From NCBI GenBank assembly GCA_029264355.1, contig JARIBW010000028.1, forward strand, positions 1 to 64,000: 64,000 nucleotides of DNA, in the 5' to 3' direction. Shown here piece by piece: positions 1-64,000 of this stretch. Each line of letters begins with the position of its first letter. The stretch's first letter is position 1. Under the pieces are notes generated by a model. The model was given only the letters and a program-made list of their open reading frames with translations. It searched no databases and was not told the DNA's origin. Both the position numbers and the translations under genes were made by a program. Source of the stretch: Collinsella sp. Lineage in GTDB: Bacteria > Actinomycetota > Coriobacteriia > Coriobacteriales > Coriobacteriaceae.

Positions 1-353
1 TTCTCGACGCTCACGTCGAAGTCCTTGGTCTTGTCGGCGAGAGTCAAGGAGTTGCCGAGCAGTTTGAGGTCGCTCTCGGAAACCGTGGCGCCCTCACCGG
101 AAACCGTGAGCTTCAAGTCCTTGTTGGAGCCCTCGTTGACGTAGGAATCCCCCTCTTTTTTATCGAAGGTCCAGTGACCGACCGGATTACCGGGGACGCT
201 TGGCGCGTCGGCCCATGCGAAAGGTGTTGCGGTGAGGCAGGTGGCGGTCAAGGCCGCGCCCGTCAGAAGACAGGCAACCGCGTTGCGGGAACGCCGCCAT
301 GCATTGTTCAGGGGAATCCGCAGGGGCGGAATCGAAAATGTCCTTCTACTCAT
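1..353 (-). CDS. Secreted LamG/concanavalin A-like protein, N-terminal part
   Basis: Partial gene running off the left edge of the window. Translation from the ATG at 353 gives a basic start (MSRRTF), then a hydrophobic segment of signal-peptide type (AVACLLTGAALTATCLTAT) ending near FAWADAP. It is followed by VGHWTFDKKEGDSYVNEGS, which resembles the opening strand of LamG/concanavalin A-like lectin domains. The start is supported by GGAG just upstream and an overlapping stop codon. This suggests an exported surface or secreted protein that binds or degrades carbohydrate. The catalytic or anchoring part lies outside the window, so the specific function cannot be given. Confidence 0.7.
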   Translation of the reverse strand, partial: MSRRTFSIPPLRIPLNNAWRRSRNAVACLLTGAALTATCLTATPFAWADAPSVPGNPVGHWTFDKKEGDSYVNEGSNKDLKLTVSGEGATVSESDLKLLGNSLTLADKTKDFDVSVE

Positions 354-567
354 TCATCTCCAATCGGTCATGCCGACTGTGCGGCCGAACATACAAGTTC
401 GGACAATATCATTCAGTATCGAACATTTTATTCATACTTCCGCGATTGGTATATCTTTTCCCGCTAACGGCGTCATGCCTCATTTCGGTGATGGGATTTA
501 ATCGGCAAGGCTCTCGCCCATGAGATCCGGTCGGCCCGCGCCATGTGCGATTCGACGCAAGTCGCGC

Positions 568-621
568 AAAAAAGCCCCGGCGACCGCGGTGCACCCAAAT
601 AAGGGTTCGCGATCGCCGGGG
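568..621 (-). terminator. Rho-independent terminator of groSL
   Basis: On the minus strand a GC-rich stem (CCCCGGCGATCGCG pairing with CGCGGTCGCCGGGG) is followed by six T residues, about 30 bases past the groL stop codon. Confidence 0.85.
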
Positions 622-647
622 ACTCTCAAAGCCCTGTTATATACGGC

Positions 648-2288
<1,641 letters not shown>

Positions 2289-2414
2289 TCAATCCTCCAA
2301 ATGAGAGAAATCCAGTGCCTACCGCAGTTGAGTCGCGTACCGCGGAGGGCGTGAGAGCGCCTCGATGAGGGACGTGCCGGACCGGCCGAACCCCCAAGGC
2401 GTGAAAATGCGGTG

Positions 2415-2702
2415 CTACTCGACGATGGCGTAGATATCGTCGGCGCGCATGAGCAGGTAGTCCTCGCCGTCGACCTTGATCTCGTTGCCACCGAACTTGC
2501 CGTAGATCACGACGTCGCCCTCATGGACGTCGAGCGCCATGCGCTCGCCCTTGTCGTTCAGCTTGCCGGCGCCCACGGCGACGACGGTGCCGCGCTGCGG
2601 CTTCTCCTGGGCGTTGCTGGCGATGTAGAGACCGGAAGCGGTCTTCTGCTCGGCAGCGTCGGGCTTGACCAGAACGCGATCTGCAAGCGGCTTCAAAGAC
2701 AT
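2415..2702 (-). CDS. groS: Co-chaperonin GroES (10 kDa)
   Basis: 95-residue lid of the GroEL chamber. MSLKPLADRVLVKPDAAEQ, the mobile loop (KTASGLYIASNAQEKPQRG) and the C-terminal DYLLMRADDIYAIVE match the family. The ATG at 2702 is chosen because GGAGGACAAGC precedes it and homology begins there; a longer in-frame reading upstream is leader sequence. First gene of the groSL operon. Confidence 0.97.
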   Translation of the reverse strand: MSLKPLADRVLVKPDAAEQKTASGLYIASNAQEKPQRGTVVAVGAGKLNDKGERMALDVHEGDVVIYGKFGGNEIKVDGEDYLLMRADDIYAIVE

Positions 2703-2721
2703 GCTTGTCCTCCTTTGCTGG

Positions 2722-2743
2722 GGCCCCGGTGCGAGCCGGGGAA
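2722..2743 (-). other. Stem-loop in the groS leader
   Basis: CCCCGG and CCGGGG form a 6-bp stem around a 6-base loop about 20 bases before the groS start codon. It may shape translation or mRNA stability; no known RNA thermometer could be recognised. Confidence 0.35.
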
Positions 2744-2767
2744 CCATGCGGTTTGTGTACGCGATGA

Positions 2768-2796
2768 ATGGTACCCAGCAATTCGGACTTATACAA
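2768..2796 (-). promoter_or_regulatory. Probable groSL promoter
   Basis: Minus-strand TTGTAT at 2791-2796, a 17-base spacer, and TACCAT at 2768-2773. The bases just before the -10 (AATTGCTGGG) resemble those before a similar hexamer upstream of htpG (AATTGTGGG then TACTAT). Confidence 0.5.
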
Positions 2797-2808
2797 CACG
2801 ACTTCAAA

Positions 2809-2835
2809 AAATCTTATAACTTGACACTTAGATTT
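2809..2835. promoter_or_regulatory. Inverted repeat upstream of groSL, shared with htpG
   Basis: Plus-strand AAATCT...AGATTT with a right arm ACTTAGATT that is identical to the right arm of a repeat at 33810-33834 before htpG. The arm-spacer-arm layout is 9-7-9. It is not the CIRCE sequence (TTAGCACTC-N9-GAGTGCTAA). The left arm here is weak (AATCTTATA, 5 of 9 pairing), so operator function is inferred from sharing. Confidence 0.45.
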
Positions 2836-2985
2836 CCTGAGCGCTCATTTACCAGCGACAGGCGGTCGGCGGAAACCCGTGTTAAGGCGCTTTCAGCTGC
2901 CCCCGCAAAGCGGAACGGCACCTTGGCGCATCGGCCCGTCGATCGCGGGGCGCGCGGAAACGCCGCGACCCACCGAGGCCGCCCC

Positions 2986-4635
2986 CTACCGCTCAAACAC
3001 CCGCTCACCCGCCACATAGGTCGCGAGCACCCGCGTCGCCTGGATCTCTTGCGAGTCGCATGCGGTGATATCGCGGTCGAGGACCGTGAAGTCCGCGAGC
3101 ATGCCCGGGGCGATCTGACCGAGCTCGTCCTCGCGGCCCACCGCCGCGGCGCTGCCGGCGGTGTAGATGCGAAGCGCATCGGCAGCCGAAATGCGCTCAT
3201 CCGGTAGCCAGCCGCCCGCGGGCCCATGGGTGAACGGATCTTGGCGCGTGACGGCGCAATACAGCACGTCCATGCTGGTCACGGCCGTGATGGGCGAATC
3301 GGTCCCGAAGGCCTGCTCCACACCCCGCTGCCCATAGGTCGCGAACGGCCACATGACCCGACTGCGCTCGTCACCCAGGTCGCGCTCGGGGCCGCCCGGA
3401 TCGAGCGTGATGTGCCCGGGTTGGGAGCTTGCCAAAATTCCGAGCTCGGCCAGGCGGTCGATGTCCTCGGGCAGCAGGTTCTCAAGATGCTCGAGCGTGT
3501 TGCGGCCCTGCATGGGAGCCCCGTACCAGGCCATCGCCTCGCCGAAGATGTCGAGCGCCTCGTGTATGGCGCGGTCCCCGATGGTGTGTATGCGCACGGA
3601 GTGACCGCGCTCGGCGGCGGCGAGCACCAACTCGCGCATGCGATCGGCCGGAACCGTGGGGCGCCCGCAATCGCCGTCGAAGCGCGCGTTTGCATACGGA
3701 TCGGTAAGCCACGCGGTGTGCTGGCTGCTCACACCGTCGAAAAACTGCTTGAATCCCGGCGCGCGCAGCAGGGGGAACTCCTCGCCCGCGTAGCGATCCT
3801 GCAGGTCCTCGAGGCGCGACTGATCATCGAGCAGCGTGGGATACATGTGCACGCGCAAGGTGAGCTTGCCCTCGCGCGAAAGCCTCTCGTACACGTCATC
3901 GCGAATGAAATCGCAGCCGGGATGCGGCATGAGCGCCATATCGCAAATCGAGGTGATGCCCTGCTCGGCCATGCGCGCCATTTGGGCCTCGTAAGCGGAG
4001 GCGATGTCCTCCTCGGTGAGCCATTCCAGACAGCGGGGCAGCAGCTCCATAGCCGCGGCCTCGCGAATAATGCCCGTGAGCTCTCCGCTCTCATCTTTGT
4101 CATAGCTCCCACCCTGGGGCGGCACGGAATCGCGAGATACTCCGAGTGCCTCGAGGGCGCAGGTGTTCATCCAAAGCGTATGGCCGTCGCCCGAATACAT
4201 CACGCATGGGCGGTCGGGAAATGCCCGGTCGAGCGAGCATTTGGTTGGCGGCACCGGGGGATCCCAACGGTAATCGCGCCAACCCTGGGTGACCACCCAG
4301 GCGTGAGACGGCAGGCTCCGGGCGAATTCCTTCGTGCGCTCGACGAGCTCGGCCTCACTGGCACCCATGTGCATGAGCAGGTAGGGAGATTCACCAAGGG
4401 CCGTATGGAAGAAATGCAGGTGAGCATCGTGAAAACCGGGACAGATCAGTGCATCGCCGTAGTCGATGACCGGGGTCTCGGGCGGACAGGCCGCGCGGAC
4501 GGTAGCAGGTTCGCCCGTGAGGAGAATGCGATCCTCCGCCACGGCAAAAGCCAGGGGGCGCGCGGCGGGCTGCTCGGCTTCGCTCGTAAAAACGCGCTCT
4601 GACATGACGATGTAGTCGACTCGGTTCAAATCCAT
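2986..4635 (-). CDS. Amidohydrolase family 3 protein (YtcJ-like)
   Basis: 549-residue metal-dependent amidohydrolase of the YtcJ/AepA-like group. The N-terminal beta-sandwich strand leads to ALICPGFHDAHLHFF near residue 65, with the two metal-binding His residues. Later parts of the TIM barrel carry RIHTIGDRAIHEAL, LEHLENLLPED and FGTDSPITAV, which supply further metal and catalytic residues. The C-terminus (DFTVLDRDITACDSQEIQ) closes the small domain. The ATG at 4635 has GGGAG upstream. Substrate unknown; relatives hydrolyse N-acyl or cyclic amide bonds. It stands alone downstream of a tRNA terminator. No export signal is seen. Confidence 0.88.
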   Translation of the reverse strand: MDLNRVDYIVMSERVFTSEAEQPAARPLAFAVAEDRILLTGEPATVRAACPPETPVIDYGDALICPGFHDAHLHFFHTALGESPYLLMHMGASEAELVERTKEFARSLPSHAWVVTQGWRDYRWDPPVPPTKCSLDRAFPDRPCVMYSGDGHTLWMNTCALEALGVSRDSVPPQGGSYDKDESGELTGIIREAAAMELLPRCLEWLTEEDIASAYEAQMARMAEQGITSICDMALMPHPGCDFIRDDVYERLSREGKLTLRVHMYPTLLDDQSRLEDLQDRYAGEEFPLLRAPGFKQFFDGVSSQHTAWLTDPYANARFDGDCGRPTVPADRMRELVLAAAERGHSVRIHTIGDRAIHEALDIFGEAMAWYGAPMQGRNTLEHLENLLPEDIDRLAELGILASSQPGHITLDPGGPERDLGDERSRVMWPFATYGQRGVEQAFGTDSPITAVTSMDVLYCAVTRQDPFTHGPAGGWLPDERISAADALRIYTAGSAAAVGREDELGQIAPGMLADFTVLDRDITACDSQEIQATRVLATYVAGERVFER

Positions 4636-4704
4636 GGTGCGCTCCCGACCACGAAGGGCTTGTATCCGCTTGAAATTGTCCAACCGGGTGCGCGAAAACT
4701 CAAG

Positions 4705-4839
4705 GTGTACGTTTTGGGGCAGGTTTTCACTCCCTAGGCGCAAGTTTGGCCGCACCGGACTTTGGCGACCTGGGGTTTTTGCAGGCCGAATCTCATGAGA
4801 GAGTTCGATGAGGGGTAAAACCTGCCCCAAAACGTACAC
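4705..4839. repeat. 135-bp element bounded by 23-bp perfect inverted repeats
   Basis: GTGTACGTTTTGGGGCAGG plus four more T bases at 4705-4727 reappears inverted and without mismatch at 4817-4839, around 89 bp of unique sequence with no credible ORF. It fills the gap between the tRNA-Thr terminator and the amidohydrolase start. No clear target-site duplication was found, so MITE-like origin is only one possibility; a long hairpin in the 5' leader is another. Confidence 0.7.
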
Positions 4840-4964
4840 TTTGCAAGCCGCACCATGCTGGACCCCATTTTCAACGCCTCGAAATCCCCCTCGAGCCTTC
4901 GAGGTGGGGCCGGTAGAGGAATCCGGAACTTTGGTAGCGCGTGGACGGCGATCTCTAGGAATCC

Positions 4965-5005
4965 AAAAAACAAAACAGGTCAGACGCACAAGGCATCTGA
5001 CCTGC
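4965..5005 (-). terminator. Terminator after tRNA-Thr
   Basis: Minus-strand AGGTCAGATGCC / CGTCTGACCT stem followed by TTTTGTTTTTT, ten bases after the tRNA 3' end. Confidence 0.9.
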
Positions 5006-5014
5006 TAATTTCGA

Positions 5015-5090
5015 TGGAGCCAGCGACCGGGCTCGAACCGGTGACCCCCGCTTTACGAGAGCGGTGCTCTGCCAACTGAGCTACGCTGGC
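5015..5090 (-). tRNA. tRNA-Thr (anticodon CGT)
   Basis: A 76-base cloverleaf is readable on the minus strand: acceptor GCCAGCG with CGCTGGC, D arm GTAGCTCAGTTGGCAGAGC, anticodon stem CCGCT/AGCGG with loop CTCGTAA (anticodon CGT, reads ACG), and T loop GGTTCGAGCCC. The terminal CCA is encoded (plus-strand TGG at 5015-5017). Confidence 0.95.
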
Positions 5091-5132
5091 GACTCCATGG
5101 CGGCACGGGCTTGGCCGTTCCGACGTTTGTCT

Positions 5133-5161
5133 ATATTACGTGGAAACGCGGCGCCACGCAA
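5133..5161 (-). promoter_or_regulatory. Promoter of tRNA-Thr
   Basis: Minus-strand TTGCGT at 5156-5161, a 17-base spacer and TAATAT at 5133-5138, about 45 bases before the tRNA. Confidence 0.65.
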
Positions 5162-5214
5162 GCACCTAATGCCCGCGGCAGACAATCTCTTTTGCCGATC
5201 GTCTGCGCCCCCAT

Positions 5215-5250
5215 CAAAACAAGAACCCCGGCCACCGCGGGCGACCGGGG
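5215..5250 (-). terminator. Terminator after the purine nucleoside phosphorylase gene
   Basis: CCCCGG...CCGGGG stem on the minus strand followed by the T-rich run TTCTTGTTTT. A GTACCTGTCCCC repeat copy lies between it and the stop codon. Confidence 0.75.
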
Positions 5251-5255
5251 CAGAC

Positions 5256-5283
5256 ATGCTCAATTTGTACCTGTCCCCAGTTG
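5256..5283. repeat. Dispersed GTACCTGTCCCC repeat, copy A
   Basis: Contains CAATTTGTACCTGTCCCCA, also found exactly at 26644-26671. It lies immediately 3' of the stop codon of a minus-strand gene (punA). An inverted, diverged copy is at 25888-25914. Confidence 0.65.
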
Positions 5284-5287
5284 ACCA

Positions 5288-6103
5288 CTAGGCGCCGATG
5301 CGGCGAATCGTGGCGAGGGCGAGGGCCTGCATGGTCTCGGAGGCCGCATCGGCGGCGCCGAGAACCCTGTTATGACTCTCGCCAGGGCAGCCGGCCTTGT
5401 TGGTTACGAGCGTGATGCCGAGCACCTCCATGCCGAGCGCGCGGGCCATGATGGCCTCGCACACGGTTGACATGCCAACATAATCGGCGCCGAGTACATC
5501 AAGCATGCGGATCTCGGCGGGCGTCTCGTAGCTGGGGCCGAGCAAACCGGCGTACACACCCTCTGCGAGCTCAATACCGAGCTCGGACGCAGCCTCTCGC
5601 GCCAAGCCGGAGAGATACGGGGAGTAGGCCCCCGTCATGGAGACGAACGGGCTGTCCAAACCAGCGGCGGCGACACCCAAGGGCGATGCAAGCGGATTGC
5701 GACCGGTGAGATTCAGCTGGTCGGTGATGATGCCGACGGTGCCGGGCTCGATATCGCCCACGGCACCGGTGGCACAGCTCAACACGATGCCGCGGCATCC
5801 GAGCTTATGGGCATGGCGGACGAGCGAGCTGACCTGCAGGGCGTCATAGCCCTGGTACATGTGCACGCGGCCGGGATACACCACCACGGGGACTCCGTCG
5901 AGCTCACCCACGAGAACGGTGAAGCGATGGCCCTCCACCGGGATCGCCTCCGTGGGAAATCCATCGATATCGGTGTAGGGAATATGGCGCACCACGCGAA
6001 CGCGCTCACCCAGCGAGCCCAGGCCGCTGCCCAATACGATGGCGAGCGGATGCTCCATGGTCGGCTTGCACCACGCGGCGACTTTCTCAAGCGTCTCATC
6101 CAT
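5288..6103 (-). CDS. punA: Purine nucleoside phosphorylase (trimeric PNP/MTAP family)
   Basis: 271-residue cytosolic enzyme that cleaves purine (deoxy)nucleosides with phosphate to free base and (deoxy)ribose-1-phosphate in salvage. The phosphate loop LAIVLGSGLGSLGERV (about 20-35), the family signature VVVYPGRVHMYQGY (about 73-86), and the base-binding region ADYVGMSTVCEAIMARALG followed by ITLVTNKAG are all present. Length is normal for the trimeric type. The Asn in VTNKAG suggests 6-oxopurine preference, by family knowledge. The start has GGAGAAAGGA nearby. It appears monocistronic. Confidence 0.93.
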   Translation of the reverse strand: MDETLEKVAAWCKPTMEHPLAIVLGSGLGSLGERVRVVRHIPYTDIDGFPTEAIPVEGHRFTVLVGELDGVPVVVYPGRVHMYQGYDALQVSSLVRHAHKLGCRGIVLSCATGAVGDIEPGTVGIITDQLNLTGRNPLASPLGVAAAGLDSPFVSMTGAYSPYLSGLAREAASELGIELAEGVYAGLLGPSYETPAEIRMLDVLGADYVGMSTVCEAIMARALGMEVLGITLVTNKAGCPGESHNRVLGAADAASETMQALALATIRRIGA

Positions 6104-6236
6104 GACGACCGTCCTTTCTCCTTACTGAAGCCGGGGGCGGGTCAAGCCCCTCCCCCGCAGGCACTTCTTCAGGATAGCAAGTCGTTCGCCGGTATCAGAC
6201 GCAACCCGTGAGCGGCGGGTGGGCGGCGCGCCCTTG

Positions 6237-7487
6237 CTACGCGTACAGACCGAACAGCTCGATATCGGCCTCGCCGAAAAGCCCGTTGACGTAGGACGTC
6301 CACTTGGCGCTCGCGCCCTGGGACTCGACCATGTACTGCTGATATGCGACGGCATAGGCCTTCTGGGCCTGGGCATACGTCGCGGAATCGGGGGTGATCT
6401 CCTCGCCCGCGAACGCAGTTGCGTAGGCGCCGTCGGGCTTTGCCCAGGTACCGGCCTCTGCATCCCATTCCTTACCGGCCAGATCGATGATGTAGGCGGC
6501 GTACTCGGCCTTGGCCTCGTTCTCATCTCCGCTCTCGGGCTCGGCGGGCGCCTTGGGCATGGCGGGGGCATCTTCCATCACGCTCTGATACAGCTTCTGG
6601 ATGGTGCCCTGCTCGCGCACGATCTGCTTTGCCTGGTCCTCGCTCACGCCGTACTGGCCGGCGATGGCGGAGAAGTCCGAGGTGCCCAGGGAGGCCTCGG
6701 CAGAGGAGGAAAGCTCCTCATCGCTCAGCTCGATGCCCTGCTTGGACGCTTCCTCCAGCAGGACGCGATTGCGCACATAGGCGAGGATCGAATCGGCGGA
6801 AGGGGCGGGGTAATTGCCGTCCTCGTCCTTTACGCTGTCGAGGCTGTACTGGCTCTCGATGGCCTCACGCGCGCTGATCTTGTGCGAGGCGCCCTTGAAC
6901 TTCCAAGTTGCGACCGTCGCATCGAGTTCGCTTTCGGCAAAGACGGGGGCGCTCACGCCCTTGGATCCAAAACCGCCGGAGCCGAGGAAATACCCGGCGA
7001 TTCCGGCGACGATCACGGCGGCCAGCGCACCGACGATGAAGTACTTGTGCTTGCCGGTCATGGCGCGCTGCATGCGGGTCTTCTTGGGACGCGCCGCGGG
7101 GCGCGGCTTCGCGGCAGATGCGGCAGAGGAGTCTGCAGGAGCGTCCGCCTCGAGCTCTTCGACGGCGTCATCGGAGTCGGCGGCGTCACCGTCATCGAAG
7201 TCGGCGGCGTCACCGTCACCGGTCCCCTCCTGCGCGGCGTCCTCGGCGCCAGCGCCCTCGGCGTCCTCAGGGGCCTCGGCATCCAACAGCTCAGGATCGG
7301 CCTCGAGTTCGCGCTCGGCCTCGGCCGCCGCCGTCTTGCCGGAGATGTCCTCGGCGGTCAGGCCCTCGTGGATCTCCACGCGCTCAACCCCGTCGTCGCC
7401 GTTCGGTCCCTCGCCGCGACCGACGACCTCGATCCCGTCGATGTACTCGTTATCCTCGGAATCGTCCTTCTTCATGATCAGACCCAT
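6237..7487 (-). CDS. Membrane-anchored SurA_N-like protein
   Basis: 416-residue protein. An acidic, Ala/Glu/Asp-rich cytoplasmic region (about 1-130, with runs of GDGDAADFDDGDAAD type) precedes one membrane span (FIVGALAAVIVAGIAGYFLG), then an extracytoplasmic part. There, AREAIESQYSLDSVKDEDG and SILAYVRNRVLLEEASKQGI resemble the SurA N-terminal chaperone helices. No parvulin or FKBP isomerase domain follows, so it may be a chaperone-like anchor rather than a PPIase. ATG 7487 is preferred to an upstream GTG because GGGAG sits at the right distance. No terminator was recognised after it. Confidence 0.7.
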   Translation of the reverse strand: MGLIMKKDDSEDNEYIDGIEVVGRGEGPNGDDGVERVEIHEGLTAEDISGKTAAAEAERELEADPELLDAEAPEDAEGAGAEDAAQEGTGDGDAADFDDGDAADSDDAVEELEADAPADSSAASAAKPRPAARPKKTRMQRAMTGKHKYFIVGALAAVIVAGIAGYFLGSGGFGSKGVSAPVFAESELDATVATWKFKGASHKISAREAIESQYSLDSVKDEDGNYPAPSADSILAYVRNRVLLEEASKQGIELSDEELSSSAEASLGTSDFSAIAGQYGVSEDQAKQIVREQGTIQKLYQSVMEDAPAMPKAPAEPESGDENEAKAEYAAYIIDLAGKEWDAEAGTWAKPDGAYATAFAGEEITPDSATYAQAQKAYAVAYQQYMVESQGASAKWTSYVNGLFGEADIELFGLYA

Positions 7488-7543
7488 ACGGTCCGCTCCC
7501 TTCACCTTGCCTGACGGATTATCGCGTCAAGCCGATACGATAC

Positions 7544-7588
7544 CCAAAAACAAACGGGGGTACGCCGCGAAACGAGCGTATCCCCGTT
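7544..7588 (-). terminator. Terminator after the isocitrate dehydrogenase gene
   Basis: Minus-strand stem ACGGGGATACGC / GCGTACCCCCGT followed by TTGTTTTT. Confidence 0.85.
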
Positions 7589-7626
7589 AAGGTTTGCTTA
7601 ATTGCGAAGCGCATCGCCGAGACGCG

Positions 7627-8712
7627 CTACGTAAGATGCGCGATGACTGCGTCTGCGTATGCCTGCGTGCCCGCGGCCCCCTCGATGCCGCCGGTGAGCG
7701 CGCGCCGCACGTCCCCGGTCACGCACGTCCCCTCGGCGAGGGTGGCGCGGACAGCGGCGCGAATGCGGCCGGCGGCCTCGCTCTCACCCAGATGGTCGAG
7801 CATCATCGCGGCGGAGAGGATCTCTGCCGTGGGGTTGGCGATGTCCTTGCCCGCGATATCGGGCGCGCTGCCGTGCGTGGGCTCGAAGATCGCGGCATCC
7901 ACACCGATGTTGGCTCCGGGTGCCATGCCAAGGCCGCCCACCAGGCCGGCGCACAGGTCGCTCACGATGTCGCCGTACAGGTTCAAACACACGAGCACGT
8001 CGAAATCATGCGGATCTTGGACCAGGCCCATGCAGGTGGCGTCCACGATCTTGTCGTTGAACTCGATGTCGGGATAGCGCTCGGCCACCTCGCGCGCCAC
8101 GCGCAGATACAGACCGTCGGTCGCCTTCATGATATTGGCCTTGTGCACGCACGTGACCTTCTTGCGGCCGCAGCGGCGGGCATACTCGAACGCGTATTCG
8201 ACGATGCGCCGCGAGCGCGTGATGGAAATCGGCTTTATGGAGATGGCCGAATCGGCGAGGAATGCCTTCTGACCCGAGGCCTCGACGAGCTCGCCGAGCT
8301 TGGCGACCTCGGATGTCCCCTCGTCGAACTCGATGCCCGCATAGAGGTCCTCGGTGTTCTCGCGCACGATGACCAAATCGACATCGCGATAGCGCGAACC
8401 GTCCCCGGCTTGGGACAAGCAGGGGCGCACGCAGGCGTACAGGTCGAATTCCTTGCGCAGGGCGACATTGACGCTGCGAAAACCCGTACCCACCGGCGTG
8501 GTGATGGGGCCCTTGATGGCCACCTTGGTGGAACGCACCGCCTCGAGCACATGCTCGGGCAGCGGCGTGCCGTACTCGTCCATCACGCCGGACCCGGCGT
8601 TGTGGACATCCCAGTTGATCGGGACGCCGGTCGCCTCGACCACGCGACGCATCGCGCTCGTGATCTCGGGGCCGATGCCGTCACCGGGGATCAGGACAAC
8701 GTCGTGGGCCAT
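7627..8712 (-). CDS. icd: NAD-type isocitrate/isopropylmalate dehydrogenase family protein
   Basis: 361-residue beta-decarboxylating dehydrogenase. VVLIPGDGIGPEI opens the fold; VRENTEDLYAGIE is the isocitrate-type substrate loop; CVHKANIMKATDGL carries the catalytic Lys; NLYGDIVSDLCAGLVGGLG has the metal-binding aspartates; FEPTHGSAPDIAGKDIANP is the cofactor-binding region. The substrate loop favours isocitrate over isopropylmalate, but related enzymes (homoisocitrate, tartrate) cannot be excluded. It would feed 2-oxoglutarate into glutamate synthesis. The gene starts three bases after the HEAT-repeat gene ends, so both share a transcript. Confidence 0.88.
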   Translation of the reverse strand: MAHDVVLIPGDGIGPEITSAMRRVVEATGVPINWDVHNAGSGVMDEYGTPLPEHVLEAVRSTKVAIKGPITTPVGTGFRSVNVALRKEFDLYACVRPCLSQAGDGSRYRDVDLVIVRENTEDLYAGIEFDEGTSEVAKLGELVEASGQKAFLADSAISIKPISITRSRRIVEYAFEYARRCGRKKVTCVHKANIMKATDGLYLRVAREVAERYPDIEFNDKIVDATCMGLVQDPHDFDVLVCLNLYGDIVSDLCAGLVGGLGMAPGANIGVDAAIFEPTHGSAPDIAGKDIANPTAEILSAAMMLDHLGESEAAGRIRAAVRATLAEGTCVTGDVRRALTGGIEGAAGTQAYADAVIAHLT

Positions 8713-8715
8713 GGG

Positions 8716-9411
8716 TTACTCCTCGTCTTCGTCCTCGGCATCGCTCTTCTTGGCGCGCACCTTCTTCTGCGGGTTGTCGAGCTTGAAGCGCTTGACCAGC
8801 GAGTCGTAGATCTCGCCCGAACGGACGCGCAGATAGCTGCCCTTGCCGTTCTCGGCGTCGAACTGCAGGCGGCCGGCCAACTCGGCGGCGACGGAGCCCG
8901 AGATCTGGCCGTGCGCGAAGGAGAGGAGCAACGCGAGCATGTCGCGGTACTCGAGATCGCCGTGGTAGCACTGGATGGCCTCGTCGATGATGGGCCACAC
9001 CTTCTCGGAGCGACGGCGCTCCGTGGCGCCCCACACCACGAGGAAGCGGAAGGCGGACAAACGCAGCGGAGCCGAGATCTCATCGAACAGGGCGGCCTCG
9101 GCCCCCTCGTATGCGGCGCCGCACTCCTTGGCGTGCCCGGGGACGAGCAGCGTCAACGCATCGAGCACCTCCCAGCGAGTCTGGGCCTCCGGACGATACA
9201 GGGCGTCCACCAGCTGCTCGATGAAGGGGACCAGCAGATCGGACTCACGCTCGGCGAGCAGGTGCACCACGCGTCCGGCGAGCTGGCGCGTGCGGCGGCT
9301 CGAACTGGACAGGTCCTCGATGAGGGCGGACAGGGCGTCGGCGTTGTTCTCGACGCTCGCGAGGCGGGCGGCCTCTTCGGAGGAAAGCTCGACGAGATTC
9401 TCTTGTGCCAT
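8716..9411 (-). CDS. HEAT-repeat protein
   Basis: 231-residue, all-helical soluble protein. Repeated helix pairs such as RTRQLAGRVVHLLAERESD and AQTRWEVLDALTLLVPG match HEAT/armadillo-type repeats. The C-terminus is a charged tail (KKVRAKKSDAEDEDEE). No catalytic motif is seen. It is co-transcribed with and directly upstream of isocitrate dehydrogenase, which could mean a scaffold or regulator role; that is inference from position only. Confidence 0.7.
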   Translation of the reverse strand: MAQENLVELSSEEAARLASVENNADALSALIEDLSSSSRRTRQLAGRVVHLLAERESDLLVPFIEQLVDALYRPEAQTRWEVLDALTLLVPGHAKECGAAYEGAEAALFDEISAPLRLSAFRFLVVWGATERRRSEKVWPIIDEAIQCYHGDLEYRDMLALLLSFAHGQISGSVAAELAGRLQFDAENGKGSYLRVRSGEIYDSLVKRFKLDNPQKKVRAKKSDAEDEDEE

Positions 9412-9452
9412 GGGTGCGTACCTCTTATCTTTCTCTTACGGCGAATACTCGA

Positions 9453-9481
9453 ATTATCGTATGGGCGGACCCATCGGTCCA
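9453..9481 (-). promoter_or_regulatory. Promoter of the HEAT-icd operon
   Basis: Minus-strand TGGACC at 9476-9481, 17-base spacer, GATAAT at 9453-9458, about 40 bases before the ATG at 9411. Confidence 0.6.
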
Positions 9482-9588
9482 GGGCGAATGTGCGTGGGCG
9501 GGAAGGGGCGACGGCACGCTTCGAGCGCGGCCGCCGCCCACACCCCCATCCGAGCGCGGCCGCGGGAGTCCGTGAGCGCCCCGAGGTG

Positions 9589-10035
9589 TTACTTTTCGGC
9601 ATCGCGGGATCGCCTCGTAGGCGAACCCGCAGAGCCCTTCTCATCGACCGAGATCAGGTCGGGGCCGGCCGCTCCGGTCTTGCGACGGCGCCGATACGCT
9701 TCACCGGTGCCCTTCTCGGCAACCTTGCGATGGCGCCTGTTGACGTCCATGAAGTTGTCGAGCCACCTCCAGGGACCCGAAGATTCGCCGAAACCCATCT
9801 TGAGGCCGGCGATGTAACCGGCCAAGACACCCATCAAGATGATTTGAACCATCATGGCGGGGATGAGCGCGACGGCCAACACGACCGCGACGAGGCCGCC
9901 GATATTGGCCGCCCAGTAGGCGCGGGCGGTGACGAGGTGGCGGCGGCTCAGCTCCTGACCGGCCAGGAAGCCGATGTAGACGGCGAAGCCGAACACCATG
10001 ACGTAGGTGATGATGTAGACCCAGTTAGCCGGCAT
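9589..10035 (-). CDS. Small membrane protein of unknown function
   Basis: 148 residues with about three hydrophobic spans: YIITYVMVFGFAVYIGFLAG at the N-terminus, then IGGLVAVVLAVALIPAM and IILMGVLAGYIAG. A polar, basic C-terminal half (NRRHRKVAEKGTGEAYRRRR) probably lies in the cytoplasm. No family recognised. It starts six bases after the dehydrogenase stop codon with GAGGGG upstream, so it is probably translated from the same mRNA. Confidence 0.65.
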   Translation of the reverse strand: MPANWVYIITYVMVFGFAVYIGFLAGQELSRRHLVTARAYWAANIGGLVAVVLAVALIPAMMVQIILMGVLAGYIAGLKMGFGESSGPWRWLDNFMDVNRRHRKVAEKGTGEAYRRRRKTGAAGPDLISVDEKGSAGSPTRRSRDAEK

Positions 10036-10041
10036 GCCCGC

Positions 10042-11136
10042 TTACCCCTCGTGATGATGACCGCAGTGGCACTCGTGGTCCTCGCCGTGGCCGTGACCGC
10101 CGCAGCACTCATGGTCCTCGCCGTGATCGTGACCGCAGGCGCACTCGTGACCGTCATGGTCGTGGCCATGGTCGTGGTCGCAACCGCAATCGCACTCATC
10201 GTCATGCCCATGCTGGGCCGTGTAGAGCGACCAATCCAGCCCGGCGGCGACGGCGTCGGCCTCCTCCTGGTACAGCAAGGTGATGGCCTGGGTGCCCATA
10301 CGGCCACCGCCGATGGCGTCGAGCATGTCGTACAGGGTGAACGCGGTGTCGGCGCCAGGCAGGGCGAGCTCCTTCTCCTCGGCGACCGTGAGCGCCAGGC
10401 CCAGGTCCTTGAGAAAATGCTCGACCAAAAAGCCGGGCTTGTAGTCGCCGTCGATCGCCTTGGGGGCGAGCTGCCGCATGGCGCCGGAGTTGCCGGTGCC
10501 GGAGCAGATCATCTCGCGCACTTGCTCGAGGTCGAGGTCGTTTTGCTGGGCGAAGGAGAGGGCGTCGGCCATGCCGACCATGGCGCTCGCCAGGGCGACC
10601 TGGTTGGAGAGCTTGGCGGCCTGGCCCTTGCCGGCCCCGCCGAAGCAGCAGATCTTGGAGGTAAAGGTCTCGAGCACCTCGCGGACAGGCTCGATATCGC
10701 GCTCGGTGGCGCCGATGATGGCCGTGAGGGTGCCGGCGATGGCGCCGGACTCGCCGCCCGTCACGGGACAGTCGAAGGCGTGCTTGCCGCACACCTCGGC
10801 GGCGCCGGCGATGTCACGGGCGAGCTCGGGGGCGCTGGTGGTGAGGTCGATGAGGTAGGCGCCGTCCTTGGCGGATGCCAGCAGGCCCTCGCCCGCCAGG
10901 TAGACCTCCTCCACATCCGTGGGGAACCCGACCATGGTGAAAACCACGTCGGCGTCCTTGGCGGCCTCGGCGACGGAGCCGGCCCAGGTGGCGCCGCGCT
11001 CGATGAGATCGGCGGCCTTTGCCTTGGTACGGCTGTAGACGGTGAGCTCGTAGCCCGCGTCCATGATGTGGCCGGCGATGGGCGCGCCCATGATGCCGGT
11101 GCCGATGAAGGCGATCTTCAGGTTCTTATCTTCCAT
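10042..11136 (-). CDS. Beta-hydroxyacid dehydrogenase with His/Cys-rich C-terminal tail
   Basis: 364 residues. Residues 1-308 form an NAD(P)-dependent enzyme of the 3-hydroxyisobutyrate / tartronate-semialdehyde reductase family: Rossmann motif IAFIGTGIMGAPIAG, substrate loop DCPVTGGESGAIAGTL, and GKGQAAKLSNQ with the catalytic Lys. The last 56 residues (309-364) are almost only His, Cys, Asp, Glu and Gly (17 His, 9 Cys), with repeated HGED HEC and CGHDHG units, as in nickel- or zinc-storing tails. Family members normally stop near residue 300. The ATG at 11136 has AAGGAG nine bases upstream. Substrate unknown. Confidence 0.88.
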   Translation of the reverse strand: MEDKNLKIAFIGTGIMGAPIAGHIMDAGYELTVYSRTKAKAADLIERGATWAGSVAEAAKDADVVFTMVGFPTDVEEVYLAGEGLLASAKDGAYLIDLTTSAPELARDIAGAAEVCGKHAFDCPVTGGESGAIAGTLTAIIGATERDIEPVREVLETFTSKICCFGGAGKGQAAKLSNQVALASAMVGMADALSFAQQNDLDLEQVREMICSGTGNSGAMRQLAPKAIDGDYKPGFLVEHFLKDLGLALTVAEEKELALPGADTAFTLYDMLDAIGGGRMGTQAITLLYQEEADAVAAGLDWSLYTAQHGHDDECDCGCDHDHGHDHDGHECACGHDHGEDHECCGGHGHGEDHECHCGHHHEG

Positions 11137-11226
11137 ATGCAACGCTCCTTTTGACGTATGCTCGACGATTGACCGACGGTGGCGGGCGCCGCCGTCGGCG
11201 ATATGGCGGATCGGAGCCGATGCTCG

Positions 11227-12183
11227 CTATTCCCCGCGGACGCGGTTGGCGATGCGATCGGTCAGGGAGATCTTCTCCGAACGGTTCTTACCCCAGAAGA
11301 TGAGGGCGACCATACCCGGCCCGACGTGCGAGCCGATCGTGGGGCCCACCGAGCCGCGCAGGATGGTGAGGTCCGCACAGCCGGGCTCCTTGCGCACGGC
11401 CGCCTCGAGCCAATCGGCGTCCTTCTCGGCGTCGGAGGAGACGATGGCGAGCGGCAGGGTCGGGTCGAACTCGTAGTTCTCGGCGAACGACTTGATGAGC
11501 GCCTTGAGCGCCTTCTTGCGGCCGCGGTTCACGCCGATGAGCGAAAGGGCCCCGGCCAGGTCGAAGGACAGCTCGGGCTTGATATCGAGCTTGGAGGACA
11601 GCGAGGCCGCCGCAGGCGGGATTCGTCCGCCGGCGGAAAGCGCGTCGAGGCTGTCCAGGGTGAAGTAGCCGTGGATGTAGGATTTGGCCTCGTTGGCCCA
11701 TTCGGCCAACTGGCGCGCGTTCAAGCCCGCCGCGCGCTGCCGCACGGCCTCCATGGCGAGCAACTCGCCGCACGCGCAGGGCAAGGCATTGTCCACCACG
11801 TAGAGCTCGAACTCGGGGTGGGCGGCGCGGACCTGCTCGGCCGCATGGCAGGCGGAGTTGTAGCTTGAGGAGAGCGCGCTCGTGAAGCACAGGTACACCG
11901 TGGGCGTGCCCTCTTCGGCGCACTTGGTGAAGAACTCGAGGTACTGGCCGATCGAGATGGCCGAAGTCGACGCCTTGGAGCCCTCGCGCAACTTGTCGTA
12001 GAACTTCGAGGGCGTGATGGTGCTCCAGATGTCATCCGTGTACTCGACGCCATCCAGGATGTAGGGGAATCCCAAAATGTCCACTTCGAGCGTGGCCGCG
12101 ATCTCGGGGGTGAGATCGGCACAGGTGTCGATGACGATGCGGCACATGCTCGGGACCTCGTACGAGGCGGTGGCGTTGCCCAT
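11227..12183 (-). CDS. DegV family fatty-acid-binding protein
   Basis: 318 residues. Typical DegV features: CRIVIDTCADLTPEIA near the N-terminus, TSAISIGQYLEFF, YLCFTSALSSSYNSA (fatty-acid pocket), LDSLDALSAGGRIPPAAASL, and a C-terminal VGPTIGSHVGPGMVALIFWG. DegV/FakB proteins hold a fatty acid and in some bacteria present it to kinase FakA; no FakA is seen here, so the pathway role is inferred from family. The start is the ATG at 12183; a Met at residue 13 is a possible shorter start. Confidence 0.9.
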   Translation of the reverse strand: MGNATASYEVPSMCRIVIDTCADLTPEIAATLEVDILGFPYILDGVEYTDDIWSTITPSKFYDKLREGSKASTSAISIGQYLEFFTKCAEEGTPTVYLCFTSALSSSYNSACHAAEQVRAAHPEFELYVVDNALPCACGELLAMEAVRQRAAGLNARQLAEWANEAKSYIHGYFTLDSLDALSAGGRIPPAAASLSSKLDIKPELSFDLAGALSLIGVNRGRKKALKALIKSFAENYEFDPTLPLAIVSSDAEKDADWLEAAVRKEPGCADLTILRGSVGPTIGSHVGPGMVALIFWGKNRSEKISLTDRIANRVRGE

Positions 12184-12199
12184 GGACGCTCCTCAATAC

Positions 12200-12229
12200 A
12201 ACAAGACGGCCACCCACATGGGATGGCCG
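12200..12229 (-). terminator. Possible terminator between hpf and degV
   Basis: Minus-strand GGCCATCCC-ATGT-GGGTGGCC hairpin followed by the weak tract TCTTGTTGT. Confidence 0.45.
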
Positions 12230-12257
12230 CCACCCAGATCATGCAATGGACGCTATT

Positions 12258-12842
12258 TTACTCGCCCTCGACCTCAAATTTGGGCTTGATGATGCCGTAT
12301 CCACCATTCTTACGGTGATACACCACATTGACCAGGCCGGTGACGCTGTTCTCGAACACATAGAAGTCATGGCCGATCAGATCGGTCTGGACGAGCGCCT
12401 CCTCCTCGGTCATGGGGGTGAGCTCGACCTCCTTGACGCGCACGAGCTGATCGTCCTCATCCTCGGAGATCAGCAGGTCGGCCAAATCGGCGACGGGCGC
12501 GACCGGGGCGACCTCGGCGGCGGACAGGCCCTGCTGACGGTTGTCGACCACGCGCGTCTTGAACTTGCGGAGCTGGCGCATCGCCTTCTCGGCGGCGAGA
12601 TCGATCGCGGCATACATGTCCGCACCGTGCTCGGCCACGCGGATCACCGAACCGCGGGCGCGAATCGTGACCTCGACGATGGCGGGGTTGGGGTTTGAGG
12701 GGTTCTTCTCATAACGCAGGACGACATCGGCCGTCATGGGCTTGATGTCGAACACCTTGAGGGCTTCGCCGATCTTCTCGTCGACATGCGCACGCAGAGC
12801 ATCGGTGACCGTGGTCTTGCGACCGGAGACCTTGATTTCCAT
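12258..12842 (-). CDS. hpf: Ribosome hibernation promoting factor, long form
   Basis: 194 residues. The N-terminal RaiA/HPF domain (MEIKVSGRKTTVTDALRAHV, then AIDLAAEKAMRQLRKFKTRV) binds the 30S decoding region. After an acidic linker (ISEDEDDQLV), a C-terminal dimerisation domain (TEEEALVQTDLIGHDFYVF, GLVNVVYHRKNGGYGIIKP) drives 100S ribosome formation in quiescent cells. Length and two-domain layout fit the long form. The ATG at 12842 has GGAG upstream; homology starts exactly there. Confidence 0.95.
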   Translation of the reverse strand: MEIKVSGRKTTVTDALRAHVDEKIGEALKVFDIKPMTADVVLRYEKNPSNPNPAIVEVTIRARGSVIRVAEHGADMYAAIDLAAEKAMRQLRKFKTRVVDNRQQGLSAAEVAPVAPVADLADLLISEDEDDQLVRVKEVELTPMTEEEALVQTDLIGHDFYVFENSVTGLVNVVYHRKNGGYGIIKPKFEVEGE

Positions 12843-13007
12843 ACGTGGCTCCAATCTATCCGGGGATAGTACTCGTACAGCTGTTGTACCCAAGTTGGAT
12901 GAAGACACACGTGGGGAAATTATGCGTCCGTTCGCTGGAGCACCCGGACCGACCGCCGAATTCCCATGCGCCGCATGGGTGCGAACGGGTAGCGGCGAAA
13001 GACGCGC

Positions 13008-13961
13008 CTAACCCAGGGAGTTCAGGCTGTCGGACGCCGCGAGCGCGTCCTTTTCGACCTCGGGGGCGGAGGCGTCCTCGCCTTCGGGAGCCTCCTGCTC
13101 GAAGGTCACGCCATCGAGCGTGAGACCGTCGAGGGTGAACGGCAGGTCACCGTACCACAGGCGGAAGATGGCCTCGAGCGTTCCGTCGGACAAGGCGTCC
13201 TCAAGGATCCCCATCGCCTGGTCGGCAAGATCCGTGCCGGAGACGGCGATGGCGTCGAAGGAGGCCGCCGGGGCGATGGCGCCCACGAACACGGTGCCGG
13301 GATAGGCGCGGGCCAGGTAGGCGCCGGCGGTGGCGTCGCAGGCGACGTAGTCGACCTCACCGGCCGCGAGGGCCTCGAAGCACTCGTTCACGTTGGGTTT
13401 TGTCTTGAGCGTGGCGTCGATGCCCGCGGAATCCAGGGCATCCTGCGCGGCGGAATCGGTCTGGACCGCGACGAGGGCGCCGCGCAGGGCGGCCGCCGAG
13501 GCCGTGGGGACCTCGCGAGAACCATCGGCCGACTTGGCAAAGACGGAGGAGGCGTTTTGCACCAGGGCGCCGCTCTCGACGACATCGTCCTCACCGGGGC
13601 GCGCGCCGATGTAGAGGTCCGCCTTGCCCTTGGAAAGCGAGCCCGCGGCATCGGCGGAGGAGACGACACGCAGGTCGAGGCCCATGCGATCGGCGAGCAG
13701 ACGGGCGATATCGACGTAGTAGCCGCTCGGCTCGCCCTCCTGTCCCATCATGGCCTGAGGGGCGTCGGTCATGTCCATGGCGACGGTGAGGACGCCGTCC
13801 TCGACAAGGTCGCCGGCCCCGAGGGTCGCCTTGACGGGCTCGGGCTCGACCTCGGCGCGCGTGGGTGTGACCGGCGAGCAGCCCGACAGGCCCACCGCCA
13901 TCGCGCACGCGACCAGACCGACCATACCCTTGCGAATCGCGACGAACTTGCGACCGATCAT
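13008..13961 (-). CDS. Solute-binding lipoprotein, family 3 (amino-acid type)
   Basis: 317-residue extracytoplasmic lipoprotein. Signal peptide with lipobox AVGLSGC, lipid-modified Cys at about residue 28. The mature part reads as a periplasmic-binding-protein-like fold: GVLTVAMDMTDAPQAM, GYYVDIARLLADRMGLDLRV, GKADLYIGARPGEDD, ALVAVQTDSAAQDAL, CFEALAAGEVDYVACDATA. It could feed an ABC importer of polar amino acids or serve as a sensor; no permease or ATPase gene is adjacent, so it is an orphan here. Start ATG 13961 follows GGGGGAG. Confidence 0.85.
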   Translation of the reverse strand: MIGRKFVAIRKGMVGLVACAMAVGLSGCSPVTPTRAEVEPEPVKATLGAGDLVEDGVLTVAMDMTDAPQAMMGQEGEPSGYYVDIARLLADRMGLDLRVVSSADAAGSLSKGKADLYIGARPGEDDVVESGALVQNASSVFAKSADGSREVPTASAAALRGALVAVQTDSAAQDALDSAGIDATLKTKPNVNECFEALAAGEVDYVACDATAGAYLARAYPGTVFVGAIAPAASFDAIAVSGTDLADQAMGILEDALSDGTLEAIFRLWYGDLPFTLDGLTLDGVTFEQEAPEGEDASAPEVEKDALAASDSLNSLG

Positions 13962-14007
13962 CTCGACACTCCCCCACTCTCCCGCCGGCCCATGCAGCCG
14001 GGGCCCC

Positions 14008-14035
14008 GAACGCCCGCGCCTGTGCGCGCGGGCGG
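14008..14035 (-). other. GC-rich stem-loop in the lipoprotein leader
   Basis: The plus strand reads CGCCCGCGC, CTGT, then GCGCGCGGGCG. It is a strong hairpin 45-75 bases before the ATG at 13961. No named riboswitch class was recognised in this leader. Confidence 0.35.
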
Positions 14036-14159
14036 CAGTTACCGCGATCCTCCCAGCTGACCTGGTTTTTGACCCCACACCAGCGCACCGGGGCGTTTGC
14101 TCGTACCGCCGCGACGGTATCACGACTAGCCCGCTCGCCCGCGAGGCACGTATTGCCTC

Positions 14160-14326
14160 AAAAAAGTAGAGACGGACGGTGCGACTTACTTCTAGGACGC
14201 GCCATGATCGCCCTCGCGCGCACGCGACGGCTTACGTGGATCCCTTCGACCGCGTCTGTCTTGGACTGAGGAACGCGGCGAGCCGATGGCCCGCGCGCAC
14301 CCGCAACCACAGCCTGGGAGGAACTT
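14160..14326 (-). ncRNA. Candidate small RNA or long leader transcript
   Basis: The 456-base gap between comF and the lipoprotein gene holds no credible ORF. A perfect TATAAT (minus strand, 14333-14338) and a downstream run of six T (14160-14165) would bound a transcript of about 167 bases. A weak stem (AAGTAAG / CTCTACTT) precedes the T run. The -35 region is poor. No match to tmRNA, RNase P, SRP or 6S RNA could be recognised. Confidence 0.3.
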
Positions 14327-14332
14327 CGGGGC

Positions 14333-14338
14333 ATTATA
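14333..14338 (-). promoter_or_regulatory. Consensus -10 hexamer downstream of comF
   Basis: Exact TATAAT on the minus strand with no gene start within 300 bases downstream. No convincing -35 at 16-18 bases. Confidence 0.35.
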
Positions 14339-14417
14339 CCGCAGGTAACACGCAGATCGCGCACGGGCGCGGGCGCAATCGCCCCCACGGCTCGGCGCGG
14401 ACGACCGACTTGCCACC

Positions 14418-15251
14418 TCAACCCCACACGCGGGCGAATGCGAGACCGTCGACATGCGACGCCCCCGCGCTCTTGAGCGCCGACGCCGCGGCGGACATGG
14501 TCGCCCCCGTGGTGATGACGTCATCGAGCAGCAAGATGCGCTTTCCCCGCACGGGAAGCACCACCTCGTAGGCGCCGAACGCCTTGGCCAGACGCTCGGA
14601 GCGACCGAGTTCCCGCTGGTCGGAAGAGCCGTGCTTGACCAGCGCATCCAGCAGCGGAATATCCGAGCGCCCGCTCAAGTTCCGCGCTATAAGCTCCATA
14701 TGGTCGAACCCGCGTCGACGGAAGGCGGCGGCCGTGGCGGGGACGAAGGCCACCGCGTCGGCGCGCACGAGCAGCCCTCCGTATCGCCCAGGCGCCTCCC
14801 GCTGCGCCCGCACGGCCGCGGCGAGCATGATGCGCGCGATCTCGGCGGCCAGACGGCGCTCGCCCCCATCCTTGTACGCGCGCACGATACGGCCGACCGA
14901 CCCGTCGAACACGGTGGCGGCCAGGCAGCGATCGAGGGCGGTCCCCGCTCCCGCGCATTCCGTGCACACCATGGCCCCGAAGGGCGCGCCGCAGCGCAGG
15001 CAGGAGCGCAGCGGATCTATGAGCTGCATGGCGTCCTCGCACGCCCCGCAGATTAGCTCTCCCGGTTGCTCGCAACCGGCGCATCTCGTGGGCGAGATCA
15101 GCTCGAGGACGGACTCAATCAGGACCGAAACGGAACTGCGACCCGATTTTTCCTCCCCGTTTCCAACCTTTGCGAAAGAGCCCCTCCCCGCCGATGCGGG
15201 AAGGGGCTCGACGTCCGATGCGGATGCGGCCTGGAAGCGAGGCGCGCGCAC
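14418..15251 (-). CDS. comF: ComF family phosphoribosyltransferase-like protein
   Basis: Up to 277 residues. A four-Cys zinc site at the N-terminal side (CAGCEQPGELICGAC, then CLRCGAPFGAMVCTEC) precedes a type I PRTase fold with the PRPP-binding motif ILLLDDVITTGATM. ComF proteins act with ComFA in DNA uptake during competence in Firmicutes; whether this organism is competent is unknown. Start uncertain: the only clear initiation codon upstream is GTG 15251, but a terminator-like hairpin (15178-15209) lies inside the first part. Homology begins near residue 43, where no ATG, GTG or TTG is seen in frame. Confidence 0.85.
   Translation of the reverse strand: MRAPRFQAASASDVEPLPASAGRGSFAKVGNGEEKSGRSSVSVLIESVLELISPTRCAGCEQPGELICGACEDAMQLIDPLRSCLRCGAPFGAMVCTECAGAGTALDRCLAATVFDGSVGRIVRAYKDGGERRLAAEIARIMLAAAVRAQREAPGRYGGLLVRADAVAFVPATAAAFRRRGFDHMELIARNLSGRSDIPLLDALVKHGSSDQRELGRSERLAKAFGAYEVVLPVRGKRILLLDDVITTGATMSAAASALKSAGASHVDGLAFARVWG
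15178..15209 (-). terminator. Terminator-like hairpin after ricT
   Basis: Minus-strand GAGCCCCTTCCCGC paired with GCGGGGAGGGGCTC, followed by TTTC only. It falls between the ricT stop and the conserved part of comF. Confidence 0.5.
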
Positions 15252-15254
15252 GGT

Positions 15255-16868
15255 TTACTCGGCTGACGCGGCGGCGTCCCCGCCGTCCTGCTTGGGCTTG
15301 CGGCTGCGGCGGCGGCGACGTTTCTTGGGAGCGCCGTCGGCTTCATCGGAGCCGGAACGGGCGGGGCCATCGGTCGCGGGGCGCGATTTGGCACCTCCGC
15401 CGTCGCCCGGGCGGCGACGTTGGACCTTGACCTCGCCATCGGCGACCTGATCGGCCACAGAGGGCGTCTCGGGCTTGCGGGCGCGGGGGCGCTGACCACC
15501 CTCGCCGGATGCGGTCTCCGCACCGGAGGGGGTGTGCTTGCGACGGCGGCCTTTCGCCGGCGCGGCATCGGCGGGGGCGTCGCGCTCAAGCGGTGCGCCG
15601 GATGCCGGTGCGGTAGCCGCGCCCGCGCGGTGGCGCCGGCGGCGCGAGGGCTGCGCGGGGTCCGAGTCCGCGTCCGATCGCGGGGTCTTGGCCTCGACCA
15701 CCTGCGGAGCCGTCTGACCGGCGGAACCGGAGCGACGACGGCGGCGGCGCGATGGCTGCGGCGCCTGCTCCTCCTCGGTTTCCTGAGAGCGGCCCTTGGA
15801 GGAAGCGCCCTTGCGGCCGCGACGGCCGGAGGCGCCCTGCTCGAACTTGGCGGCATCCTCCTCGCGCATGCGCTTGCGGCGCGGGGTGGGGCCGGTGGCG
15901 ACGATGCGGTCGGCCGTGTCCAGGCCATCGCCCACATCGACGCCGTTCTTGCGATCGAGTTCCATGAGGGCGAGGGCCAGCTCGGGCGACTCGAGGCGCT
16001 CGAGGACGTCGCGCGTCACGCAATCGGGGCGACAGGAGCACCCTTGCGCCTCACAGCGCCGCTCGTTCTCCTCGGTGCTCGTCATATCGGCGAGATCGGC
16101 GCGGAAGACCTTGCCGTTCTCCAGGCGCAGCACCAACTGCTCGCGCGGGGTGTTGTACTCCACGATGCGGGCCTTGCCCAACGGCGTGTCGATGAGGGTC
16201 TTCTTCTTGGGGGCGCGGCTCTTGAAATCCTTATAAGCCTCGAACTCATAGCGCAGGCAGCACATGAGACGGCCGCACACGCCCGAGATCTTGGCGGAGT
16301 TCAACGGCAGGTCCTGCTCCTTGGCCATGCGGATGGAGACGGGCTCGAACTGCCCGCCGAAACGGGTGCAGCACAGCTCCTGGCCGCAGGTTGCGTAACC
16401 GCCCTGCAGACGGGTCTCGTCGCGCACGCCGATCTGGCGCATGTCCACACGCACATGGAAATGGGCGGACAGGTCCTTGACGAGCTGGCGGAAATCCACG
16501 CGGTCCTCGGCGGCGAAATAGAAGACGGCCTTTTCCCCGCCGAACAGGTACTCGACGCCCACGGGCTTCATGTCCAGGCCGCCCTTCTCGACCAGGCGGC
16601 GGAAATCGAACATGGCGTCCTCGCCGGCGTCGGCCAGGTCGTCGGCGCGGTCGAGGTCGGCGTCGGTGGCGATGCGCACGACGGGCTTGAGCGGGGCGGC
16701 GAGCTCCTCGGGGTGCACCTCGAACGGATCGGCCGTGACAAGGCCGATCTCGGTGCCGCGCTCGGTGGTGCAGATGGCGTGATCGCCGGCGAGGATATCC
16801 AGATCGCGCGGATCGAACCACAGCTCATGCGCGGCGAACGCGAATTTTACTGGTACGACTACGGGCAT
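15255..16868 (-). CDS. ricT: RicT/YaaT-like PSP1-domain protein with long basic tail
   Basis: 537 residues. Residues 1 to about 300 are a PSP1-domain protein: YLFGGEKAVFYFAAEDRVDF, the Cys motifs ATCGQELCCTRF and CGRLMCCLRYE, and CEAQGCSCRPDC. In Bacillus, RicT with RicA and RicF carries FeS clusters and affects RNase Y processing, sporulation and competence. Residues about 335-537 are an extra, low-complexity tail rich in Arg, Ser, Ala and Glu with clusters SRRRRRRSG, SRRRRHRAG, KGRRRKH and KKRRRRRSRKPK, which is likely disordered and could bind RNA. The start of ricT overlaps the end of holB by ten bases. Confidence 0.9.
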   Translation of the reverse strand: MPVVVPVKFAFAAHELWFDPRDLDILAGDHAICTTERGTEIGLVTADPFEVHPEELAAPLKPVVRIATDADLDRADDLADAGEDAMFDFRRLVEKGGLDMKPVGVEYLFGGEKAVFYFAAEDRVDFRQLVKDLSAHFHVRVDMRQIGVRDETRLQGGYATCGQELCCTRFGGQFEPVSIRMAKEQDLPLNSAKISGVCGRLMCCLRYEFEAYKDFKSRAPKKKTLIDTPLGKARIVEYNTPREQLVLRLENGKVFRADLADMTSTEENERRCEAQGCSCRPDCVTRDVLERLESPELALALMELDRKNGVDVGDGLDTADRIVATGPTPRRKRMREEDAAKFEQGASGRRGRKGASSKGRSQETEEEQAPQPSRRRRRRSGSAGQTAPQVVEAKTPRSDADSDPAQPSRRRRHRAGAATAPASGAPLERDAPADAAPAKGRRRKHTPSGAETASGEGGQRPRARKPETPSVADQVADGEVKVQRRRPGDGGGAKSRPATDGPARSGSDEADGAPKKRRRRRSRKPKQDGGDAAASAE

Positions 16869-18004
16869 TGCAGTGCCTTCCTGATATCGAACAGCATGAC
16901 CTCGACGGCCAGCTGGGGTGTGACGTTTCTGGCGATGCGGGCCTCGGCGCTCGAAACGGCATCGAGGGCACGGGTGACGCCGGTCACCGTGGCGCGGGCG
17001 GCGATGCGCTCGACGACGTCTGACACGTCCTCGTTCACGATGGGCTCCGACTCGGACGCGAGGCGGACCAGGGCATCGCGCAGCACGGAGCGGACACTCG
17101 CCAGAGCTTCCATGATACCCGAACGCTCGCGAGCATTCAGTTCGCGCTTATTGCGGTCTTCCAGCTGCTTTAAAGCACCACGGGAGAGATAATCCTGATT
17201 TTGCTCGAGAACCGCCTGCTGGGTCGATTTAACCTCGGCGAGCGGAGCCTTGATCGCGCCCATGAGGTCTTTGGCGGCGGAAAGGATATCGGCCTCGTCG
17301 GCATGGGCGAGCAAGTCCACGGCGCGCACCATGGCGCGACGCGCTGCCTGACGGTCGCCGCTCTTGAGAAACTCGGTCGCGCGGGCGGGGCTTCCGGCGA
17401 CCGCGACGGCCATGCGGCATTTGCCCGCGGGCAGACCGGTCGCGTGCTCGACCGCCGTGGCGGCGTCCTCGAGTGACAGCGGGCGGAACGGAACGCACTG
17501 GCAGCGCGACACGATCGTGGGCAACATGACGTCGGCGCTCGAGCCGAGCAGGATGAACGTCACGCCGGCGGGCGGCTCCTCAAGGGTCTTGAGCAGCGCG
17601 TTGGCGGTGTTCGCGCGCAGCTGCTCGGCGCGGTCGACGATATAGACCTTGCCGCGGGCGCGGATGGGCGCGAGCGCCACGTCCTCGAGTAGCTCGCGCG
17701 TCTGCGCGATGAGGTAGCCCGTGGCGGACTCGGGCGCGAAATAATGCACGTCCGGATGGGTGCGGCGGGCGATGCGACCGCAGTCGTCACAGGAGGCGCA
17801 GGCACCTGGGACTCCCTCTTGGCCGCACAGGAGCGCCTGGGCCAGCGCCCAGGCCGCATCGAGCTTGCCCGAACCGGGGTAGCCCAGGAAAAGGTAGGCA
17901 TGGCTCGCACGTCCGCTCGCCACCGCACGCGCGAGGAACTCGCGCACGCGCGGCTGCGTATCGAGCTTGGCGAGAAGGCTGTTGGGGGCGAGGCGGTCGG
18001 GCAT
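16859..18004 (-). CDS. holB: DNA polymerase III delta-prime subunit
   Basis: 381-residue clamp-loader AAA+ subunit. FLGYPGSGKLDAAWALAQAL is a Walker A-like loop; CGQEGVPGACASCDDCGRI is the zinc module; GKVYIVDRAEQLRANTANALLKTLEE covers Walker B and sensor 1; the Ser-Arg-Cys motif appears as TIVSRCQCVPF. ATG 18004 is used because GGGGAAG precedes it and it lies two bases after the tmk stop codon; a GTG nine bases upstream is possible. Operon tmk-holB-ricT as in Firmicutes. Confidence 0.93.
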   Translation of the reverse strand: MPDRLAPNSLLAKLDTQPRVREFLARAVASGRASHAYLFLGYPGSGKLDAAWALAQALLCGQEGVPGACASCDDCGRIARRTHPDVHYFAPESATGYLIAQTRELLEDVALAPIRARGKVYIVDRAEQLRANTANALLKTLEEPPAGVTFILLGSSADVMLPTIVSRCQCVPFRPLSLEDAATAVEHATGLPAGKCRMAVAVAGSPARATEFLKSGDRQAARRAMVRAVDLLAHADEADILSAAKDLMGAIKAPLAEVKSTQQAVLEQNQDYLSRGALKQLEDRNKRELNARERSGIMEALASVRSVLRDALVRLASESEPIVNEDVSDVVERIAARATVTGVTRALDAVSSAEARIARNVTPQLAVEVMLFDIRKALQCP

Positions 18005-18006
18005 GG

Positions 18007-18696
18007 CTAGCACTTCCCCTGGTACGCGGACAGCGTCGCGAGAGCCGCGGCGGCATCATCCTCGGACACGGCCATACCGGCCGTGCGGAGCTCGGCGACG
18101 ACGCCGGAGAACACCTCGGCGATGGGCCCGCCGGCGTCGATCAGCTTCACGCGGCCCGGCTCGTCGGCGGCCACGGCGCGGAAACCCGCGGCAACGCGAT
18201 GCTGGAACTCCAGGCCTTTGAGTTCCAGGCGATCCTCGGCCGCTCGGTCTGAGCGACGGCGCGAGGCCTCCTCGACCGACACATCGAAGACGAGCGTGAG
18301 ATCGGGACGGCAGCCGTCGACGGCGAGCTCGTTGGCGCGGGCGACCATGTCGCGATCCAGACCGTCGGCAAAAGCCTGGTACGCCGTGGTGGAATCGTAG
18401 AAGCGATCGCAGACCACCGTCTTGCCCGCGGCAAGTGCGGGTCTAATCACCTCGTGCACGAGTTGGGCGCGGGCGGCCTCATACAGCAGCAGCTCGCACA
18501 CGTCGCCCATCTCCCCGTTGGCGGGGTCGAGCAGGACGGCGCGGATCTTCTCGGAGATCTTGACGCCACCCGGCTCGCGCAGGCGCAAGACATCGTGGCC
18601 GGCGGCCTCGAGCGCGCACGCGATGAGGGACGCCTGGGTGGACTTCCCGCAGCCGTCGATGCCCTCGACGGTTATGAACAGGCCTCGCGAACTCAT
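18007..18696 (-). CDS. tmk: Thymidylate kinase
   Basis: 229 residues. Phosphorylates dTMP to dTDP in the cytosol for DNA synthesis. P-loop [15 protein letters not shown] at 7-21, REPGG substrate loop at 40-44, [13 protein letters not shown] with the DR(Y/F/H) motif, and a LID region ([17 protein letters not shown]). Three bases separate it from the topA stop codon. Confidence 0.96.
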
Positions 18697-18699
18697 ACC

Positions 18700-21249
18700 C
18701 TACGCCTTCTCGGTCGTGCTCTTCTTGGCGGCGGCCTTCTTGGCCGGGGCCTTCTTGGCGGGCGTCTTCTTGGCCGGGGCCTTCTTGGCGGCGGCCTTGC
18801 CGCGGGCGGGCTTCTTCTCCTTGCCGGGGCAATCCATGTTCACGCAGATGCGCCACGGGCCGCGGGCGGTCTCGACCACCACGACGGGCGCTCCGCAGTG
18901 CTCGCAGACCTCCCCGGTGGCGGAGAGCTTGCCGCGGGCGGGCAGCGGATAGCTCACACCGCAGTCGTCATAGTTCGTGCAGCGGATGAAGCGCTTGCCG
19001 CTCTTCTCGCTCTTGTGCGCGATCAAATCGCCGTGACGGCCCGCCTCGGCGCACACGGAGCATTCGCCCACCTTGAGGTCGGGCTCGTAATTGGTGGGGC
19101 ACTTGGGGTTCACGCACTGCTCGTACGCCTTCTGGCGGAACGGCTGGCACTTGATGCGCGGCGCCCCGCACTCGGGACACACGGCGGCCTCGCCCTCGAG
19201 CGGGCTCACCTTCACGCCGGAGGGCACGGGGTAGGTCACATCGCAATCCGGCCAACCCATACAGCCGATGAAGCTGCCGCGCGTCTTGGCGCTCGTCTTC
19301 ATGACCAGGTCTTTGCCACACTTGGGACACGCGCCCACGCGTGCATCGGCGGTGACCGCGTCCGAGATGGCCTCGCCCAGATCGTCCTTGTGCTCGATGA
19401 GCGCATCGAGCATGCCGGCGAGCAGCGCGCGGGAATGGTCCACGACGTGCTCCTGCGTGTCGGCGCCCTCGGCCACCTTGGTCATGTCGGCATCGAGCTC
19501 GGCGGTCATGTCCGGCGTGGTGACGCGCGGGGCGAACTCCGAGAGCGCGTCGATGATGGCGATGCCGAGCTGACTCGGCTCGATGGGGTCGTTCTTGAGG
19601 TAGCGCACCGCGTAAAGGCGCTCGATGATGCTCGCACGCGTGGACTTGGTGCCCAAACCGCGCTTCTCCATCTCCTGGACGAGCTTGCCCTGGCTGTACC
19701 GCGCCGGGGGCTCGGTCTGCTTGGCCTCGAGCTTGATGTCGCGCACGTCGATGACGTCGCCCTCTTCCAGGGCGGGCAGCTGTTCGTCGCGCTTGAGGCC
19801 ATACGGGTAGGCCTCGCGGAAGCCGGCCTCCACCAGCACGTCCCCACTGGCGGCGAACGGCTCGCCGGCGACATCGATGGACAGCTTGGTGTTCTCGATG
19901 GTGGCCGGGCCCATGAGCGTCGCCAGGAAGCGGCGGGCGATCAGGTTGTAGAGCTTGAGCTGGCCGCCGTCGAGGGTGGCGGGGTCCCCCTGGCCGGTGG
20001 GATGGATCGGCGGGTGGTCGGTGGTCTCCACCTTGCCGCGCGTGGGCGTGAGCGGGCCGGCGAGAACCTTCTTGCACACGGGCGCGAGCGCGGGGGTGCC
20101 AAAGGCCAGGCCCTTCACGATGCCCTCGATGTCCAGCGTCTTGGGATACACCGTGTTGTCGACACGGGGATAGGAGATGAAGCCGCTCATATAGAGGGAC
20201 TCGGCGATGCGCATGGTGCGCGCGGGGCTGATGCCCTCGGCGGCCGCGGCCGCCTGCAGCGCGGTGGTATTGAACGGCACCGGGGGCTGCTGCTTGCGGC
20301 TGCGCTTTGCCACGGCGGTGACGGTGCCGGTGTTCGCCCCCTCGACATGCGAATACGCCGTCTCGGCAGCCTCTTTGTCCGTGAAGCGGGCCGTGGTGTG
20401 CGCGATCTTGAACTCCTGATCGGACGCCTCGCCCATTCCGCGGATCTGCCAGTAGTCCTCGGGCACGAAGGCCATGCGCTCGCGCTCACGCTCGACCACC
20501 AGGGCGAGCGTGGGGGTCTGCACGCGGCCGGCCGAACGCACGTTGCCAAAGCCGCCGAACTTGGCGAGCGTGAGGTAACGCGTGAGGACGGCGCCCCAGA
20601 TGAGGTCGATGTACTGGCGGGACTCGCCGGCGTCGGCCAAGTCCTGGTCGAGTTCGACCAAGTTGGCGAAAGCCTCGGTGACCTCGCCCTTGATGAGGGC
20701 GGAATAGCGGGCGCGACGGGCGGGCAGCTCGGGGGCGACCTCTCGAATCATGTTGAGGGCGTCGGAGCCGATGAGCTCACCCTCGCGGTCGAAGTCCGTG
20801 GCGATGATGACCTCGTCGGCCTTTTTGGCGAGGTTCTTGAGAACGCGGATGATCTCCTTCTCCGCGGGGTTCTTGATGATCGGGGACCACGTGAGGTACG
20901 GCAGGCTCTCGACCTTCCAACCCTTGATGTTGATACCGTTGGCGAGGAAGGGCTTGCGCTTGGTGTCGTACGGCGGGCGCGCGAGACCGTCGGGTACGCC
21001 GGCGGGTAACACCTCACCGTCCTCGGTCAGACCGTACCAACCCATCTTCTTGTCGAAAAGGATCTCGTCGGGAAAATCCGGCGCGAGGATGTGACCGGCC
21101 AGGCCCATCGAGACCCAGTCCTCACCGTCAACCTTGAACCGGTAGACCTGCGTGTTATAGACCTTGTCGTTCTTCGGCGCGCCGGCGTCGGCCAGCAGCT
21201 GCGCGATCTTCTGCGCAGCGATGTTCTTCTCTGCAACGACGAGCTTCAC
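18700..21249 (-). CDS. topA: DNA topoisomerase I (type IA, archaeal-like)
   Basis: 849 residues. Toprim domain with [12 protein letters not shown] (150-161); active-site Tyr at 360 in [15 protein letters not shown], a wording typical of archaeal topoisomerase I, where bacterial TopA has an YMRTDS-type motif. Four zinc-ribbon segments follow ([29 protein letters not shown]). The C-terminus is a Lys/Ala/Pro repeat ([19 protein letters not shown]), a DNA-binding tail seen in actinobacterial topoisomerases. It relaxes negative supercoils. It heads the topA-tmk-holB-ricT transcript. Confidence 0.93.
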
Positions 21250-21477
21250 GAGGGCTCCTTTGTGATGAATGCGAACGGCGGCCGATAGGCGGCCGACTGT
21301 ATATATAAGTGTGGGTCAGTGTACACGAGTTCCACCGTTCACGCGAAAAGCCCACGCCGGCGCCCCTTTGGACGTGGGGCTCTCGCGGAGGCGCGGGTTG
21401 TGCGGACCTGCGGGAACTTCGACGAGAGGCAACCTTCCATGCCCCTCGTCGCGGCATCCGTAACCGAGTGGGCCGAA

Positions 21478-21537
21478 TCGAGATGCAACCAAAGTCACAA
21501 ATCAAGCCTCGATTCTGTGACTTTGGTTGCATCTCGA
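21478..21537. repeat. Near-perfect palindrome with 22-bp arms
   Basis: Left arm TCGAGATGCAACCAAAGTCA plus CA (21478-21499) is the exact reverse complement of 21516-21537 around a 16-base loop that can itself pair (AATC with GATT). A partial extra copy of the arm (TGTGACTTTGG) occurs at 21549-21559. It lies in the topA-tatC gap; there is no T tract, so it is not an ordinary terminator. Confidence 0.75.
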
Positions 21538-21599
21538 GCGCGGCACGGTGTGACTTTGGCTATCTTTCGGTAAATGAACAGGCAAAAAGGCAGATCGAA

Positions 21600-21689
21600 C
21601 GACATGCCGAAACGCCGCGGCGAGGCGATATGCCGGGGCGACATGCCGAAACGCCGCAGCGGGGCGACACGCCGAGGCGACATGACGCC
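21600..21689. repeat. 39-bp tandem repeat, 2.3 copies
   Basis: Units begin CGACATGCCGAAACGCCGC at 21600 and 21639, with a third partial unit at 21678. The period is a multiple of three, so the plus strand could encode a basic 13-residue repeat (DMPKRRGEAICRG / DMPKRRSGATRRG) from an ATG at 21574, but no ribosome site is visible. Confidence 0.7.
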
Positions 21690-21705
21690 ATGACGCACCG
21701 CACAC

Positions 21706-21736
21706 GCAAAACGCCCGGGACACCGGTCCCGGGCGC
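21706..21736 (-). terminator. Terminator after tatC
   Basis: Minus-strand CGCCCGGGAC-CGGT-GTCCCGGGCG followed by TTTTG. Confidence 0.85.
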
Positions 21737-21760
21737 TCGTATATCCATATGGTTCACGCG

Positions 21761-22555
21761 CTACTCGTCGTCATCCTCGTCATCGCCAAAGAGGCCGAGG
21801 CGGCTCTCGGTGAGGCCGGCCTTGCCATCGCGGGCCACGACCACGAAACGGGTGATCATGAGGGAAACCTCGTACAGCGACAACATGACCGCGTACATGA
21901 AGATCAACGTCACGGGCGAGGCGTCGGGCGTGATGGACGCGGAGACCACGAGCATGATCACGTAGACGTAGCGCCATGCCGCGCGGAAGCTGGCGTAGGG
22001 CACGATGTGGAACACAGCCAGGTAGAACACGATGAGCGGCAACTCGAACGACACGCCGAAGCCGATCATGAGCAACAGCTCGGTGTTGATGAAGTCCTCG
22101 AGCTGGGGCATGGCGGCGCCGATGGAGCGGGTCTCCTCGAGCAGCCACTCAAATGCCGCCGGCGCGATGAACGCGTAGCAGAAAATGACGCCGGCGAAGA
22201 ACAGCATCGTGGCGACCAGCACCGTGGGCACGACCCAACGGCGCTCGTTGGGACGCAGGGCCGGCAGGAAGAACGCCAGGATCTGCCAGATGATCATGGG
22301 CGTGCACATGGCGAGCGCGACCTTGATGGCGATGTTGAACTTGATGGAGAATCCGCCGAGAGAGGTCATGACGGAGAGCTGCTCGCCGGGTTGCAGGGAG
22401 CCGTTGATCGGATCCTTGAGAATGTCCACCAACGTGGGGGCGGCAAAGTACATGAAGACGGTGGCAGCGAGCACCGACACGACGACGATCGTGAGGCGGC
22501 GGCGCAGCTCGCCGAGATGGTCCATGAGCGGCATGCGCGCGGGTCCGATGGGCAT
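21761..22555 (-). CDS. tatC: Sec-independent translocase TatC
   Basis: 264-residue, six-span membrane protein; receptor for twin-arginine signal peptides. MDHLGELRRRLTIV is the conserved N-terminal motif; PALRPNERRWVVP and FELPLIVFYLAVF are family hallmarks; helices continue through ITPDASPVTLIFMYAVM. It ends with an acidic tail (LFGDDEDDDE). It overlaps the tatA stop codon by one base (TAATG), so it is translationally coupled. Confidence 0.95.
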   Translation of the reverse strand: MPIGPARMPLMDHLGELRRRLTIVVVSVLAATVFMYFAAPTLVDILKDPINGSLQPGEQLSVMTSLGGFSIKFNIAIKVALAMCTPMIIWQILAFFLPALRPNERRWVVPTVLVATMLFFAGVIFCYAFIAPAAFEWLLEETRSIGAAMPQLEDFINTELLLMIGFGVSFELPLIVFYLAVFHIVPYASFRAAWRYVYVIMLVVSASITPDASPVTLIFMYAVMLSLYEVSLMITRFVVVARDGKAGLTESRLGLFGDDEDDDE

Positions 22556-23127
22556 TACTGCTCCCCTCCCTTCGACTCATCCTCGACGGACGCGTCTCCG
22601 GCCTCCGCAGCGAGGGCGGAGGCGCGCTTGCGCGGACGACGGGCGTACAGGTCCTCGGTGGTCAGCACCTCGGGTTCGGGAGCCGCCTCGACGGCCTGCT
22701 CGGGCTCGGGCTCGGGGTCGGCAGCGGTGGCCTCGGCCACCGGCGCATCCCCGACGGTGGCGTTCGCCCCGTCCTCGGAATCGCTCGCAGCGGCCTCGGC
22801 CTCCTTGGCGGCGCGCTCTGCGGCCAAACGGGCACGGCGCTCGGCGAACGTCTCCTTGCGCACCGGGGCCTCCTCGGCTGAAGAGGGGCCCTCGGCGTCG
22901 GCGTCCGCATCATCGGCGGCGGCGGTCACCTTGGGCGCCTTGGCGGCAGCGGCCATGGGGTCCACGACCTCGGTCTGGACGACGGCGGTCAGCTTCTCCT
23001 GCGTCTCGCGGAACTGACGCAGGGCGCGGCCGATGGTGCGGCCCATCTGCGGCAGCTTGTCCGGACCGAACAGCAAGAAGCCGAATACCAGGATGATGAC
23101 CAGCTCGGTCGATCCGATTCCCAGCAT
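22555..23127 (-). CDS. tatA: TatA/TatB-type translocase protein
   Basis: 190 residues. GIGSTELVIILVFGFLLFGP is the single N-terminal span with the FGP hinge, then an amphipathic helix (KLPQMGRTIGRALRQFRETQ). A long Ala/Glu/Asp-rich C-terminal region (about 55-190) is probably disordered and is longer than in most TatA proteins, nearer TatB. With tatC directly downstream this may be a two-component Tat system. Start ATG 23127 follows GGGAGG. Confidence 0.9.
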   Translation of the reverse strand: MLGIGSTELVIILVFGFLLFGPDKLPQMGRTIGRALRQFRETQEKLTAVVQTEVVDPMAAAAKAPKVTAAADDADADAEGPSSAEEAPVRKETFAERRARLAAERAAKEAEAAASDSEDGANATVGDAPVAEATAADPEPEPEQAVEAAPEPEVLTTEDLYARRPRKRASALAAEAGDASVEDESKGGEQ

Positions 23128-23251
23128 GGGATACCTCCCAGTTTCCTCAAATGTCCACGCGGCGCCACCTGCGCCGTCAAAAGCGGCAATATTCCAAGTA
23201 TAGCGCCGCACGACGCCGTGCCGCGCGACGAGTCTTTGTGCGAATAAAGCC

Positions 23252-23566
23252 TTACGCTGCGCTGATGCTGATGTCCTTATCGACGCCCAAAAGCTGCGCC
23301 ACGCGCAAGACGTTCGGCTGGGCACCCGTGATGGACAGGGCGCGCTCGCGGTCGGCGGCGTGGCGCGCGGCGCCGACCAATACGCCGATGCCCGTGGAAT
23401 CGATATAGGCCACCTGGGAGAAGTCGAGCTCAACGCGGTCGGTTGGCTGCTCTAGGGCCAGGTCGATCGCATTGCGGAGCTTGTCGGCGTTCGAGATGTC
23501 GATCTCGCCCTCGACGGTGATGAGATAGCGCTCGGCGCTGGGATGCGTGGTGATGGCGAGTTCCAT
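23252..23566 (-). CDS. STAS-domain anti-sigma factor antagonist
   Basis: 104 residues, a single STAS domain of SpoIIAA/RsbV type. VEGEIDISNADKLRNAI is the first strand-helix; VAYIDSTGIGVLVGAAR contains the phosphorylatable Ser in DSTG. Such proteins bind an anti-sigma kinase when unphosphorylated and free a sigma factor. No RsbW-like kinase or sigma gene is in the window. It is the third gene after an aminotransferase and a TPR protein, with a 39-base gap. ATG 23566 is chosen for spacing to AAAGG. Confidence 0.88.
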   Translation of the reverse strand: MELAITTHPSAERYLITVEGEIDISNADKLRNAIDLALEQPTDRVELDFSQVAYIDSTGIGVLVGAARHAADRERALSITGAQPNVLRVAQLLGVDKDISISAA

Positions 23567-23605
23567 ATCCATGCCTTTCGATTGGGTCGCGCTCAGCGCG
23601 ATCGG

Positions 23606-24421
23606 TTACTTGCTCAACGCCTCGAGGCGCTCGCGGGCGTAATCGCCCACGCCGTAGGTATCGTCTTCGGAGGCGGTTTCGACGGCCTTGCGGTAGGCCT
23701 TCTCGGCCTTGCCCGCATCGCCATGGGATTCGTAGAACATGCCGAGATTCGCCCATGCGGGCGCGAACGTGGCATCGCGCTTGACGAAGGCCTCGAGGTC
23801 GGCGATGGCCCGCTCATGCTCCCCGGTGTAGAACACGCAGATGGCGCGGTCCACCTCCGCTGCGGGGGAGGCGTTGTCCTCGAGGTACTCGTCGTAGTGG
23901 GTGATGGCCTGGGCGAGGACGTCCCGGGCCTTTTGCCGGTCCTCCTCGCTCTTGGCGCCGTTCATGGCGGACATGCCCATGTCGAAGAAATTGTTTGCGA
24001 GCGTGAGCGGGTCGTTCGAAACGGGGGCAGTGCCGTCGACCACCTTGGCGTTGCCCTCCTCATCGAGCTCGATGTCGGGATGGCCCTCGGGCATCTCGAC
24101 CGAGGCGTCCTCGGGGGCGCCGGGCTGCGGTTCACGTGTGGCCAGCTCATTGATGGTCACCGTGGTGCCCACGAGATAGCCGATCACCGCGCCGAGCGCC
24201 AACGAGACGCCGGCGATGGCGAGCACCATCCAAAACGGCGGGGACTGACGCTGGGGGCAGGCGAGATCAGGGTCGAACGTCGCGGCAGGCTCGGCAGACG
24301 CGCGGCGTTCGCCCGCCTCGGCGACCGCGCCGGACGCGGGCTCGGGCGTGGGATCGGGCACGTGCTCAGGCTCGGTCCCAGCCATCTCGTCGTCGAAGAA
24401 CTCGTCGAAATCGGCGGTCAT
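23606..24421 (-). CDS. Membrane-anchored TPR protein
   Basis: 271 residues. Acidic cytoplasmic start (MTADFDEFFDDEMAGTEPE), one span (FWMVLAIAGVSLALGAVIGY, about 63-83), then an outer domain with tetratricopeptide repeats (FAPAWANLGMFYESHGDAGK, AEKAYRKAVETASEDD). Tetratricopeptides mediate protein contacts; no enzyme motif is present. The ATG directly abuts the aminotransferase stop codon. Confidence 0.75.
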   Translation of the reverse strand: MTADFDEFFDDEMAGTEPEHVPDPTPEPASGAVAEAGERRASAEPAATFDPDLACPQRQSPPFWMVLAIAGVSLALGAVIGYLVGTTVTINELATREPQPGAPEDASVEMPEGHPDIELDEEGNAKVVDGTAPVSNDPLTLANNFFDMGMSAMNGAKSEEDRQKARDVLAQAITHYDEYLEDNASPAAEVDRAICVFYTGEHERAIADLEAFVKRDATFAPAWANLGMFYESHGDAGKAEKAYRKAVETASEDDTYGVGDYARERLEALSK

Positions 24422-25726
24422 TTAGGCACGCTCCTCGAGCGCGAGCTGGGCGCTCACGAGTTTGACGGCCAACACGAGCACCTCGAGCGCGGAGGAAAGG
24501 TCCTCGACGCTGGGGTAGCTCGGGGCGATGCGGATGTTGGTGTCACGCGGATCCTCGCCATAGGGCCAGGTAGCGCCGGCCGGGGTGAGGGTGACGCCCA
24601 TCTCGCGGCACAGGGCGCCCACGCGCTTGGCGGAACCCTCGGGGCCGTCGAAGCTCACGAAATATCCGCCGCGCGGATGCGTCCAGGTCGCGCAACCGGT
24701 TCCGTCCAGCCCCTCATGCAGCTTGGCGTCGACGCACTCGAAGCGTGGGCGCATGAACTCGGCATGACGGCGCATATGGGCCCGCACGGCGTCCAGGTCG
24801 GGCAGGAAGCGCACATGACGCAGCTGGTTGAGCTTGTCGGCACTGATGAGACCGGCCTGCAGGTGATGCGCGATCTCCTTGACCACCACGGGCGATGCGG
24901 CGACAAAGCCCACGCCCGCACCGGGGAAAGTGATCTTGGAGGTGGAGGCGAAGGCGATGACGCGGTCCTCGTTGCCCACCTCGCGCGCGGCATCGAAGAC
25001 GTTGAGGAGCTCGTCGCCCTCGTCGTAAAGATCGTGCACGCAGTAGGCGTTATCCCAAAAAATGCGGAAATCGGGGGCCGCCGTCTTCATCGAGACGAGA
25101 CGACGGACCGTCTCGTCGGAGTAGGTATCGCCCGTAGGGTTGGAGTACTTGGGAACGCACCAGATGCCCTTGATGCCTTCGTCGGCGGCGACGAGGCGCT
25201 CGACCTCGTCCATATCCGGGCCGTTCTCGGTCATGCGCACGGGGACGTTCTCGATGCCCAGGTCATCGGTGATGCCGAAGTGGCGATCGTAACCGGGGAC
25301 GGGGCAGAGGAACTTGACGTGAGCTCCGTCGTGGGCGGCCGGGAACTCGGACCACGGGGCATGGCCGCAGGTGCCCTTGATCCAGCACATGGCAACGCAA
25401 TCATGCTCGATCAACAGGCTGGAGCTGCCGAGCACGAGCGTCTGGGACGGGTCGACGCCCAAAAACTCGCCGGCGAGCAGGCGGGCGGAGGGAATGCCCT
25501 CGAAGCAGCCGTAGTTGCTGCAGTCCACGCCGCCGTCGGTAAGGTCGGAATCGGCACGGAGCAGGTCGAGCATGGGGCGAGATATGGCCACCTGCTCGGG
25601 CGACGGCTTGCCTCGAGCCATATCGAGCTTGAGCTCGAGCGCCTTGACCTCGGCGACGCGGGCCTTGAGATCATCGATGGCGGCGACCAGCTCGGCGTCA
25701 CCCATCGTTTGATACATCGTCTGCAT
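24422..25726 (-). CDS. PLP-dependent aminotransferase, aspartate aminotransferase subgroup 1c-like
   Basis: 434 residues. Fold type I enzyme: GIPSARLLAGEFLGVDPSQ, CPVPGYDRHFGI, GIWCVPKYSNPTGDTYSD, DFRIFWDNAYCVHDLYD, and the PLP Lys in AFASTSKITFPGAGVGF; near the C-terminus NIRIAPSYP carries the substrate Arg. The wording YSNPTGD and GYDRHF fits the PF12897-type aspartate aminotransferases. It likely interconverts aspartate/oxaloacetate and glutamate/2-oxoglutarate. ATG 25726 is preferred (GGGAG five bases upstream). Confidence 0.88.
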   Translation of the reverse strand: MQTMYQTMGDAELVAAIDDLKARVAEVKALELKLDMARGKPSPEQVAISRPMLDLLRADSDLTDGGVDCSNYGCFEGIPSARLLAGEFLGVDPSQTLVLGSSSLLIEHDCVAMCWIKGTCGHAPWSEFPAAHDGAHVKFLCPVPGYDRHFGITDDLGIENVPVRMTENGPDMDEVERLVAADEGIKGIWCVPKYSNPTGDTYSDETVRRLVSMKTAAPDFRIFWDNAYCVHDLYDEGDELLNVFDAAREVGNEDRVIAFASTSKITFPGAGVGFVAASPVVVKEIAHHLQAGLISADKLNQLRHVRFLPDLDAVRAHMRRHAEFMRPRFECVDAKLHEGLDGTGCATWTHPRGGYFVSFDGPEGSAKRVGALCREMGVTLTPAGATWPYGEDPRDTNIRIAPSYPSVEDLSSALEVLVLAVKLVSAQLALEERA

Positions 25727-25871
25727 GACGGCTCCCTTTCTCATCGCGAAACGAGAGGGACGTCACCGCGACGCCCCTGCTACGCTGCATCGCTTCGCAT
25801 CGAAACAGTATACGTGGTTTACCAGGTCTCACTCCATAGCCGCACAGAATGCGTAGAGTCTCATGTTCGCC

Positions 25872-25914
25872 CAAATGGGGACATACTCAAATGGGGACAG
25901 GTACGAATTGCGCA
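25872..25914. repeat. Dispersed GTACCTGTCCCC repeat, inverted copy plus fragment
   Basis: CAAATGGGGACAGGTACGAA at 25888-25907 is a diverged reverse complement of copies A and B; a shorter CAAATGGGGACAT precedes it at 25872-25884. It lies in a 950-base gene-poor stretch. Confidence 0.5.
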
Positions 25915-26285
25915 CTTTGCTCGACCGCACCGCTGCGCCCGTTACGTCGAACGCATGCCGAGTCCGACATCGCAAGCGCGCCGATCTGCACCTGCCCCAT
26001 CTGGGAGCCCTCCGCGCGCTTCACAATTCCACGACAGTGCTGCCACAGAAGCGCCATGGCAAGCGGTCGATTTCTTAAGGTGTACGTAAGACGCAACGGC
26101 GCCTCCAGGGTCACTCCCGCCTCATTTATAGCTGATGACCTTGTATTTCATCGCTCGCTCAAAGCCTCGTAAGACTTTCTTATGCGGATAAGACGGGCCG
26201 CACTGGCAATAATGAAGACATCACCCGAGGGCCGGCAGCGAGGTCCGAGGGTGCTCGTACCGGTGGATGACGAGGAGGTCCGAAC

Positions 26286-26498
26286 ATGCCGTCGTATTGC
26301 GATGCCCAGCGCGCCCGGACCCCCCGGCCGCAGCTCGGATGCGCGAACCATTTCTCCTTCCCCCCGACACAGAGAAAGGGCCTCCTCGAACCCACCACCT
26401 GTACACGGTCGAGCAATCAGCGGGTCAACCTCCTGCGCTCGTACAGCGATCTGCTCGACATCCTCGACGTGCCGCAATTACAGCAGACCATCGCATAA
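26286..26498 (+). CDS. Possible 70-residue hypothetical protein
   Basis: The only credible ORF in the 25727-26676 gap, opposite to its neighbours. A strong ribosome site (GAGGAGGTCC) sits six bases before the ATG, and a perfect 10-bp stem-loop (AAGGGCCTCC / GGAGGCCCTT, 26527-26550) follows the stop codon. The protein has a Pro/Arg-rich start and a helical Leu-rich end (NLLRSYSDLLDILDVPQL). No family recognised. The start signal is the main evidence; an overlapping frame from 26267 is less convincing. Confidence 0.4.
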   Translation: MPSYCDAQRARTPRPQLGCANHFSFPPTQRKGLLEPTTCTRSSNQRVNLLRSYSDLLDILDVPQLQQTIA

Positions 26499-26597
26499 CC
26501 GCAGCACCAACAAGCAGACTCGGCGCAAGGGCCTCCGCAGGGAGGCCCTTACCATGTCGCGATCAATTCAAGGCCGACTTGACCGCCCCTTTGAGGC

Positions 26598-26633
26598 GGG
26601 CGCCCGCCAGCGCATCTGCGCAGACGGGCGCCC
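26598..26633 (-). other. Strong stem-loop downstream of yhgE-like gene
   Basis: GGGCGCCCG and CGGGCGCCC form a 9-bp stem around 18 bases, 45 bases past the stop codon. No T tract follows, so termination is uncertain. Confidence 0.4.
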
Positions 26634-26643
26634 GGCCACAAGA

Positions 26644-26671
26644 ATGAGCAATTTGTACCTGTCCCCAATTG
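26644..26671. repeat. Dispersed GTACCTGTCCCC repeat, copy B
   Basis: CAATTTGTACCTGTCCCCA identical to copy A and in the same orientation, again directly 3' of a minus-strand stop codon (26677). Confidence 0.65.
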
Positions 26672-26676
26672 AGGCC

Positions 26677-28887
26677 TTACATGAGCTTGGTCTCCTCGAG
26701 TTTTTCGATGATCCAGCGGTTGGCGCGAATCACCGGGCGACGGAACACCAGGCCCAAAGCCAGGGACGGAATGAGGTACAGCGCAAGCGTGCCGAGCTCG
26801 TTCCAAAACTCCATGCCGTACGCCCCCGCCATGGCGGCATGCATGGCGTTGATGGCATGCGTGAACGGCAGGAACGGGTAGACGCCCTGGAAGAAGTCGG
26901 CGGTCATCTCGATCGGGAAGGTGCCGCCGGAACCGGCGACCTGCATGACCAACAGCACGACCGCGATCGCCTTGCCGATATCGCCGAAACTCACCGTCAA
27001 CGTGTAGATCATGTTGCTGAACACGAACCCGGAGAGCCAGCCCACGAGCATGAACTGGAAGGGATGCTCGCATTGGATGCCGAAGAACATCAGGTCCCCG
27101 ACGCAAACAAGCGTGGCCTGCGCAAGCGCCAACAGGGCGAAGAACGCATAACGACCGAGGTAGAGCTCGTGCAGGCGCGGGCTTCCGAGGGACTTCACGT
27201 CGGCCTCGTCGATATTGGCCTTGAGCATGGCCGCCAAAACGATGCCCGCGACCCAAATCGAAAGCGTGGTGTAGAACGGGGCCATGGCGCTGCCATAGTT
27301 CTTGATGTGATACACGGCCTGACGGTCGAGGGCCACCGGTGCGGCGAGGGCGTCGGCGAGGGCCGCGGGATCAGATCCGATGAGCTCGCGAACGCGGTCG
27401 AGGTCGCCCGAGGTCACCGCGGTGTCCAAACCCTCCTTAAGACGCTGCAGGTCATCGGCGGCCGCGGTGAGATCGGCGGACGCGTCGGTGAGAACCGCCT
27501 GGGCTTCTCCCAAGTCATCGGAGAGCGCCGAGGCGGCGCGGGACAGGTCGGTCACGGTCTTGCCCAAGTCGTCGGCCATATCGGAGCCGCGACGGGCGAC
27601 ATCGGCCACGGCGTCGGACAGATCGCCGATCTGCTGCTTGAGGGTCTCGTTGTACGAGTCCTTCACACCGCCGATGCTCCCCTTCGCCTCGGCGATGCCG
27701 TCCTTCACGGCCTGCGCCTTCGCGCGCGCGTCGGCGGCACCCGTCTCGAGCGACGCAGCCGCATCGGAGAGGTGCTTGGCGAGCAGCTCCTGCTGATTGG
27801 CCACGTTGCCCACGGAATTGGCGGCGATGTCTATCTGCTGCACCAGATCGGCCTTGAGCCTCTCGGGCAGATCGGATTCCTCGACATCGCGCTCGACGGC
27901 GAGGATGTCGTTCTGCACGTCGCGCATGCCGGAAGCCCGCTTGGCCACATCCCCGGAGACATCGCGCAGCTGGGCGACGGTCAGCGCCACGTGAGCGTCG
28001 GCCGCACCGAAAGCCTCGTCGACGGCCTTCACGGCCGCATCGTAATCGCCCGCGCTGTCTTTAAGAGACTGGTTGATGGCCGCAGCCGCCGCGTCCAACG
28101 CATCTTGCATGCCGCTCAAACCGGATTTCGCGTCGCTCACGAGGCCCTCGACGTCCTTATTCGCCGTGCCGGCACTTGCCAGCAAGTCGCTCGTCGAATC
28201 GAGCAGGCCGGTGGAGGACTGCAGCAGCCCCGCGAACTCGCCCACGCTGCCCGAAGCGTCGCGCAGGGTCGTGATGGCGCCGGCCAACGTGCCCGACAGG
28301 TTGCCGGCGTAGACCGCGATCTGATCGCCGTCCATGAACTCAAGCAGGCTCGAGGTGGTCGCAAGGCCCACATCGCTGATGGTTTTCGCGAAGGTCTCGT
28401 CAATTTGCTGGCGCACGGTGCTCGCGGCCTTATCGGTCACGCGCGGCGCGATCGCGTTGGCCTTCTGGTTTTCGTAGTACACGATCTCGGCGTGCTCCAC
28501 ATCGCTGGAGAACACGGTCATCATACGAGAGCTGAAATTCTCGGGAATGACCACGGCGGCGTAGTACTCGCCCGACCGCACGCCCTCGACGGCGTCGGAC
28601 TCGCTCACGAACCTCCAGTCCAGCTGGTCGTTCTCGCGCAGGGCCGATACCACCGTGTCGCCGATGTTCACACGCACCGGTATGAGATCGCTCATATACC
28701 CTTCGTCGGAGTTCGCCACGGCCACCTTGAGATTGCCGGTGTTTCCGTAAGGGTCCCAGCTTCCGGCGATGTTGAACCACGCGTACAGCGTCGGGACGGC
28801 CACCAGGCCGACCGCCACGATAAGCGCGACCACGCTTCCACGGACGCGAGAAAGATCGCGTTTGAGAATGGCGATGATGTTCCTCAT
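26677..28887 (-). CDS. YhgE/Pip family membrane protein (shorter paralogue)
   Basis: 736 residues. N-terminal span (VVALIVAVGLVAVPTLYAWF) then the YhgE N-domain signature NIAGSWDPYGNTGNLKVAVA and VIPENFSSRMM. A long coiled-coil region (about 150-480) of Ala/Asp/Lys-rich heptads follows, then a C-terminal ABC-2-type membrane domain with about five spans, ending in a short tail (WIIEKLEETKLM). Homologues include the phage receptor Pip and the ESX/T7SS-related YhgE proteins; transport substrate unknown. The start directly follows the stop of the longer paralogue, so the pair is one operon. Confidence 0.9.
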   Translation of the reverse strand: MRNIIAILKRDLSRVRGSVVALIVAVGLVAVPTLYAWFNIAGSWDPYGNTGNLKVAVANSDEGYMSDLIPVRVNIGDTVVSALRENDQLDWRFVSESDAVEGVRSGEYYAAVVIPENFSSRMMTVFSSDVEHAEIVYYENQKANAIAPRVTDKAASTVRQQIDETFAKTISDVGLATTSSLLEFMDGDQIAVYAGNLSGTLAGAITTLRDASGSVGEFAGLLQSSTGLLDSTSDLLASAGTANKDVEGLVSDAKSGLSGMQDALDAAAAAINQSLKDSAGDYDAAVKAVDEAFGAADAHVALTVAQLRDVSGDVAKRASGMRDVQNDILAVERDVEESDLPERLKADLVQQIDIAANSVGNVANQQELLAKHLSDAAASLETGAADARAKAQAVKDGIAEAKGSIGGVKDSYNETLKQQIGDLSDAVADVARRGSDMADDLGKTVTDLSRAASALSDDLGEAQAVLTDASADLTAAADDLQRLKEGLDTAVTSGDLDRVRELIGSDPAALADALAAPVALDRQAVYHIKNYGSAMAPFYTTLSIWVAGIVLAAMLKANIDEADVKSLGSPRLHELYLGRYAFFALLALAQATLVCVGDLMFFGIQCEHPFQFMLVGWLSGFVFSNMIYTLTVSFGDIGKAIAVVLLVMQVAGSGGTFPIEMTADFFQGVYPFLPFTHAINAMHAAMAGAYGMEFWNELGTLALYLIPSLALGLVFRRPVIRANRWIIEKLEETKLM

Positions 28888-31449
28888 CTACTCCTCGCCT
28901 CCTTTCTCATCCGCGCCGGGCACGGTGCGGCCCAGCTCACGGCGCATTTCGTCGGCAGGCAAGGCACTCATGTGCACCTGGTCTTTCAGGCTCTTGCGCA
29001 GGTATTCGACGAAGATCATGTACGCGTCGGCGCCGATCACGGCGACGATCCACAGCAGCAACATCGCGAGTTTGCCGTCGATACCCAAATCAAGCGTGGC
29101 CGTGAGGATGAACAGCAGGATGGGCAGGCCGAACACGAGGCAGAAGCCCGTCTTGATGAGCGTGGCGTAGCGGCACTCGAAGCGCGCGGCGCGCTCGAGC
29201 ACGTCGCGGCGGTACGCCTCGGTGTCCAGCAATGCGCGCACGGTGGAGCGGAGCGAGAAGTGCTCGCGGGCCATATCGCCGTGCTCGCAGATCATCACGC
29301 CCGTGCCCGCGAGCTCACGGTCGAAGAGCAGGTTGAGGTTGAGCAGCTTGGGTCTCAGCCACACGCCCACGAGCAGGGCGATCAGCAGGAAGACGGCGAG
29401 GGAGACGAGGTTCATCAGATAATTCATACCGTACATGCCGCCGATGGTCTCACGCATCGCGTTGATGCCATAGGTAAAAGGCAGCAGCGGGTGAAGCGCC
29501 CGGAAGAAACCGGGCATCATCTCGATGGGATACATGCCCGAGGAGCCCGGGATCTGCACGATCACGAGGATGACGCCGATGGCCTTGCCGATATGCTTGA
29601 ACGAGATGGCCAGGGCGTAAATGATGTTCACGTACACGAACGAGGTGAACACACCGGCGAGCATGAACAGCGCCGGATGCTCGCACTGGATGCCGAGGGC
29701 GAGGTCGCCCGCGCACACGATGAGCGACTGGACGAATCCGAGCAAGACCATGAGCATCCAACGGCCGAAATAGCCCTGGTTCGACGTGAAGTGACCCAGG
29801 CCCTCACCATCGACCTCGAGCTTGAAGATGGCGATGAGCACGAAGCCGCCCACCCACAGCGCGAGATTGGTATAGAAGGGCGTGACGCCGGAGCCGTAAT
29901 TGGCAACCGGGTAGACCGGCTCCGTGCGCAGCGTCACGGGGGCGGACATGAAGTCGGCCATATCGTCAGGGTCCATATCGAGGATGGTGGCGAGCTCGGC
30001 CGTGGCCTCGGAGCTGCGCAGGGCGGAAAGGTCGGTCTCGACGTTTTCAAGCGTCGCCTGCAGATCGGCCAAGGTCTTATCGGAGCTGGCAAGAGCCTGA
30101 CGCGTCTGGTCGAGCATGGCGTCGAGCTGGTCGAGCATCGAGATGGACTGGCCGATGGTCGGCTTCAAGCTCCGCACCACCCCGGTCAGGTCGCCGGAGA
30201 CGTTCGAGAACGCATCCAAGCCATCGCTCAGGCGGGGCATGACCTCGTCGTTGATGCGCTTCTGGGTCTCACCGAGGCCCTCGACGCTGCCCTGGATGGC
30301 GTCGTTCATGGAACCGGAGGCCTTTTCGAAAGCCGCCGCATCGTTGCCCAGGGCGTCACTTTGACTTTGGAGGCCATCCTTGACCTGCTGCAGGCCCTGG
30401 TTCTGCCGCTCGAGTTCGCGAATCGCGATTTCGATGTCGCCGTTGTCGCCCAGCTGGCCGTTGATCTTGCGCAGCACCTCGATGACACGTGCGTTGGAAT
30501 CGATCACGGACTGGAAATCGATGAGGGAGATATCGATCTTGGTTTTGGCCGAGCTCGCCGCGCCGGCGATCGCGCCCACCGCGCTGTTCGCGTCGGAGGC
30601 CGCGGTGCCCAGATGCAATGCGCCGTTTGAGAGCGCGCTGGAAAGCGCCGTGTGGAAATCGCGGGCGGCGGAGCGAGTGGTGCCCAGCAAGGCATCGCCG
30701 CGCTGCAGCGTCTCGACAAGCGAGGGGACCTCCCCGTCCATGCCGCCAAGGGCCGACTTCGCGTCGGCGGCGGCCTTCTTGGCAGCGTCGATCGTGGCGT
30801 TCATGTCGGATAGGGCCGCGCGGACCCGATCGAGCGCATCCACCGAATGGGCCACATCGGCCATCACGCCGACGTGCGCACGCTCCCCCGCCGCATCGAT
30901 ATCCACGCCGAGCTTCTTCGCCTCGGTCACGAGCGTGTTCGTAACCGAGCCCACAAAGGTCTCGTTGAGCTGGGTCTCGATGGTCTCGGCACCGGTATCG
31001 GTCACCTTCGGGGCGATGGCGTTCTTCTTCTCGTTCACGTAATAGGTGAGTTCGGGCTGTTCGAAATCACCCGTGAGCATGCTCGTGAGCTTCTCGCTGA
31101 AGTCACGCGGGATCACGATGGCCGCATAGTAGTCACCGCGGCGCACGCCCTCCTCAGCCGTCTTCGCATCCGTGAAGACCCAGCCCAGGTCGTGATTCTC
31201 CTTGAGCTTGTCGATCGTCTGCTCGCCGGCGTTGAGTTCCCCCGTGAGCTCGGTCTTTGCACCCACATCCTCATTGGCGACGGCGATCTTAACGCCCTCG
31301 GTGCTGCCGTAGGGATCCCAGTTCGCCTCGATGTTGTACCAGGCGTACAGGGACGGGATGATGCACACGCCGACGGTGATGACCATCGCCACCGGGTTGC
31401 GCAATAGACGAAGCACATCGCGCTTGAAGATCTCCCATGCTTTTCTCAC
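28888..31449 (-). CDS. YhgE/Pip family membrane protein (longer paralogue)
   Basis: 853 residues, same plan as its neighbour: N-terminal span (MVITVGVCIIPSLYAWYNIE), the WDPYGSTEGVKIAVANEDVG signature, VIPRDFSEKLTSML, a long coiled-coil middle, and six or so C-terminal spans. It carries about 120 extra residues at the end with two further hydrophobic segments (FCLVFGLPILLFILTATL and IDGKLAMLLLWIVAVIGADA). A duplication of one ancestral gene is likely. First gene of the operon; see the operator at 31498. Confidence 0.9.
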   Translation of the reverse strand: MRKAWEIFKRDVLRLLRNPVAMVITVGVCIIPSLYAWYNIEANWDPYGSTEGVKIAVANEDVGAKTELTGELNAGEQTIDKLKENHDLGWVFTDAKTAEEGVRRGDYYAAIVIPRDFSEKLTSMLTGDFEQPELTYYVNEKKNAIAPKVTDTGAETIETQLNETFVGSVTNTLVTEAKKLGVDIDAAGERAHVGVMADVAHSVDALDRVRAALSDMNATIDAAKKAAADAKSALGGMDGEVPSLVETLQRGDALLGTTRSAARDFHTALSSALSNGALHLGTAASDANSAVGAIAGAASSAKTKIDISLIDFQSVIDSNARVIEVLRKINGQLGDNGDIEIAIRELERQNQGLQQVKDGLQSQSDALGNDAAAFEKASGSMNDAIQGSVEGLGETQKRINDEVMPRLSDGLDAFSNVSGDLTGVVRSLKPTIGQSISMLDQLDAMLDQTRQALASSDKTLADLQATLENVETDLSALRSSEATAELATILDMDPDDMADFMSAPVTLRTEPVYPVANYGSGVTPFYTNLALWVGGFVLIAIFKLEVDGEGLGHFTSNQGYFGRWMLMVLLGFVQSLIVCAGDLALGIQCEHPALFMLAGVFTSFVYVNIIYALAISFKHIGKAIGVILVIVQIPGSSGMYPIEMMPGFFRALHPLLPFTYGINAMRETIGGMYGMNYLMNLVSLAVFLLIALLVGVWLRPKLLNLNLLFDRELAGTGVMICEHGDMAREHFSLRSTVRALLDTEAYRRDVLERAARFECRYATLIKTGFCLVFGLPILLFILTATLDLGIDGKLAMLLLWIVAVIGADAYMIFVEYLRKSLKDQVHMSALPADEMRRELGRTVPGADEKGGEE

Positions 31450-31493
31450 GCTTGTCTCATCCTTTGGCCTCGCGATTTATTGTTCGGTGCAGA

Positions 31494-31523
31494 ACTATAC
31501 TACGCGCGTTAGTAAAACAACAG
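31494..31523 (-). promoter_or_regulatory. Promoter of the yhgE-like pair
   Basis: Minus-strand CTGTTG at 31518-31523, 18-base spacer, TATAGT at 31494-31499, about 45 bases before the start codon. Confidence 0.55.
31498..31514. promoter_or_regulatory. Palindromic operator overlapping the yhgE promoter
   Basis: TACTACGCGCGTTAGTA has TACTA/TAGTA arms around a CG-rich centre, 17 bp in all, placed between and over the promoter hexamers. Size and symmetry suit a TetR-family repressor; no tetR gene lies next to it in the window. Confidence 0.45.
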
Positions 31524-31595
31524 TTGTAACGGTATCTGACGCGAGTCTTGATACTTTCTGCAAACTACCAGGAATCCATTGCGAGTCCCCACCGT

Positions 31596-31630
31596 GTAAA
31601 ACCGGGGCGCCCCGTCTGAGGCGCCCCGGC
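31596..31630 (-). terminator. Terminator after htpG
   Basis: Minus-strand CCGGGGCGCC / GGCGCCCCGG stem, then TTTTA. Confidence 0.85.
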
Positions 31631-31673
31631 GAATCGGCCGGCATTCGGTCCGGCATATCGATTTCGAGCTCGT

Positions 31674-33698
31674 CTACATGAGTTCGCAGACGCTCTGCGC
31701 GAAGGCCACCGGATCGGCCGGGAGAATGCCCTCGACGAGCAACGCCTGGTCGTACAGCAGGCCGGCGTACAGCGCGAGCTTGTCCTCGTCACCGGCTTCA
31801 TGCGCGGCCACAAGCTTGTCGAACACGGCGTGCTTTGCATTGAGCTCGAGCACGCGCTGGGTCTTGGGCATCTCGCCGCGATCTGCTTCGGGACCGCGGG
31901 CGAGCACCTTCTCCATCTCGAGGGACAACGGGCCCTCAGTGGTGATGCAGGCCGGGGCGTCGGTCAGGCGTGCGGACACCGCGACCTTCTCGACCTTATC
32001 GCCCAGCGCCTCCTTCATGGCGTCGAACAGGTCTCCGTGCTCCTTCGTGGCCTCTTCGGCATCTTTCTTCTCATCCTCGGTCGCCAGGTCGAGATCGCCG
32101 GTCGCGACGTTCTTGAGCTCGAGGAAGCGATCCTCGGTCTCCGGCTCGGCGCCATCGGCCACGGCCTTTGCGGCAGCCTCGGCCGCGGCATCGTCCTCGT
32201 AGACCTTGGGGAGGTTCTTGGCGGTGTAGCCGCGCATGGCCTGGAAAGTGAACTCATCGACGTCGGTGGTAAGCAGCAGCACGTCGTAGCCGCGATCGAG
32301 CACGCCCTTGACCACGGGCATCTTGGCGAGGCGGCCGCGATCGTCGCCGGCGGCGTAGTAGATGGCCTTCTGGCCCTCGGGCATGGCTGCGGCGTACTCG
32401 GCCAGCGTCACCATCTTGTTCTCGCGCGCGCTCCAGAACAGCAGAAGGTCGCCCAGCTCATCGGCCTTCATCCCGTAGCTGGAATAGATACCGAACTTAA
32501 GACCGCGGCCGAAGTTCTCAAAGAACGTCTCATAAGCCGCGCGGTCATTGTCACGCATCTTCTCAAGCTCGCTCGTCACGCGCTTTTCAATGCGCTTGGC
32601 GATGGCCTTGAGCTGGCGATCATGCTGCAGGGTCTCGCGGGAGATGTTGAGCGAGACGTCCTGGGAATCAACCACGCCACGCACGAAGTTATAGTAGTCG
32701 GGCAGCAGCTCGGCGCACTTGTCCTGGATCAAGACATTGGAGCTGTAGAGCGCCAGACCCTTCTCGTAATCCTTGCTGTACAGGTCGAACGGGGCGCGAC
32801 TGGGGATGAACAGCAGCGCATCGTACTCGAGCGCGCCCTCGGCATGAAAGCTTACGGTGCGAGCGGGATCCTCAAAATCATGGAAGGTCGACTTGTAGAA
32901 CTCGTTGTAGTCCTCATCGGACACATCGGAGCTGCGCTTCTTCCAAATCGGGGTCATGGAGTTGATGGTGTCGAGCTCCTCATAGTCCTCGTACTCCGGG
33001 GTGTAATCATCGCCGGCGTCCTCGGGGCGCTCCTTCTCACGGCTCTTTGTGACCATCATCTGAACCGGATAGCGCACGTAGTTGCTGTAGCGCTTGATGA
33101 GATCCTTCAGACCCCACTCGGACAGGAAGGTGTCGTAGTTCTCGCCCGGCTCCCCGTTCTCGCCCTCGATGTTCTCGCGGATGGTGAGGATGACGTCGGT
33201 ACCGTGCTCGGAGCGCTCGCCCTCCTCAATGGTGTAGCCCTCGAGACCGTCGGACTCCCACACATGGGCCACTTCCTCGCCAAAGGCGCGGCTGACGACG
33301 CGGACGCGCGAGGCGACCATGAACGCGGAGTAGAAACCCACGCCGAACTGGCCGATGATGTCCACATCGGAACCCTGATGCTCGGCGTTCGCCTGCTTGA
33401 ACTCCTGGCTGCCGGAATGCGCGATGGTGCCGAGGTTGTTCTCAAGATCCGTGGCGGTCATACCGATGCCGTTGTCGGACACGGTGAGGGTGCGCGCGTC
33501 GCGATCGAACGACACGCGAATGGCGAGATCCTCGTCGCCCAACTGGATGCTCGAGTCAGAAAGGCTCTTGAAATTGAGCTTGTCCACCGCGTCGGAGGCG
33601 TTGGAGATGAGCTCGCGTAGGAAAATCTCCTTGTTGGTGTAGATCGAGTTGATCATGAGGTCCAGGAGCTTCTTGCTCTCGGTCTTGAACTGCTGCAT
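31674..33698 (-). CDS. htpG: Hsp90 chaperone HtpG
   Basis: 674 residues. GHKL ATPase domain: IFLRELISNASDAVDKL (Glu catalytic, Asn Mg binding), LTVSDNGIGMT, and IGQFGVGFYSAFMVA; middle domain with GVVDSQDVSLNISRETLQ; C-terminal dimerisation part ends DPVAFAQSVCELM. Normal length is 620-640, the surplus being an acidic insert near residue 500 (DDAAAEAAAKAVADGAEP). The Met at 33698 is chosen since homology starts MQQFKTESKKLLDLM; AAAGGG lies 13 bases upstream. Confidence 0.96.
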   Translation of the reverse strand: MQQFKTESKKLLDLMINSIYTNKEIFLRELISNASDAVDKLNFKSLSDSSIQLGDEDLAIRVSFDRDARTLTVSDNGIGMTATDLENNLGTIAHSGSQEFKQANAEHQGSDVDIIGQFGVGFYSAFMVASRVRVVSRAFGEEVAHVWESDGLEGYTIEEGERSEHGTDVILTIRENIEGENGEPGENYDTFLSEWGLKDLIKRYSNYVRYPVQMMVTKSREKERPEDAGDDYTPEYEDYEELDTINSMTPIWKKRSSDVSDEDYNEFYKSTFHDFEDPARTVSFHAEGALEYDALLFIPSRAPFDLYSKDYEKGLALYSSNVLIQDKCAELLPDYYNFVRGVVDSQDVSLNISRETLQHDRQLKAIAKRIEKRVTSELEKMRDNDRAAYETFFENFGRGLKFGIYSSYGMKADELGDLLLFWSARENKMVTLAEYAAAMPEGQKAIYYAAGDDRGRLAKMPVVKGVLDRGYDVLLLTTDVDEFTFQAMRGYTAKNLPKVYEDDAAAEAAAKAVADGAEPETEDRFLELKNVATGDLDLATEDEKKDAEEATKEHGDLFDAMKEALGDKVEKVAVSARLTDAPACITTEGPLSLEMEKVLARGPEADRGEMPKTQRVLELNAKHAVFDKLVAAHEAGDEDKLALYAGLLYDQALLVEGILPADPVAFAQSVCELM

Positions 33699-33784
33699 GC
33701 CCGAAATGCCCTTTCTACCGTTTGTCAGCCGGTTCTCACCGACCGATGCGCCCAAGCGCGGCGCGTCATTGTTGAACGTCTTTC

Positions 33785-33811
33785 ATAGTACCCACAATTG
33801 CACTCATAAAA
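33785..33811 (-). promoter_or_regulatory. Possible htpG promoter
   Basis: TACTAT at 33785-33790 preceded by TGGG and AATTG as at groSL; TTTTAT at 33806-33811, 15-base spacer, so only tentative. Confidence 0.35.
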
Positions 33812-33834
33812 CCTAAGTCATAATCACTTAGATT
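33810..33834. promoter_or_regulatory. Inverted repeat upstream of htpG, shared with groSL
   Basis: AACCTAAGT-N7-ACTTAGATT, eight of nine arm bases pairing. The right arm is identical to that before groS and lies at nearly the same distance from the start codon (136 and 132 bases from the far edge). Layout resembles a MerR/HspR-type site (7-base spacer), but the sequence is not the published HAIR. Confidence 0.5.
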
Positions 33835-34169
33835 CAGATGACACAATTGCTTTCAATCGATTCCCTCTCCAATTGGCGACGGTTGGGACCCAAAGCCCTT
33901 CCCATCGTTATCGGTTTTGAGAACTTTGGTCAGGAACTAACTTAATACAGTAATCTAAGCATCTATCAACCATGCACGAAGGACGATCTACCGTCGATTC
34001 CAGCCCTCCGACAAAACAACGAGGCCAATGGATGCAAATTCACGACCATTGCTTCCCGATAATCATAATTACAAACCCCCTTCATCACACAAAAACACTG
34101 TATGAGACTATTTTTTGACCACATCCGCGATTATCAGCCAGCGTGCAAAAAGGGGTGTATTGTCTATGC

Positions 34170-35135
34170 ATGGAAGGAATTGTTTGCGCGTGCGGCGCCT
34201 CCGCACTTGAACTTTATCGGTCGAGCAAGCGCCTTATCCCAACGCTGCTCGATAAGCCCAGAACCGGGCAGATCGCCGGGCTCACGGTTTCGCCGCGGCA
34301 ATTCCTGGAAGACGACATGCTCGCACACGGCGTCACGAAGCGACCCTACCATGTCCTGGTCGACGGGAACCACGGATACAATCGCAGACAAGACATCCAC
34401 GCCATCGCCTGCTACCGGCCACTTCCACCCCGATCGCTCATAAAGATCGAGGACTGCTTTTGGACGACGAGCCCCGAACTCACCTTCATACAGATTTGCG
34501 GGGATGAAAGCTGGAGTGATCTCGACATCATCTCCTTGGGATATGAACTTTGCGGGACCTACGTGCTCGACGATTCGTGGGACGGCCTCACCTGCATAGA
34601 AGGGGCTCCGACCTCCGTTGATAAAATCGGCCGGCTTATCAATTCCATCCATAGGGTCACCGGCGTCAAACGCGCCCGGAACCTGATAAAGCACGTGCAC
34701 GACCTATCAAATTCCCCCATGGAAACCACGCTCGCCATGCTCGTCTCGCTACCAACCACAAAGGGCGGGCTGGGCCTTGGCCCCATCTCCCTGAACCACC
34801 CCGTCACAACCGTCGTGGGACAGCGACGCGTCGATGTCGCCTTTCCCAAACAACGTGTTGGCCTGGAGTACCAAGGTAAGGAGTTCCACTCCATCGAGGC
34901 GGTGGGCAGAGATTCGCGACGGCAGAACAAGATCGTCGGATCGGGGTTCACGATATTGAACGTATGGTACGAAGACCTGGTCGACGAGCACCTATTCCAG
35001 CAATTCATCACCGATCTATTCCATACGCTGGGCATCCGAAAGCGCATTCGCGTCAGCGGGTACCGAACGCTTCAAAAGCTCCTGCGCATGCAGTTGATGC
35101 CCGCCATCAAGGCATATGGAAGCAACGAGTTCTAG
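34170..35135 (+). CDS. DUF559/VSR-like nuclease-domain protein, AbiEi-like N-terminus
   Basis: 321 residues (330 if GTG 34143 is used). The C-terminal part reads like a VSR/DUF559 restriction-fold domain: QRRVDVAFPKQRVGLEYQGK with Asp and Glu-x-x-Gly-Lys, then HSIEAVGRDSRRQNKIVGSG and FTILNVWYEDL. The N-terminal part (RPYHVLVDGNHGYNRR, WTTSPELTFIQIC) resembles the actinobacterial AbiEi antitoxin/DUF559 arrangement. Function unproven: nuclease, DNA-binding regulator or orphan antitoxin. It is oriented opposite to its neighbours in a stretch with lower GC upstream (33780-34140), which suggests acquisition. No toxin gene is adjacent. Confidence 0.7.
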   Translation: MEGIVCACGASALELYRSSKRLIPTLLDKPRTGQIAGLTVSPRQFLEDDMLAHGVTKRPYHVLVDGNHGYNRRQDIHAIACYRPLPPRSLIKIEDCFWTTSPELTFIQICGDESWSDLDIISLGYELCGTYVLDDSWDGLTCIEGAPTSVDKIGRLINSIHRVTGVKRARNLIKHVHDLSNSPMETTLAMLVSLPTTKGGLGLGPISLNHPVTTVVGQRRVDVAFPKQRVGLEYQGKEFHSIEAVGRDSRRQNKIVGSGFTILNVWYEDLVDEHLFQQFITDLFHTLGIRKRIRVSGYRTLQKLLRMQLMPAIKAYGSNEF

Positions 35136-35247
35136 CAATCTCAAGGCCCTTCGCGCCGCACTCAGCCCAAATCGGCATCAACCCGACAGGCCGGCTCGAC
35201 GCGCAATGGGCGCTCGGGGATCTTCCCGCCCGCGCCTTCACGCTATG

Positions 35248-35283
35248 GAAAACGCGGCGCCGCGATTTATGCGACGCCGCGTT
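35248..35283. terminator. Hairpin between the convergent island gene and transketolase
   Basis: AACGCGGCG ... CGCCGCGTT, 9-bp arms; the minus side is followed by TTTT. It could serve both converging genes. Confidence 0.6.
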
Positions 35284-35317
35284 GCATTGCATGACGCGAA
35301 CGGATGAAAGAGGACCG

Positions 35318-36259
35318 CTAGGCCAGCACCTCGCGAACGGCCGAGGCGATGCCCTCGGCGTTCAGGCCGTACTTGTCCAGCAACTCGAGAGCGGGGCCGG
35401 ACTCACCGTACACGTCGCGCACACCCACACGGCGCACGGGAACGGGGTTCTTCTCACACAAAACGGCAGCGCAGGCCTCGCCCAATCCGCCGATGACGGA
35501 GTGTTCCTCGACCGTGACCACGCGACCGGTCTTGGCCGCGGAGGCAAGCAGGGTTTCCCCATCGAGCGGCTTGATGGTGTGCATGTTGATGACCTCGGCG
35601 GAGATGCCCTCGACGGCGAGCGCGTCGGCGGCCTCGAGCGCGGCGGCGACCATGAGGCCGCAGGCGACGACGGTCACATCGGCGCCCTCGCGCATCACGA
35701 TGGCGCGGCCGAGCTCGAACTCATAGTTCTCGGGGTCATTGATCACCGGCGCGGCCAGGCGGCCGAGACGCAGGTAGAACGGACCATCCGTGGCGTAAGC
35801 GCAACGCGTCGCCGCGCGGGCCTCCACGTCGTCGGCGGGAACGACCACCGTCATGCCGGGGATGGTGCGCATGAGGGCGATGTCCTCGTTGCACTGGTGC
35901 GTGGCGCCGTCCTCACCGACGGAGATGCCGGCGTGAGTCGCGCCGATCTTCACGTTGAGGTGCGGGTAGCCGATGGAATTGCGGATCTGCTCATAGGCGC
36001 GACCGGCGGCGAACATGGCGAAGGTGCTCGCAAAGGCGACGCGGCCGGTGGTGGCGACACCCGCGGCGAGGCCCATCATGTTGCCCTCGGCGATACCCGC
36101 GTTGTAGAAGCGATCGGGGAAGGCGGCCTTGAACTTGGCCGTCTGCGTCGCTGCCGCGAGGTCGGCATCGAAGACCAGGAAGTCGTCATGCTCGGCGCCC
36201 AGCTCGACCAGGGTCTCGCCGTAGCTCACACGGGTGGCGATTCTCTTCTCGTCTGCCAT
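35318..36259 (-). CDS. Transketolase, C-terminal subunit
   Basis: 313 residues with the PYR and C-terminal domains of a split transketolase. RVSYGETLVELG, DRFYNAGIAEGNMMGLAAG (Glu that activates thiamine diphosphate), VGEDGATHQCNEDIALMRTIPG, and the C-domain VITVEEHSVIGG type sequence VVTVEEHSVIGGLGEA. It pairs with the N-terminal subunit, whose stop codon lies four bases upstream. Moves two-carbon units in the non-oxidative pentose phosphate pathway. Confidence 0.93.
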   Translation of the reverse strand: MADEKRIATRVSYGETLVELGAEHDDFLVFDADLAAATQTAKFKAAFPDRFYNAGIAEGNMMGLAAGVATTGRVAFASTFAMFAAGRAYEQIRNSIGYPHLNVKIGATHAGISVGEDGATHQCNEDIALMRTIPGMTVVVPADDVEARAATRCAYATDGPFYLRLGRLAAPVINDPENYEFELGRAIVMREGADVTVVACGLMVAAALEAADALAVEGISAEVINMHTIKPLDGETLLASAAKTGRVVTVEEHSVIGGLGEACAAVLCEKNPVPVRRVGVRDVYGESGPALELLDKYGLNAEGIASAVREVLA

Positions 36260-36263
36260 AGCT

Positions 36264-37085
36264 TTAAGCCTCCTTCGCGAGCTCGGCCATGGCCTGCTCG
36301 AACTGCTCGTCGTTGGGGGCCTTGCCGTGCCAGCCCACCTGGCCCTCCATGAAGGAGACGCCCTTGCCCTTGACCGTCTCGGCCACGATGCACACCGGCT
36401 TGCCGGTGACGGAGCGGGCCTCCTCGAAGGCCGCGCGGACCTGGGCCATGTCATTGCCATCCGCCAGCTCGATCACGTGGAACTTGAACGCGGCGAACTT
36501 GTCGGCGATGGGCATCGCGGAGTTGACCTCTTCGATGCTGCCGTCGATCTGCAGGCCGTTGTGGTCGACGATCAGGCAGAGGTTGTCCAGTTTCCGGTTA
36601 CCCGCGAACATGGCGGCCTCCCAGACCTGGCCCTCCTCGATCTCGCCATCGCCAAGCAGGCAGTAGGTGCGATAGGCGTCGCCCCAGTGCTTGGCGGAGA
36701 GCGCCATACCCACAGCGGCCGAGACGCCCTGGCCCAGGGAACCGGTGGACATGTCGACACCCGGCGTGCCGTTCATGCAAGGGTGGCCCTGGAGGTGGCA
36801 GCCGACATGGCGCAGGGACTCGAGATCATCCTTGGGGAAGAAGCCGCGCTCGGCGAGGGCCGCATACAGCGCGGGGGCACAATGGCCCTTGGAGAGCACG
36901 AAACGGTCGCGATCGGCGCGGCGCGGATCTGCCGGATCGACGTTCATCTCCTCAAAGTAGAGGTAGGTGATGATATCGGCGGCGCCGAGCGAACCGCCGG
37001 GGTGTCCGGACTTCGCCGCGTGCGTGCCGACCACGACCCCCTTCCGGACCTCATTGGCAACCTGGATGAGTTCCTCATCGCTCAT
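36264..37085 (-). CDS. Transketolase, N-terminal (ThDP-binding) subunit
   Basis: 273 residues. SGHPGGSLGAADIITYLYF and SKGHCAPALYAAL hold conserved His; HPCMNGTPGVDMSTGSLGQG is followed by the ThDP pyrophosphate motif LLGDGEIEEGQVWEA ... DHNGLQIDG (Gly-Asp-Gly ... Asn). Start ATG 37085 follows AAGGAGG. First gene of the tkt pair; see the operator-like palindrome 37215-37230. Confidence 0.94.
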   Translation of the reverse strand: MSDEELIQVANEVRKGVVVGTHAAKSGHPGGSLGAADIITYLYFEEMNVDPADPRRADRDRFVLSKGHCAPALYAALAERGFFPKDDLESLRHVGCHLQGHPCMNGTPGVDMSTGSLGQGVSAAVGMALSAKHWGDAYRTYCLLGDGEIEEGQVWEAAMFAGNRKLDNLCLIVDHNGLQIDGSIEEVNSAMPIADKFAAFKFHVIELADGNDMAQVRAAFEEARSVTGKPVCIVAETVKGKGVSFMEGQVGWHGKAPNDEQFEQAMAELAKEA

Positions 37086-37214
37086 GGACGATGCCTCCTT
37101 GTGGGTGAGCGGTGCGTAATGTACGCGACAATCATAACGGGACAATCGACGAGCAGGGCGCTCGCAGACGGTAAATTCAAAACTATTTTTCTGCAAACTA
37201 TAGTGTTTACCTGC

Positions 37215-37230
37215 GATAAAGCGCTTTACC
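37215..37230. promoter_or_regulatory. LacI/CcpA-like palindrome upstream of tkt genes
   Basis: GATAAAGCGCTTTACC contains the perfect palindrome TAAAGCGCTTTA, with the AAGCGCTT core usual for LacI-family sugar regulators. A TATAGT -10-like hexamer lies about 20 bases downstream on the minus strand. Confidence 0.45.
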
Positions 37231-37276
37231 ACAACTGGGACCCGAACACGTCGAGGCTATTTGCCGACCCCTCGCA

Positions 37277-37957
37277 TCACGCATTTGCGACGCGTTCCCA
37301 ATCGGCCTCGAAGGCCGCTATCCCGGCATCGGTGAGCGGATGGTGGAGGCATTTTTTGAGCACCTTCATGGGGACGGTGGCGATATCGGCTCCCAGCAAG
37401 GCCGCTTGGACCACATGGTTGGCCGTGCGCACCGAGGCGGCGATGATCTCGACCTCGCCGTCCGGGTTCCTGTCGGGCCAATCGCAGTTCTTGATGCAGG
37501 TGATCACGTCGGCGAGCTGCGACGTCCCGTCCAGCGCGATGTCGTCGCAGCGGCCCAAGAACGGCGAGATGTAGCGGGCGCCGGCGTTGGCGGCCAGCAA
37601 CGCCTGGGTCGCGGAGAACACGAGCGTCATGTTCACGCGGATGCCCTCATCGGCGAGGATGCGGCACGCGGCCAGACCGGCCTCGCAAACAGGCAGCTTG
37701 ACAACGATATTCGGAGCGAGCGCGGCGAGCCGACGGCCATCGGCGACCATGCCGTCGATCGTCGTCGCCGTGGTCTCAGCCGACACCGGCAACCCCTCGC
37801 AGAGCTCGGCGATCTTTTGCATATGTGACTCAAAGTCGGAGAGGACGCCGCCCGTCTTGGCGTACAGGCTCGGATTGGTAGTGACCCCGGCCAGGCATCC
37901 CCAGATCTTCGCCTCGGTGATCTCCTCCAGGTTCGCGGTATCGATGAAGAACTTCAC
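37277..37957 (-). CDS. tal: Transaldolase / fructose-6-phosphate aldolase family protein
   Basis: 226 residues, the short transaldolase type. MKFFIDTANLEEITEAK, GVTTNPSLYAKTGG, ETTATTIDGMV, and the Schiff-base Lys in APNIVVKLPVCEAG. Then VNMTLVFSATQALLAANAGARYISPFLGR. Either transaldolase or fructose-6-phosphate aldolase activity fits. GTG 37957 is the start, with AAAGGG upstream. It is followed 190 bases later by the tkt pair, completing non-oxidative pentose phosphate steps. Confidence 0.92.
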   Translation of the reverse strand: MKFFIDTANLEEITEAKIWGCLAGVTTNPSLYAKTGGVLSDFESHMQKIAELCEGLPVSAETTATTIDGMVADGRRLAALAPNIVVKLPVCEAGLAACRILADEGIRVNMTLVFSATQALLAANAGARYISPFLGRCDDIALDGTSQLADVITCIKNCDWPDRNPDGEVEIIAASVRTANHVVQAALLGADIATVPMKVLKKCLHHPLTDAGIAAFEADWERVANA

Positions 37958-38133
37958 GGCAGACCCTTTCTCGCGCCATCCCACAAGGTCAGTATACGCA
38001 CGGAGCCGCGGGAGGGAGCATCGGCGGGCAGGGGATTCGGCCAGAAACGCGTCAACCGCCACCAAACGGTGGGAACTCGCTCGCAAGCGGCGTGAACGGT
38101 CTCAGGGAGCGGTCACGGACCTCTCGGGGCGCC

Positions 38134-39557
<1,424 letters not shown>

Positions 39558-39561
<4 letters not shown>

Positions 39562-40271
39562 TCGGCGGAATCCGCGGCGACTTCATCGGCCGCGGTCCGA
39601 TCGACCAGGCGATAACCCACGCCGCGGACCGTCTCGATGCGATCGGCGTGCGACCCGAGTTTTTGGCGCAAAGTCTGGACGTGCACGTCCACGGTGCGCG
39701 AGCCGCCGTCGAAATCCCAGCCCCACACGCTCCGCAGCAGCGACTCGCGCGTGAAAACGACGCCGGGCTTGCGCATGAGGTACTCGAGCAGATCGAACTC
39801 CCTAAGGGTGAGCTTGAGCTCATGCCCATCCACGCGGACCTCGCGGTGGCTCGGCGAGAGCTCGATGCCGCCCGCGCTCAACATCTCGGGAGCGGGACGG
39901 CCCATCATGCCGCCGCGGCGCAAAAGGGCGCGGCAACGACTCGTGAGCTCCATGAGGGAGAAGGGCTTTACCAGGTAATCGTCGGCCCCGCCGTCGAGCG
40001 CCACGACCTTGTCGAGCTCCGAGTCCTTCGCGGTGAGCATCATGATGGGCACCGTCTCGGTGGCCTGATCGGCACGCAAGCGCCGCATGATCTCGAGCCC
40101 GTCGGTATCGGGGAGCATGATGTCGAGGAGCACGGCGTCGGGCACGCGGCGCGCGACGGCAGCCTTGAACTCGCTGTCGCAGCTGAAACCCTCCGCCTCG
40201 ATACCCTGCTGACGCAGGGCGTACAGGGTCAGGCCCCTGATGTTGTCGTCATCTTCGACGTAATAGATCAT
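39558..40271 (-). CDS. phoP: OmpR/PhoB-family response regulator
   Basis: 237 residues. Receiver domain with Asp 50 in AVLLDIMLPDTDGLEIM, Lys in DDYLVKPFSLMEL, and a C-terminal winged helix (LKLTLREFDLLEYLMRKPG, WGWDFDGGSRTVDVHVQTLR). It pairs with the downstream kinase. Plausible binding sites are the repeats at 41361-41387 before pstB. Confidence 0.94.
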
Positions 40272-40419
40272 GCGAACGATACCTCCTCGACCGTTTCGAC
40301 AATTCTACCCACTGGACGGCGCCGATGAGCGCTCTTGGCCATCCCCTCCGATCCCGCGGCGCCCGTCCGGCGCGCGGCACCGGGACACCACGCGCGACAC
40401 GGCCGCCCGGCCCGCCCGA

Positions 40420-41295
40420 TCAACCGAATCGGCCGGTGAGGTAATCGGCGGTGCGCTGGTCGCGCGGGGCTTTGAACATCTGCGCGGTGGGCGCGTGCTC
40501 GACGAGCTCTCCCAACAAGAAGAAGGCCACGGAGTCCGAGATGCGCGCGGCCTGCTGCATGTTGTGGGTGACCACCACGAGCGTGTAGTCGCGCTTGAGC
40601 TCCATGGCGAGTTGCTCGACCTGGACCGTCGAGATCGGGTCGAGCGCCGAGGTGGGCTCGTCCATGAGCAGGACCTCGGGCTGCACCGCAATGGCACGGG
40701 CGATGCACAGGCGCTGCTGCTGGCCGCCGGATAGGCTCAGCCCGGACTCCTTGAGCTTGTCTTTGACCTCATCCCACAGGGCGGCGCGGCGCAGGGAGTC
40801 CTCGACCAGGACGTCGAGCTCGCCGCGATCCTTGACGCCGGCGCCGCGCGGGCCGTAGGCGACATTGTCATAGATGCTCATGGGGAACGGATTGGGGTGT
40901 TGGAACACCATGCCCACGCGCTGGCGCAGCAGCGTGGTGTTGTAGTCGGCATAGATGTCACGGCCGTCGAGTTTGATGGACCCCTCGATACGACAGCCCT
41001 TCACGTAATCGTTCATGCGATTCAGGCAGCGCAGCAGGGTCGACTTTCCGCAGCCGGACGGTCCGATGAACGAGGTGATCTCGCGCTCGGGGATGTCGAT
41101 CGACACGTCGCGCAACGCATGATGATCGCCGTAGTACAGGTTCACGTTCTCGATCGAGATACGTGTCTTGTGCACAGGGGCGGCCTCGCCCATCGCGCCG
41201 GCGGGAGCCATCGGCGCGTCTCCCCGCTCGCGCAGGGCGGCCTCCTCGGCCGCGCGCGCCATCGTCTGGGCACCATCCTCGGGCGTGCAATCCAC
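40420..41295 (-). CDS. pstB: Phosphate ABC transporter ATPase PstB
   Basis: 291 residues. An N-terminal extension of about 45 residues is unusual, then [20 protein letters not shown], Walker [41 protein letters not shown], signature [16 protein letters not shown], Walker [20 protein letters not shown] 41295 is taken as start because AGGAGG lies seven bases before it. No pstS, pstC, pstA or phoU is present in the window, so it is separated from the permease genes. Confidence 0.93.
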
Positions 41296-41360
41296 CTTCG
41301 AGCCTCCTCGCATCCTTGCTCATAGCTCTCAGCATGGTACGACCCGCATTTCAGACATCC

Positions 41361-41387
41361 GTGAACCCCATGTAAGGTGCGTGTAAG
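41361..41387 (-). promoter_or_regulatory. PHO-box-like direct repeats upstream of pstB
   Basis: Minus strand reads CTTACACGCAC, CTTACATGGG, GTTCACGG: three TT(A/C)AC-type units at 11- and 10-base steps, as bound by PhoB/PhoP dimers. About 70 bases before the start codon. Confidence 0.5.
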
Positions 41388-41457
41388 CCCAGACGCACCA
41401 AACAGCCTCGGCATATCAGGCCTTTACAGACCACGGACCCCACTTGGAAACAACCTT

Positions 41458-41516
41458 GGTCATTTGGGGACAGTCCCCAAATGACCAAATGACCGGGGGG
41501 CTGCCCCCAAATGCCG
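41458..41516. repeat. CATTTGGGGACAG palindrome pair 3' of the VanS-like gene
   Basis: GGTCATTTGGGGAC-A-GTCCCCAAATGACC is a perfect palindrome with 14-bp arms; a second, imperfect one (GGGGGGCTGCCCCC with CAAATG) follows at once. It shares GGGGACAG with the dispersed GTACCTGTCCCC family, and again sits just after a minus-strand stop codon (41540). Confidence 0.6.
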
Positions 41517-41539
41517 GGTCGCGAATCGGGGCCGCCGCG

Positions 41540-42934
41540 TCAGGCGGGCACGACGATGGTGAACACGGTGCACTCGGGGGTCGATTCACACGAGATGGTC
41601 CCACCGTGCGCGGTCACGATCTCCTTTGCGATGGCAAGGCCCAGGCCGGCGCCGCCGCGGTTGGTCGCGCGCGCCGCATCCAGGCGATAAAACTTCTCGA
41701 AGATCGTCCCCAGCTTGGCCACGGGAATCGGGTCCCCCTGGTTCTCGAAGCGCACGGTCACGCAACCCTCCCCGCGCACGGCCTCGATGCGGATCGTCGA
41801 GCCCTCGTAGCTATAGGCGATCGCGTTCTTCATCACGTTGTTGAAGACGCGGGCCATCTTGTCGCCATCGACGAGAACCACGAGATTCAGCGGCGCGTCG
41901 ACCTCGACGCGCTTGCCCTGCTCGGCGAGGGTGGGATAGAACTCATCGGCAACCTGTGCGAGCAGGAGGGAGAGGTCCACGTAACCGCGCGTGAGCACGA
42001 TGTCGTGAAAATCGAAGCGCGTGATGTCGAAAAACTCCTCGATGAGCGCGTCGAGGCGATGCGCCTTGTCGAGCGCGATGCCGGTGAAGCGGGCGCGCTG
42101 CTCCACGGGCAGATCGGGGGCCTCTTGCAACAGCGAGAGATAGCCCACCACGCTGGCGAGCGGCGTCTTGAGATCGTGAGCGAGGTACGTGACCAGGTCG
42201 TCCTTGCGGCGCGCCTCATCGCGCAGGGCATCGGCGACCTGGCGCTCCTGGTCGCGCACGCGGCTGATCGCGCCCTCCACCTCCAGGAAGGTCCCGTCCA
42301 GGTTGTCCACCTCTTGCGGATGGTCGATCAGGCGGTCAACGAGGTGGCCGGCGATGACGCGATCCGCGACGGCCTGGCCGCGGTCGTAGCCCGCATAATA
42401 CAGCGCCCGTCCCACAAAGAAGACGCCGCACACCGTGCATGCGAGCAAGAAGCCGCAGAACATGAACAGGTAGTCGATATCGACGAACAGCGGGCGCACC
42501 TGCGCCGTGAGCAAGAAGCCAAGAAAGATCACGGAGAACCAAGCGGAACCGCCGAGCGTCACCGCGCGGCGGACCGTCACGAAGCGATCCGTGAGCATAT
42601 AGCCCACGACGATCGCGATGAGAAACGCGACGAAGCTCTCGCGCGCGATGACCGAAAACGAGAGGAGAACCAGCACCGTCAGGGAGAGCAGGCGGCTGTC
42701 GAGCAAGATCCGCAACTTGGCGATGACCCCATCGATCGAGTCGTTCGAAGTCGTGAAGAAACGGTCTCCGGCTGCGGGGACTGCGGGGGCCTCCGGGACC
42801 GCGGGGGCATCGACGTTGGGCACATCGTCGCCGATTGGATGCCGCGACACCTCCGATCGGTCGTTGGGCATCCCCGTCATGGGGTTCACCGGCGCGTGCT
42901 GCTGCCGCGCCGACCTCTTCTTCTCAACGTTCAT
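41540..42934 (-). CDS. Sensor histidine kinase, VanS-like
   Basis: 464 residues. A long polar N-terminus (1-80), about four membrane spans between 82 and 175, then a linker helix. His 253 in LVTYLAHDLKTPLASVVG; ATPase domain with VMKNAIAYSYEGSTI, GTIFEKFYRLD, and RGGAGLGLAIAKEIVTAHGG. The HDLKTPL box matches the VanS/WalK-like group. Sensor spans without an outer domain suggest sensing in the membrane. It follows the VanR-like gene by 84 bases. Confidence 0.9.
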   Translation of the reverse strand: MNVEKKRSARQQHAPVNPMTGMPNDRSEVSRHPIGDDVPNVDAPAVPEAPAVPAAGDRFFTTSNDSIDGVIAKLRILLDSRLLSLTVLVLLSFSVIARESFVAFLIAIVVGYMLTDRFVTVRRAVTLGGSAWFSVIFLGFLLTAQVRPLFVDIDYLFMFCGFLLACTVCGVFFVGRALYYAGYDRGQAVADRVIAGHLVDRLIDHPQEVDNLDGTFLEVEGAISRVRDQERQVADALRDEARRKDDLVTYLAHDLKTPLASVVGYLSLLQEAPDLPVEQRARFTGIALDKAHRLDALIEEFFDITRFDFHDIVLTRGYVDLSLLLAQVADEFYPTLAEQGKRVEVDAPLNLVVLVDGDKMARVFNNVMKNAIAYSYEGSTIRIEAVRGEGCVTVRFENQGDPIPVAKLGTIFEKFYRLDAARATNRGGAGLGLAIAKEIVTAHGGTISCESTPECTVFTIVVPA

Positions 42935-43018
42935 CTACCCTGCTTTCACCGCGAATTCGAGATGTCTCGGAATACAAGCGCGACGGCCGTCGAAAGAGCG
43001 GGCGAGTCCCAAAGGGCC

Positions 43019-43732
43019 CTACTTCTCGATGGTGTAGCCCACGCCCCAGATGTTCTTGATGAAGCGCGGGTTCTGGGCGTCGTCGCCCAGCTTCTCGCGC
43101 AAGTGACGGATGTGCACCATGACGGTGTTGTTGGAGCCCGCCATGAACTCCTCGTCCCACACTGCCCGGAACAGTTCCTCGACCGGCACCACATGGCCGC
43201 GGTGCTCGGCGAGATACAACAGGATGGAGTATTCGAGCGGGGTGCAGCGCACGGGCTTCTCATCCACGCTGACCGTGCGGGCATCGCGATTGATCTCGAG
43301 GCCGTTGAAGGAGATGATCGGGCCCGCATCATCGACGGAGGCCGCCTGCTCGCGACTGCCGTACCGCGTGTACCTGCGCAGCTGCGCCTTGCAGCGCGCC
43401 ACGAGCTCAAGCGGGCGAAAGGGCTTGACCATATAGTCGTCAGCGCCGAGCGTGAGACCCTCGATCTTGTCGGACTGGCTGTCGCGCGCGGTGAGCATGA
43501 TGACCGGGTAGGTGCGCTCGGCACGGATGGTGCGGAGCAACTCGAAGCCGTCCACATCGGGGAGCATGATGTCGAGCACGGCGAGGTCGAACTCCTGCCC
43601 CAAGATGAGGCGGGCGGCATCGGCGCCGTTATACGCCAGCGTCACATCGAACCCCTCGTTGCGCAGGTAAATCCCCACGAGGTCGGTGATGGTCTTCTCA
43701 TCGTCCACGACGAGGATGCGAGGTGCGTCCAC
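43019..43732 (-). CDS. OmpR-family response regulator, VanR-like
   Basis: 237 residues. Phospho-acceptor Asp 54 in LAVLDIMLPDVDGFELL; Lys in DDYMVKPFRPLELV; DNA-binding domain with VRCTPLEYSILLYLAEHRG and NTVMVHIRHLREKLG. Start GTG 43732 is used: GGAAAGGAG precedes it, and the upstream ATG overlaps a CATAAT -10-like element. Divergent from a D-Ala-D-Ala carboxypeptidase, which suggests cell-wall control. Confidence 0.92.
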   Translation of the reverse strand: MDAPRILVVDDEKTITDLVGIYLRNEGFDVTLAYNGADAARLILGQEFDLAVLDIMLPDVDGFELLRTIRAERTYPVIMLTARDSQSDKIEGLTLGADDYMVKPFRPLELVARCKAQLRRYTRYGSREQAASVDDAGPIISFNGLEINRDARTVSVDEKPVRCTPLEYSILLYLAEHRGHVVPVEELFRAVWDEEFMAGSNNTVMVHIRHLREKLGDDAQNPRFIKNIWGVGYTIEK

Positions 43733-43798
43733 GATGTGCTCCTTTCCGTCACGTCCATTATGGGACATCCCGTGGCGACGCGCCGCCGCGGCCAGATG

Positions 43799-43815
43799 TT
43801 TAAGGGAGGTTTAAG
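43799..43815 (-). promoter_or_regulatory. Direct-repeat site upstream of the VanR-like gene
   Basis: CTTAAAC-CTCC-CTTAAAC on the minus strand, an exact 11-bp step typical of OmpR-family sites. CATAAT lies about 28 bases downstream as a possible -10, so autoregulation is plausible. Confidence 0.45.
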
Positions 43816-43932
43816 GCGCGTCGACGGCACCCGATGGCGACGCGCGGAGCGTCCCCACCCCCCTCCTTCCGGTGAACGACAAGCGATTCGCGCCAATCGA
43901 ATCAAGGACGCGAACGAGTCCGCGCGAGAGTC

Positions 43933-43938
43933 TATACT
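43933..43938 (+). promoter_or_regulatory. -10 element of the carboxypeptidase gene
   Basis: TATACT on the plus strand, about 50 bases before the ATG at 43990; the -35 region is weak. Confidence 0.4.
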
Positions 43939-43989
43939 GTGCTATATCGTCCTCGAAAACACCGTTTAGACGAACCACCGGGACCGCAC

Positions 43990-45363
43990 ATGAAACACTC
44001 ACGCACATCATCCCCCATCCGCTGCAAGCGGCGCTTCATCGCCCTTGTCTGCGCCACCCTCGCAGCCGGGTCGCTCATGGCCCCATCGCCCGCGCTCGCC
44101 GCCGCGAGCCTGGACGACCTCGTCTTGGGCGCGCCCGCCCGCGAGCTCGGCGTGAGCGAGGCCGAGATGCCGGACATCTTGGCAACCCACGCCATCATCA
44201 TGCGCCCCGACGGCTGCGTGTACTACGAGCGCGGAGCCGATTCCCCCATCAAGATCGCCTCGACCACCAAGATCATGACCGCGCTCGTCGCACTCGACCA
44301 CTGCGATCCATCCGAGATCCTCTCCGTCGATCACGCCGCCGCGACGGTGGGCGAATCCTGCGTGGGCCTCAAGGAAGGCGACACCCTCACGCTCCAGCAG
44401 GCGCTCACCGGCCTCATGGTCATGAGCGGCAACGATGTGGCCACCTCCATCGCCACGCACGTCGGTGGCAAGATCGACCCCTCAAGCCCCGACCCGTACG
44501 GGACCTTCATCAAAGCCATGAACGACCGCGCGGCTCAACTCGGCTGCACCGACACGCTGTTCGAAAACCCCCATGGTCTCGACTTCGGCGCCTGGGTCGG
44601 CAATCTGCACAGCACCGCGCACGACGTCGCGCGCATCTGGACCGAGGCATGGCGCAATGAGGCCTTCCGCTCCTTTGCCTGTAGCGGCGCCACCGAGATG
44701 CACGTCACCTCGGCCGACGGCAGCGCGCGCTCCCTGCCCCTCACCGTACGCAACAAAATTCTCGGGCGCGATGGCAACCTTGGAGGCAAGACGGGCAGCA
44801 CCTACGAGGCGGGAGAATGCTTCGTGTGCACGTTCTCGCGCGAACCCGAGGGCGAGGTGTATATCGCCCTCTTCGGCTCGAAGGGCGACGAGGGCCGCTT
44901 CAACGACACGTTGACCCTCGCGAACTGGTACTACGGCCACTTTGCGGACCTGCCGCTCGCCACCAGCCCCAAACAGGTCGGAGGCGTGCCCTTGGCCGCC
45001 GAGGCGACCTGTGCCGATTGGTCCGACAAACTGATGGACCTCACCTTCGCCGACGCCGAGGCGACCGCACGCGTATTCACGCTCGGCGGGGCCATCGAGC
45101 AAGAGGTCGAGGTCGACGAGCTGCGCGGCAGGCACGCGGCGGGAACCGCTGCGGGGTCGGTCACCTACGCCCAAGGCGGCAAGGCCATCGGGTCCGTCGA
45201 TCTCACCACGGCCGACGGTCTCGAGCCTCCAAACCCCCTCGAATGGCTTGCCGTCCAATTCGACCGCCTCGTACGCCTCTTTGAGGGCAAGCCCGCGACG
45301 GCCGAGGAGCGCGTGTACGCCACCATGCCCGACCCGCTCTCCATCGACGGATGGGACGCGTAG
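43990..45363 (+). CDS. D-alanyl-D-alanine carboxypeptidase (PBP5-type, S11)
   Basis: 457 residues. Signal peptide (FIALVCATLAAGSLMAPSPA, cut near residue 38) exports it. Serine peptidase motifs: SxxK as Ser 91-Lys 94 in IASTTKIMTALV, SGN at 146-148 in VMSGNDVAT, and KTGS at 267-270 in GGKTGSTYEAG. The family trims the terminal D-Ala of peptidoglycan stem peptides. A C-terminal domain of about 130 residues follows (PLAAEATCADW onward) without an obvious membrane anchor. Divergent from the VanR-like gene. Confidence 0.93.
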   Translation: MKHSRTSSPIRCKRRFIALVCATLAAGSLMAPSPALAAASLDDLVLGAPARELGVSEAEMPDILATHAIIMRPDGCVYYERGADSPIKIASTTKIMTALVALDHCDPSEILSVDHAAATVGESCVGLKEGDTLTLQQALTGLMVMSGNDVATSIATHVGGKIDPSSPDPYGTFIKAMNDRAAQLGCTDTLFENPHGLDFGAWVGNLHSTAHDVARIWTEAWRNEAFRSFACSGATEMHVTSADGSARSLPLTVRNKILGRDGNLGGKTGSTYEAGECFVCTFSREPEGEVYIALFGSKGDEGRFNDTLTLANWYYGHFADLPLATSPKQVGGVPLAAEATCADWSDKLMDLTFADAEATARVFTLGGAIEQEVEVDELRGRHAAGTAAGSVTYAQGGKAIGSVDLTTADGLEPPNPLEWLAVQFDRLVRLFEGKPATAEERVYATMPDPLSIDGWDA

Positions 45364-45390
45364 CGGGTCGAGGGCGCACTTGTCGGCAAG

Positions 45391-45430
45391 CGGGCCGGCC
45401 GGGAAACGTACATCTCCCGGCCGGCCCGTT
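45391..45430. terminator. Bidirectional terminator-like hairpin
   Basis: CGGGCCGGCCGGGA / TCCCGGCCGGCCCG 14-bp stem between convergent genes; T tracts are weak on both sides. Confidence 0.65.
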
Positions 45431-45455
45431 CATGTGATCGATTCGGCGATCGACC

Positions 45456-45815
45456 TTACTTGCCGTTTGCCTCCCTCGTGAGCTTCTTGGCCTGATGGCG
45501 CGAGACGAACCACACGATGAAAGAGGTGAGGAACAGCAGCGTCGCGGCCGTGCTCGTCACGGTCTCGAGCTCGGACATCCCCATATTCGCCGCGAAACGC
45601 GACGCCATGAACGCCACGATCGTGCAGCCGAGCAAAGGGTAGAACACGCGCGTCAGCGGCAGGGAGGCATGGATTTCCCGATCGATGGGTGCCGGGCCCT
45701 GCACGGCCTCGCGACGGGCGCGCAGCTCGCGGGCGGCCTCCATCGCGCGCTCGTCATCGGCCTCGAGCTCGGCACGCTCCTCGGGGGTCATATCGCGCTT
45801 CGATTTCTTACTCAT
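45456..45815 (-). CDS. Small two-span membrane protein
   Basis: 119 residues. Charged N-terminus (MSKKSKRDMTPEERAELEA), then hydrophobic segments VFYPLLGCTIVAFMASRFAA and STAATLLFLTSFIVWFVSRH, basic end. No family recognised. It overlaps the TatD stop by eight bases, so translation is probably coupled. Confidence 0.65.
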   Translation of the reverse strand: MSKKSKRDMTPEERAELEADDERAMEAARELRARREAVQGPAPIDREIHASLPLTRVFYPLLGCTIVAFMASRFAANMGMSELETVTSTAATLLFLTSFIVWFVSRHQAKKLTREANGK

Positions 45816-46746
45816 GGGCTTCTCCAAATAGGGTGTTCGAAGTGTTCCAAATCGCTGCGGCGATCTCGTCGGGCAACTCGCCCGTGCGGTCTGCGCGGTC
45901 GTATATGAGGACATCGGCGGTCTGGGCGATCATCGCCGGCTCGCACTCCAAGCCGCGGATGGGCTCGGGCGCCATATAGGGGCAATCAGTCTCCAACAGC
46001 AGGCGATCGAGCGGACAGGCGGCAAACGCCTCGCGCACGCCATCGTTTCGCTTGAACGTCGCGGCACCGCCGAAGGCGATATGGCACCCGAGCGCGAGGA
46101 ACCGCTCCATAGTCGCACGGTCCTCGCCGAAGCAATGCAGCACGCAGCCGGCGGCGGGCACTCCCACGCACTCGAGCACGGCCACCGCATCGGCGTGGGC
46201 CGAGCGGGCCCCGTCGGCGCGATCGTTGCGCAGATGCAGCTCGACCGGCACGTTGCGTTCGACGGCAAGCGAGAGCTGGCGCGCCATGACCGCCATCTGG
46301 GCATCGCGCGGGGCGGCCTCGATCTGATCGTCCGCATCGAAATGATAGTCGAGGCCGATCTCCCCGATACCCGCGCACAGCGGGTCGTCCAGGGCCGCCG
46401 CGATCTGCGCGTGCAGCCCATCGGCATAATCGAGCGTCCCGTAGGGATGGACGCCCGCCAGGTAGCGAACGCGCACCTGGGCACCGCGCTCTGAGGCTGC
46501 GCCGAGCACCCCATACAGCCAACGGGAGAACGCCGGCGCATCGGGAGTCTCCTCCGACATATCCGAGACGGGATCGAAGATGGTCATCAGCTCACGCACG
46601 CCCGATTCATGCGCTCGGACGAGCACGTCGACGGGGTCTTTATCCCCGCCCCAAAACGATCGCAGGTGGGCATGGGTGTCGAACAGGGGCGCATGCGCCA
46701 GTGGCAACGTGAACACCTTGTTCTTCTTGGTGAACGAAATCGCCAT
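45808..46746 (-). CDS. TatD-family metal-dependent hydrolase
   Basis: 312 residues. LFDTHAHLRSF carries the His pair, GIGEIGLDYHFD the metal Glu, VPVELHLRNDRAD and GCVLHCFGEDRATMERFL further His, and LLLETDCPYMAPEP the last Asp. Relatives are 3'-5' DNases or D-aminoacyl-tRNA-type hydrolases. It sits with rsmA and metG in a conserved order. Start ATG 46746 follows GGGGAGTGAGG. Confidence 0.9.
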   Translation of the reverse strand: MAISFTKKNKVFTLPLAHAPLFDTHAHLRSFWGGDKDPVDVLVRAHESGVRELMTIFDPVSDMSEETPDAPAFSRWLYGVLGAASERGAQVRVRYLAGVHPYGTLDYADGLHAQIAAALDDPLCAGIGEIGLDYHFDADDQIEAAPRDAQMAVMARQLSLAVERNVPVELHLRNDRADGARSAHADAVAVLECVGVPAAGCVLHCFGEDRATMERFLALGCHIAFGGAATFKRNDGVREAFAACPLDRLLLETDCPYMAPEPIRGLECEPAMIAQTADVLIYDRADRTGELPDEIAAAIWNTSNTLFGEAHE

Positions 46747-46751
46747 GTGCC

Positions 46752-47636
46752 TCACTCCCCGTTCGGCGCGGCGGCGAGCGCAGCGGCGAGCGCGATGAAG
46801 TCCTCCGTGGTGAGCGCCTCGGCGCGGGAGGTCGGTGCGATCGCGCATGCTTCGAAAGCGGCGTCGAGCGCGCCTTTGTCAAAGCCATTCGAGCTCATGG
46901 AGTTGCGGATGGTCTTGCGGCGCTGGCCGAAGGCGGCATCGACCACGCGCGCCACGGCCGCGGCATCGACGGGAGTCGCCCCCTCGCCCCCAGCGTCGGA
47001 GACATCCACGCGATCGATACGAACGACGGCGGAATCCACGTGCGGGGCGGGCATAAAGCAGCGAGGGGGAACCTCGAAACGGCCCGTGACCTCACCGTAC
47101 AATGACAGCTTCACCGTATAGGCGCCATATGCCTTGGTCCCCGGCACAGCGGCGATGCGATCGGCCACCTCCTTTTGGACCATGACGACGGCACGGCTAA
47201 GCGACGGCATGTCCTGGAAGAACTGCAAGATGATCGTGGCGGCCACGTTATAGGGAAGATTCGCCACGAGCAGCGTGGGCTCCCCGTCGCCCGCCTCGGC
47301 GATCGCCGCGGGAGGCACCGCGAGCGCATCCCCCATGATGAAGCGGAAGTTGGGATGGGCCATGGCGTGCGCCGAGAGAATCGGCTCGAGCTCGGCGTCC
47401 ATCTCGACGGATGTCACGCGCGCAGCCTCCTGCACGAGCGCGAGCGTCAGTGTGCCGATACCCGGCCCGACCTCGAGCACGCGCTCGGTGCCCGTGAGCT
47501 CAGCCAGCGCCATGATGCGCTCGATGACGTGATTGTCGATGAGGAAGTTCTGGCCCAGACGGTGCTTGGTCGCCAGGCCGAACGCCTCGAGCATCTCGCG
47601 CGTGGCCGTGGGGTTCGCGAGCGGGGACGTGGTCAT
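46752..47636 (-). CDS. rsmA: 16S rRNA A1518/A1519 dimethyltransferase RsmA (KsgA)
   Basis: 294 residues. SAM-binding VLEVGPGIGTLTLALVQEA, LGQNFLIDNHVIERIM at the N-terminus, NLPYNVAATIILQFF (catalytic NLPY), and C-terminal RRKTIRNSM. Dimethylates two adenosines in helix 45 late in 30S assembly. Start ATG 47636 follows GGAG. The next gene begins five bases after its stop. Confidence 0.95.
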   Translation of the reverse strand: MTTSPLANPTATREMLEAFGLATKHRLGQNFLIDNHVIERIMALAELTGTERVLEVGPGIGTLTLALVQEAARVTSVEMDAELEPILSAHAMAHPNFRFIMGDALAVPPAAIAEAGDGEPTLLVANLPYNVAATIILQFFQDMPSLSRAVVMVQKEVADRIAAVPGTKAYGAYTVKLSLYGEVTGRFEVPPRCFMPAPHVDSAVVRIDRVDVSDAGGEGATPVDAAAVARVVDAAFGQRRKTIRNSMSSNGFDKGALDAAFEACAIAPTSRAEALTTEDFIALAAALAAAPNGE

Positions 47637-47741
47637 ACGCGCTCCATTCAAAAGCTCAACAAAGAGACCGACCCCCAAAGCACCCAAGATCACCGCAGAT
47701 GAGCGGCGAGGTCGGGGGCCTCGGATGGTCGGTCGACTCGA

Positions 47742-49343
47742 TTAACCCAGGCGAGGGAAGAGGGCCTCGCCCTTCTCGACCGGAAGACCGGCGGCCAGCT
47801 GGCCCCAGACGCAAGACGCGCCCATGTCGTCGGTCTCGGCCTCGCCCTCGCAGCCGATGCGGCGCAGGGCCTCGGCGGACGTGGAAGGCATGAGCGGCAT
47901 AAGCAGGTGGGCGGAGATGCGGATGGCCTCCAGCAGGTTCCAGATCACATTGGCGAGCTCACCGATCTTCGCGGGGTCCTTGGCCAGCGTCCAGGGCTCG
48001 GAGTCCTCGATGTAGTGGTTGGCGGCATGAACCAGGTCCATGATCTCCTTGGCCGCGTCCCCGTAGGCGAAAGCCTCCATCTTGGCGGCATAGCGCTCGA
48101 AGATGCCCTCGGCGGCCGCGGCCAGCGGGTTCTCGGCATAGCCGGCGGCCTCGGCATCGCGCGCGGGCGTCGCACCGTCGAAGTACTTGATGCACATGTT
48201 GGTCGAACGCGAAATCAGATTGCCCCAGCTGTTGGCGAGGTCGGCGTTATAGACCTGCTCCATACGGCCGAAGCTGATGGCGCCATCGGTACCGGGAGTG
48301 ACGTCGGTCATGAAGTAATAGCGATAACCCTCGACGCCGAGCTTCTCGATGACCTCGCGCGGGGCGATGGCGTTGCCGCGGGACTTGGACATCTTCTCGG
48401 CCTTGCCGGTCTCCTCGTTCTTGACGGTGAGGAAGCCGTGGGCGAAAACATGCTCGGGAAGGGCCTCGCCCAGCGCCATGAGCATGGCGGGCCAAATCAC
48501 GCAGTGGAAGCGGATGATGTCCTTGCCCACGATGTGGGTCTGCGCGGGCCAACGGTAGGCAAAGTCGGCGGCGGCCCCGTCGCCCTCGGCACCGTAGCCC
48601 ACGGCGGTCATGTAGTTGGTGAGCGCATCGAACCACACATAGGTGACGTGCTCGTCGTCGAAGGGCACCTCGATGCCCCAGTCGAAGGACGTACGGGAGA
48701 CGGACAGGTCGTTCAGACCGCCCTCGACGAAGGAGCGGACCTCGTTCATCCGAAAATCGGGCTGGACGAAATCGGGGTGCTCATCATAGAGGGCGAGCAA
48801 CTTGTCCTGGAACGCGGAAAGCTTGAAGAACCAGCTCTCCTCCTTGACGCGCTCGAGCGGACGATCGCAGTCGGGGCAGAGATGGGCGCCTTGCGTACCG
48901 CGGGCCTCGTCGGCCTTCTCGACCTGGGTCTCGGTGAAGAAGGTCTCGTCCGGCACGCAATACCAGCCATCGTAGCTGCCCTTGTAGATATAGCCGGATT
49001 CCCGCATGCGCTCCCACAGGTACTGCACGGCGCGCTTCTGACGGTCCTCGGTGGTGCGGATGAAATCGTCGTTGGAAATCTCCAACTCCTCCCACAGCTC
49101 ATGGAAGTGCGGGGCCTGGGAGTCGCACCACTCCTGCGGGGTCATGCCGTGCGCCTCGGCCGCCTCGGCGACCTTCTGGCCGTGCTCGTCCATACCGGTG
49201 AGGAACTTGACGCTGTAACCGGCGGCGCGACGATAGCGCGCCTGGACATCGGCGATGATCGTGGAGTACGCGGTGCCCAGATGCGGGTCGGCGTTCACGT
49301 AGTAGATGGGCGTGGTGATGTAGTAGGACGGCTTCGAGCTCAT
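47742..49343 (-). CDS. metG: Methionyl-tRNA synthetase
   Basis: 533 residues, class I synthetase. TPIYYVNADPHLGTAYSTI (HIGH-like motif), GMDEHGQKVAEAA, one zinc Cys pair (CPDCDRPL), the KMSKS loop as EKMSKSRGNAI, and an anticodon-binding helical domain. No C-terminal tRNA-binding extension, so it resembles the short type. Start ATG 49343 with GGAAGG upstream. Confidence 0.95.
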   Translation of the reverse strand: MSSKPSYYITTPIYYVNADPHLGTAYSTIIADVQARYRRAAGYSVKFLTGMDEHGQKVAEAAEAHGMTPQEWCDSQAPHFHELWEELEISNDDFIRTTEDRQKRAVQYLWERMRESGYIYKGSYDGWYCVPDETFFTETQVEKADEARGTQGAHLCPDCDRPLERVKEESWFFKLSAFQDKLLALYDEHPDFVQPDFRMNEVRSFVEGGLNDLSVSRTSFDWGIEVPFDDEHVTYVWFDALTNYMTAVGYGAEGDGAAADFAYRWPAQTHIVGKDIIRFHCVIWPAMLMALGEALPEHVFAHGFLTVKNEETGKAEKMSKSRGNAIAPREVIEKLGVEGYRYYFMTDVTPGTDGAISFGRMEQVYNADLANSWGNLISRSTNMCIKYFDGATPARDAEAAGYAENPLAAAAEGIFERYAAKMEAFAYGDAAKEIMDLVHAANHYIEDSEPWTLAKDPAKIGELANVIWNLLEAIRISAHLLMPLMPSTSAEALRRIGCEGEAETDDMGASCVWGQLAAGLPVEKGEALFPRLG

Positions 49344-49424
49344 GACGCGCGGCTTCCTTCCCTCTTTGGTTTTCGTGCAATGCTCCATATTAGCAGGTTG
49401 GGCGCGTGTACCGCCACCCGGCGC

Positions 49425-50348
49425 TTACGCGCCTTGCTGCACCTCGAGCACCAGGTTGTACACGTCGCGTTTCTTACGCGAGTACTTCTGGGACAGACGT
49501 TTGGCGAGGGCGTTGGCAGGTTCGCCGGCGGCAAGGCCCTCGGCGATATCCGCAGCAAGCAGCTCCTCGGGATCGGCGGCCGATCCATCATCCGAGCCCG
49601 CCGCAAACACCGCCTGCAGACGCTCGATTTCCTCTTCGTTTGGAGGTGCCACCACGATGACCATCTCGCCCTTGAGTTCTCCGCGCTCGCGGACCCGTTC
49701 GAGCAGATCCGGTGCGACATCGCGCAAGACCTCCTCGTGCAGTTTGGTGAGCTCGCGGCACAGCGCCACCACGCGCCCCGGAAACACCTCGGCTATCGCC
49801 TCGAGGGACGCCTCGGCCCGATGCGGGGACTCGTAGAACAGCAACGCACCGGGAATGGACGCGAGACGGCGCAGGCGCTTTACCCGCTCACCGTGTTTGC
49901 GCGGCAAAAAGCCCTCGAAGAAAAACTGATCGCACGGAATGCCGGAGAGCACGAGCGCCGTCACGCACGCAGATGGACCCGGCAGGACCTCGACGCGCAC
50001 GCCCGCCTCTCGAGCCGCGTCGACGAGCACCTGGCCGGGGTCGGAAACGCTCGGCATGCCGGCATCCGAGGCAAAGGCGATTCGCTCGCCGGCGAGCAGT
50101 CGGTCAACGAGCTCGGGAGCGCGCCGGGCGATCACGTTCTCATCACAGCGAATAAGCGGCTTGGAAATGCCCAGATGGGCCAAGAGCTTCGAGGTCACAC
50201 GCGTGTCCTCGCAACAAATCGCATCAGCCTCGCGAAAAGCCTGCGCAGCGCGCGGGGTAAGGTCGCCCAGGTTGCCGATCGGCGTGCCGACCATGGAGAG
50301 CACTCCCTGTCCGCCGGCACCGGTGCGCTCCACCTTGTTCTCCACCAT
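49425..50348 (-). CDS. rsmI: 16S rRNA 2'-O-methyltransferase RsmI
   Basis: 307 residues. Tetrapyrrole-methylase fold: LSMVGTPIGNLGDLTPRA, CEDTRVTSKLLAHLGI, FASDAGMPSVSDPGQVLV, VLPGPSACVTALVLSGI, LLFYESPHRAEASL. Methylates C1402 of 16S rRNA. It lies three bases downstream of the GH5-like gene and upstream of metG, an order common in Firmicutes. Confidence 0.95.
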   Translation of the reverse strand: MVENKVERTGAGGQGVLSMVGTPIGNLGDLTPRAAQAFREADAICCEDTRVTSKLLAHLGISKPLIRCDENVIARRAPELVDRLLAGERIAFASDAGMPSVSDPGQVLVDAAREAGVRVEVLPGPSACVTALVLSGIPCDQFFFEGFLPRKHGERVKRLRRLASIPGALLFYESPHRAEASLEAIAEVFPGRVVALCRELTKLHEEVLRDVAPDLLERVRERGELKGEMVIVVAPPNEEEIERLQAVFAAGSDDGSAADPEELLAADIAEGLAAGEPANALAKRLSQKYSRKKRDVYNLVLEVQQGA

Positions 50349-50351
50349 CCG

Positions 50352-51416
50352 TTACTCCATCATCGCGCGCTCGAGCGGGGCCAAGGCCACCCGGGCATCC
50401 CACGCCGCGATGCGACGCTCCGTCTTCCAGGTTTGGAAGAACCACCCATCCGCATCGTCGAATGTCGCAAGCTGATTGGAGACGAACACGCGCTCATACG
50501 CACGGCGCCCCTCGGGGGTCAGGGAGGAGCCCGCCAGCACCGCTGCGCCCGACCACTCGCCGACGAACACCGGGAATCCAAGATCGGTCGCCCGGTGAAT
50601 CAGGTCCCTGTTGCGCCCAAGCGCGGCGGAAAGGCCCCTCGGAGTGGTGATGTCCTGCGCAGTCTCATCACGGAAGTGATACAGATGCACATCCATCACG
50701 ACGTTCTGGTACCGATCGCCGGCCATGAAGCGCTTCCAAGCGCCGGGATAGCCGGAATCCGAGAAGACGATGGCCTTGCGAGAGGGCATGTGACGACGAA
50801 TCGCCTCATACGCATCGCGATAAAAGTTGCGCAGGTAGTGACTGGGAATGCCCTCGGTCACGGTAAGCAGGTTTTTACGTACGCTCATCACGGGCGAATC
50901 GAGCAGCTCGATGCCGAGCAAGCCGTCCCGCTCGCCGTAACGCTCCGCCAAGCGCTCGAGCGTCTCGAGCGCGACGGCGCGGCCGCTCACGGAAGAATGC
51001 CAGTCGCCCACGATATCGGAAGTCGCGGAAGACCCGTTCGCATCGCCCTGCCCACCGGGAACGGTCGCCAAATCGAGCAAGACGCGCATCTCGTACTTCT
51101 CCGCCCACTCCAGCGCGCGATCGATGTAGTCGATGCAGGAGATATAAGACTCGCGATCGGTCTGCGAACCGAACACGTGCCATGGCAAGGGAATGCGCAC
51201 CGCGTTGAGGCCCATAGCGGACATGCGCTTGAAATCAGCCTCGGAAATAAAGGTCTCATAGTGTTCGCGGACGCGCTCGTTATAGGCGACCGCGCCCAGC
51301 ACCTGCTGAAGCTCCGCATCGTTTGAGGCGCCGGTGGCGGCAAATAGCGACGGTGTGACCCATGGCTCCAAGATGAACCAGCCGGACAAATTGACACCGC
51401 GGATCCTGTCTGACAT
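50352..51416 (-). CDS. GH5-like protein (exo-beta-1,3-glucanase group) lacking acid/base residue
   Basis: 354 residues, intracellular by the lack of a signal peptide. The fold is clear: RGVNLSGWFILEPWVTPSLF (6-25), MGLNAVRIPLPWHVFG with Arg 74, VHLYHF with His 244 and Tyr 246, nucleophile Glu 287 in VFVGEWSGA, and GWFFQTWKTE with Trp 330. The motif normally reading NEP reads Asp 173-Ser 174-Pro 175, and the DLHGAPG motif reads DLATVPG. The acid/base Glu and a conserved His are therefore absent. It may be a non-catalytic or altered enzyme. Start ATG 51416 follows GGGGAG. Confidence 0.85.
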   Translation of the reverse strand: MSDRIRGVNLSGWFILEPWVTPSLFAATGASNDAELQQVLGAVAYNERVREHYETFISEADFKRMSAMGLNAVRIPLPWHVFGSQTDRESYISCIDYIDRALEWAEKYEMRVLLDLATVPGGQGDANGSSATSDIVGDWHSSVSGRAVALETLERLAERYGERDGLLGIELLDSPVMSVRKNLLTVTEGIPSHYLRNFYRDAYEAIRRHMPSRKAIVFSDSGYPGAWKRFMAGDRYQNVVMDVHLYHFRDETAQDITTPRGLSAALGRNRDLIHRATDLGFPVFVGEWSGAAVLAGSSLTPEGRRAYERVFVSNQLATFDDADGWFFQTWKTERRIAAWDARVALAPLERAMME

Positions 51417-51519
51417 CGGTGCTCCCCTCGAGTTTCGGTCGGCGCGGCAAGAGCCGCCGCAATACAATCCTAATACCCCAAGCCAACTTGTTGCGATCGG
51501 TCGGACATGGAGCCGGTAC

Positions 51520-51551
51520 AAAAAAGACCTCCTGTCTCCAGGAGGTCTTTT
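51520..51551. terminator. Terminator between tRNA-Phe and the GH5-like gene
   Basis: AAAAGACCTCCTG / CAGGAGGTCTTTT, perfect 13-base arms around TCTC; works in either direction, ten bases past the tRNA. Confidence 0.9.
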
Positions 51552-51564
51552 CAATGACGAGGGT

Positions 51565-51636
<72 letters not shown>

Positions 51637-51665
51637 AAGTCATGCTGTCGCTGACAGCGGAGATT

Positions 51666-51693
51666 ACTATACCAGATTGGAAAACTCGGTCAA
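51666..51693 (-). promoter_or_regulatory. Promoter of tRNA-Phe
   Basis: TTGACC at 51688-51693, 16-base spacer, TATAGT at 51666-51671 on the minus strand, about 30 bases before the tRNA. Confidence 0.75.
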
Positions 51694-51784
51694 GCGACTT
51701 TTTTGGAAATAGTTTGGAACGACCGCCTTCCGCCGGCGCGCCGCATGCATCGCGACGCCCACCTCCCAGCTCACCCGACCCACC

Positions 51785-52123
51785 TCACGCACCGTCAGAT
51801 CGGCGCTCCAATGCAAACCGCGACCCGGGGCAGCTGATCAAGCGCCACCCGCCCACGTTTTCCACGTGCTTCATGATTCCGCCATCGCCATCGGCGAACG
51901 CGATATCGAGATCGAATCTCATACCGCAGGTATGCACGGAGCAGCAATGCGGAAACACCAGCACGCACGGCTCATCGCCACCCCTGTCGAAATCAGGATG
52001 ACCAAAGCCCCAAAGGCGAGCGGGAAACGTGCAAGCCCATCTCACCTCCCCCGACCACCCCAGCGCCTCAATCGCCCTCTCCGCCGCACGGGGATTGAAT
52101 GAACCCGCACCCTTCGGCGCCAT
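51785..52123 (-). CDS. DUF192-family protein, last gene of the Tad operon
   Basis: 112 residues. VLVFPHCCSVHTCGMRFDLD and IAFADGDGGIMKHVENVGGW match the DUF192 core (V-T-x-G-M, then D-x-x-F), and the end FALERRSDGA matches its LE end. No known activity. The ATG 52123 overlaps the TadE stop (TGATG), so it is translated with the pilus genes. Confidence 0.8.
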   Translation of the reverse strand: MAPKGAGSFNPRAAERAIEALGWSGEVRWACTFPARLWGFGHPDFDRGGDEPCVLVFPHCCSVHTCGMRFDLDIAFADGDGGIMKHVENVGGWRLISCPGSRFALERRSDGA

Positions 52124-52617
52124 CACACGATCACCCCCGAACGCCATGGGTCGATCGTGATGCGCCGCTCATGTTTCAAGAACAACGGCGCGCCCAACTC
52201 GACGCCGGCGATCGACCACCCCTGCGGCCACGGTCGATACCGCATCGCGCAGGTGACGTCTCGCAGCGAGCCCGTAAGTCCGAGCGATGCCGCGCCATCG
52301 CCCCCACCTTGCCCCTCCTCGGAGACCTCCACTTCGATCTCCACCTCATAGCCTTCCATCGCACACTCCAACTCCGCCGCCACGGCATCCGCCACGCCCC
52401 CTGTCCCGGCCCCCGCATCGGGTTCGGACGCCGACGGGGAGCTTCCGTGCGCCAAGACGATGTCGGGGGCCACGCGGTCGAATCTCGCCGTTGCGGACAC
52501 GAATACCATCATGTTGTAGGTGATCAACGCCAGCACGACGAGGACCGGCGCCACCACCGCGAGTTCGACCGTCGCCTGAGCCCCCTCCTCGCACAGCAGC
52601 CCCTTACGTACCGGCAT
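52123..52617 (-). CDS. tadE: TadE-like pseudopilin
   Basis: 164 residues. Short Arg/Lys start, then EEGAQATVELAVVAPVLVVL: the conserved GAxATVE site followed by one membrane span, as in TadE minor pilins cleaved by a prepilin peptidase. The rest is an extracellular domain with two Cys. It overlaps the preceding gene by 14 bases. Confidence 0.85.
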   Translation of the reverse strand: MPVRKGLLCEEGAQATVELAVVAPVLVVLALITYNMMVFVSATARFDRVAPDIVLAHGSSPSASEPDAGAGTGGVADAVAAELECAMEGYEVEIEVEVSEEGQGGGDGAASLGLTGSLRDVTCAMRYRPWPQGWSIAGVELGAPLFLKHERRITIDPWRSGVIV

Positions 52618-54634
52618 CCCCCATCTCCCTTCCTCCCAACAGATCACGCACCCGAAGCGTGATGGGCACGACTCTCCCGCTCGGCAGCCGCACCTCGGCC
52701 AAAACGATTTCGAGCGAGGTCAGGCGCTCCCCCAGGTCGTAACCGACGGCCCGTGCCATACCCTCGAAATCGAGATCGACCTTCGACAGCTCGCGCAACG
52801 CGGCCTGGGCATCCGCCAGGGCCGGCACGTCGGAACGCGCAAGGACATCCGCGCTGTCGACCAGGACCGGCTTGCGAGGCCGCATATCGACCGGCTGCAT
52901 GTCGAGCGAGCGCACCACCCCCGTCAGCCGGTCCCCCAGCCAATTCCCAACAGAGCCGAGCCCTTGGCCGTCAAGGTTTCGCATGGCCTCGTCGAACGCC
53001 CCTTCCAACCCTTGACCGGCATCCCCATAGGAGACCAACAACTTCCCCCACAGATCCATGACCCCGTCCATCAACCCAACCACTCCGTCAGATCCGACAC
53101 GCTCCTGAAGTGACGAGAAGAACCCGGACAGCACATCATCGCCTTCGGAGATTCCATCTGGCGCGAGAACCGCGGCCGCGATGGCGCCCCGCCGTGACAT
53201 ATCGGAGCTGGCGACGAACGATGTATCAAGCGCGTCGGGCGTCGCGCGATCCGAAGACACCACGAAGGAGACGCACCCAAAGCGACCCGGGGGCGCTATG
53301 CGCGGGCGCTTTCCCCCAAGCACCGTTATGGCCTGGTCGAATGCATCCGCCGCCCGCTCGGCATCCCCGCGCGCGGCCGCCTCGGCATCGTTTTGACGCC
53401 CTCTCGCCTCGAGATATTCCCGAAGCGCCTTCGTGAACGCCCTCAAGTGATATTCGAACCCGTTGTCGATCGACGTCGATGCAGCGGGCGCCCGGCCGAG
53501 ATCGTCGACCCCGAAACGGCACGTCGGGCACTCCAAAGTGGAGCCTCCGTCCAACGAGGCGAGGGAGGCACGCGCCCCTGGGGCCCCTCGGGCACCAGGA
53601 CACGACTCGTCGAAGTGCAGCGTCGGTCCCGATGCCTCCATGCTCGTCGGCCACACCTCTTCGGTGTAAAGCCGCGTCTGCCTCACTTCATCGCCGTTGC
53701 GCGGCAGAAACTCGAGCGTGGTGTACGCCTCCTTACCGTCGTCGACCACGCGGGCGTCCTCGAGGCACCCGAGCGCATATCGATAGAATGCGCGACGGGC
53801 CGCGGCATCCGCGCGCGCCTCCACGCCGTTTCCCTCGGACTTGTCGTTGTCGTACCTCCAGCGGTAATAAGCACGGGCACGCCTCAGCGCGAACTCGGGA
53901 TCCCACGTGACGCTCGAGGCGAAATCGGGATTCTCGGCAGCCGACACCCCCGAAAGACGCCCCACCCGTTCCTGCATGTTTCGACCGGGTGCGCCGCAAT
54001 CTGCCAACCACGCCTCCTCCCTCCTCGTCGCAACCTCCTCCGAGATCCGCGCGAGTTCGGCCGCCGCCTCCTCAAGGCCGCCGCACGCCTGTTCCAAACC
54101 CTCGGTGTCAATCCCCTCCCCCTCGAGCGCGGGAAACTCCGATGCGGATGCAGCCGGGACCGCAAAGGCGGTGCCGCGATACCCAGCTCCCCCCGATCCC
54201 TGCGCATCGCAGGTGCGCGCCGCATTCGCCGCGACTAAGAACGGCAGGGACCCTTCGACCCGCTTCAACCCGCCCGAGGCCGACGATGCGAATGAATTCC
54301 GCATATCGAATACGCGCGCGGCGACGTCCAACGTCTCCCGGGCAAGCGCCTGTCCGCCCGGGACGAACAGCCCGACCATCCCCGCCCCCGTCATCGTGAA
54401 CCCCGCAAGGCCCAAACTCAGCACGCACGCGTCCAAAACCGTCGCCGCCGTGTAATAAGAACTCACCACGTTTTCACCGGCCAGCGCGGCGGCGTCGGCG
54501 CTAACCTGGACATCGCCCGCCCGCGATGCGCTCCATATCGCCAGAGACGATGAAAAGAGCAGGGAGAGGACCATGAGCATCGCGCAAGCGGAAGCCACGG
54601 TCGTGTAGGCTCCGTCCTCGATGAACAAGTCCAT
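52604..54634 (-). CDS. tadG: TadG-like pilus assembly protein
   Basis: 676 residues. N-terminal span (TVASACAMLMVLSLLFSSSL) followed by VSADAAALAGENVVSSYY, a helper sequence seen in TadG/Flp-related proteins, and a large outer part rich in Ala, Arg and Glu with several Cys (CPTCRF). Likely an integral pilus-assembly component facing the wall. No von Willebrand domain is evident. The start ATG 54634 follows GGGGAGAAGG. Confidence 0.7.
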   Translation of the reverse strand: MDLFIEDGAYTTVASACAMLMVLSLLFSSSLAIWSASRAGDVQVSADAAALAGENVVSSYYTAATVLDACVLSLGLAGFTMTGAGMVGLFVPGGQALARETLDVAARVFDMRNSFASSASGGLKRVEGSLPFLVAANAARTCDAQGSGGAGYRGTAFAVPAASASEFPALEGEGIDTEGLEQACGGLEEAAAELARISEEVATRREEAWLADCGAPGRNMQERVGRLSGVSAAENPDFASSVTWDPEFALRRARAYYRWRYDNDKSEGNGVEARADAAARRAFYRYALGCLEDARVVDDGKEAYTTLEFLPRNGDEVRQTRLYTEEVWPTSMEASGPTLHFDESCPGARGAPGARASLASLDGGSTLECPTCRFGVDDLGRAPAASTSIDNGFEYHLRAFTKALREYLEARGRQNDAEAAARGDAERAADAFDQAITVLGGKRPRIAPPGRFGCVSFVVSSDRATPDALDTSFVASSDMSRRGAIAAAVLAPDGISEGDDVLSGFFSSLQERVGSDGVVGLMDGVMDLWGKLLVSYGDAGQGLEGAFDEAMRNLDGQGLGSVGNWLGDRLTGVVRSLDMQPVDMRPRKPVLVDSADVLARSDVPALADAQAALRELSKVDLDFEGMARAVGYDLGERLTSLEIVLAEVRLPSGRVVPITLRVRDLLGGREMGDAGT

Positions 54635-54695
54635 TCCCAGCCTTCTCCCCGGAAGGGGAAGGACCTCGCCTCCGCAGCGTCCTCGCCGACGCCGC

Positions 54696-55193
54696 CTATT
54701 CCCACACCGCGATCCAGTCTTCATAATCGCCCTCAACCCACGAGGGCCTCCCCTCATACGCAACGCACACCTCCATCCGCACATCGCCATGGTCCCCCAG
54801 CTCCCCGAACGCTCGGGCAAATGCCCCGATCACGGGAAGCGGGGTCACATGGCCGACAATCGCGACTTCAACCGAACCGCCCGTGTCCCGAGCTGAGACG
54901 CATTCGATATCCCAGGAACGCGGTCCCCCTGCATGAAAGATCGCCAAGTCCGGCACGGCCGCCAGTCGCCTGTATGCGAACCGTTCGTATGCCTCCACCT
55001 CATCTGAACCCGAAACCATGAGCCGGGCCGTCTCGGATGCGGCGGATTCCATAACGGAGCGCGTGTACAGCAGGCACACCGGCTGCAACGCCAGCAGCAG
55101 CAACGTGAGGAAAACCGGGAAGACCAGCGCGCCCTCGACCGTCGCCTGCGCCCGGGATTCCCAAAACAGCTCAGTACAGCGCGATATCGACAT
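54696..55193 (-). CDS. tadE: TadE-like minor pilin
   Basis: 165 residues. SRAQATVEGALVFPVFLTLL is the TadE site and span. The outer domain has two Cys and acidic ends (EGDYEDWIAVWE). The start ATG 55193 follows AAGGGG and overlaps the end of the preceding gene by 23 bases. Confidence 0.85.
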   Translation of the reverse strand: MSISRCTELFWESRAQATVEGALVFPVFLTLLLLALQPVCLLYTRSVMESAASETARLMVSGSDEVEAYERFAYRRLAAVPDLAIFHAGGPRSWDIECVSARDTGGSVEVAIVGHVTPLPVIGAFARAFGELGDHGDVRMEVCVAYEGRPSWVEGDYEDWIAVWE

Positions 55194-55377
55194 AGCCGTC
55201 CCCTTCGAGTCCATGTGACGCCGCTTCCACGGCGGCGTCGACGAACCGCCCGCGTTCAGCCACCCTCCATAGCGCCGCCATCCCCGCGATGAGCGCGAGC
55301 ACGGCGAACACCGTCAATGCATACTCCACCGTCCCCTGCGCGGCCTCCTCTCCGGCAACGCCGCGCACACCCGGCAT
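55171..55377 (-). CDS. Short TadE/Flp-like pseudopilin
   Basis: 68 residues. EEAAQGTVEYALTVFAVLAL is a prepilin-type site and span; only about 30 residues follow. It is smaller than TadE and larger in polarity than Flp, so its place in the pilus is unclear. The ATG 55377 overlaps the preceding stop (TGATG). Confidence 0.7.
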   Translation of the reverse strand: MPGVRGVAGEEAAQGTVEYALTVFAVLALIAGMAALWRVAERGRFVDAAVEAASHGLEGDGYVDIALY

Positions 55378-55940
55378 CAACGCTCGGACAGCACGCGCGT
55401 CACCCGGACGCGGCTGACCGCATCGTCCTCCGTGGTGACCAGCAACACATCGCACCATGCCGTCCCCTCCCTCAGCACCGCTCCCCACACATTTCCCTTG
55501 AGGTCCAGATAGCCGCTCGCGACGAGAGAGGCCGTCCCTGTGCGCGCATACGCCCTGAGGACGTCCTCCGCAAGCACGGGCAGGCTGGCGCGGCCCTCGA
55601 ACTCCACCGAAGCGCAGGACTCGTCGCCCGCACGGGGCGCCTCCTTCTGCCATGCGCGGAGATCATCCAAAAACCCGCCGAGGGAGCTGGCCCGCGCATG
55701 TCCGGACATCATCGGGGGCAAGCCCATGACCAGCCCATTCGGTGAATCCCCAGTAGAACCACCCTCATCTGAACGGGCGCTCTCGACGGCCCCATCGCGA
55801 AGCGGTCCCCTCTCCTCCTCGGACTCCGAGCGCACGCGCTCGTTCACCGTGCATTGCGTCGCGAAAACAAGGACGGCCGAAAGCGCCATGAGGGCCAGTG
55901 GAAGCGCCGCAAGGCGCCAGTTCGCGCGCCTCCCCCTCAC
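55377..55940 (-). CDS. Tad-operon protein of unknown function, one N-terminal span
   Basis: 187 residues. Basic start (MRGRRANWRL), hydrophobic segment LAALPLALMALSAVLVFATQ then Cys. The rest is polar with an acidic segment (RSESEEERGPLRD) and a compact C-terminal domain (VLAEDVLRAYARTG, CDVLLVTTEDDAVSRV). Could be an exported assembly factor. GTG 55940 is preferred since it overlaps the flp stop (GTGA). Confidence 0.65.
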   Translation of the reverse strand: MRGRRANWRLAALPLALMALSAVLVFATQCTVNERVRSESEEERGPLRDGAVESARSDEGGSTGDSPNGLVMGLPPMMSGHARASSLGGFLDDLRAWQKEAPRAGDESCASVEFEGRASLPVLAEDVLRAYARTGTASLVASGYLDLKGNVWGAVLREGTAWCDVLLVTTEDDAVSRVRVTRVLSER

Positions 55941-56221
55941 AGGCTGTTGATCCCCTGCGAGATCGCCTCCCATAGCGAGCTGACCTTGTCTCGAAACGCC
56001 ACGATCGCCAGAATCGCTATCACCACCAACACTCCGACGAGAATCGCGTACTCGGTCGTGCCTTGCCCGCTCTCCTCGCGCAGAATTTTGCGGACCGACT
56101 TACCGCCCGATGCGGCCCACATCGGGCCAGGGGACAGCAACGGGCACGCAGCCGCGACACCGCGCGCCGTCTCCCGCGCCTCCCTCAGCGCCTCCTCGAC
56201 AAATACCGAAAGCTTGATCAT
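55937..56221 (-). CDS. flp: Flp-type major pilin
   Basis: 94 residues. ESGQGTTEYAILVGVLVVIA is the prepilin cleavage site and hydrophobic core of Flp/Fap pilins, ending in a short outer tail (FRDKVSSLWEAISQG). The leader is longer than usual (about 55 residues). Start ATG 56221 follows GGAGG. Confidence 0.85.
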   Translation of the reverse strand: MIKLSVFVEEALREARETARGVAAACPLLSPGPMWAASGGKSVRKILREESGQGTTEYAILVGVLVVIAILAIVAFRDKVSSLWEAISQGINSL

Positions 56222-56232
56222 GGCATCCTCCT

Positions 56233-56904
56233 TCACATCATGTCGGCAGCCGCGATCAGCGGGCCGACTATCGACAACAACAATGCGGGCAAGATCAACG
56301 TGCCCGTCGGGATGAGCAGCTTGACCGGTGCGCGCTCGATTTCACGCTCCACGTGCGCCCGGTGCGCAGTGCGCATCTCACGGCCCTGACCCTCCAAGGT
56401 CTCCGCAAGCGGGGCGCCGAGCTCGAGCGCCTGGGACACCGCGGCGGCGAACGAGCAAAGCGCATGCACCCCGGTATCCCTCGCAACGCGGTCAAGGGCC
56501 TCCTCCCTCGAAGTCACCCCCACCTGCCAACAAAACAACGCCTCCTCCATCAAGTGGGCGAGTTCCCCCGACCGCCCCTCGCAATACAGACCGAGCGATG
56601 CGTCGAACGACAGACCCGCGCTCAACCCAAGCCGCACGATGTCCACCATCTCCGCCACCTCGCCCATCCCGATCGCCCGGTCCCGCGTTCGCAGGGCCTC
56701 GAGAGCAAGGGCGCGCATCTTGCCAAACGCCAATCCCCCGACGGCGCGCATCCGAGAACAGAACGAGCGAGCCTCATCGAGCATCCCGTCCGCCGATCCC
56801 AGCCATACCGCGATCCCGCATAACACGCCGACGCCGAGTACCGTGGCCACAGCGCCGGGCGCATCGGCGATCCCCATTTCCGCCAGCTCGGCCAAATCCA
56901 TCAA
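56233..56904 (-). CDS. tadC: TadC-like type II secretion F-domain protein
   Basis: 223 residues. N-terminal span (GAVATVLGVGVLCGIAVWLG), cytoplasmic T2SF region (MVDIVRLGLSAGLSFDASL, FAAAVSQALELGAPLAETL) and C-terminal span (LLIPTGTLILPALLLSIVG). Forms the inner-membrane platform of the Tad pilus with TadB. Confidence 0.88.
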   Translation of the reverse strand: MMDLAELAEMGIADAPGAVATVLGVGVLCGIAVWLGSADGMLDEARSFCSRMRAVGGLAFGKMRALALEALRTRDRAIGMGEVAEMVDIVRLGLSAGLSFDASLGLYCEGRSGELAHLMEEALFCWQVGVTSREEALDRVARDTGVHALCSFAAAVSQALELGAPLAETLEGQGREMRTAHRAHVEREIERAPVKLLIPTGTLILPALLLSIVGPLIAAADMM

Positions 56905-56928
56905 CGCACTCCCCTCACACCCGGCACC

Positions 56929-57672
56929 TCAACAAATGGACCTCATGACCGCCCTGATAATCGACCACGCGATTCCATCCAGAAGGAGGGCGACCGCTAT
57001 CGAGGCCGCGCCCGGAACCGTCGCGACCCCCTCCCTGAAATCGGATGAGGTCGCCATCAGGAACGCGACCATGGCGACGGGCATTCCCGCCACCAACCGC
57101 GCCGACATGCGCACCTGGGCCGTCCTCACGTCCAACTTGCGGCGCAGCTCCACACGCTCCCTCACCAAACGCGCCGCCTCCCCAAGAACATCCGACAGCG
57201 GCGCGCCCGTGCGGCGCGACACCTTGAGCGCGAGTGTCACAAAATCCAATCCCGGCGCATGGAGGCGCTCGACCAGCTCGTCAAGTGCCTCTGTCATCCC
57301 CGTCCCACACGCAACTTGCGCCTCGGCGCGCAAGAACTCCGTGCGAACGGGTTCCTGCGCATGAGATCCCACGTAGCGCATCGCCTGCGCGAGCGAGAGC
57401 CCCGATGCCATGGATGCGGCCAGTGCCCCAAACGCCTCGACCATCGCCCCCTCCAATTGCTCCCGCTTCTTGCGAGAACCGGGCATGGCAAGTCCGCGTT
57501 CCTCCATGCGCCTGTCGATCGAGGCCCTCGCGCCGCGCATCCACGCGGCCGCCCTGCCTCGAGCGCGCTCGAGCTCATCCCGATCGCCCCTGAGCTCCCC
57601 GTCATCGGAAAGGATCAGAAGGGAGCTCGCGGCGCCTAGCAAGCCGATGCCGATCGGCACGATTCCCTCCAT
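56929..57672 (-). CDS. tadB: TadB-like type II secretion F-domain protein
   Basis: 247 residues. AFGALAASMASGLSLAQAMR and FVTLALKVSRRTGAPLSDVL form the T2SF domain, with C-terminal spans (MVAFLMATS, SIAVALLLDGIAWSII). Overlaps tadA by 37 bases. Lies next to tadC, which is the usual partner order. Confidence 0.88.
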   Translation of the reverse strand: MEGIVPIGIGLLGAASSLLILSDDGELRGDRDELERARGRAAAWMRGARASIDRRMEERGLAMPGSRKKREQLEGAMVEAFGALAASMASGLSLAQAMRYVGSHAQEPVRTEFLRAEAQVACGTGMTEALDELVERLHAPGLDFVTLALKVSRRTGAPLSDVLGEAARLVRERVELRRKLDVRTAQVRMSARLVAGMPVAMVAFLMATSSDFREGVATVPGAASIAVALLLDGIAWSIIRAVMRSIC

Positions 57673-59003
57673 TCCAGCACCTCCCCCTCGTCGAGCAGGC
57701 CCGACCTAACCGCCTCCTCGATAAACGGGGGCTCGTCGACCAAGGCCCATTCCTCCGCGGTCGGATCGAACGACACGTACTCTGTCAAGGCCACGCCACC
57801 GCCCTCGGCGCGCGACACGCCGGTGAACGACGAGACGAACCGCCTGCCGCCCGCTTTCCTCACCGACATGACCACGCCGTCCAGGGCCATTGCGATCTGC
57901 TCCTCGATCAGCTCGCTTTGCAGGTCGATTCCGTAACGGGCGAGCAACGTGAGCCGCACGATCGCCTCCTGCGCGCTTCCCGCATGCAAGGTGGTGAGCG
58001 ACCCATCATGACCCGTGCTCATGGCCTCGAGCATGTCGATCGCCTCCCGGTTGCGCACCTCGCCCACCACGATGCGATCGGGGCGCATGCGCAGGGCATT
58101 CACCACCAGGTCGTGAATCGCCACCTCGCCCGCGCCCTCGATTGACGCCTCGCGCGCTTCAAGTCGCACGACATGCGGATGCCGGGAGAACTTGAGCTCG
58201 GCGGAATCCTCGATTGTCACGATCCGCTCCGCCTGTGATATCTCGCACGACAGCGCATTGAGCAGCGTCGTCTTACCTGAGCCCGTTCCACCGGCGACCG
58301 CCAAATCCATCCTGCATCGCACCGCATATCCCAGAAGACGCGCGTACCAATCCGGAATCGACCCCAGATCGACCAGGTGCGCCAGCGTGCTTATCCGGTC
58401 GGAAAACTTTCGGATCGTCATCGTGGGACCGTCGATGGCGATGGGCGGGATAACCGCGTTCACGCGAAACCCGTTGGGAAGTCGCGCATTGACCATCGGG
58501 CTCCGCTCATCGACTCGACGACCCAACGGCGAGATGATGCGATCGATGATGATCCTGATCTGCTCTTCGGACTCGAATATCCTGCCCAGCGGACAGAGCA
58601 CGCCCCCTCTCTCGATATACGTCCGGTCGATGCCGTTGACCATGATTTCGGTCACCGAATCGTCCTCGAGCAGCGCCTGCAGGGGCCCCAGTCCGGTCAT
58701 ATCGTCAAGCACGTCGGCGATGAGCGCGTTCCTCTCATCGAAATCCAGCCCGAGCGATACGTCGGCGTTCAGGGCGGCCTCGAGTGCGGGGCGAAGCTCC
58801 ATCCGCGCCTGCGCGGCCGACCCGGAACGCACGATGCGCGCGACCTCCATATAGCCCATGCGCTCCATAACCGCATGCTTCGCCCGCGCCCGAGCCTCGG
58901 ACAGCGCTCCGCCGACCGATCGCGCACGGGCCCCCATCGAGGCCGTGCCACGACCGATGGGGGCGTCCCCACCTCGAGTCCGCATACGCCCATATACGCT
59001 CAT
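57636..59003 (-). CDS. tadA: TadA/CpaF-family pilus assembly ATPase
   Basis: 455-residue secretion ATPase. Walker A in VAGGTGSGKTTLLNAL (238-246); MVNGIDRTYIERGG, RLPNGFRVNAVIPP, the Asp/His boxes RPDRIVVGEVRNREAIDM and TGHDGSLTTLHAGSA. Powers Flp pilus extension. Overlaps the upstream TadZ-like gene by four bases. Confidence 0.95.
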   Translation of the reverse strand: MSVYGRMRTRGGDAPIGRGTASMGARARSVGGALSEARARAKHAVMERMGYMEVARIVRSGSAAQARMELRPALEAALNADVSLGLDFDERNALIADVLDDMTGLGPLQALLEDDSVTEIMVNGIDRTYIERGGVLCPLGRIFESEEQIRIIIDRIISPLGRRVDERSPMVNARLPNGFRVNAVIPPIAIDGPTMTIRKFSDRISTLAHLVDLGSIPDWYARLLGYAVRCRMDLAVAGGTGSGKTTLLNALSCEISQAERIVTIEDSAELKFSRHPHVVRLEAREASIEGAGEVAIHDLVVNALRMRPDRIVVGEVRNREAIDMLEAMSTGHDGSLTTLHAGSAQEAIVRLTLLARYGIDLQSELIEEQIAMALDGVVMSVRKAGGRRFVSSFTGVSRAEGGGVALTEYVSFDPTAEEWALVDEPPFIEEAVRSGLLDEGEVLEWRESCRSASAC

Positions 59004-60490
59004 CGCTGTTCACCGGCCTTGCGACGCCATGGCAGCCTGAGGCGCGGACGTTGCCCGCGATCGTCAGGGGCGGGCCCCATGAGCCGGCAATCGAAAGAGC
59101 ATCCGAGCTCGGTCAATATCCGCGCCGTCAGGTCTCGCACATCCCGGGAGAACGGTCCCCCACCCGCCATCAGCGAATCCAATCGGCCGAATCCGATGAG
59201 CCCGGAGACCTCCTGACCCCCAAAGGAGATGCGAGCGCGGGACGCAAGCGATGCCCCCATCTCGAAACGCAGCGCATCTTCCTCTGCGCAGCCCGGGGAC
59301 CCCAAACGGTTGAATACGCTCGTCATGCGGGTTGCCGGGACCCCCAGGCGCGTGGCCAGGCCGACCACCCGGGTGGCCGATGCGCCGGCATTCGCACCCG
59401 CGCTGCCCACGATCAGGCAACGATCGCAAAGGGCCACGGCGGCCGCGACGGCATCGCCCCAATATGTCGAGGTGTCGATGAAAATCACGTCCGCGACCTT
59501 TCGCAGGACGGTGATGAGCCGCTCGACCGGCGCCCCATACAACTCCGCACGCTCCGGCTCGATGAGCGGTCCCCACAGGGTGAGCCCCGGTCCCACGCGC
59601 ATCGCGCATGACTCGATGTCCCCTTCAACGAGCTCGCCGTCCATGGCGTGCGCGTCGATGCCCTCGAGGCCCCTGAACGCATCGACGCCCAGGACCGATG
59701 GCAAGTCGCCGAACATCAGATCCACGTCAATCACGGCCGCCCTCAAGCCGGCACGGGCCGCACAGGCGGCCATTGCAGCCACCAGCGTCGTCTTACCCGC
59801 CCCGCCCTGGCCCGATGCGACCGCGACCACCGGCGCGCGGGGGCCCTCGCGATCGACCGCCTCCCGCTCGCGCACGCGGCGGACGACGTCTCCCAAATCG
59901 ACGATCTCCCCGGTCTGCCCCATGTCGTCGCCGGCATGGGCGACTTCGCCCCCATCCGGCTCATCCAGCGCATCCCACGTACCCGTACTCCACGGAGGAA
60001 CCTCATCGCCCCCATAACCCGCCGGTATGGGCGAGTCGCCCGATACCAGGCCATCGCGTTCGGACGCGATCGAATCACGCGTCGCGACTTTCGTTCCGAT
60101 ATCCATGTGCGCCGCTTCCGCATCTTGACCGTACGCGTCCGCGCTTTCGGTCCTCGACGCGCCCGTCGCGATGACCTCTTGTGCACCGGCGTCGAAAAGC
60201 TCGGAGACGAGTCCGGCGTCCATCCCGTCGATGTATGCGAGCACCTTGGGGTTCGCGTGCCCCGCCGATTCCCCTCGCAGCGCCCTCATGACGCGTAACA
60301 GGTCGGAAGCGTTGCCGGGGTTCGCCCCCAGCGCGATCCGCACGCCATCGCCCAATCCGCGCGCAAGCGCGACGAGCGCTTCGGCATCATCGACGCACAC
60401 GATGCGCGCATCGGGGCAACGCAGGCGGATCTCCTCGCGAATGCGCGCGGCCGCGCCGCCGCCATCCCATATCAGCCACATGGTGTCCAT
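59000..60490 (-). CDS. tadZ: TadZ/CpaE-like ATPase
   Basis: 496 residues. The first 200 residues form a receiver-like or divergent region (ARIVCVDDAEALVALARGL), then a MinD/ParA ATPase with deviant Walker A AVASGQGGAGKTTLVAAMAA, AVIDVDLMFGDLPSVLG and IFIDTSTYWGDAV. TadZ proteins place the Tad machine at a pole. Its ATG overlaps the CpaB stop codon (TGATG). Confidence 0.85.
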   Translation of the reverse strand: MDTMWLIWDGGGAAARIREEIRLRCPDARIVCVDDAEALVALARGLGDGVRIALGANPGNASDLLRVMRALRGESAGHANPKVLAYIDGMDAGLVSELFDAGAQEVIATGASRTESADAYGQDAEAAHMDIGTKVATRDSIASERDGLVSGDSPIPAGYGGDEVPPWSTGTWDALDEPDGGEVAHAGDDMGQTGEIVDLGDVVRRVREREAVDREGPRAPVVAVASGQGGAGKTTLVAAMAACAARAGLRAAVIDVDLMFGDLPSVLGVDAFRGLEGIDAHAMDGELVEGDIESCAMRVGPGLTLWGPLIEPERAELYGAPVERLITVLRKVADVIFIDTSTYWGDAVAAAVALCDRCLIVGSAGANAGASATRVVGLATRLGVPATRMTSVFNRLGSPGCAEEDALRFEMGASLASRARISFGGQEVSGLIGFGRLDSLMAGGGPFSRDVRDLTARILTELGCSFDCRLMGPAPDDRGQRPRLRLPWRRKAGEQR

Positions 60491-61170
60491 CACTCTTCGC
60501 CTCCCTCGTCGCCCGCCCTGGCAGATCCAGCCGTCTCCCGCGATACCGACGCCCCCGGCAACACCAAGGTCACCTCACCGTGAGTGGTCGCCGCCAGGAC
60601 ATCGCTCACATCCGACGCATCCACCGCAAGCGTCACCCAGCTCAAATCGCCGCCCCCGGCGGCCAGGATGCTCGTGTCCAGCACTTCGGCACGCGCCAGG
60701 CAATCTGCAACCGACGCATCCGCGACGTAGACATCGACCTCGTCCCCGCGGCCGAGCGAACCGCCCACGGCGTGTTGCGCGTCGCTTGCCACCGAAATCG
60801 CAACTGTGCCACGCGGCACCTGAACGGCTCTTTCATCTCGCAGGAAATGGGCCTCGGCGAGTGGGGTGTGGGCGGGGATGCGGGCCGTCGCGACCAACCC
60901 GGACACATCGCCCATCGACGTCAGCGCGCCCTGCGGCATGAGCGACGAAGCCCATTCGACGACCTTGACATTGCCCTCGGAGATCTCGTCACCAGGCTCG
61001 ATCTCCCTCAGGGAAACGCACGCGCGCGTCACTTCGCCTCCGTAGCGCTCGAGCGCCTGTCGAGTTGCCTGCTCGGCTTCCGCATGCGCTCCGGCGACCG
61101 CCGACCATGCGAGCAGCGCGGCGCTCAAACCAATCACCGCGCTCAGCCCAAACCTCACGGTCCGTTTCAC
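60490..61170 (-). CDS. cpaB: CpaB/RcpC-like SAF-domain protein
   Basis: 226 residues. One N-terminal span (FGLSAVIGLSAALLAWSAVA) then a SAF domain (ACVSLREIEPGDEISEGNVK, AHTPLAEAHFL) and VPRGTVAISVAS, GSLGRGDEVDVYV. SAF proteins bind peptidoglycan or the pilus channel in Tad systems. GTG 61170 is used; GAGGTGAGGGGG lies upstream. First gene of the operon. Confidence 0.8.
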   Translation of the reverse strand: MKRTVRFGLSAVIGLSAALLAWSAVAGAHAEAEQATRQALERYGGEVTRACVSLREIEPGDEISEGNVKVVEWASSLMPQGALTSMGDVSGLVATARIPAHTPLAEAHFLRDERAVQVPRGTVAISVASDAQHAVGGSLGRGDEVDVYVADASVADCLARAEVLDTSILAAGGGDLSWVTLAVDASDVSDVLAATTHGEVTLVLPGASVSRETAGSARAGDEGGEE

Positions 61171-61357
61171 CCAAACCCCCTCACCTCGGCTCGAATCGGC
61201 ACCGCACACGTGCCGTGATTCGATTGTCGGCGCGACGGGCCCGGGGACCGGGATCGACTTGGGAAAGTGCCCAGTCGTCTGCGCTTGCGGCTGTTCGCGA
61301 TCTGACCGCGCTGGGCAGAACCGGAGCAGATTTCGGTCCATTGGCGAAAAGGGGTGT

Positions 61358-61393
61358 GGAAAAGCAAACCGCCTGCACGAGGCAGGCGGTTGC
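61358..61393 (-). terminator. Terminator after rsgA
   Basis: Minus-strand AACCGCCTGC / GCAGGCGGTT stem followed by TGCTTTT, between rsgA and the Tad operon. Confidence 0.75.
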
Positions 61394-61474
61394 AACGGGC
61401 GTATGAAGTTGTGGGGAGCCGACCTCCGAGGCCCATTCGATGTCCTCCGTCACGCGAGGGCGGGGACGGCCTCC

Positions 61475-62620
61475 CTATAGATGGATGTCGGGATCGAGGC
61501 TCTGCGCGCTTACGCGCATCTCCCGGGCGAGGGCGAGGAACGCATCCAAGCGCGTCTGATCGATCTCGCCGCAATCGACGCCCTCGCGCACGGCGCAACC
61601 CGGCTCGTGAAGGTGCGTGCAGTCGTTGAACCGGCAGGCGCGGGAGGCCTCGACGATCTCGGGAAAGCTCCGCGCGAGACCGCGCTCGTGCCCCACCAGG
61701 GGCAGCGACCGAAGGCCCGGGCAATCGGCGATCACGCCGCAGGGCTCGGGAAGGGCCACCATGATGCGCGCGACCGTGGTGTGCCGTCCGGCATCATCGC
61801 GCTCACGCACGGCATTGGTATCCAATGCATCCGTGCCGAGCAGGGTGTTCAGCAACGTGGACTTGCCCGCACCGGACTCGCCCAAGATCATGCCCACGCT
61901 TCCCCGCGGTATGCATGCGCGGACCTCGTCCAGGCCCTCTCCGGTCCGCGCGGACGTCGCGATCACGTGCACGCCCGCACCGGCCAGGCGGCGCAGGGCG
62001 TCGCACGCGTCGGCGACCTCGGCAGGATCGCAACGGTCGGCCTTGGTGAGCACCACGACGGGGTCGGCCCCGCAGTCGCGCGCGAGCACGAGGGAGCGGG
62101 CCACGCGGTCGCGCATGAGCGGCAGGGTATCGCGCTCGGCCCCGAGCGGCTGCACGATGAAGATCACGTCGATATTCGCGGCGAGCACCTGACGTTCCCC
62201 ACGGTTCTTCCCGCGCCAGCGCTCAAAACTCGTCCGACGGGGCAGGACGCGCAAGATCACGCCCATGTCGTGACCGGGGGTCACACGGACCGCCACGACG
62301 TCGCCCACGCTCGGCAGCATGCCGTCCACGCCGGCGGAGGAGGCGACCTCGGCGGCGGCGCGCTTGGAGCGCTTGCCGCGTTTACCCGGCTTGCCCTTGG
62401 CGAAGTCGACCGCGTGCTCCGCCCGGAGCATCCCGCCGCATCGTGTGGCGATCATCGGAAAGCCGCGGTCCAAACGCACGACGGCACCCAGCTCGATCTC
62501 TTCGAGGGGAATGTCGAGCGCCCCCGCGAGCTCGGAGCGGGCCATTTCAAACGCAGAGACCTGCGCGTCATCGACGCGCAGGTCCCCAAAGCCCGGAATG
62601 TGATCCAAGACGTCGGACAC
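61475..62620 (-). CDS. rsgA: Ribosome small-subunit GTPase RsgA
   Basis: 381 residues. Circularly permuted GTPase: G4 VVVLTKADR, G5-like ATSARTGEGLDEV, G1 GMILGESGAGKSTLLNTLLG, G2 region GRHTTVARIMVALP, G3 VIADCPGLRSLP. Zinc site CRFNDCTHLHEPGCAV. N-terminal basic insert (KGKPGKRGKRSKRAAAEV) precedes an OB domain. Checks 30S maturation. GTG 62620 lies two bases after the ATPase stop codon. Confidence 0.93.
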   Translation of the reverse strand: MSDVLDHIPGFGDLRVDDAQVSAFEMARSELAGALDIPLEEIELGAVVRLDRGFPMIATRCGGMLRAEHAVDFAKGKPGKRGKRSKRAAAEVASSAGVDGMLPSVGDVVAVRVTPGHDMGVILRVLPRRTSFERWRGKNRGERQVLAANIDVIFIVQPLGAERDTLPLMRDRVARSLVLARDCGADPVVVLTKADRCDPAEVADACDALRRLAGAGVHVIATSARTGEGLDEVRACIPRGSVGMILGESGAGKSTLLNTLLGTDALDTNAVRERDDAGRHTTVARIMVALPEPCGVIADCPGLRSLPLVGHERGLARSFPEIVEASRACRFNDCTHLHEPGCAVREGVDCGEIDQTRLDAFLALAREMRVSAQSLDPDIHL

Positions 62621-62622
62621 GC

Positions 62623-64000
62623 TTAGTCCTGGTTCTTCTCGACGCGGCGCATGACGGCCTTGTAGATCTCCATCAGCGGGATGATCAGGAAGGCAAGGCC
62701 GAGGGCCGTGAACAGGGCGATCGGGTCGAGGGTCATGAACCCGAAGACCTCGGCGAGGAAATCGACCTCGACCGGCACGACCGTCAGGACGATGGCCAGG
62801 GCGGCGGCGCCCCACAGCCACTTGTTCTGCGTCTTCATGGAGAAGATGGAGGCGCGGCGGCTGCGCATGTTGAAGGAGTGGAAGATCTCGACCATGGACA
62901 GGGTGATGAAGGCCATGGTGACGCCCTCGGGGTCGGCGATGCCGTCGGTGAGCATGGACAGCTCGACGGCGCCGTTGTGGAAGTACATGCCGGCGAAGAA
63001 GGACGCGAGGACCAGGATGGTGATGACGGCGCCCTGGAAGGCGATGTCGACGCCCATGCCGCCGGCGAAGACGCCGTCGGAGGCCTTGCGCGGCTTGCGC
63101 TTCATGACGTCGCCCTCGGCCTCCTCCATACCGAGCGCGAGCGCGGGCAGGGAGTCGGTGATGAGGTTGATCCACAGCAGCTGGACCGGCTGGAAGATGG
63201 TGAAGCCGATCAGCGTCGCCACGAAGACCGAGAGGACCTCGGCGATGTTGGCGGACAGCAGGAACTGGATGACCTTGCGGATGTTGTCGTAGATGCGACG
63301 ACCCTCCTCCACCGCGTTGATGATGGTGGCGAAGTTGTCATCGGCGAGGACCATGTCGGCGACGTTCTTGGTGACGTCGGTGCCGGTGATGCCCATGCCC
63401 ACGCCGATGTCGGCGCGCTTGATGGACGGGGCGTCGTTCACGCCGTCGCCGGTCATGGCGACGATGTTGCCCAGGCTCTTCCAGGCGTCGACGATGCGGG
63501 CCTTGTGCTCGGGCTGGACGCGGGCGTAGACGGAGATCTCGGTCACACGGGTCTTGAAGTCCTCGTCGGAGATCTTATCGAGCTCAGCGCCGGTGATGGC
63601 CTGGGAGGCATCCTCGACGATGCCCAAGTCCTTGGCGATGGCCACGGCGGTGTCGATATGGTCGCCGGTGATCATGACCGGTCGGATGCCGGCCTCCTTG
63701 GCCTCGACGATGGCGGCGGTGACCTCGGGGCGGACCGGGTCGATCATGCCGGACAGGCCGCAGAACACGAGGTCGTGCTCGAGGGCCTCGGGAGAGAAGT
63801 CGGTCGGGGCCTCGGTGTAGGTGCGGCTGGCGAGGGCCAGGACACGCAGGGCCTGGTCGGCCATGGCCTTGTTGGCGGCGAGGATCTGCCCGCGGCGCTC
63901 ATCGGTGAGCTCCACGACGCGCCCGTCGTCGTACACATGCGTGCACAGGCCGACGACGACGTCGGGGGCACCCTTGGTGAACTGCTCGAAACCGCCTTCG
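62623..64000 (-). CDS. P-type cation ATPase, C-terminal part
   Basis: Partial gene entering from the right edge; the readable 459 residues begin inside the nucleotide-binding domain (EGGFEQFTKGAPDVVVGLC, a KGAP box). Then VMITGDHIDTAVAIAKDLGI, the hinge VAMTGDGVNDAPSIKRADIG, and about six C-terminal spans (LLWINLITDSLPALALGMEE). The pattern matches SERCA/PMR1-type calcium pumps (P2A). Phosphorylated Asp lies outside the window. Operon with rsgA. Confidence 0.92.
   Translation of the reverse strand, partial: EGGFEQFTKGAPDVVVGLCTHVYDDGRVVELTDERRGQILAANKAMADQALRVLALASRTYTEAPTDFSPEALEHDLVFCGLSGMIDPVRPEVTAAIVEAKEAGIRPVMITGDHIDTAVAIAKDLGIVEDASQAITGAELDKISDEDFKTRVTEISVYARVQPEHKARIVDAWKSLGNIVAMTGDGVNDAPSIKRADIGVGMGITGTDVTKNVADMVLADDNFATIINAVEEGRRIYDNIRKVIQFLLSANIAEVLSVFVATLIGFTIFQPVQLLWINLITDSLPALALGMEEAEGDVMKRKPRKASDGVFAGGMGVDIAFQGAVITILVLASFFAGMYFHNGAVELSMLTDGIADPEGVTMAFITLSMVEIFHSFNMRSRRASIFSMKTQNKWLWGAAALAIVLTVVPVEVDFLAEVFGFMTLDPIALFTALGLAFLIIPLMEIYKAVMRRVEKNQD

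Follow-up and report, generated by a model that had tools for sequence, protein, structure and literature searches.

A histidine- and cysteine-rich, metal-binding-like tail on a DegV-linked beta-hydroxyacid dehydrogenase homologue of Collinsella and other Coriobacteriia

Metal-binding tails of the SlyD kind are already known. The tail of SlyD is unstructured, varies in length among relatives and binds up to seven Ni(II) ions, and Ni(II) reversibly inhibits the prolyl isomerase activity of SlyD (PMC7055735). His-rich stretches proposed for metal storage are also described in rhizobial HypB (PMC7055735) and in Helicobacter Hpn. Mycobacterial GroEL1 is a paralogue of a common protein; its C-terminus is His-rich, and it is predicted to act in metal homeostasis and no longer in the original activity (PMC10170517). 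In the open-licence papers covered, no description of a tail-bearing beta-hydroxyacid dehydrogenase (beta-HAD) was found.

The tail considered here was encountered in a window of 64,000 nucleotides (the whole stretch of DNA analysed) from a Collinsella genome of 1,555,646 bases in 53 contigs, which is 97.6% complete. Collinsella and its relatives are common in the human and animal gut. Like the tail of Escherichia coli SlyD, the Collinsella tail is C-terminal and rich in His, Cys, Asp, Glu and Gly, and the string CCGGHGH is common to both; when tested as a SlyD-type tail it agrees in make-up and in predicted disorder, and the comparison with SlyD drawn in the earlier note is upheld as regards make-up. 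The carriers differ, however, the SlyD tail being borne by an FKBP prolyl isomerase and the Collinsella tail by a beta-HAD; Pfam and NCBIfam give no match to the FKBP domain of SlyD in the window protein, and the link of SlyD to hydrogenase maturation has no counterpart in the window's genome. The resemblance, which consists of make-up and one short string, may be convergent. GroEL1 shares the plan of a common protein's paralogue with a His-rich C-terminus, but this C-terminus is shorter, free of cysteine in the published model peptides, and part of a different protein family (PMC10170517). Rhizobial HypB and Helicobacter Hpn are tied to nickel enzymes, whereas the tested nickel markers are absent from the window's genome; nor did Pfam or NCBIfam find a CobW/HypB/UreG GTPase or UreE domain in the window protein.

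The coordinates of the gene, its parts and its neighbours are given in Table 1. The reading frame is open from a TTG at 11142, and the ATG at 11134-11136 is the likely start of a protein of 364 residues. Both beta-HAD domains score above the curated cut-offs of Pfam, PF03446 over residues 9-166 (152.7 bits; cut-off 21) and PF14833 over residues 171-288 (91.6 bits; cut-off 30), which places the protein in the family and bears out the claim of a complete enzyme domain before the tail. The GxGxxG motif, the PVTGG substrate motif and the catalytic Lys and Asn are present in the window protein and in the rows of its own family and of a second one (f1 and f2 below), and K175, N178, K243 and D244 are all present in the window protein's core. 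The protein reaches the cut-off of no NCBIfam equivalog; those tested for tartronate semialdehyde reductase and 3-hydroxyisobutyrate dehydrogenase fall short (TIGR01505, 203.9 of the 340.75 bits needed; TIGR01692, 182.2 of 291.6), and therefore the substrate of the Collinsella beta-HAD is not assignable. The nearest solved relative of the core is the L-serine 3-dehydrogenase of Pyrobaculum calidifontis (38% identity; PDB 3w6u, 3w6z and 5xvh), and 5xvh and 3w6z are also the nearest folds to the modelled core. The likeness extends to the lysine mutated in 3w6z (K170M), but the match stops before the Collinsella tail, and the substrate of the Collinsella enzyme may differ.

Table 1. Features of the tail-bearing gene and its surroundings, in window coordinates
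Feature	Coordinates	Strand	Basis
Beta-hydroxyacid dehydrogenase family protein with His/Cys-rich C-terminal tail	10042..11136	minus	364 aa, ATG start, stop 10042-10044
Folded core, residues 1-303: Rossmann domain, all-helical domain and GLDWS anchor	10228..11136	minus	Pfam, invariant columns, model
GLDWS anchor, residues 299-303, directly before the tail	10228..10242	minus	invariant columns
His/Cys-rich tail, residues 309-364	10045..10212	minus	composition, selection test, model disorder
36-bp tandem repeat, 2.6 copies, 82% matches, codes for a 12-residue tail unit	10058..10149		repeat search
AGGAG, probable ribosome-binding site of the ATG start	11145..11149	minus	read from sequence
DegV family protein, immediately upstream, most conserved neighbour	11227..12183	minus	Pfam/NCBIfam, locus comparison
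148-aa small membrane protein, starts 6 bp past the tail stop codon	9589..10035	minus	no Pfam family
231-aa protein, conserved neighbour, no Pfam or NCBIfam match	8716..9411	minus	locus comparison

Translation of the minus strand gives a tail of 56 residues with 17 His, 9 Cys, 12 Gly, 10 Asp, 7 Glu and one Ala (Asp and Glu together 17), in exact agreement with the 56 residues, 17 His and 9 Cys counted earlier. The short DNA repeats that had been reported were likewise recovered, as the 36-bp unit of Table 1 and a 12-bp unit at 10155-10177, within the tail DNA. The ligands are arranged in CxC, CC, HxH and HEC patterns. Among the 419 stop-to-stop frames of at least 80 codons in the window, the best 40-residue stretch of the tail frame contains 20 His+Cys, and that of the runner-up 11. 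In the AlphaFold model the pLDDT exceeds 90 at most positions as far as about residue 300, whereas confidence is low over residues 311-364; the tail is thus predicted to be disordered. Searched alone, the tail matches no Pfam family and no PDB sequence at E 10, low-complexity bias limiting both searches, and under the same limitation they yielded no match to a known bacterial metallothionein family. The candidate explanation of the tail as a homologue of another family was rejected on these empty searches. Two further repeat-bearing frames were seen in the window, both on the minus strand: one at 18700-21249, which by eye resembles DNA topoisomerase I and has a Lys/Ala/Pro-rich C-terminal repeat from a tandem repeat at 18721-18798, and one at 6237-7505, whose product of 422 aa contains an acidic repeat, DAADFDDGDAADSDD, encoded by 24-bp tandem units at 7166-7218, and has no NCBIfam match.

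The tandem repeat, the variable length and the repeated loss of the tail are what would be expected from neutral growth of a functionless low-complexity repeat in G+C-rich DNA. This explanation was confronted with the substitutions in 22 genomes of the genus that have one tail length (171 nt after GLDWS), which form 231 pairs that are not independent of one another. In these sequences pN is 0.0158 and pS is 0.2839 in the tail (pN/pS = 0.056), compared with 0.0093 and 0.184 in the core of the same genomes (pN/pS = 0.051). All nine Cys columns of the tail are invariant, and its substitutions are mostly among Asp, Glu and Gly, with His to Arg at two positions. The tail is therefore under purifying selection as strong as that on the enzyme, and the contrast to neutrality is large. 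Such a low ratio amid abundant synonymous change indicates that the tail is a protein-level trait and not a by-product of a DNA repeat, and its make-up is moreover retained across two families. Neutral repeat growth is accordingly disfavoured by the selection test and is regarded as very improbable indeed.

The gene is present in all 43 genomes of the genus. In 42 of them at least eight His+Cys follow the GLDWS anchor (the lowest of the 42 has 16), and G028 is the sole genome in which the tail is lost. Examples among named records that bear the tail are C. intestinalis DSM 13280 (L032), C. stercoris DSM 13279 (L033, a complete chromosome) and C. tanakaei YIT 12063 (L034). Among the rows listed, the stretch behind the anchor measures 46 to 102 residues in tail-bearing genomes of the genus, from which it follows that the make-up has been retained while the repeat number drifts. 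The earlier note had raised the prospect that the tail would be lost in close relatives through assembly differences; comparison of orthologues with and without the tail gave no sign of this, the tail being real in independent assemblies. The same note had presented the fusion as a singular one. That framing does not hold, as the tail is neither confined to one genome nor recent, but is typical of the gene in the genus and in much of the order.

Across the order, the full protein has a match in 332 of 395 genomes, and tails were read for 231 genomes, a rich tail being defined as at least eight His+Cys after the anchor. Rich tails occur in 64 of 65 rows of f1 (the window's family), 90 of 120 of f2, 11 of 32 of f4 (in which the tail of one row, G294, is unclear) and 5 of 12 in other families. 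By named records f1 and f2 correspond to Collinsella/Enorma and Thermophilibacter/Olsenella/Atopobium, and f4, judging by taxonomy, would be Eggerthellaceae. Among the relatives outside the class, none of 14 loci (L095, L096 and L099-L110, L100 being cut by a contig end) has a His/Cys-rich tail. Some tails within the class are of unusual form: those of G174, G178 and G182 have eight plain His, in some f2 lineages (L091, L092, L290, L291 and L292) the tail is a natural run of eight His, a built-in 'His-tag', and that of L311 (G043) is Cys-rich and His-poor, with 2 His and 9 Cys among many Asp, Thr and Ser, like a small metallothionein.

The motif HEC-x-(C/G)-G-H is found in 40 of the 43 genomes of the genus, against none for the reversed control. 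It has four matches away from the gene (in G012, G013, G015 and G028); the locus of the one in G028 (L122) was inspected and no tail-like gene was seen. The HxHxH pattern has many scattered matches in four genomes, and 9 of 30 such loci inspected have a frame of at least 100 codons in which some stretch of 30 residues contains 10 or more His+Cys; four of these nine are one CobW gene of G025 matched repeatedly, and the others are L208, L215, L219, L221 and L225. Within the scope of these inspected loci, the possibility that the tail is a mobile module on other genes was rejected.

The surroundings of the gene are rigid. Within flanks of 3 kb or less, 65 of 68 loci (L031-L098) have a DegV homologue and 65 the 231-aa protein; a ribosome hibernation factor is encoded at 62 of them and a solute-binding protein at 60, while the small membrane protein was detected at 33 and an isocitrate/isopropylmalate dehydrogenase at 19. 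None of these conserved neighbours is a metal-uptake, efflux or regulator gene. Among the more distant loci, a same-strand DegV gene immediately precedes the beta-HAD gene in 40 of 42 for f2, 11 of 12 for other families and 30 of 32 for f4, one of the f4 misses (L261) being scored as such by the ORF-start rule though DegV is on the same strand. The two f2 loci that lack DegV (G054 and G056) also lack the anchor and the tail, and the secondary beta-HAD copies in G095 and G085 (L187 and L188) have no such tail. The tail therefore marks one positional orthologue, the DegV-linked copy. A membrane protein similar to that of the window follows the gene in L032, L070 and L170 too, but many relatives lack one. 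At L151 of G102, whose genome is one contig, the frame continues without a stop from the enzyme and its tail through the membrane protein, as a single ORF of 516 codons; in its relative G101 (L142) a TAG stands at the junction. This single natural fusion hints at a working partnership of the beta-HAD and the membrane protein.

Such an arrangement could also be explained by a flexible acidic/His tail that serves interaction or solubility and has no metal role, for example in docking to DegV, to the small membrane protein or to another partner. Besides the constancy of DegV and the frame shared with the membrane protein in G102, the tails of f4 and of the other families may be cited for it; these are mainly acidic, and 23 of 31 rows of the former and 8 of 12 of the latter end in (F/Y)(S/G)xN, which has more the look of a peptide motif than of a metal site. 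A merely acidic linker, however, would not need the invariant cysteines and the CxCGH/CCGGH wording seen in f1 and f2, and the poly-His tails of other lineages, such as the three with eight His, keep ligands too. An interaction tail devoid of metal is therefore thought improbable.

The earlier note read the protein as a redox enzyme coupled to metal storage, and f4 suggests that this is too narrow. In the alignment used for residue conservation, rows without the anchor (G054, G056 and G223) were left out. Residues G12, G14, G17, K175, N178, K243 and D244 are retained in 65 of 65 rows of f1 and in 119-120 of 120 of f2. Among the 31 aligned f4 rows, in contrast, G14, R36, G127, G128, N178, K243 and D244 occur in none, K175 occurs in seven, and a gap spans residues 31-50 in all; in three f4 proteins the PF03446 match begins only at profile position 37 or 43. 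Anchor residues G299 and W302 are retained even in tail-less and catalytically degenerate relatives, including all 31 f4 rows, although their complete presence is partly built in by the choice of rows. The f4 tails have HxH in 28 of 31 rows and are enriched relative to the core in His (10.2% vs 1.1%) and Cys (3.8% vs 1.7%). The apparent pseudoenzymes of f4, DegV-linked and with acidic HxH tails, comprise L179, L184, L185, L186 and L235-L263. The f4 orthologue thus appears to be dead as an enzyme, yet retains the DegV neighbour, the anchor and a putative ligand-bearing tail. Since a thinner tail is kept where the NAD-binding motif and most catalytic residues are gone, the tail is not simply an accessory of catalysis.

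Two eukaryotic proteins, N-PAC (PDB 2uyy) and mt-SAF21 (PDB 7pua), share the beta-HAD fold with the window protein by structure and sequence matches, unlike the Collinsella protein though they are in origin. N-PAC is reportedly a catalytically inactive member of the fold, as the f4 relatives appear to be. We know of no His/Cys tail on either.

These observations also bear on a metal- or redox-controlled switch, in which metal on the tail, or oxidation of the tail, would alter how active the beta-HAD is or how it oligomerises, and a redox step would thereby come under the control of metal status. The inhibition of SlyD by Ni(II) (PMC7055735) is a precedent, and tail and intact catalytic residues mostly co-occur in f1 and f2 (K175 in 65/65 and 119/120). 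A switch would not be expected, however, to persist as the HxH tail of f4 does beside a degenerate core, or the enzyme to persist in those f2 rows whose tail is depleted or missing (fewer than eight His+Cys in 30 of 120). The switch is accordingly held to be unlikely.

As for the metal, a store of nickel that stands in for SlyD or a His-rich HypB in the maturation of lactate racemase or [NiFe]-hydrogenase would fit the resemblance to the SlyD tail and the occurrence of HypB in many tail-bearing genomes of the order. Nickel markers were assessed as HypB over 395 genomes, LarC and CbiM over 57 chosen genomes, and CbiM over 395. The window's genome has no HypB, LarC or CbiM match, and the same holds for G017 and G025, which bear the tail. 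All 31 genomes of one genus (G126-G156) are tail-bearing, and a HypB match is listed for none of them. Association was examined in 185 of 187 f1/f2 genomes, a score above 250 and the anchor being required (G054 and G056 were dropped), and there the tail is not associated with HypB (Fisher p 0.30). CbiM is found in 23 of 31 tail-poor and 45 of 154 tail-rich genomes (Fisher p 7e-6), that is, it goes with tail poverty in the raw table, but not after allowing for phylogeny, the median p being 0.625 on 11 independent pairs on starred branches. The candidate link of tail loss to nickel/cobalt import was for this reason treated as phylogeny.

Nickel storage was rejected for the window's organism on the absence of HypB, LarC and CbiM. 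The earlier idea of nickel storage in the manner of SlyD or HypB is weakened by this absence and by the HypB-less genomes G126-G156. As a general purpose of the tail, nickel for hydrogenase or lactate racemase is unlikely, and replacement of SlyD or HypB by a nickel store of this kind is considered very unlikely. Zinc remains as the most plausible metal, solely because Cys and His occur together in the tail and the nickel reading has been weakened, a preference that derives mainly from the absence of nickel markers from one genome of the completeness given above. Three other His-rich stretches of the genus were inspected and belong to an ArsP_2 heavy-metal exporter, a Ni_insertion protein and a CobW protein. 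The first of these (L230, in C50 of the window's own genome, within the first 3.2 kb; minus strand, 942-2075) is a putative exporter of the ArsP_2 type (PF11449) with a large His/Cys-rich loop containing CCGGHDH, in wording as in the beta-HAD tail. The occurrence of such stretches on metal proteins fits metal handling by the tail.

Taken with its purifying selection, its breadth, its restriction to the DegV-linked copy, its predicted disorder and its persistence in f4, the make-up of the tail makes it somewhat probable that this disordered appendage binds metal at several sites and serves the coriobacterial cytoplasm as a buffer or donor of a divalent metal, zinc being the likeliest. Metal binding, zinc as the metal, and buffering or delivery as the purpose are all inferred here. 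The tail would hang behind the GLDWS anchor of the DegV-linked beta-HAD paralogue, and its 26 His/Cys ligands, together with Asp and Glu, could by simple arithmetic accommodate some six ions if each took four ligands. With several such tails on one oligomer, a small reservoir would result, as proposed for SlyD and mycobacterial GroEL1, and the neighbouring small membrane protein might tether the buffering tail. Several observations weigh against such a buffer: the conserved neighbours include no gene of metal traffic or its regulation; the tail has been lost or reduced many times, its state having changed at least 15 times on the gene tree (built on the rows used for association), from which it is seen to be dispensable in some hosts; and the f4 tails are thinner, a minority of them being rich.

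A further, speculative extension of the buffer, itself rather doubtful, is that the DegV-linked beta-HAD serves first of all as a scaffold for handling metal and not as a metabolic enzyme. Selection would act on the tail and the GLDW anchor, while catalysis would be optional and abandoned in the Eggerthellaceae-like family; the scaffold, DegV and the small membrane protein would jointly make up a metal buffer close to the membrane in gut actinobacteria. PacL1, a membrane-bound zinc chaperone (PMC9374683), would be a parallel.

The tail is real, selected, lineage-typical and metal-binding-like, and it would most likely work by buffering or delivering metal much as SlyD (PMC7055735) and GroEL1 (PMC10170517) are proposed to do. 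The f4 branch may be regarded as a natural experiment in which the enzyme decays and the appendage stays. On immobilised metal columns, tail-bearing proteins may be carried along with other material and then be taken wrongly for dehydrogenases that depend on metal. If the reading of the tail is true, a gene whose annotation says no more than dehydrogenase would carry a conserved metal reservoir, and a gap in the economy of zinc or another metal in these bacteria would be filled.
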